A DNA stretch of 20,307 nt from a virus, in the IMG/VR virus record IMGVR_UViG_3300009104_000150, positions 1 to 20,307 of that record; one strand, 5' to 3'. The position numbers and the translations under genes are program-made. Within the stretch, counting starts at the first letter, position 1. The number at the start of each line of letters is the position of its first letter. Shown here piece after piece: positions 1 through 20,307 of the stretch. A model generated the notes under the pieces. The model saw nothing but the letters and a program-made list of their open reading frames with translations, made no database searches and had not been told where the DNA came from.

Positions 1-839
1 ATTTTAACATTTGAATAACCACCAACATCTGATACAACGGAAAACGTTTTACATCCATTTGTTGCATTTGCATCAGTTACTAATCCAGACAATGTAATAA
101 TATTTCCATTTGCAATTTCTTTACCTAATATTCCATCTCCAAATTGTACTTCATATAATCCATCGTCTTGAGCATCTAAGAAATAATGTTTAGAAGTAGA
201 ATTAACAGTAGTAATATCATTTGCTAAATCATAGGCAAAAGAAGCAGATTCCGTTGCAGATGTTTGTACTGTTACAGTTAATGTGTCTGTATCAATATTT
301 GCATTAGGAAGTAAATATCTCTGGTCAACATCGGCAGTTGCAGCCGTGTACTTATAAGAAATTGGTATTCCTTGAGTTAATTCTACATTAGATACTGTAT
401 ATACAAGATTCGCATTAATATTAACTGCATGTGAATTTGCTGTACACCAAACATAATTAACACCATCTACATCTCCCTGAAATTGTGTAAATCTGGGGAT
501 AGTTATAACTGCAGGGTCATCAGGTGGTGTAATTGTAAGATCAACATAAGCTTTTGATCCTTTTGCTGAACGTGGTAAATATCCTAAATGTTTCGCTCTA
601 GCAACTACAGAATTTCTAAGTACGGCTGAATCCAAGAACATTTCGTTTGCAATCATATTTGCATAATATGAATTATAATGTGTATTATATGCTAATACAT
701 CAAGAAGAACATCAAAGGATGATCCCCTAAAATTATAACCAACGAATTCTTCTTGATTCTTTAAAAATCCTATCAGATTTTCTTTAATTTGAGTAAAATC
801 TAATTCTGATACATTAAGCTTTCCTTCTGTACTTGCCAT
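1..839 (-). CDS. gp6: Baseplate wedge protein gp6 (partial, 3' end beyond left edge)
   Basis: The frame opens at ATG 839-837 and runs off the left edge with no stop, giving the first 279 codons of a protein that has about 660 residues in T4. The N-terminus contains the typical gp6 signature: LDFTQIKENLIGFLKNQ near residues 13-29, then GSSFDVLLDVLAYNTHYN, NEMFLDSAVLRNSVV and AKHLGYLPRS. gp6 forms the inner ring of the baseplate wedge and binds gp25 and gp53 (known for T4). The gene is last in the visible leftward baseplate operon, 6 bp after gp25. The likely ribosome binding sequence (GAAAGGA) lies in the last codons of gp25, so translation is probably coupled. Family assignment is strong from motif order and neighbours. 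Confidence 0.93.
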   Translation of the reverse strand, partial: MASTEGKLNVSELDFTQIKENLIGFLKNQEEFVGYNFRGSSFDVLLDVLAYNTHYNSYYANMIANEMFLDSAVLRNSVVARAKHLGYLPRSAKGSKAYVDLTITPPDDPAVITIPRFTQFQGDVDGVNYVWCTANSHAVNINANLVYTVSNVELTQGIPISYKYTAATADVDQRYLLPNANIDTDTLTVTVQTSATESASFAYDLANDITTVNSTSKHYFLDAQDDGLYEVQFGDGILGKEIANGNIITLSGLVTDANATNGCKTFSVVSDVGGYSNVK

Positions 840-845
840 ATCTTT

Positions 846-1238
846 TTATGTCCTTTCCAAATACACTTCAGTAGATTCGGTTTCGGTACTGTTATCTGGT
901 AAATATTCGATACGAATCTGATAAGCATTTTCATCTTCCATTCTGTTTACAATAACCTTTTGTACTATAGCTCTAGGTTCAAATTGTTCAATGGAAGATT
1001 GAATTGCTACTTTTAATCTACTATCAGTTAAGGGTCCAAAATTTTCAAATAAAAGATCAGCAACACCTCCTGTTATATTTGGTTGGAATAATCTTTCGTT
1101 TGGTGATGTTTTCATTATATTTTTAATGGATCTACTGATAACATTATTTTTTTTAACTTGAGTTAGGTCTCCATGATCAGGATGAGCAGTCATATCCATA
1201 TCAAAATCTATATAATCTTGTCCGTGTGTTGTAGCCAT
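846..1238 (-). CDS. gp25: Baseplate wedge protein gp25
   Basis: A 130-residue protein against 132 in T4. It shows the gp25/GpW-type core: RSIKNIMKTS near residues 36-45, then GGVADLLFENFGPLT (57-71) and the FEPRA element (86-90), matching the T4 layout of RSIKN, LSDQLFENMTPLT and YEPR. gp25 joins the wedge to the tube-sheath hub and helps trigger sheath contraction (known for T4-like and other contractile systems). The start follows a GAGGA ribosome binding sequence 4-5 nt upstream. It sits between a large unknown virion-type gene (27-bp gap) and gp6 (6-bp gap). Nothing is truncated. Confidence 0.93.
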   Translation of the reverse strand: MATTHGQDYIDFDMDMTAHPDHGDLTQVKKNNVISRSIKNIMKTSPNERLFQPNITGGVADLLFENFGPLTDSRLKVAIQSSIEQFEPRAIVQKVIVNRMEDENAYQIRIEYLPDNSTETESTEVYLERT

Positions 1239-1265
1239 ATAATCCTCTGTATTATTTAGTTACTT

Positions 1266-3251
1266 TTACTTCCATCCTTGCTTAGGATCAAATATGGGAC
1301 CTAAGAGGTCATTATAAGATCCTATTCCAACAAATAGAATACCAGCAGAATAATCTAAATTTTTAGGAAGGCCTTCTGCATTTTGAATTTTACCTATTAA
1401 TCCTTCAGTTCCTCCAGCTTCACTTGATATGTAAAGAGAATATATTCCTGAGCTTGATAAATCCACTTCAAAGAATTTTAAAAAGTCTTGAATAGCTGTA
1501 ATTAAGCTTTCTAAAAAATCTATGAGCTCATTGAGGGCATCAATCATATCTTGAATAAAATCTGCAGAAGTGGCAATATAGGATTTTACTACTCCTATAT
1601 AACCCTCAATTCTCTCAAAAACTTCATTCCAGCCAGGAATCATTTGGCCGATTTGAATTCCCTTAAAATCAGGAGAAATAGATTCTTGCGGATGTTCTAA
1701 TCTTTGCATTGCTACTGTACCATATTTTGGATAAATTCTTTTTGAGGGAGCAGTTGCTTGTTTTGCGGCCTCTTCTGAAGAATGTGCAAGCGCCCTAGCT
1801 TCGTTCATGGCCACAACTCCTTTAGTCATATAATTAGGATATACTTCTTCTCCTTTTCCCCAAGTACCCCTAACTTCTTGTTCATAAACTGAATCATTAG
1901 GTGTCCAATCCTCTACCGCCTTTTTTTCTTTAGTAGGAATAGGTAAGATTGTTACTTCCATATCTTGATAACGACCATCTGAATTCATATCACGTTCTGC
2001 AAATCTAGCTTTTGTAATTCCTATATCATCAGTCTGTAATACTCGCACAGTAGAAACCATAGAAGTATTTGATGTAGCCGTAGAATTTATAGAAGTTATT
2101 TTACCTAATCCTCCATAATTATGACCTCTTATAACATCTCCCACTTCAAATAAACCATATTTTGAATCACACATAGTTAAATTTAAAACTTGCGTAGCAG
2201 GTTTAGTAAAAGCCTCATAAGCTTTCATAATACTATCAGTCATACCGGCCTGAAGTTCATCTATATCTGAAAATAGCTTAGAAAATGCATTAAAACTTTC
2301 AGTAAAATGTTTATATGATGTTGCACCTATAATAAAAACCATACAAGATGAATGGATTTCTACATCTTCCTTCAATGTACTTAAATCTGATAAATTTAAT
2401 GTTGCTCCATTAATGAAAGGTCTTCCTGCGGTAACTTGATGATTGATTTTCCTTCTTTGGTTTTTCCAACCACCATTCATCATCACAGAAGCAGTATGAG
2501 GTGTACCATTGGGTTTCATCTTTCCTGAATCCCATAATTGTTGTGCGTATTTGATTTCAGGATCAAATCCCGACACAATATCTCCATCATCATTAAATAC
2601 ATTATCACCCAGTTTAGGATATGGCGCGCCAGGAGATACTGAAGTTTGAAATTTAGGAACATCACCCTCATCTTGAAAAGCTTCACACATTGTTTTTATC
2701 ACCGTTTGAGCATTATATACAGGAAAGGGTGTCATTATAGAAAATGGATCAACTAAACCAGTTATACTATTGTGATCATAAGGTTTACGACCACCCGCGA
2801 CTAATTTTCTAGGAGTAACAAATTTAAATTCATGAGAACTACCCATTCCCGGATAGACAGCTGTTGTTGTACCTTCTGGATCTGCCGCATTAGGATCCCA
2901 AAATAATTCCCTGCCAGCTTCATCCCGTATAACTTCAAAACCTAAACCTCCCGCAGGATTAACATAAGGTTCTACATTTTTCTTAGGAGAATAGGGATCA
3001 ACAATTAAATAGTAGTATCCAGCATTTTTTATATCTTGAACGGCTTTTAAAATTTCATCAGCTAATGCATCTAATGCTTTAAAAACTGGATTTACAGATT
3101 GTAATTCTGCAATCCATTTTACCACAGTCATAGCACTTGACGCCAATACAGAAGTAGTTTGAACCTGTTCTGCTAAAGTCTCTGCAGTTTTTGCAATTTC
3201 TTTAATAGTTCCTGCATCTGCACTAGTCCATTTACCCCATTTATCAGCCAT
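1266..3251 (-). CDS. Large uncharacterised virion-type protein (661 aa)
   Basis: I do not recognise a named family. Visible parts are a helical N-terminus (residues 1-75, rich in Ala/Leu/Lys), an aromatic motif YYYLIVDPY at 79-87, and a long mixed middle with many Asp/Asn/Gly turns. A strongly amphipathic, probably coiled helix at about 550-598 is followed by a Gly-rich tail with SAGILFVGIGSYNDLLGP. There is no signal peptide. The start ATG overlaps the end of the 55-aa gene (ATGGCTGA arrangement), so translation is likely coupled. Its place between spike/hub genes and gp25/gp6 in one operon makes a baseplate or tail-fibre-attachment role likely, but that is inferred from context alone. Confidence 0.8.
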   Translation of the reverse strand: MADKWGKWTSADAGTIKEIAKTAETLAEQVQTTSVLASSAMTVVKWIAELQSVNPVFKALDALADEILKAVQDIKNAGYYYLIVDPYSPKKNVEPYVNPAGGLGFEVIRDEAGRELFWDPNAADPEGTTTAVYPGMGSSHEFKFVTPRKLVAGGRKPYDHNSITGLVDPFSIMTPFPVYNAQTVIKTMCEAFQDEGDVPKFQTSVSPGAPYPKLGDNVFNDDGDIVSGFDPEIKYAQQLWDSGKMKPNGTPHTASVMMNGGWKNQRRKINHQVTAGRPFINGATLNLSDLSTLKEDVEIHSSCMVFIIGATSYKHFTESFNAFSKLFSDIDELQAGMTDSIMKAYEAFTKPATQVLNLTMCDSKYGLFEVGDVIRGHNYGGLGKITSINSTATSNTSMVSTVRVLQTDDIGITKARFAERDMNSDGRYQDMEVTILPIPTKEKKAVEDWTPNDSVYEQEVRGTWGKGEEVYPNYMTKGVVAMNEARALAHSSEEAAKQATAPSKRIYPKYGTVAMQRLEHPQESISPDFKGIQIGQMIPGWNEVFERIEGYIGVVKSYIATSADFIQDMIDALNELIDFLESLITAIQDFLKFFEVDLSSSGIYSLYISSEAGGTEGLIGKIQNAEGLPKNLDYSAGILFVGIGSYNDLLGPIFDPKQGWK

Positions 3252-3411
3252 TTACTTCTTTCTCCTTCTCTCTATCTAATTCCTCTTGATATTGATCTCT
3301 TCTTTCTTTAAGAACGGTTAAATATAATTCCGCAAATTCTTTAGTTTTACCTAATAAATTTTTAATATCATTCCTTTGAGCTCCATCTTTACTCCATTTA
3401 TTCTTTGCCAT
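3244..3411 (-). CDS. Small coupled gene, 55-aa charged helical protein
   Basis: The frame starts at ATG 3411-3409 inside ATGA, sharing bases with the TGA stop of the 929-aa gene, and ends with TGA at 3246-3244, eight bases into the 661-aa gene. It fills exactly the space between those two genes. The product begins MAKNKWSKDGAQRNDIKNLL and ends in a run of Glu/Lys/Arg (QEELDREKEKEVNG), predicted as a single charged alpha-helix or coiled coil. Overlaps with both neighbours indicate translational coupling and a real gene. A role as a small structural adaptor or assembly chaperone for the flanking large proteins is only inference. Confidence 0.75.
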   Translation of the reverse strand: MAKNKWSKDGAQRNDIKNLLGKTKEFAELYLTVLKERRDQYQEELDREKEKEVNG

Positions 3412-6200
3412 CAATACTCCTTATCTCTTTCATTATAAATTTCATATTTGTTTCTAGCTTTTTTTACTAAATCTACCAATGAACCCAAAGATTGAACATC
3501 AGTTATTAATTTTCCTAATAATTCTATATCTTTACCCAATAAATGGTTACAATTATTATAAAGTGATCTACCATAAGGCACTTGGCCGCCAGTTGTATTA
3601 GATGAAGGAATTGCCGATACATAAATTGCTGGTGGTATTCCACGTGATGTTGCTCTTGTTCCGGATCTAGTTGGTACTCCAATTCGAGTATCTATTTCCG
3701 CAACACGTTTTAAACAATTATCTAAAAATGTTTGTAATTCTGAATGAAAAGCTGCCCATTGAGTATTGGCATAAGTTATTAATGTTCCTTTATTACTATT
3801 ACCATTATTCGAACCCGTTCTACCCTGAGCAGTGAAACTATTACGAAAATTTGTTAATGAAGTAGATAATGTTGCCAAATCACCGTCTGGTTCAGAAGCT
3901 AAATAATTATCAAAATCTTCATCTGATATTCCACTAGCACCAGCTTCTGCATCAGAAACAAGAGGATCTCTAAAACTATCTATTGCTTGTAGATCATCTA
4001 CTGTATCACGTATAAATTGTACATCAGCATTCATTGTAGAATTTGCAGAACCGCCTGCTTCGTATATATGTTTTTGTACAAAATTATATCTACATGAAAA
4101 TGGTGTAGTTTGAGTACCAATAGTACCAGTCCAGTTAGTACCTGAAGTAGTAGTAACAGTTGCCCAATATATTCTATTATGATAAAAATAGTTTCCACTA
4201 AGTGAATAGTAATTAGCGATTGTTGATCCTTGAGAAGGAGGACTAATAATTCCACTTGTGGCTGGTAATGTAGTATCATCATCTGCAGGAATATCTCCTG
4301 TGGCTCCTACACCGATAGAAGTACCAGAAATATCAACAGTTGTTCCATGTATTCTACTAACACAATCAGATAATCCCGTTTTAGCAATAGAATGCGGAGG
4401 TTCAGCATCGGCCGGCATCGGATGATTTGCAACAGTTACAGTTCCAGATGTATATCCTGCATTAGCAGGTAATTCATAATAAAATTTTTCTGCACTATCT
4501 GTATAATATCTGTGTTCTGGTAATGCACCACCAGCATCTGCTCTTTTATTATCCCAACGAATATATCTACCACTATATACATCATCTCGACCCAAATTTG
4601 GTGGTTGTGTTCCAGTTAATTCACTATTTTCTACTTTATATGTTGCATGAGTTGGGCCAACTGCGGGTTTTAAAGGATTAGTTTCTACATTAGGATAAAT
4701 TACTTCATTAAATTCTTTACCAGCTGAAGCAAAATCATCTCTTGCACTTCTTGTCAAATCATTAGTTGCATTTGCAGAACCATTATCAGGATCAAAAAAT
4801 CCTAACAGGCCAACAAATTGAGTAGTATTTGCACTTAATAAATCATCTGGTCCCGCATCAGCACCGCTATAATCTCCTGCTTCATCTCCTAAAGGTTTCC
4901 AATCTGGATTTTTAACAATACCTTCAGCTGTTATTTTTACTTGACAAAAAATATCATCTTTTGCGTGACCAAAAGGAACACTATTAACTGTATAAGTTAT
5001 TACACCATTTGATTCTGATTTTCCACCATAAGTTATAGAATATGCTTGCTGTGTCCAAACATTTGCAGAAGATGTTAATTCTAATTTAATATCACTAAGT
5101 CTACTGTATATTGTACCACCACCTCCGGGAAAAGTTATTTCAGCACCATTAATTCCTACTGTATCTGGAAACGTTCCGCCTGTCAAATATACAGTATTCA
5201 TTTCTTGAGTTACAGTACCTATATCATAAACTAAATCACTTAGTCTAATTTTATTTTCTGCTGCTTTTGCTGCAAGTATTGTTGTCGGGCCATAATATCC
5301 TATTGGTAAATTAGATGAAGTTATTACATCACCATGTTTCACTTTAGCCATATCTTCATCAGAAACATTAGTAATTTCTTGTGTATTATATGTAGCGGTA
5401 CCCGTGATAGTGAACGTGTTTACTGAATCTTCATGTCTCTTTAAATAATGTGTACCTCCAAAACCGGGACCTACAGGTGTATATTCCGTATTACTTCCTT
5501 GAGTCAAATCCTCAAAATTCATAGTAGTTAATTCATTATATGCTCCGGGATTAATAACATTTACTGAGGCTACATTACATTTTGCCCAATGATAATTCCA
5601 AGTATTGGCAGTCTCTTCTCCAGATACATCTCCTCCCCACGGTATAGTATTACCAAAAACAATTTCAGAATCGGGTGTTGTATAAGGCGCAATGTTTTGA
5701 TTAACATCTACTAATTCTCCATCTACTCTTGATCTAACAAGATAATAATCACCAACGTATGTACTAAATGTATTAGTACCTACTGTAGGATGTGGAACAG
5801 ATTGTGTTGTCCCTGCAACATCACTTAATGTTATTTGATATTCACCTAAAATTTGAGATGCTGCGACACCAGCAAATGAAGTATTAGGTTCTGTAAGACC
5901 CAATGCACCATTTACAACTTCATATGCAGGAAAATCGAATTTTTTAAATGAAGTTTTTAAATCTCTAGCTCCATAACATATTGCTCTTTGTTGTGCAAGA
6001 TTTTGACACACTTGATGAAGAGAATAATCACCCGATGAAGAAGTAAATTTCTCACAAAGAGCATTCAACATGGTATGAGCGAACTCCCGTGTTAAAGTAA
6101 TAGAATCTAAAATACTTTCACGTGCAAGTAAAAAATTATCAGGTGAATTTTTTAATTCTGATACAACTTCCTTAACTTTCTTTTGTATTGCTCCTGCCAT
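3411..6200 (-). CDS. Large uncharacterised virion-type protein (929 aa)
   Basis: The family is not recognised. The N-terminal 110 residues are helical (MAGAIQKKVKEVVSELKN, then a Leu/Ala-rich stretch with four Cys between about residues 49 and 75). The middle, about 110-780, is low in charge and rich in Ser, Thr, Gly, Asn and aromatic residues in alternating beta-type patterns. The C-terminal 150 residues are helical again and end LVDLVKKARNKYEIYNERDKEY. A helix-beta-helix build is common in elongated tail or baseplate decoration proteins. It follows the 157-aa gene by 9 bp and its stop overlaps the start of the 55-aa gene. A structural role in the baseplate is inferred from the operon. No lectin, peptidase or fibre repeat motif could be named. 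Confidence 0.8.
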   Translation of the reverse strand: MAGAIQKKVKEVVSELKNSPDNFLLARESILDSITLTREFAHTMLNALCEKFTSSSGDYSLHQVCQNLAQQRAICYGARDLKTSFKKFDFPAYEVVNGALGLTEPNTSFAGVAASQILGEYQITLSDVAGTTQSVPHPTVGTNTFSTYVGDYYLVRSRVDGELVDVNQNIAPYTTPDSEIVFGNTIPWGGDVSGEETANTWNYHWAKCNVASVNVINPGAYNELTTMNFEDLTQGSNTEYTPVGPGFGGTHYLKRHEDSVNTFTITGTATYNTQEITNVSDEDMAKVKHGDVITSSNLPIGYYGPTTILAAKAAENKIRLSDLVYDIGTVTQEMNTVYLTGGTFPDTVGINGAEITFPGGGGTIYSRLSDIKLELTSSANVWTQQAYSITYGGKSESNGVITYTVNSVPFGHAKDDIFCQVKITAEGIVKNPDWKPLGDEAGDYSGADAGPDDLLSANTTQFVGLLGFFDPDNGSANATNDLTRSARDDFASAGKEFNEVIYPNVETNPLKPAVGPTHATYKVENSELTGTQPPNLGRDDVYSGRYIRWDNKRADAGGALPEHRYYTDSAEKFYYELPANAGYTSGTVTVANHPMPADAEPPHSIAKTGLSDCVSRIHGTTVDISGTSIGVGATGDIPADDDTTLPATSGIISPPSQGSTIANYYSLSGNYFYHNRIYWATVTTTSGTNWTGTIGTQTTPFSCRYNFVQKHIYEAGGSANSTMNADVQFIRDTVDDLQAIDSFRDPLVSDAEAGASGISDEDFDNYLASEPDGDLATLSTSLTNFRNSFTAQGRTGSNNGNSNKGTLITYANTQWAAFHSELQTFLDNCLKRVAEIDTRIGVPTRSGTRATSRGIPPAIYVSAIPSSNTTGGQVPYGRSLYNNCNHLLGKDIELLGKLITDVQSLGSLVDLVKKARNKYEIYNERDKEY

Positions 6201-6209
6201 AATTTCTCT

Positions 6210-6683
6210 TTAATTTAAAGGTCCCGAAAAAGGAACAGGTGGTGTTCCGGGAATTAATCCACTTACTACCCAAGTTCCAATCCAATCAGATATAATACCG
6301 CCAAGTTGTCTACCAAAATCCATTGGTGAGGGAGCATAGGCATTAAATAATTGCATTAACTGAGGTATATGAGTTGGAGCAGTAACAGGTGGCCCTATTT
6401 GTTGACCACTCATATATGTTTGTGCCATATTCATTAATTCTGTTCCTATTGCTTGACCTATAGTTACACCAACAGGTAATTTTCCCTCAAAAATTTGGCC
6501 CATATTCATTCCAAAAGGTTCATTCATAACAGTAGTAAAAGGAAAACCTCCAGTATTCATTGACATAGACAAATAATTTTTTGTTGCTTTCGCTACATTT
6601 TGCCCGGGGGTTAATCCCATAACAGGATGTTCTACAAACATCATTCCTAATTCATTTTTTATTATACTTGGTACTAATGCCAT
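6210..6683 (-). CDS. Small uncharacterised baseplate-operon protein (157 aa)
   Basis: A Met-, Gly- and Pro-rich protein with no recognised motif. It contains EHPVMGLTPGQNVAKATKNY early, a Met-rich centre (MNMAQTYMSGQQIGPP) and a hydrophobic C-terminal part, WIGTWVVSGLIPGTPPVPFS. It starts at ATG overlapping the TAA stop of gp5 (TAATG), so it is probably translated by re-initiation after the spike protein. In T4 the tip of the gp5 spike is capped by a PAAR protein, but no PAAR repeats or clustered metal-binding His/Cys are visible here. A spike-associated role is a guess from position. Confidence 0.72.
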   Translation of the reverse strand: MALVPSIIKNELGMMFVEHPVMGLTPGQNVAKATKNYLSMSMNTGGFPFTTVMNEPFGMNMGQIFEGKLPVGVTIGQAIGTELMNMAQTYMSGQQIGPPVTAPTHIPQLMQLFNAYAPSPMDFGRQLGGIISDWIGTWVVSGLIPGTPPVPFSGPLN

Positions 6684-8764
6684 TATTCGAAACTTTGTCC
6701 TACTTTTAAAGATTTTAATAAATTTAATTTTACTGATGCGGGTGGCATTGGTGGTCCCGATGGCCCCGTTCCAGTTGGATGTGTATGTTCTGTTATTATA
6801 TCTATAATCTCTTCCATAAATTCTTTTAATGTAATTATTAATCCTTGAACTTTAATTTTACCTGAAGATTTAATACTCACCTCCCCTAATAATCCCTGCA
6901 TAAGAGCCTGTCCTGTTTTATCTAATTCAAATGCAGATAATAAACTTGTTTCTTTAATACTTCCTCCTAATGTTTCAAGAGTAACATCTCCTAGTAATGA
7001 ATTTGCTCTAATACCATCTACACCAGTATTCGTTATTAGTTCAATGCCATGTGGTAAGATTTCAATCTTCGATGAAAGTCCTTGTGGTCCCAACCATAAT
7101 TCTATACCTCCATTTAATATAGAATTAGTAGCTTCAAAGTTTATTCTACCATTAAGTGCAGTACATTTCCTTGCATGTCCAAATGCCGCGCCAGGTATTA
7201 AACCACTAATAGTTTCAAATATTGAATCAGTTGCATTTGTAGACATAGATTGGCCAACTTTCAATGAACTTGAACCAATAGAATTCCAACTTATAGAACC
7301 AGCATTCATTTTCCAAATACCACCAACAATATCTGTTTGGTCATTATCTGTATGTGAATGTGCTGATTGTGAATGACGGAAAAAACGAACCGCACCCAAA
7401 TTAAGTCTATCTTGTCCCTCAAATGCTAAATCATAACCAAATATATCAACACCATGTCCGGGATTATTAAGTTTAAATGCGCCACCACCCATGTCAATAA
7501 GATAAGATGCTCCTATTTTATCTTGTTTCATTTTCTTAACATAAACACCCTGCTTACCATCAATAGTAATACAATCACTACCCTCAATATGTGTAAATCT
7601 TTGTCCTAAAATAATATTATAATAATCATTAACTATCTTATCTACTTTAATACCAACTTGGTGAATTTCTGTAAAAGTTCCAGTACGATGATACCAATGT
7701 AATCTCTCATGTCCCGGTGTATCATCCATTTCGATAATGTGACCACTCTCCGTTTGATGTACATGATTATAAGGATATACTGCTGCCCAAGGGGGATAAG
7801 GTTCAGACCAAGTAGTACCATCTGAACAAGGAATATTTACTTGTCCTTGTTCTCTATTAAGAGCCTTTTCATATACAATACCAGTAATCCATGGATCTGT
7901 AGTACGATCTGTTCCTCTTGCTCCTCTAGCTAATCTATTAGTAGTAGGTTCTTTAAGATAATTTAAATTTCTAGTAGTAGAAATAAATGAATTAGGAATA
8001 CTTTTATCCAAAGGTGCCAGTCCGACATCAGGAAAAGTAGACTTAACTGGGTTTTCTACCACTTTAACAGTAAAAGATGGTGACCTAGCAAAAGGCGCTT
8101 TAATTAATTGTGTTACAGGAAAATTAGAATATTCACCTTTTACATGAGCCGCGTGTTCAGTATCCCTCGCACCCGCTTTCAATTTAACTCCGGGATCTGC
8201 TAATGGCCCAGAACCGGAAGGTGGTCTTATAGTTACATCTTGAGGATTAGCTGTAGGATCTGGATTTGCATCATGTAAAATTGAAGCTGGTTCTCTAGGT
8301 ACATGTTGACCTGCATATTTGCTAATCATATTATAATTTAGCTGTCTAGTACCTATTTCATCAGGATAAAGAGGATGTCCAAAATCTATTAAATCTCCAT
8401 CAGGTTGTCTGGGATCAATAAATCCTTTATCTAAATTTTCACCCTTTGCATCTCTTTCAGGAATACCACCAAGTGTACCAAAAAACATTGGCTCCTGTGC
8501 AGATTCACCATCTCTAAAAAAACCTAGAACCCATGTTCCTTCTACAGGACCCAACGGTGTTGTGCCCACTCCTGTTTGACTTGCAGAAGTAATAGGTGCT
8601 ACAGGATATGCCCAAGGTAATGATTCTGTTGATTGATGTACTTTCTTTTCATCATTCCATCCTAATATTCTAACTTTACATCTACCAAGATAAAGGGGAT
8701 CATGGCGATCTTCGACAACACCCTGCCACCAGACAAATCCTTCTTTGCCCATAAAATAAGACAT
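6683..8764 (-). CDS. gp5: Baseplate central spike protein gp5, no lysozyme domain
   Basis: The N-terminal OB-fold of gp5 is clear: WWQGVVEDRHDPLYLGRCKV at residues 12-31, LPWAYPVAPITSAS (49-62), GPVEGTWVLGFFRDG (72-86) and a closing GTLGG. The C-terminal half shows the spike signature SGHIIEMDDTPGHERLHW (340-357), a GTF element and a beta-helix-like stretch. The stem ends with HTHPTGTGPSGPPMPP. T4 gp5 has a lysozyme domain between these parts. Here residues 103-335 are a Pro/Asp/Asn-rich linker with no lysozyme motif that I can see. The start follows AGGAGG at good spacing, and its upstream neighbour ends one base before the start. Role: trimeric cell-piercing spike below the hub. Confidence 0.9.
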   Translation of the reverse strand: MSYFMGKEGFVWWQGVVEDRHDPLYLGRCKVRILGWNDEKKVHQSTESLPWAYPVAPITSASQTGVGTTPLGPVEGTWVLGFFRDGESAQEPMFFGTLGGIPERDAKGENLDKGFIDPRQPDGDLIDFGHPLYPDEIGTRQLNYNMISKYAGQHVPREPASILHDANPDPTANPQDVTIRPPSGSGPLADPGVKLKAGARDTEHAAHVKGEYSNFPVTQLIKAPFARSPSFTVKVVENPVKSTFPDVGLAPLDKSIPNSFISTTRNLNYLKEPTTNRLARGARGTDRTTDPWITGIVYEKALNREQGQVNIPCSDGTTWSEPYPPWAAVYPYNHVHQTESGHIIEMDDTPGHERLHWYHRTGTFTEIHQVGIKVDKIVNDYYNIILGQRFTHIEGSDCITIDGKQGVYVKKMKQDKIGASYLIDMGGGAFKLNNPGHGVDIFGYDLAFEGQDRLNLGAVRFFRHSQSAHSHTDNDQTDIVGGIWKMNAGSISWNSIGSSSLKVGQSMSTNATDSIFETISGLIPGAAFGHARKCTALNGRINFEATNSILNGGIELWLGPQGLSSKIEILPHGIELITNTGVDGIRANSLLGDVTLETLGGSIKETSLLSAFELDKTGQALMQGLLGEVSIKSSGKIKVQGLIITLKEFMEEIIDIITEHTHPTGTGPSGPPMPPASVKLNLLKSLKVGQSFE

Positions 8765-8765
8765 A

Positions 8766-10664
8766 CTAAAAACCTCCTACTACCCGTGAGCCGTCTTCAC
8801 TCATTTTTATTTGACCTGTATTCATTATTGCCGATGAACCCTCAATAGGATTATCTGTAGTTCCGGGCATTTGTTCTTTTAAAGAATCTTTTATAGCTTC
8901 AAAATCTATAGTATATTTTTCAGCAGTAAAATTGTGTCTTAATTTGGTAATTAAATATTTACCACTTAAATATTTGTGTTCGGGATGACTTGGTTTTGGT
9001 TGATTTTGTGCTCCTCTTTCCAACTTTGAAGGTGATGGCATTTTAAAATCTATTACATCTCCCACATTTCTACATGATCTTCCAGGTGCTTTAATAAGTA
9101 ATTTTATATTATTAAGTTGTTGTTCTTGAACTATTCGTTGCTGCATCCATTGTTCAACCCTGTTAGGAACAATATTTAATGGACCCTTGGGAGCTCCGTG
9201 TACACTTTTTGAGCCAATGCCACTTGAAAAATGAGGTATTGAATCATGTCCTAAACTTGTAGGATAAAAGGATATGCATGCTTCAGGTGCACCTAAAGCT
9301 TCTTGTTCTATTGTACATAAATTACCATCATCTAAATGTGCAAACTCATCCATAAAAGATTTTCTATCCGCCGCAGTTTTAGTTTTTGGTATAGTTTCCT
9401 CCATACCATTATTATTAACTCTTCGTGATACCGCTTGATCTGCTGGATTAATATATTGAAAATCAACATAATCAAATTTCATCCTAACAAGATCATGTGT
9501 TAATAATTTATTTGCATACATTCCCTTTGTCAAATTTTCTAACACATCAAAATTAGAAGCAAATGAAAATTCTTCAACACCAATAGCTTGCATTCCTGCT
9601 TGTTTTTCCCAGTCCTTCATAGATCCATCTTCTGTTAGATTTTTGGGCCAAACAGTATAAGTTTCTTTACTTCTTGTTTCCGCAAATGAGTACTGTCCTT
9701 CTGCGGGACTTGTTCCCATAGGTTCATCAGGAGGATTAACATATCCTGTACCCCCACCAGCCATTAATGTTTCTAAAGAAATAAAATGATAACCGGTAGT
9801 AGTCTCAAAAAATACAAAACTAGACCCTACCGCATGTTGACCCGCAGATACAGCCCTAGAAGCTAAAAACTGGAAAGCCTTAAATGGTGGTAAATTAGGA
9901 ATAGCTATTTTTGTTAAATTTTTTGTAGGTTCAACAAAAATCTTTTTAGAAGATGTTTTAAAAAATTCTTGATATAATTTTCTAACAACCTGTGAAATTT
10001 TACGTGGTTCATTTGCTTTTAATTGATTAGGTGGTGTAATAGTACTTCTTCTAACTTTAGTTTTACAACTATCAATATATTCTTTTGAAACTCCATGTAA
10101 AGTATATCTGTACATACCTTGAATAGTATCCATTGCAGTTTTGTCAGTCATTTTAACTATTTGAAATTCTAATTTAATTAAACCAGAATTTTCCGAACCA
10201 GAGAAAGGCCCGGGTTCAGGAGGATCATTCTCCACAGAAGTAGCTTCAGGACCCTCTAATGCTAAAACATCGGGCAAGGCCATATCTGGCAAATTTCCTG
10301 TTTTTAATTCTAAAGTAATACGTTCTTCACCCATAATAGGTAAAAATTCTTCAAGACCGGTTCCATCTACAATAGTAATATCCATTTGTAAGGCAGGAGA
10401 AAAAATATCTTCATAGATATTCAAATCAGAAAATGTTTGTCTTAAATCAATATAACCACCTAAGGGTTTATGTGGAGACCATAATCTACATTCCCTAATT
10501 TCATAATCACCCGGAAAATGGGGGAGATTGTCAGGATACTTGGGTTCTTTTAAATTTTTGCTTTTGGCGACAGGTTGTTCCTTGGGCATAGTAATACTAG
10601 ACCCACTTTTCCTACGTAGGAATTGCGCCGCACCAAATTCTTCAAATTCGGATTGCTTTGCCAT
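8766..10664 (-). CDS. gp27: Baseplate hub protein, gp27-like
   Basis: A 632-residue protein whose first third has the hub-type pattern YIDLRQTFSDLNIYEDIFSP (71-90), QMDITIVDGTGLEEFLPIMG and ERITLEL, as in T4-like hub proteins that begin with a tail-tube-like beta domain. The C-terminal domain has GRSCRNVGDVIDFKMP and, further on, SGKYLITKLRHNF, a pattern found in gp27/GpD-type hub proteins where the final barrel contacts the spike. The gene directly precedes gp5, which binds gp27 in the T4 hub. T4 gp27 is shorter (about 390 residues), so this is a larger marine version. Function is known for the family; the exact orthology is inferred. Confidence 0.75.
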   Translation of the reverse strand: MAKQSEFEEFGAAQFLRRKSGSSITMPKEQPVAKSKNLKEPKYPDNLPHFPGDYEIRECRLWSPHKPLGGYIDLRQTFSDLNIYEDIFSPALQMDITIVDGTGLEEFLPIMGEERITLELKTGNLPDMALPDVLALEGPEATSVENDPPEPGPFSGSENSGLIKLEFQIVKMTDKTAMDTIQGMYRYTLHGVSKEYIDSCKTKVRRSTITPPNQLKANEPRKISQVVRKLYQEFFKTSSKKIFVEPTKNLTKIAIPNLPPFKAFQFLASRAVSAGQHAVGSSFVFFETTTGYHFISLETLMAGGGTGYVNPPDEPMGTSPAEGQYSFAETRSKETYTVWPKNLTEDGSMKDWEKQAGMQAIGVEEFSFASNFDVLENLTKGMYANKLLTHDLVRMKFDYVDFQYINPADQAVSRRVNNNGMEETIPKTKTAADRKSFMDEFAHLDDGNLCTIEQEALGAPEACISFYPTSLGHDSIPHFSSGIGSKSVHGAPKGPLNIVPNRVEQWMQQRIVQEQQLNNIKLLIKAPGRSCRNVGDVIDFKMPSPSKLERGAQNQPKPSHPEHKYLSGKYLITKLRHNFTAEKYTIDFEAIKDSLKEQMPGTTDNPIEGSSAIMNTGQIKMSEDGSRVVGGF

Positions 10665-10678
10665 AAAATATTAATCCT

Positions 10679-11257
10679 CTATAGAAGTTTAGTTAGATGT
10701 TCCGACATAATCATAGATGCATATTCTGGTTTAACTATTTTTATATCACGTTTAGCTTCATTTTGTTCCACTTCCCAATCATAATAATATACAATTTCTC
10801 TATCACCATGCTGTAAATCTTTATAAGTATCAAAATCACATTTTATTTTATATGCAGGAATAGGATCCTTTTCACCTTTTGCTTCAACTCTATGTCTAAG
10901 AATACGAACATAATGATGTATTCCTTGTTGTGCAGCTGGAATAGAACCATATTTGTTTTGTATATAAGTAATAAATTCTCTCTGACCCAAAGGCCAACCG
11001 TAAATAGGATCATGTATTTCATTTATAGCAAAAATTAGCCACGTATATTTTACATCTCCATAAAGTTTAACTGAAGTCACATCCGGTCGTTCATTTTCAG
11101 GTATTGAATATGGTAAAAATTGAACAATAGTTTTTTCAAGAACACTTTTTATTTTTGTTCTATTCATAATATCAGTTGCAATTTTTAATTTTGTTGGCTC
11201 TCTTTCACCTGTAATATTATAAGGAATTTTTGGATAATGTGCAAAAAATTCTGACAT
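10679..11257 (-). CDS. gp53: Baseplate wedge protein gp53
   Basis: A 192-residue protein (T4: 196). The diagnostic block is LYGDVKYTWLIFAINEIHDP followed by IYGWPL (about 65-90), parallel to T4 IYGNPQLYWVLLMCNDNYDP and YYGW, and it is followed by a YIQNKYG element. gp53 clamps neighbouring wedges to the hub (known for T4). A ribosome binding sequence AAAAGGA lies 7 nt upstream, within the last codons of gp48, and the genes are 1 bp apart. Gene order gp48-gp53-hub-gp5 supports the call. No anomalies seen. Confidence 0.88.
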   Translation of the reverse strand: MSEFFAHYPKIPYNITGEREPTKLKIATDIMNRTKIKSVLEKTIVQFLPYSIPENERPDVTSVKLYGDVKYTWLIFAINEIHDPIYGWPLGQREFITYIQNKYGSIPAAQQGIHHYVRILRHRVEAKGEKDPIPAYKIKCDFDTYKDLQHGDREIVYYYDWEVEQNEAKRDIKIVKPEYASMIMSEHLTKLL

Positions 11258-11258
11258 A

Positions 11259-12077
11259 TTAATATCCTTTTCTTATAAGACCGCGATGCATTAAGTTTAT
11301 TTCTTGAAATTCTAAAGTTAACTCGGTAGTTACTGGATAATTAGCATCTTCAAAAAACGCAACCGTGTCTTGTGTTGTATAATTTAAACTCAAATCAGTT
11401 AATGCTGATTTACCTATTCTATATAAACCATTACCCGATTTACCATCTTGCGGTTCGCCATTAATAAAAAATGTTATTGTAAACTCATCAGGATATCCAA
11501 ACATGCCAATAGGTGCAATCTGTGAATCTGCATGCGTATGATCTGGATGCATTGCCAATTTAAAAGCTTTTACTATATTAGCAACAGTTTTAGATTCTAC
11601 TCTACTCTTAGGCATCATTTGAAAAGTAAATTTATGTGAACGGTGTGTAGTTGGTCCCTGATATTGTGTAACCATGTGAGGATTTACTGATTTACCTTCT
11701 GCTCTTTGCATAGCTACTTCTGTAACTTCTGGAGTTAAACCTGTTAACAATTCCTTCATAGTATTTTCGAATCCCTTGTTCCAATAAGACATACTTGCTG
11801 CTTTAGCGGATTCACCAATCGCATCCCATGTACCCTCTGCTTTCTGGGCCGCATGTGCGGCCGCCATTCCAGCTTGGCCCAGTTCTAAATTCTTATATTC
11901 AGATTTATAACCCGTACTTAAAGCATCTGGAGGAATATACAATGCTATTTCCAAGGTTGGATTATGAAACTTAAAAGTAGTTCCGCGAAATTCAACCCAA
12001 TGATTTAAACCTCCTCCGGATGCCCCTAATTCTGGTGGCCAATTACCTCTAAATACTTCTTGCTTTTCTCCAGCCAT
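11259..12077 (-). CDS. gp48: Baseplate tail-tube cap protein, gp48-like
   Basis: A 272-residue protein containing the gp48/gp54-type element NPHMVTQYQGPTTHRSHKF (132-150) followed by TFQMMPKSRVESKTV. A tube-like beta domain then has FGYPDEFTITFFINGE and a terminal LTLEFQEINLMHR strand. These pack on the hub and start the tail tube. It is shorter than T4 gp48 (about 364 residues) and gp54 (about 320), so it could equally be the gp54 counterpart; gp48 is preferred because the protein at 13228 is another tube-fold candidate. It is the first gene of the leftward operon, with a TATAAATA late promoter about 42 bp upstream and only a weak ribosome binding sequence. Confidence 0.74.
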   Translation of the reverse strand: MAGEKQEVFRGNWPPELGASGGGLNHWVEFRGTTFKFHNPTLEIALYIPPDALSTGYKSEYKNLELGQAGMAAAHAAQKAEGTWDAIGESAKAASMSYWNKGFENTMKELLTGLTPEVTEVAMQRAEGKSVNPHMVTQYQGPTTHRSHKFTFQMMPKSRVESKTVANIVKAFKLAMHPDHTHADSQIAPIGMFGYPDEFTITFFINGEPQDGKSGNGLYRIGKSALTDLSLNYTTQDTVAFFEDANYPVTTELTLEFQEINLMHRGLIRKGY

Positions 12078-12118
12078 TGATTACTTTCTGATAAATGTTA
12101 ATTCGTTAATATACTATA

Positions 12119-12126
12119 TATTTATA
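12119..12126 (-). promoter_or_regulatory. T4-type late promoter (TATAAATA) for the leftward baseplate operon
   Basis: The minus strand reads TATAAATA, identical to the T4 late-promoter consensus recognised by RNA polymerase with gp55 and gp33. It lies in the 48-bp divergent gap, giving an expected transcript start near 12112-12114 and a leader of about 35 nt before the gp48-like gene. Its last plus-strand base is also the first base of the gp4 start codon. The window itself encodes a gp33-like coactivator. In such AT-rich DNA an 8-bp match can arise by chance, but its place at the head of a long late operon supports it. Confidence 0.65.
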
Positions 12127-12551
12127 TGGCATACAAAGGAAAATTCAGACCACAAAACCCTAAAAAATACAAGGGCGATTATACTAAAATTATTTATCGA
12201 TCTGGTTGGGAATTAAAGTTTATGAACTATCTAGACCGCCAACCCGATGTTATATCTTGGTCAAGTGAAGAGGTTATTATACCATATAAATCACCTATCG
12301 ATAATAGATTTCACAGGTATTATCCCGATTTCTGGGTTAAAACTCTTAAGGGTGAGTCATTAATAGAAATTAAGCCAAAACGACAAACACAACCACCAAA
12401 AGAAAACCCTAAACATAGAAGAAGATATCTAAAGGAAGTAAAAACGTGGGGTATTAATAGCGCAAAATTTGCTGCTGCAGAACAATTTTGTAAATCAAAA
12501 GGATGGGAATGGCGTATAATAACCGATGATGTGTTTAAATTAACTAAATAG
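12126..12551 (+). CDS. gp4: Head completion nuclease gp4
   Basis: A 141-residue protein (T4: about 150) beginning MAYKGKFRPQNPKKYKGD and RSGWELKFMNYLD, closely parallel to T4 gp4 (MAYSGKWVPKNISKYRGD). It has the PD-(D/E)XK-type nuclease core: E29 in GWE, D68 in YYPDFWV, and E81-x-K83 in LIEIKPK. A KETQPP-like stretch follows (KRQTQPP). The protein finishes packaged heads before tail joining (known role in T4); cleavage or repair of the DNA end is the family inference. It is the first rightward gene. No Shine-Dalgarno sequence precedes the ATG. A weak late-promoter-like GATAAATG at 12089-12096 could serve it. Confidence 0.88.
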   Translation: MAYKGKFRPQNPKKYKGDYTKIIYRSGWELKFMNYLDRQPDVISWSSEEVIIPYKSPIDNRFHRYYPDFWVKTLKGESLIEIKPKRQTQPPKENPKHRRRYLKEVKTWGINSAKFAAAEQFCKSKGWEWRIITDDVFKLTK

Positions 12552-12584
12552 TTCTAGTATTTTTAATAACAAAGGAAAATTTAT

Positions 12585-13220
12585 ATGCCTTTACCAGCTA
12601 TACCTGTTGTCGGAGCATTTTTAACTATAGTAACTAATGCTATTAGAGCGGGCATTACTAAAGTACTTCAAAAAACAGCAGGTCAATGGTTTAGATCATT
12701 AGTTAGACAACAAATAGTCTCTAAACTTAAAAGTTATAATGCGCCAGGTAAAATTTTAGCAACTTCTGAAAGGTCTAGCTTTTGGCAATATGGTAGTATG
12801 TATTTCTTTAAGTATGATCCTAAACATAAGGAAACACTTCCTTATTATGATATGTTTCCTTTAGTATTACCAGTTGAAAAATATAGTGATGGTTTTTTAG
12901 GTATAAATTTTCATTATTTATATCCTAAAGAGAGAGCAATATTATTAGATCAACTTATGAGATTTGCTAATAATAAAAATATGGATGAAACAACAAGAAT
13001 AAAATTGTCATATCAAAGTTTAGGTAGTTTTACAAGATATAAAAGAGCAAAACCCTGTTTACATAGATATCTTAATTCATTTATGAAATCACAAATGATA
13101 TTAGTTCCTCCTGCTGATTGGGGTACTGCTTTATTTTTACCAGTAGAAAGATTTAGAAAAATGAATAAAACAGCTGTCTGGGCTGAAAGTGCATCAGCAA
13201 TGAATAAAATAGGAATATAA
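12585..13220 (+). CDS. gp2: Probable DNA end protector protein, gp2-like
   Basis: A 211-residue protein with a hydrophobic N-terminus and a conserved block YGSMYFFKYDPKHKETLPYY, then DMFPLVLP and DGFLGINFHYL (about 69-112). Near the C-terminus it has RYKRAKPCLHRYL and PADWGTALFLPVERF. I recognise this pattern from proteins annotated gp2 in marine T4-like phages. In T4, gp2 shields the ends of packaged DNA from RecBCD. The place next to gp4 matches the T4 order 3-2-4-53. The call rests on remembered family patterns, not on a catalytic motif, so some doubt remains. An AAAGGA ribosome binding sequence lies about 8 nt before the ATG. Confidence 0.6.
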   Translation: MPLPAIPVVGAFLTIVTNAIRAGITKVLQKTAGQWFRSLVRQQIVSKLKSYNAPGKILATSERSSFWQYGSMYFFKYDPKHKETLPYYDMFPLVLPVEKYSDGFLGINFHYLYPKERAILLDQLMRFANNKNMDETTRIKLSYQSLGSFTRYKRAKPCLHRYLNSFMKSQMILVPPADWGTALFLPVERFRKMNKTAVWAESASAMNKIGI

Positions 13221-13227
13221 GGAAAAT

Positions 13228-13851
13228 ATGGCTTTCAATCCATTAGATTTTTTCGCAAAAGTTGATAATAAAGGATCATTAGCCAAGGCTAATAAATTTT
13301 CGGTTCAAGTAATTCCACCTACAACAATGTATTCCGAAGTTCCACGTGGTTCTATTGATTTTTTATGTCATACCGCAGAATTTCCTGGCATGACATTAGC
13401 TTCAACAGAAGATAGATTATATGGTGTAGAAATAGCTAAACCATATGCTACAACTTTTGAAGCAGTTACATTAACATTTTATGTTACTAATGATTTTTCA
13501 ACTAAAATATTTTTTGAAGATTGGATGCGACATATACAACTTCCAAAATCAAAAAATATGAGATATTATGATGATTTTATAGGATCAGTTGAAATATATC
13601 ATTACGCTGAACACATAGTTACACCAGCTCCCGGAATGCACACATATAGAACATTTTTAACTGAAGCTTGGCCGATTACTATACAAGAACATGAACTTAA
13701 TTGGGAAAGCAGTGAAATGATGGAAATTCAAGTTCAAATAAGCTATAGAGATTGGAATAGAATGAGTGCGAGTCAAGATAGCCAAGCAGGAGATCGTTCA
13801 AGAAGTGGATTTATTGGTGGTGGACCCAGAGGGGGTCCCGGCCCACAATAA
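13228..13851 (+). CDS. Tail-tube-fold protein (gp19/gp54 family)
   Basis: A 207-residue protein with the usual tail-tube features: FLCHTAEFPGMTLAST (45-60), YGVEIAKPYATTFEAVTLTF (65-84), YVTNDFSTKIFFEDWMRHI, RYYDDFIGSVEIYHY (112-126) and a final WESSEMMEIQVQISYRDW strand. Such proteins stack as hexamers to form the tail tube or its baseplate-proximal start. No sheath gene is present in the window, so it may be the main tube protein gp19 or the tube initiator gp54; proximity to gp26 and the tape measure slightly favours a baseplate-side role. A Gly/Pro-rich tail (IGGGPRGGPGPQ) extends past the fold. It lies 7 bp after gp2 with a GGAAA ribosome binding sequence. Confidence 0.75.
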   Translation: MAFNPLDFFAKVDNKGSLAKANKFSVQVIPPTTMYSEVPRGSIDFLCHTAEFPGMTLASTEDRLYGVEIAKPYATTFEAVTLTFYVTNDFSTKIFFEDWMRHIQLPKSKNMRYYDDFIGSVEIYHYAEHIVTPAPGMHTYRTFLTEAWPITIQEHELNWESSEMMEIQVQISYRDWNRMSASQDSQAGDRSRSGFIGGGPRGGPGPQ

Positions 13852-13878
13852 CAAATATAATGCATTAAGGAGATTATT

Positions 13879-14610
13879 ATGGCATTACCAAAAGTAGCAA
13901 CAGTTACTTATGAATTGAAGATCCCGTCTACGGGACAAAAAGTTACATATAGACCTTTTCTTGTAAAAGAAGAAAAGATGTTAATGATGGCAGCAGATGG
14001 TCAAGGTGCTTCTATAGGCAAAGCAATAAAAACTGTTTTATCAGCATGTGCTCAAAGTAAAGTAAATATTGATACACTTGCACCATTTGATATTGAATAT
14101 TTCTTTCTTCAACTAAGGGCAAAATCTATTGGCAATGAAATTAAAGTTAGATTACGAAAACCGGGTTCAGTAGATTGTGAAACGGAAGATTGTCAACAGA
14201 TATGTGAAATTGCAATAGATGCAGAAGAAATAAAATTAGATAGAGAAAAAGTATCTGACGGTAAAATAAAAATTACCGAGGATATTGGAATAAAATTAAA
14301 ATATCCCGATATAGATTCAATGCAAAAATTTATTGCAACGGGTAATGATCCGACTACAGATGAAATATTTAAAATAATTTCAGATTGTATTCAATATATA
14401 TGGGAAGGTGATGAAATATTTCAAGCAAAAGATTCTACTAGAGAAGAAATAAATGATTTTATTGAATCACTTAATTCAGAACAATTTGGTAGAGTTAGAA
14501 GTTTTTTTGAAGACATGCCCAAGTTAACTAAAGATGTTACATGGAAATGTTCTAAATGTGAAAAAACTGCTGAAGTAACTCTTCAAGGAATTGACGCTTT
14601 TTTCGCATAG
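13879..14610 (+). CDS. gp26: Baseplate hub assembly protein gp26 (zero-frame product)
   Basis: A 243-residue protein with the gp26-type start LKIPSTGQKVTYRPFLVKEE (13-32) and the LAPFDIEYFFLQLRAKSIGN block (68-87). Cysteines at 100, 105, 109 and a CSKC pair at 224/227 could bind one zinc. T4 gp26 acts in hub assembly with gp51. The start has a strong AAGGAG site. The last codons are TTT TTC GCA TAG, and a -1 slip at this point would extend the protein by 67 residues (see the frameshift entries). The gene lies just upstream of the tape-measure gene, the usual place of tail-assembly chaperones. Both the short and extended products are expected. Confidence 0.82.
   Translation: MALPKVATVTYELKIPSTGQKVTYRPFLVKEEKMLMMAADGQGASIGKAIKTVLSACAQSKVNIDTLAPFDIEYFFLQLRAKSIGNEIKVRLRKPGSVDCETEDCQQICEIAIDAEEIKLDREKVSDGKIKITEDIGIKLKYPDIDSMQKFIATGNDPTTDEIFKIISDCIQYIWEGDEIFQAKDSTREEINDFIESLNSEQFGRVRSFFEDMPKLTKDVTWKCSKCEKTAEVTLQGIDAFFA
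14598..14604 (+). promoter_or_regulatory. Programmed -1 frameshift slippery site (T TTT TTC)
   Basis: Six T followed by C, placed so that the zero frame reads GCT TTT TTC GCA TAG. This is an X XXY YYZ heptamer: both tRNAs can re-pair with TTT TTT after slipping back one base. The zero-frame stop comes 3 bases after the heptamer. The -1 frame then stays open through CGC ATA GCG CTG into the gp51-like frame and ends at 14805-14807. A two-stem structure begins 7 nt downstream. Position near the end of a gp26 gene just before a tape-measure gene matches the conserved chaperone frameshift logic known from lambda G/GT. Confidence 0.8.
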
Positions 14611-14807
14611 CGCTGAGTCACGATTCCCTGGCGAATTACTATAAAACTAATTTCGCCATGATTCAGCATCATAAGTGGAGTCTTAGTGAAATAGAAAACT
14701 TAGTACCGTATGAAAGACAAGTATATGTATTGTTATTACAAAAATGGATTAAAGAAGAAAACGATAGAATAGCTGAACAAAATAGAAAAGCTAAACAAAG
14801 GAAATAA
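14604..14807 (+). CDS. gp51: gp51-like C-terminal extension reached by -1 frameshift
   Basis: Read in the -1 frame after the slippery site, this region gives 67 residues beginning RIALSHDSLANYYKTNFAMI, then QHHKWSLSEIENLVPYERQV and a Lys/Glu-rich helix ending KAKQRK. The fusion would be 309 residues (242 from gp26). The first in-frame ATG (14658-14660) would give only 49 residues. It lacks a Shine-Dalgarno sequence and is buried in the predicted stem, so separate initiation looks poor. The continuous, protein-like sequence upstream of that ATG (SHDSLANYYK) also argues for frameshifting. The TAA stop directly abuts the tape-measure ATG (TAAATG). Role: hub or tube assembly chaperone, as inferred for gp51 and G/GT-type proteins. 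Confidence 0.75.
   Translation, partial: RIALSHDSLANYYKTNFAMIQHHKWSLSEIENLVPYERQVYVLLLQKWIKEENDRIAEQNRKAKQRK
14612..14667 (+). other. RNA structure stimulating the -1 frameshift
   Basis: GCTGAGTCA (14612-14620) pairs with TGATTCAGC (14659-14667) as a 9-bp stem with one G-U. Inside it, GGCGAA (14630-14635) pairs perfectly with TTCGCC (14652-14657), and TTA/TAA extend this by 3 bp past a one-base bulge. The outer stem starts 7 nt after the slippery heptamer, within the spacing usual for -1 frameshift stimulators. The structure lies within the -1 coding frame and includes the first in-frame ATG of the gp51-like region, which would be hidden in the stem. The pairing is seen in the sequence; function is inferred. 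Confidence 0.65.
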
Positions 14808-16442
14808 ATGGCCGAAACACCAGAAGAAAAAAAATTAAGTGAAGTTAGTTTAAAACTTTCACAAATAAATCAAACAGAAGGTGTCGAATTAGGTAATATT
14901 AAGGCCTTAACAAAAACTTTAGTTGATCAAGGTAAAGCCACATTATTGCAACAAGAAGCTGTTGCGGCTGGTGAAGAAGAGGCTAGAAAAGAAGCAGCAA
15001 GAGCTAGAAAAGATAAGGCTGGTGTACAAGATGTTAATGTTCTAAATTGGCAAGAAACAAAAGAAGAAGAAGGTGGAGGATTATTTGATTCATTAAAAGA
15101 GATGTTAGCAATGAAATGGTCAATGGGTGGATTTTCATTAGGTAGTCTATTTAAAAAAGGTGGATTAAAAAAATTATTACTGGGTCTTGGTACTACTTTA
15201 TTTACGGGAATTAAAACAGCATTTGCTTCTGTAGGAACAGGAATAAAAGGATTATTAGGACCCACATTAATGAAATTTTTGAGTCCTATGGCATTAATAA
15301 CTGGACTTGTACTTGCAGTTAAAGACGGTATAACAGCCATGGGTTCAAGTATGGATTGGGGTGTAGGTAAGATTTCTGCTTTTCTGGGAGGATTTTTTGC
15401 GGGAGAAGCTGACGGTGGTATTATGAATATGTTTAAGAATGCTGGTAAATGGGCTTTAATTGGTGCAGGTGTCGGTAGTTTTATTCCCGTTATAGGAACA
15501 CTTCTTGGCGGTCTGGTTGGAATGGTTATAGGTGGTATTCTCGGACTCATTGGCGCAAAGAAAATAGCACAAGCATTTAATGCAGTTGGCGCCTGGCTAT
15601 CTGAAAAATGGTCACAAATTGCAGGATTTGTAAAAGAAATATGGGGTCAATTATCAACGTGGTTTTCTGAACAATGGACTAAAGTAAAAGAATTTTTCTT
15701 TAGCGCCTTATCATGGGCAGGAGAAGGATTATCAGCAGGTTGGTCTAGTCTTTCTGGATTCGTATCAGAAAAATGGGAAGCAGTTAAAAAATGGTTTAGT
15801 GATTTATTAACATTTGAAAGTGAAGGCGGAGAAAAGATAGGAATAGGTGAAAAAATAATAGAATTATTTAAAAAAATACCAGAGAAATTAATTGCTATGT
15901 TTAGAATGGTAGTAGATAAAATAAAAAATTTAATTCCTGGTATGGAAGCTGATACAGAAGCATCAAAATATTGGGGCATTACAGACATTGGAAGTAAAGA
16001 TGTAGATACAGAAGCACTTAAGAAAGCTGTAGAGACAATGGGCCAAGCTGATTTGGCAAAATTGAAAAAAGGATTTAGAGAAGAACAACTTAGTAGTGGA
16101 TTAGATAATGCAAAAGATGTATTTAAAATAATAGAACAAAGAGCTGCACAATTTGCAGCTGGAGGTCCCGTTACTGGTACAGGCCTTGCAATGTTACATG
16201 GAACACCTTCAGCTCCTGAACTAGTATTAGACAATCAAGCCGCAGGAATTTTTGCACAAGCAGCACAAACTCTTGCACAATTACAAAGAAGTAGAATTGA
16301 TTTAAATAATCAGGGTCCGGCGGGATTGCAGATGCCGACAGTTATTAATAATAATAATAATGTAACAAATCAAAGTCAAGGACTCTTGCTGCCACCATCT
16401 GCAGTTAAAGTACAATCAAGTAATAAATTACCTATTGTTTAA
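14808..16442 (+). CDS. gp29: Tail tape-measure protein, gp29-like
   Basis: A 544-residue protein near the length of T4 gp29 (590). It begins with a charged helical region (1-90, many Glu/Lys/Ala), then has long hydrophobic Gly/Leu/Ile stretches at about 120-172 and 213-250 that could cross a membrane. A Trp/Phe-rich helical repeat region follows at about 255-332 (WLSEKW, WFSEQW, SEKWEAVKKWF). The C-terminal FAAGGPVTGTGLAMLHG and APELVLDNQAA resemble the tail end of many tape-measure proteins. It sits directly after the frameshifted chaperone frame, the canonical position. Tape measures set tail length and help DNA cross the membrane. It ends 2 bp before the convergent gp32 gene. Confidence 0.82.
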   Translation: MAETPEEKKLSEVSLKLSQINQTEGVELGNIKALTKTLVDQGKATLLQQEAVAAGEEEARKEAARARKDKAGVQDVNVLNWQETKEEEGGGLFDSLKEMLAMKWSMGGFSLGSLFKKGGLKKLLLGLGTTLFTGIKTAFASVGTGIKGLLGPTLMKFLSPMALITGLVLAVKDGITAMGSSMDWGVGKISAFLGGFFAGEADGGIMNMFKNAGKWALIGAGVGSFIPVIGTLLGGLVGMVIGGILGLIGAKKIAQAFNAVGAWLSEKWSQIAGFVKEIWGQLSTWFSEQWTKVKEFFFSALSWAGEGLSAGWSSLSGFVSEKWEAVKKWFSDLLTFESEGGEKIGIGEKIIELFKKIPEKLIAMFRMVVDKIKNLIPGMEADTEASKYWGITDIGSKDVDTEALKKAVETMGQADLAKLKKGFREEQLSSGLDNAKDVFKIIEQRAAQFAAGGPVTGTGLAMLHGTPSAPELVLDNQAAGIFAQAAQTLAQLQRSRIDLNNQGPAGLQMPTVINNNNNVTNQSQGLLLPPSAVKVQSSNKLPIV

Positions 16443-16444
16443 AA

Positions 16445-17356
16445 TTACTCTTCAGCAAGTTGTTTAAAATAACTCATGTCATCTTCAGTTTCAGCTGTTG
16501 CTGCTGTTGCTACATGAGATTCAGTTACAGGTGGTTTAACTGCGGCTTGTGCAGGAGTCATTGGTTTACCACCATCAAATGGAACATCTTCATCATGTGA
16601 AAGAGTTGGTGTATCAGTTTGTTTTCCGAGTACACGATCTAACTTCTCTTTCAACTCAGCATAAGTTTTATAATTCTTGGGATCAGTAAATTCCGCCAAT
16701 GAATGTTCAGACTTCCAGATTTCTTCCATCTTAGCTTCATCTTCATTAAGAACAGAAGGATTTTCAAATTCACTCTTATCGTAATTAGAAAAACCATCCA
16801 ACTTACGAATCTTGATTTTGAAATTCGCACCTTCCCATAAATCAAATGGATTTACCGGAGTTTCATCTTCAAATTCTGGATTCATCTTATCATTGATCTT
16901 ATCCCAAATCTTTTTACCAAACTTATACAAACGAATAGTACCTTCGTTCTGAGGATTGGCAGGATCTTTAATAACGTAAACATTAGCAATGTAAGTAAGT
17001 CTACGTTTTTGTTTACGAGCAATCTCTTTGTTTGCCTCAATACCAGAATTCCAAAGTTGTGAATTATATTCACTTACTGGATCTTTCTGACCAAGAGTAG
17101 TTAAAGAGTTTTCAATATACCAACCGCCCGGTCCCTGAAATCCATGATTCCATGAACGTGACCACGGAAGGTCTTCACCATCAGGTGCTGGCAGAAAACG
17201 AACTACTGCCATACCGTTGCCTGACTTGTCCAATTCTGGACGCCAGAAACGATCATCATCACCTTGACCCTGTGCTGGAGTATTGAGTTTTGCGGTTTCT
17301 TGTAGGAGTGATTGGAGTTTTTCTCCACGTTTTTTCTTCATATCTGCAAACGACAT
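16445..17356 (-). CDS. gp32: Single-stranded DNA-binding protein gp32, cysteine-free
   Basis: A 303-residue protein (T4: 301). A basic N-terminal helix (MKKKRGEKLQSLLQE) corresponds to the cooperativity domain. The core has IARKQKRRLTYIANVYVIKD and KFGKKIWDKINDKMNP (about 112-160), close to T4 TSYWANILVVKDP and RFGKKIWDKI. The C-terminus is acidic (ETEDDMSYFKQLAEE), the part that recruits replication partners. T4 gp32 binds zinc with CPVC plus another Cys and a His; here the matching stretch is DPVSEYN (92-98) and the whole protein has no cysteine. It coats single-stranded DNA in replication and recombination. A consensus promoter and AT-rich leader precede it, with AAAGGA as ribosome binding sequence. 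Confidence 0.94.
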   Translation of the reverse strand: MSFADMKKKRGEKLQSLLQETAKLNTPAQGQGDDDRFWRPELDKSGNGMAVVRFLPAPDGEDLPWSRSWNHGFQGPGGWYIENSLTTLGQKDPVSEYNSQLWNSGIEANKEIARKQKRRLTYIANVYVIKDPANPQNEGTIRLYKFGKKIWDKINDKMNPEFEDETPVNPFDLWEGANFKIKIRKLDGFSNYDKSEFENPSVLNEDEAKMEEIWKSEHSLAEFTDPKNYKTYAELKEKLDRVLGKQTDTPTLSHDEDVPFDGGKPMTPAQAAVKPPVTESHVATAATAETEDDMSYFKQLAEE

Positions 17357-17374
17357 ATTTTCCTTTCGTATAAT

Positions 17375-17403
17375 TTGTATTGCGTTGTATTAATTGTATT
17401 GCG
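17375..17403 (-). repeat. AATACAA repeats in gp32 leader, possible autogenous operator
   Basis: On the minus strand the leader between the promoter and gp32 carries AATACAA three times (17400-17394, 17391-17385, 17381-17375). Two copies are part of an identical 10-mer CGCAATACAA. The segment has almost no self-complementarity, so it should be single-stranded in the mRNA. T4 gp32 represses its own translation by coating an unstructured AU-rich leader. The repeats could play that role here. The repeats are seen; the function is inferred. Confidence 0.5.
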
Positions 17404-17415
17404 AAATATAACTAT

Positions 17416-17443
17416 ATTATAACATATTTATTTCATTTGTCAA
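17416..17443 (-). promoter_or_regulatory. Consensus sigma70-type promoter with extended -10 for gp32
   Basis: Minus strand: TTGACA at 17443-17438, a 16-bp spacer, then TATAAT at 17421-17416 with TG one base upstream (TGTTATAAT). All twelve consensus bases match. The predicted start is near 17409, giving a leader of about 53 nt before gp32. It lies just after the gp33 stop codon, so gp32 can be expressed early and independently of the upstream operon by unmodified host polymerase. Confidence 0.87.
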
Positions 17444-17453
17444 GTACCTCCTT

Positions 17454-17678
17454 TCACAAAGGAAGTTTGGCAGAAGAAGATATTAAATGTAAATCCTCAG
17501 CTTCTTCTTGAATATTCTGTTTTAATTTTCCATTAATCATTTTACCGGCAGTTTCGGGCTCTAATTTATTTTTTTCACAATAATGTAAAACTGCATCAAT
17601 ATAAGACATATTAGTACTACGTACCAATTTTTCAATATTTTCTGAAAACAATATAGAATTGTTTAATCTTGTACTCAT
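17454..17678 (-). CDS. gp33: Late-transcription coactivator gp33-like
   Basis: A 74-residue protein with the pattern IEKLVRSTNMSYIDAVLHYC (15-34) and LEPETAGKMINGKLKQNIQE, as in the short gp33 homologues of marine T4-like phages. T4 gp33 (112 residues) binds the RNA polymerase beta flap and links the late sigma gp55 to the sliding clamp. The order gp33 then gp32 fits T4-like genomes (T4 has gp59 between them). The start has no clear ribosome binding sequence and comes 8 bp after the two-TM gene. Its stop is 10 bp before the gp32 -35 box. The call rests on motif resemblance and position. Confidence 0.75.
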   Translation of the reverse strand: MSTRLNNSILFSENIEKLVRSTNMSYIDAVLHYCEKNKLEPETAGKMINGKLKQNIQEEAEDLHLISSSAKLPL

Positions 17679-17686
17679 TATAATTT

Positions 17687-17947
17687 TTAATTACCATTTA
17701 ATGCTTCAGCTTCCTTATGTTCAGGATCATCCTTGTCCTTGAACCAGTAATCAGTTGATTTTGCTAAAACTGCAACAAATGCACCAACCAATATATTAAC
17801 TAAATCCTTAGAATCTTCTTTTATATCCGCGAAAAATAATAAGTAAACTAAAAATATAAAAGTTCCAACAATAGCCCAAGATAAACTTATTCTAGACCAT
17901 TGAGCTCGTCTTTTTCTTACCTCTACGGCTTGTACTTGTTCTGACAT
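17687..17947 (-). CDS. Small two-TM membrane protein, holin-like
   Basis: I place the start at ATG 17947-17945, which has AGGAG 8 nt upstream and begins 1 bp after the preceding stop; an upstream in-frame ATG at 17995 would overlap that gene by 47 bp. The 86-residue product has a basic N-terminus (VRKRRAQ), a hydrophobic helix at about 20-40 (SWAIVGTFIFLVYLLFF), a short charged loop, a second helix at about 49-64 (LVNILVGAFVAVLAK) and a charged tail (KDKDDPEHKEAEALNGN). This is the general build of class II holins. No lysin gene is nearby in the window, so a different inner-membrane role is equally possible. Confidence 0.7.
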   Translation of the reverse strand: MSEQVQAVEVRKRRAQWSRISLSWAIVGTFIFLVYLLFFADIKEDSKDLVNILVGAFVAVLAKSTDYWFKDKDDPEHKEAEALNGN

Positions 17948-17948
17948 T

Positions 17949-18239
17949 TTAATATCTCCTGTCTTCCCATTGGAAAACCCAATCATTGTTTTCATGTGTA
18001 ACTTTTACTCTGCCCATATCCATTGGTTCAGGATAAAAATAAACGTAATCTTCTCCACCTAAGTTGGTATCACGTCCTGCGTATAAGGGGTTAATAGCAT
18101 TAGGTTCACCCCTTTCAATCCCTGCTTGTCGTTCTGCTAAATCACCTTCTTTTAAATAATTTTCATATTTAGTTCGATCAAATTTAACCTGAACATATCT
18201 CGCAGGTATTGCTTTATAACCACCTCGGTATTCTGACAT
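17949..18239 (-). CDS. Hypothetical protein (96 aa)
   Basis: Family not recognised. The protein is rich in Tyr, Asp, Glu and Arg. It includes RYVQVKFDRTKYENYLKEGD early, a middle NAINPLYAGRDTNLGG and an aromatic end DYVYFYPEPMDMGR then WVFQWEDRRY. It looks small, soluble and mixed alpha/beta, with no Cys and no membrane segment. The start is supported by AAAGGA four bases upstream. It is preceded by a GC-rich hairpin and followed after 1 bp by the two-TM gene, so it belongs to the gp33-gp32 operon. No function can be offered. Confidence 0.72.
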   Translation of the reverse strand: MSEYRGGYKAIPARYVQVKFDRTKYENYLKEGDLAERQAGIERGEPNAINPLYAGRDTNLGGEDYVYFYPEPMDMGRVKVTHENNDWVFQWEDRRY

Positions 18240-18249
18240 ATTTCCTTTT

Positions 18250-18271
18250 AGGGGGAGCTATTAACTCCCCT
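18250..18271 (-). other. GC-rich intercistronic hairpin
   Basis: GGGGAG (18252-18257) and CTCCCC (18265-18270) form a 6-bp stem with a 7-nt loop, extendable by a wobble or bulged pair at the base. On the minus strand it sits between two small genes and is followed by TAAAAGGA, which is the ribosome binding sequence of the next gene rather than a T-tract. It could stabilise or attenuate the transcript. It is a poor terminator on either strand. Confidence 0.45.
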
Positions 18272-18280
18272 ATTTTATTG

Positions 18281-18508
18281 TTACTGTTTCTCTACAAATT
18301 CGTAAAGTTCAGCTGCCTTCTTCTTAATATCCTCAATGGTATAAGATTCTGGCTGAAGTTCTTTAAACAACTCCATAGTTGCAACTCCATTTTCCTTTGC
18401 AAGATCCCATGCATTGTAAATAAAGTCTTGTTCGCGTTGTTCTTGTTCTTGGAGATAACTTTGTGCCATCTCTAAAAGTCTAAATCTTAATTCATATGGA
18501 TTAGACAT
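18281..18508 (-). CDS. Conserved small phage protein (75 aa), function unknown
   Basis: Start taken at ATG 18508-18506, which has AAAGGA six bases upstream; a longer frame from 18580 would run back through the tmRNA and is rejected. The product is an acidic, helical protein: MSNPYELRFRLLEMAQSYLQ, then a Gln/Glu-rich stretch and a C-terminal YTIEDIKKKAAELYEFV. I recall similar N-terminal NPYE-(L/I)-R proteins among marine T4-like phages, without a known role. Two helices joined by a loop look likely. It is the first protein gene after the tmRNA in the leftward operon that ends with gp33 and gp32. Confidence 0.75.
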   Translation of the reverse strand: MSNPYELRFRLLEMAQSYLQEQEQREQDFIYNAWDLAKENGVATMELFKELQPESYTIEDIKKKAAELYEFVEKQ

Positions 18509-18534
18509 ATTGTTCCTTTCATTTATGTGTGTGT

Positions 18535-18706
18535 GTTGTGTGTAGCTGACCGTGCTTCTGTTCCCAAGTGACGGCCACAACTCGGCTATATCTTACGCAG
18601 CAATAGCGTATGCATATGCAGGTTCATAATCGGAATTATTTGCGATTATATTTAAACGAAACCTCTTTTTCTGACATTACAACCAATCGAATTCTATTAC
18701 AGCCCC
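18535..18706 (-). ncRNA. tmRNA coding piece (5' half, tag frame, pseudoknot)
   Basis: Begins GGGGCTG at 18706, followed by a D-region AGAATTCGATTGG like the conserved tmRNA GGxTTCGAC stretch, then TCAGAAA (18674-18668) for the P2 helix. Only 24 nt separate P2 from the resume codon, with no room for a normal PK1. After the tag stop, TAGC (18588-18585) pairs with GCTA (18546-18543) and GGCCGT (18576-18571) with ACGGTC (18553-18548). GTTGT (18581-18577) can pair with ACAAC (18539-18535) as a pseudoknot. A CA-rich run ends the piece. The 3' boundary is estimated. Confidence 0.85.
18593..18643 (-). other. tmRNA tag reading frame (ANNSDYEPAYAYAIAA, stop)
   Basis: The frame starts at resume codon GCA (18643-18641), preceded by TC as in many tmRNAs, and ends with TAA (18595-18593). 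It encodes 16 residues, ANNSDYEPAYAYAIAA. The AN start and AIAA end match the general pattern of tmRNA degradation tags (E. coli ANDENYALAA), where the terminal hydrophobic residue and AA are read by ClpXP. The acidic DYE stretch and the repeated AYAY are unlike the tags I remember from bacteria. Confidence 0.88.
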
Positions 18707-18715
18707 AGCAATGAA

Positions 18716-18802
18716 TCACATAAAACCAAAATACACGACTGCGTATATGATTACACACCAAACCAATAAAGATAGTAAAGTCCATTTTACCCAATGTTCC
18801 AT
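18716..18802 (-). CDS. Possible 28-aa single-span membrane peptide within the tmRNA intervening segment
   Basis: ATG at 18802-18800 follows AAGGA with a 5-nt gap, and TGA lies at 18718-18716, ten bases before the coding piece begins. The product starts MEHWVKWTLL and continues as a hydrophobic run to YFGFM, which predicts one transmembrane helix of about 20 residues with the charges at the N-terminus. The first A of the ribosome binding sequence is also the terminal A of the tmRNA CCA. The frame fills 87 of the 105 intervening nucleotides. Translation is unproven; codon choice and the strong start site are in its favour, its shortness against it. Confidence 0.5.
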   Translation of the reverse strand: MEHWVKWTLLSLLVWCVIIYAVVYFGFM

Positions 18803-18811
18803 ATGATTCCT

Positions 18812-18860
18812 TGGTGGAGCTGACCGGAATCGCACCGGTGTCTTAACTGCTATTCAGAAA
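18812..18860 (-). ncRNA. tmRNA acceptor piece (T arm, acceptor strand, CCA)
   Basis: Minus strand, 5' to 3': a P2 strand TTTCTGA (18860-18854), a linker, T stem ACCGG (18839-18835), a 7-nt loop TGCGATT, T stem CCGGT (18827-18823), acceptor CAGCTCC (18822-18816), discriminator A and encoded CCA ending at 18812. The five T-stem pairs are perfect. The loop has G where nearly all tRNAs have U55. The 5' end is not defined and at least 11 nt overlap the last codons and stop of the exonuclease gene, so this gene and the RNA share sequence. Confidence 0.87.
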
Positions 18861-19542
18861 CATCAACAGTTTCATTATTATTTAGTTCATATAAATTTTT
18901 AGCTTTCCATATTGTATCAATCCAATTATTACGGTGTTCAACAAATAATTGTGGAACCTCTTCATCAACAGCAATAATAATTACTATTTGAGAAACGGGA
19001 ATATTTGTCAACTCTTCGTATGCTACCGCATAAAAGGATCCTTGTGCAAAATAATTTTCACACCATGCTTTTCTTTTTAATTTATTACTTGTCTTATAAT
19101 CTATTACAGATAATGTACCATCAAATTCAGCAATTAGATCAGTTCTTCCTGCTAAACCAAAATGATCAGAATATAATGCTAATTCTACTCCATGTATATT
19201 ATCTATTCTTTCAAGGTATGGTTCAATACTCTTGAATAATTCGACAATATTAGGTGTTTGTCCGTCAAGATATCCTTCTTCATTTTTGATATAGGACTCA
19301 CAGACAGAATGTACGCTTGTTCCTCTACGGGAAGCCTTTGTCGATATTTTGTTCGCTTCGGTTTCTCCAACACGCTTTCGCCACTCAAGTATTGAAGTTT
19401 TGTTGAGCTCACCGAGGACAGTTGTGATTGATGGATATGATTCACCTTCAGGTGTAACATAGTGTCTCTTCCCATTGTGATATTCAGTTCTCATACCAAA
19501 CGACAACTCTGGTCGATTGGCAAGATGTACAAAATTTTTCAT
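18850..19542 (-). CDS. PD-(D/E)XK exonuclease (RecB/MGME1-like)
   Basis: A 230-residue protein with the ordered motifs of the PDDEXK exonuclease group: YPSITTVLG (36-44), RGTSVHSVCE with H78 and E82, GRTDLIAEF with D135, VIDYKTS with D148 and K150, and QGSFYAVAYEE (Q167, Y171). These match single-strand exonucleases of the RecB-nuclease/MGME1 type that are widespread in marine T4-like phages. Likely roles are DNA end processing in replication or recombination, or host DNA breakdown. The start overlaps the FmdB-type gene stop as ATGA. The 3' end shares sequence with the tmRNA acceptor piece. Confidence 0.85.
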   Translation of the reverse strand: MKNFVHLANRPELSFGMRTEYHNGKRHYVTPEGESYPSITTVLGELNKTSILEWRKRVGETEANKISTKASRRGTSVHSVCESYIKNEEGYLDGQTPNIVELFKSIEPYLERIDNIHGVELALYSDHFGLAGRTDLIAEFDGTLSVIDYKTSNKLKRKAWCENYFAQGSFYAVAYEELTNIPVSQIVIIIAVDEEVPQLFVEHRNNWIDTIWKAKNLYELNNNETVDVSE

Positions 19543-19823
19543 ATAGTACTATTAGGATGTTTACTTTTAATATCTGCTAATCTATCTTTAAGTTGACCAA
19601 CTTCTTTAGGTTTATTAAAATGTTTTGTTTTAATATTATCATAAGCAAATAAAGGAACACCAATTATTTGTTCAACTCTACCACCACACTTAGTAAACAT
19701 GTGTTTAGTCTGTTGTATTTGTTGTTCACATGGCATTTCAGTAGGAGCATCGCGGTCTGCAATTTTTAAATTCTCCTCAAATGTATGTCCACATTCTGAA
19801 CATTTATAATCATACGTTGGCAT
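19539..19823 (-). CDS. FmdB-type zinc ribbon protein
   Basis: A 94-residue protein beginning MPTYDYKCSECGHTFEE, the standard FmdB/CxxC zinc-ribbon start (C8, C11), with the second ligand pair likely C32 and C46 (MPCEQ and FTKCGG). The N-terminal ribbon is followed by a basic tail (KTKHFNKPKEVGQLKDRLAD). Bacterial FmdB proteins are called regulators, but the phage versions have no proven role. Its ATG overlaps the upstream gene by 14 bp and its TGA overlaps the exonuclease ATG, so the three are translated as a coupled set. Confidence 0.85.
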   Translation of the reverse strand: MPTYDYKCSECGHTFEENLKIADRDAPTEMPCEQQIQQTKHMFTKCGGRVEQIIGVPLFAYDNIKTKHFNKPKEVGQLKDRLADIKSKHPNSTI

Positions 19824-20307
19824 ATTCTACAATCCAGTTTGGAGGTTGTCTCATGTTTTCAACTATACCACCCCACTTAGCATTTTTATCTTTAGTCCAT
19901 TTTATATAATAATTTCTATATCCTTCAATAGTATTCTGAATATCATCTTCTAAACCTTCTACTTGGAATCCAGATGCAACAGTTAATGGAGGACAAGTTA
20001 ATTCACCCTCTTTTATACCATCAGGTTTATGACTTAATTTATTATATAATTTTTCCCATATTTCATGCATCTCATCATATCTAAACCAAAATTCTTTATG
20101 TAACCAAAACCATAAATCATGGGTCCATTGATAATTAGATGTATTTTCACTAACCCAGTTTATAGCATCAGAATCGTTTAATGATAAAACGTAATCTTCT
20201 GCTGCCTTTGTAATTCTACTATCTTTATTATGGATATAATGTGCAGTAGCTAAGTACTGAGTATATTTAGGAATCATTTCTATCACATGTTCATCACAAT
20301 GAGCATA
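19810..20307 (-). CDS. Conserved phage protein, partial (start beyond right edge)
   Basis: The frame is open to the right edge, so the true start lies outside. A GTG at 20286 could be used, but residues before it (YAHCDEHVIEMIP) look like part of a conserved stretch HCDxHVxxMIxxYxQxLxTAH that I recall from marine T4-like phages. The rest includes NYQWTHDLWFWLHKEFWFRY and, near the C-terminus, EGYRNYYIKWTKDKNAKW. It is rich in Trp and Tyr, helical and probably soluble. No enzyme class can be assigned with confidence. It overlaps the FmdB-type gene by 14 bp. Confidence 0.75.
   Translation of the reverse strand, partial: YAHCDEHVIEMIPKYTQYLATAHYIHNKDSRITKAAEDYVLSLNDSDAINWVSENTSNYQWTHDLWFWLHKEFWFRYDEMHEIWEKLYNKLSHKPDGIKEGELTCPPLTVASGFQVEGLEDDIQNTIEGYRNYYIKWTKDKNAKWGGIVENMRQPPNWIVEYANV

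Follow-up and report, generated by a model that had tools for sequence, protein, structure and literature searches.

Two-piece tmRNAs of T4-like marine phages were described in 2022, in a set of 53 two-piece phage tmRNAs of which 50 were marine or aquatic (PMC9004378). SsrA is also annotated in the phages Melnitz and Mosig, near gp33, in the same gene slot as the tmRNA gene considered here; along with the published set, these annotations make permuted tmRNAs of T4-like marine phages an already known arrangement. The initial annotation of the present locus had thought such a gene unusual and perhaps undescribed, an opinion that the 2022 publication and the same neighbourhood in the two annotated phages overturn. 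In the permuted tmRNA genes of alphaproteobacteria and SAR11, 75–125 bp lie between the two sections of the gene (PMC2704228). We analyzed a 20-kb virus fragment (IMG/VR record IMGVR_UViG_3300009104_000150, positions 1–20,307; the whole of it is called the window below), in which the sequence between the two sections is likely to hold a protein gene of its own.

The window contains a complete, circularly permuted (two-piece) tmRNA gene on the minus strand, from 18873 to ∼18545. The Rfam model RF04321 (tmRNA_permuted) matched positions 18873–18593 over the full model with 83.1 bits, the gathering score being 47 (E 6.5e-15); the identity of the locus as a permuted tmRNA is near certain. ARAGORN, run on the window, missed the permuted tmRNA. 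The beta_tmRNA model gave a weak match to it that reached 18541 with 37.3 bits, below the cut-off of 84; for alpha_tmRNA (RF01849, cut-off 50 bits) the window tmRNA had no listed match, and this cut-off was passed in nine close relatives only.

As read from the sequence, the tRNA-like 3′ part with its CCA lies upstream of the 5′ part with the tag frame (all features are on the minus strand). The acceptor piece, placed at 18812..18873 by RF04321 and the sequence and given a presumed mature 5′ end, carries an encoded CCA (18814–18812; 18815–18812 together with the discriminator). Its acceptor stem of 7 bp, with G3-U70, is formed by GGGGCTG (18706–18700) and CAGCTCC (18822–18816); the T arm, ACCGG-TGCGATT-CCGGT (18823..18839), has a perfect stem of 5 bp. 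Another helix of 7 bp, partly included in the Rfam alignment, connects the two pieces by pairing TTTCTGA (18854..18860) with TCAGAAA (18674–18668). From the CCA to the 5′ half runs an intervening spacer of 105 nt (18707..18811). The coding piece (18545..18706) consists of the 5′ half and the tag; its 3′ end is approximate, with a terminal hairpin around CTTGGGAACAGAAG, the RF04321 match extending to 18593 and the weak beta_tmRNA match to 18541. The tag reading frame (18593..18643) has 16 codons, ANNSDYEPAYAYAIAA, followed by a stop codon. Thus, the gene order on the minus strand, the acceptor and T stems, the helix between the pieces and the 16-codon tag ending in AIAA plus stop were all correctly recognized in the initial annotation. 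The span proposed there, 18535–18860, was about right; its beginning, however, fell within the acceptor piece, in its 5′ part, and the reading frame in the spacer went unmentioned.

Relatives of the locus were collected by way of the neighbouring exonuclease, a bait that does not itself select for the tmRNA. A permuted tmRNA was present in 67 of the 80 records found in this way (all of the 20 nearest loci, 41 of the following 50 records and six of the last 10), many of the records being short contigs that possibly end before the tmRNA. All five base pairs of the T stem were paired in every aligned gene, with three of the five changed on both sides. The search pattern fixed most of the acceptor letters, which leaves the T stem and one free acceptor pair as independent support; this free pair occurs in relatives as G-C, C-G and A-U, and it is always paired. 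All 44 complete tags in the clade, read from the resume codon to the stop codon without requiring a final A, ended in AIAA or ALAA; there were 11 different strings, including one truncated at a contig end. The initial annotation had named two findings that would speak against a tmRNA, absence of a significant covariance-model match and loss of acceptor pairing and tag frame in related phages. Both came out in its favor: the RF04321 match is significant, and relatives keep the tRNA-like pairing with covariation as well as a tag frame ending in AIAA or ALAA.

The upstream neighbour of the tmRNA is a PD-(D/E)XK exonuclease gene (18850..19542, minus strand; phrog_298, 4.5e-71; PF12705), the 3′ end of which overlaps the acceptor piece by 24 nt (18850–18873), with its stop codon at 18852–18850. 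The sequence just 5′ of this overlap varies between relatives. Downstream of the tmRNA follow a 75-aa ORF (18281..18508, minus strand), two small ORFs, a gene for a gp33-type late-transcription coactivator (17454..17678, minus strand; phrog_254, 6e-19; PF16805, 7.8e-20) and a gene for a gp32-type ssDNA-binding protein (16445..17356, minus strand; phrog_224; PF08804). The 75-aa ORF, which lies directly next to the tmRNA, had no match in PHROG or Pfam; by eye, ORFs resembling it (M.PYE/FEIRLELLKMA...) follow the tmRNA in two more distant phage contigs, L087 and L184. No T4 late promoter (TATAAATA) was found near the tmRNA, and its window-wide count was not above chance; neither was the count of sigma-70-like sites. 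In a search for the host, the tag pattern hit eight Chloroflexota contigs among genome contigs, and these were taken as chance matches within protein-coding sequence. In L184, genes for a ClpS protease adaptor (PF02617, 6.8e-26) and an HSP20 chaperone (571–873 and 64–567) lie just upstream of the permuted tmRNA, whose spacer is at ∼1163–1267; this grouping suggests a phage cluster for protein quality control.

The spacer of the window tmRNA contains a nested ORF of 28 aa, MEHWVKWTLLSLLVWCVIIYAVVYFGFM, with a single predicted membrane span (18716..18802, minus strand). A Shine-Dalgarno-like AAGGAA (18807..18812) touches the CCA and stands 4 nt 5′ of the ATG; motifs of AAGGA/AGGA type are found in relatives. 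At the same spacer site, some relatives have homologous ORFs (MEKLAIWTMISLLICCGIIYAVVYFGLI and MEKKLMWLAIMILLGLCLTYATLYIGYDFR, among others), and in further relatives the site is taken by ORFs that are apparently unrelated (MDKVLTWFFTLTILGMGIAWFYLNYNM, MSNNKMFVLAMLVLGIIVAAAYIIVIFYL, MGILDKLFIAFLIGAGLSYLIYLIMM, MDVKEVTIAIIIFIITLVLIWSLDFVLI and MSSADMAILVVLIVIGIIMTGTYFYFGG). Spacer ORFs are present in more distant phage types too: MKTPDIIVVILLLIFVCVHIFF in L087, whose tag is ANDEKFALAA and whose contig carries the exonuclease, gp33 and gp32, and MDEEMIYQLVCGILIVVSLVSFACYLIFF in the L155/L184 type. One locus, L039, is alone among the relatives in having a charged, non-hydrophobic ORF, of 53 aa in a spacer of 183 nt. 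The spacer ORF of L114 is not hydrophobic and was treated as a chance occurrence. The spacer microproteins matched no Pfam family, and their matches to PHROG were weak only (best 0.027). In named phages, blastn did not find the window tmRNA, and tblastn with two peptides, both from the main families, gave no match. Among the other permuted tmRNAs of viral contigs, the majority lack a comparable spacer ORF, which means that the ORF is not a general need of such genes.

A qualifying ORF (ATG start within 18 nt of the CCA, at least 20 aa, end inside the spacer) was present in 51 of 83 distinct spacers of at least 50 nt, where dinucleotide shuffles predict 1.2; this count is descriptive, as the spacers are not mutually independent and the sample was partly drawn by spacer length. 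The substitution test is independent of the count. For it we took the loop interior, away from the helix, and simulated neutral evolution on the trees of the sequences. For 32 sequences of the MEK type the interior pN/pS was 0.54, with a neutral mean of 1.10, and this value was reached in none of 300 simulations; for the window type, which offers only three distinct sequences besides that of the window, the four sequences gave 0.40, with a neutral mean of 1.09, a value reached in one of 1000 simulations. The other frames of both interiors had pN/pS of 0.79–2.0. Over the ORF of the MDKV type, pN/pS was 0.25 in the reading frame, against 1.8 and 2.8 in the two others; the sequences of this set are too similar to one another for a decisive simulation test of their own, the observed value being reached in 47 of 1000 neutral simulations. 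Judged by these substitution patterns, the spacer ORF is under purifying selection only in its own frame. We also saw that T is the commonest nucleotide at codon position 2 in the families of hydrophobic spacer ORFs, as expected for selected membrane spans and not for mere U-richness. The spacer ORF is likely to be a nested protein gene, with a single-span membrane protein as its predicted product.

Comparison of close relatives indicated that the spacer changes on its own. The flanks of the window tmRNA spacer are 93% and 94% identical to those of L007, whose spacer has 25 nt and no ORF, versus 105 nt with the ORF in the window. Outside the spacer, L033 and L004 are 98% and 94% identical, and L193 and L176 are 97% and 94% identical; the ORFs differ within each pair. 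Nearly identical flanks around different spacers show that gain, loss or exchange affects the spacer content without involving the tmRNA halves. Judged by these alignments, the spacer behaves as an exchangeable cassette, with unrelated ORFs or none in near-identical tmRNA genes.

The ends of the spacer pair with each other, over 10 bp in the register common to the relatives and over 14 bp in the window. Covariation of homologous columns and folding place the 5′ strand of this closing helix, with the ribosome-binding site and the AUG, at 18800..18809, and its 3′ strand, with the stop codon of the ORF, at 18713..18722 (both minus strand). When acceptor stem, T stem and spacer helix were taken jointly in 28 distinct sequences, 98.1% of the cells were paired and 66 were changed on both sides; in slid controls, with partners shifted by one to three columns, 37–46% were paired and zero to six cells were changed on both sides. 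The spacer helix alone had 95.7% of its cells paired, with five pairs changed on both sides. Such a spacer-closing helix is general in permuted tmRNAs, whether an ORF is present or absent; in the ORF-bearing phages, its 5′ strand includes the Shine-Dalgarno sequence and usually the AUG too. In folding calculations, the mean unpaired probability of the ribosome-binding site and AUG was 0.16 in the full spacer of the window and 0.45 when the last 20 nt were left out. Translation from the full spacer, where these elements are largely paired, may be low, and the folding suggests that the microprotein is translated from nascent RNA.

We consider it quite probable that a marine T4-like phage here carries a functional-looking permuted tmRNA gene, and that the spacer of this gene houses a second one. 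The computation shows the identity and conservation of the tmRNA, the helix, selection on the ORF as coding sequence and exchange of the cassette; what follows on processing and charging of the tmRNA, on translation of the peptide, its place in the membrane and its possible function, and on coupling to tmRNA maturation is inferred. The precursor transcript would run from acceptor piece through spacer to coding piece; host RNase P would cut at 18706 and 3′-end nucleases would act at the CCA, freeing two pieces that could pair again through the acceptor and P2 stems. With its G3-U70 pair the tmRNA would accept alanine and, together with SmpB of the host, would add ANNSDYEPAYAYAIAA to nascent chains that have stalled, marking them for proteolysis in the course of infection. 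Two roles would fall to the spacer (18811–18707): the helix formed by its ends extends the acceptor stem and probably offers the precursor to the processing enzymes, and the body of the spacer would encode the 28-aa membrane microprotein, with the ribosome-binding site touching the CCA. Since the helix contains both the ribosome-binding site and the AUG, most of the microprotein probably comes from transcripts still being made, at a time when the 3′ strand of the helix has not yet been transcribed. One could extend this proposal to several lineages of marine T4-like phages, in which the tmRNA spacer would be a cassette site for translated, exchangeable microproteins, mostly single membrane spans, and the ribosome-binding site in the half-joining helix would physically link peptide production with tmRNA maturation; to this extension we give about an even chance.

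Three other explanations were weighed against the nested gene. In other permuted tmRNAs the spacer is a plain loop closed by a helix, hydrophobic residues tend to come from U-rich sequence, and the near relatives L007 and L012 have no ORF; one could therefore take the locus as an ordinary phage permuted tmRNA only, its spacer being structural filler and the open frame a by-product of U-richness and helix constraints. We find this quite unlikely, as purifying selection acts in one frame only, and does so in the loop interior outside the helix; moreover, shuffles of the same composition do not produce such ORFs in anything like the observed number (1.2 versus 51), and the enrichment of T at codon position 2 extends across unrelated families. 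It is very unlikely that the gene is a decayed or decoy tmRNA, competing with the host tmRNA without tagging, even though a precedent exists in the CDS-less tmRNA of phage DS6A, which in E. coli inhibits the cell's own tmRNA (PMC11915505). Across relatives, which differ from one another here, the tag frame has stayed intact with its AIAA or ALAA end, and on this ground we set the decoy aside; the G3-U70 pair for alanine identity is kept as well, and so is the T arm.

Likewise quite unlikely is that the spacer ORF is regulatory: translating ribosomes would keep the helix open and delay processing, and the tmRNA would mature when initiation falls. The peptide itself would hardly matter, and this would account for the interchangeability of unrelated ORFs. 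Location of the ribosome-binding site and AUG in one strand of the helix, with the stop codon often in or near the other, agrees with such a mechanism, as does occupation of the same slot by different ORFs. A leader indifferent to sequence, however, needs neither purifying selection on the amino acid sequence nor membrane spans in nearly all families, and both were observed; in addition, some relatives lack the ORF altogether. If the nested gene is real, a structural RNA would be shown to hold a conserved protein gene in the spacer that it discards, and permutation spacers would thereby prove usable for coding. Gene callers miss membrane peptides that lie under an RNA gene, and the finding would add a family of such unannotated peptides in phages. 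One could then test whether ribosome rescue in phages is coupled to a membrane effector, or whether translation is used to time the maturation of tmRNA.

Among described systems, Melnitz (Methylophilales phage, MZ577097; PMC9004378) resembles the window in being a T4-like marine phage with a permuted tmRNA, situated between a PD-(D/E)XK nuclease gene and genes for a gp33-type coactivator and a gp32-type protein. It differs in its tag, read by eye as ANDNYVPVDYALAA, and in its spacer frame, which is a different one and soluble-looking. This unannotated frame, with a Shine-Dalgarno sequence and ATG, has 54 codons and extends into the tmRNA's 5′ half (L267:10985-11437); four isolates that are nearly identical share it unchanged. 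Melnitz is reported to have a glutamine riboswitch (PMC9004378), whereas the window yielded no glutamine (glnA-type) riboswitch at gathering score, and none at E ≤ 5 in 18000–19100. Mosig (Pelagibacter phage, MT647606) likewise has a two-piece tmRNA, with a nuclease and a late-promoter accessory protein as neighbours; its spacer, however, is short, ∼45 nt, without a comparable ORF. With the permuted tmRNAs of alphaproteobacteria and SAR11 (RF01849, RF04321) the window gene shares gene order, the presumed processing scheme and a helix-closed spacer, but it does not reach the RF01849 cut-off. A full-text literature search, with most subscription journals outside its reach, gave no description of a protein gene in a tmRNA spacer; as far as could be searched, a conserved, exchangeable membrane-microprotein gene in this position is new. 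The nearest parallel to a protein gene in a removed part of tmRNA is found in tmRNA genes with a group I intron, some of which carry ORFs for homing endonucleases (PMC11915505); there the host element is a self-splicing intron in the T-loop region, whereas in the window there is no intron, and it is the permutation spacer that would encode a protein, a tiny one predicted to reside in the membrane.

Follow-up and report, generated by a model that had tools for sequence, protein, structure and literature searches.

The window analysed here is a virus record of 20,307 bp taken at its full length and represents part of the genome of a T4-like aquatic phage; a phage source had been assumed in the first-pass annotation and is borne out. 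A permuted tmRNA was found on the minus strand at 18873-18593, where the RF04321 covariance model matches over model positions 1-213 with 83.1 bits against a gathering cut-off of 47. Its tRNA-like 3' piece (18812..18873) is closed by an encoded CTCCACCA at 18819-18812, and its 5' or mRNA-like piece (18593..18706) starts with the acceptor strand GGGG at 18706 and includes the tag frame ANNSDYEPAYAYAIAA with its stop (18643-18593), these limits being taken from the RF04321 alignment and the sequence. Both the tag frame and a G-U third acceptor-stem pair (GGGG/CTCC), by which permuted tmRNAs are recognized, are thus present. Between the two pieces lies an intervening segment (ITS) of 105 nt, running from CCA to the 5' acceptor strand (18707..18811, as parsed from the alignment), which is predicted from the RF04321 alignment not to be part of the mature tmRNA. 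ARAGORN did not report a tmRNA at 18873-18593 in the window despite the 83-bit match, and phage permuted tmRNAs may therefore be under-annotated.

The gene just upstream of the tmRNA (18850..19542, minus strand) encodes a PD-(D/E)XK exonuclease (phrog_298, E=4.5e-71; PF12705), while the next gene downstream (18281..18508, minus strand) encodes a small conserved protein, MSNPYELRFRLLEMAQSY..., with homologues downstream of the tmRNA in relatives. Further away on the same strand, a small protein at 17454-17678 has an SSAKLPL end resembling the clamp-binding C-terminal tail of the T4 gp33 late coactivator. Phages Melnitz and Mosig likewise have an annotated late-transcription gene after the tmRNA. 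The protein encoded at 19539-19823 on the minus strand (MPTYDYKCSECGHTFEENLK...) is a zinc-ribbon protein that appears FmdB-like by inspection.

A micro-ORF of 28 codons followed by TGA (MEHWVKWTLLSLLVWCVIIYAVVYFGFM) occupies 18716..18802 on the minus strand and is confined entirely to the excised ITS. The Shine-Dalgarno (SD) sequence AAGGA (18808..18812) has as its first base the last A of CCA and is separated from the ATG by five bases (ATCAT), an SD/ATG geometry that is conserved in relatives. The TGA at 18718-18716 lies 9 nt ahead of the 5' acceptor strand, shortly before the predicted RNase P site. The first-pass annotation had described this frame, without naming its strand, with the SD starting on the last CCA base, which proved exact in every detail, and had placed it in a tmRNA segment that must be removed, in agreement with the position of the ORF between CCA and GGGG in the RF04321 match. 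It had also called the product a single-span membrane peptide; one hydrophobic span was indeed found, with a best 17-residue Kyte-Doolittle mean of 2.6. We predict with good confidence that the peptide is located in the host inner membrane and would guess at envelope or protease modulation during infection as its target. Profile searches with the peptide gave no significant match in PHROGs (best phrog_7358, E=0.037) and nothing above the cut-off in Pfam, and tblastn of the peptide and of the ITS-ORF families F1, F6 and F8 in 50,697 phage records gave 0 matches, as did blastn of the tmRNA.

The neighbouring exonuclease gene served as the bait for collecting relatives, and 80 viral contigs (IMG/VR) were obtained in this way with no condition set on the ITS. 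The RF04321 match was confirmed, with a score over the cut-off, for 35 of the 41 records chosen as representatives. A total of 46 distinct complete ITS were found in these exonuclease-fetched contigs, the window included, and 34 of them have an ORF no shorter than 25 aa that begins 7-17 nt past CCA. Nine others (ITS of 58 nt) hold a truncated form of the ORF and the remaining three (ITS of 15, 25 and 33 nt) hold none. Later starts are also possible, as in Melnitz (CCA+19) and in one further locus, L616 (CCA+20). Frame-breaking indels beside an intact tmRNA had been named beforehand as grounds for rejecting the frame; the ORF is indeed truncated in the group with the 58-nt ITS and absent from L128, L130, L133, L137 and L171, all with an intact tmRNA, which indicates that the tmRNA can do without the gene, and not that the gene is non-coding. 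Processing at CCA had further been expected to trim the SD. This holds in the window, by one base, but is not conserved, as the SD begins on the last CCA base in just 17 of the 78 scored ORF-bearing ITS among the matches listed; many relatives have one more A ahead of the SD, so that AAGGA starts directly after CCA and lies entirely inside the ITS.

A wider set was assembled by independent pattern scans, in which an ITS of predefined length was sought between a tRNA-like end and a 5' acceptor strand. The first pattern scan (CCA-AGGA-ATG) was too loose and most of its matches were fortuitous; no fewer than five loci that it contributed (L003, L035, L065, L087 and L094) were retained in the later set, which leaves a small ascertainment bias. 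Tandem tRNAs, in which a tRNA T-arm is mistaken for the 5' piece, were cut down by requiring at least six of the seven acceptor pairs, and TTG starts were left out of the ORF calls because they are too frequent. Among the matches listed, 80 of 173 distinct ITS of 75-205 nt fit an ORF between CCA and GGGG (ATG at CCA+5..20, ORF of at least 20 aa, stop 0-30 nt before GGGG), whereas dinucleotide shuffles would give 6.1 and the reverse complement gives 1; many of the ITS are close relatives, and this count and those below are therefore of sequences and not of independent origins. In a smaller set that preceded the last two pattern scans behind this count, 56 of 146 ITS of at least 75 nt among the matches listed combine an SD and an ATG with an ORF of 20 aa or more, where dinucleotide shuffles would yield 1.85. 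Of these 56 SD-led ORFs, 49 are membrane-like (0.22 expected). The stops fall mostly at -1 (the TGA of a TTGAT/GGGG motif) and -9 of the cleavage site, and the ITS-ORF sequences form about 19 crude clusters among the matches listed.

Selection on the reading frame was assessed by pairwise pN/pS against permutation of alignment columns. The alignment of related phages, a check proposed in the first-pass annotation, gave for the family of the window (F3, n=6) a kept frame and a synonymous bias, with a pN/pS of 0.53 (P=0.0066) for the ORF and 0.58 (P=0.013) for the interior codons. Family F1 (...YDFR, n=31), which looks related to F3 by inspection only (MEK..., Y-x-x-x-Y-F-G), gave 0.37 (P=0.003) and a modest 0.61 (P=0.047) for the interior alone; F4 (0.40, P=0.003) and F6 (0.34, P=0.007) behave likewise. 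The value for the whole ORF of F2 (0.27, P=0.07) is not significant, nor is that of F5 (0.77), a family of 56 aa that overlaps the tmRNA body; the frame of F5 is also broken in close relatives and F5 is accordingly not claimed as coding. A frame of 56-59 aa running from the ITS start through the 5' acceptor and the D-like part was observed in L182, L185, L189, L191 and L199, where it ends just ahead of the tag frame; its pN/pS is near the null expectation and it is broken in sister contigs with a 58-nt ITS.

Host tmRNAs served as controls. No SD-led ORF of at least 20 aa was found in 42 parsed alphaproteobacterial host tmRNAs (50 loci examined), the ITS of which are mostly 7-51 nt long. Cellular contigs with an ITS of 85-115 nt had no membrane ORF except for four marine MAG contigs (L450, L451, L459 and L461), which were rejected as cellular cases on account of their phage-type neighbours and are likely to be misbinned phage contigs. 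Three strong phage-type permuted tmRNA matches were also observed in a Flavobacteriales MAG, likely on contaminating phage contigs.

An open frame arising by chance in an AT-rich, structurally constrained spacer RNA, with no peptide made, would account for an ORF that is short, dispensable and sometimes truncated. We consider this very improbable in view of the excess of ORFs over shuffles and reverse complement, the codon bias, the ORFs of 50-60 aa that fit the slot and the lack of any such ORF in the 42 host ITS. The micro-ORF in the window is thus very probably coding, with a reading frame under selection, and it is probable, although somewhat less firmly so, that it is a gene in the tmRNA spacer translated from the precursor. 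The earlier proposal that one transcript could be used either as mRNA or as tmRNA precursor gains support from the frame conservation, the synonymous bias and the start geometry in relatives.

The cargo of the spacer is not always a membrane peptide, as longer ITS encode soluble proteins of 47-62 aa. A family of basic ITS proteins of 50-57 aa, mostly ending in ...HFNKDWDKDLWD, was observed in L718, L720-L722, L730, L735, L738 and L160, and represents a cytosolic alternative cargo of the same slot. Soluble ITS ORFs, such as the Cys-containing MKNRYTALCPTCFIRFQWIKDNGLSKHKCLS, were also observed in the phage contigs L605, L608, L598, L614 and L243, some of them extending into the tmRNA body.

The ITS was found to vary independently of its surroundings. 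L128 and the window are 97% identical in their tmRNA halves and only 22% identical in the ITS, with the ORF absent from the former and present in the latter. The exonucleases of L259 and L419 are 91% identical and their ITS 12%, whereas L125 and L259 are 96-97% identical in the tRNA-like piece and ITS, with exonucleases that are 41% identical. On an exonuclease tree of 193 rows, a quick FastTree of a gene that may itself recombine, the absence of the ORF requires 21 changes, and strongly supported branches force at least 13. The ITS is, by these comparisons, an exchangeable slot that is swapped precisely, in the manner of a cassette, with ORFs gained and lost between near-identical tmRNA halves.

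The two ends of the ITS are predicted to pair with each other. The 5' strand of this helix (18796..18809, minus strand) includes part of the SD and the start codon, and the 3' strand (18713..18726, minus strand) includes the last sense codons, the stop and the following TTC. Pairing was found in 95.5% of the helix cells in 22 distinct ORF-bearing sequences of the same register (ATG at CCA+9), compared with 35-53% for slid versions. Double-sided changes occur in 37 helix cells of these 22 sequences against 12.9 in shuffled data (0 of 500 as high), and both pair orientations (A-U/U-A and G-C/C-G) were seen at three helix positions. In the window fold (z=-4.74), the helix has 14 bp and lies beside the acceptor stem and a pairing of CCA with the UUG of the ITS 3' end. 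In these models both the SD and the start codon pair with the ITS 3' end, forming a covarying helix that lengthens the acceptor stem. Folding of the growing transcript showed that addition of the ITS 3' end lowers SD accessibility in most of the 21 representatives, from 0.52 to 0.22 in the window; exceptions were observed in L221, L691 and L616, which hold near 0.4-0.5, and in L228, which drops early.

With the SD and start codon paired in this way, translation would probably take place on the nascent or unfolded precursor, and RNA folding is better supported as a switch than the trimming of the SD by cleavage at CCA. The peptide would be made from the precursor mostly at this stage, until synthesis of the ITS 3' end locks the SD and AUG in the helix extending the acceptor stem. 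Later cleavage would free the tmRNA halves and end translation from that transcript, and each precursor would yield at most a few copies of the peptide and then one tmRNA. That translation is limited to the unfolded precursor is, from the folding models, a proposition to which we give an even chance.

The same helix is open to a simpler reading, in which the gene is real but the helix is a processing feature only, and the ORF occupies spare transcribed space and is translated at a low rate with no regulatory tie. End-to-end hairpins are also formed by 231 of the 251 ORF-less ITS among the matches listed, so that the helix may have a role in processing only and cover the SD incidentally; it is probably an older, processing-related feature that the ORF shares. 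The SD of Melnitz lies outside the helix core with the ORF still open, and ORFs are freely gained and lost, both of which fit this reading. On the other hand, the start region (-9 to +3) is at least half paired with the last 32 nt in 77 of the 80 ORF-bearing ITS among the matches listed, against 94 of 400 shuffled, and we place this explanation a little short of an even chance.

A tighter coupling could also be imagined, in which a ribosome on the ITS opens the pairing between CCA and leader and controls RNase P cleavage, promoting or delaying tmRNA maturation. Pairing of the 5' leader with the 3' RCCA slows bacterial RNase P (PMC9433436), and a ribosome on the ITS might therefore also affect maturation. 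The CCA:UUG pairing in the window fold and the clustering of stops at positions -1 and -9 relative to the cleavage site would suit such a switch. Phages that lack the ORF presumably complete tmRNA maturation regardless, and we regard the switch as rather unlikely.

The excised ITS might instead be the mRNA, since cleavage at CCA and by RNase P would release a minimal message of about 105 nt with the SD at or beside its 5' end and the stop beside its 3' end. Such short RNA fragments usually decay fast, and the start region of the free ITS is largely paired in most representatives, which together make this improbable. Translation from the precursor is the reading that we retain. Its broadest form, with the spacer as a general slot for swappable microproteins in T4-like aquatic phages and ribosome entry that competes with, and times, tmRNA folding and RNase P cleavage, is speculative and we would not expect it to hold; if true, the dose of the membrane peptide would be tied to the production of the ribosome-rescue RNA.

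To judge from sequence comparison, the excised tmRNA segment of a large group of T4-like water phages bears a tiny gene that usually encodes a one-helix membrane peptide, and a single small RNA gene appears to yield two products. The spacers of RNAs that undergo processing are commonly regarded as waste. Nevertheless, roughly half of the longer spacers in phage tmRNAs fit a small protein gene, almost to the base between the processing sites, and these genes go unannotated even in Melnitz, a cultured phage. They add a hidden set of phage microproteins, offer a reason for the strong length variation of the phage permuted tmRNA spacer and make competition between translation and maturation of one RNA directly testable.

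Dual-function RNAs such as SgrS/SgrT and RNAIII likewise combine an RNA function and a small peptide in one transcript; there the peptide frame lies inside the functional RNA, whereas in the window it lies in the discarded part. The kinetic control resembles that of the MS2 maturation gene, the start site of which is open only until the RNA folds, although here it is predicted from partial-transcript folding only.

The permuted two-piece tmRNA of the window has the same gene form as those described in the marine Kyanoviridae-type phages Melnitz (a Methylophilales phage), Mosig and HTVC008M (Pelagibacter phages), and the neighbours are also alike, with a PD-(D/E)XK nuclease and a late-transcription accessory gene in Mosig and a late-transcription coactivator in Melnitz. 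In the available part of that report (PMC9004378) ssrA figures solely as an RNA gene, and no CDS is annotated at this place in the Melnitz record. The 142-nt ITS of Melnitz (MZ577097), the tmRNA of which is the same in four isolates, contains GGAG and an unannotated ORF, MFKWLSKTRLVVITRDYF... (MFKWLSKTRLVVITRDYFRERNRKADAKIPKYLSGTRSVYD...), at 46096-46218, in a region annotated only as SsrA. The frame continues into the 5' piece, and we treat it as a lead to a further case, not a proven one; no qualifying ITS ORF was found in Mosig and HTVC008M. The open-licence literature, including the accessible portion of a 2025 survey (PMC11915505), yielded no account of protein genes located in the tmRNA permutation spacer. 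As far as that portion goes, the survey describes homing endonuclease ORFs in group I introns of tmRNA, which are likewise protein genes in a segment removed from the precursor. Those ORFs reside in a self-splicing intron of the T-loop, whereas the ORF in the window resides in the permutation spacer between CCA and GGGG, with no intron. The same portion lists one tRNA gene (an intact tRNA-Ala) and one repeat in permuted intervening sequences (PMC11915505). The tRNA-Ala is also an extra gene in the same spacer, but it is an RNA gene in one genome, whereas the genes described here are protein genes in many phages.
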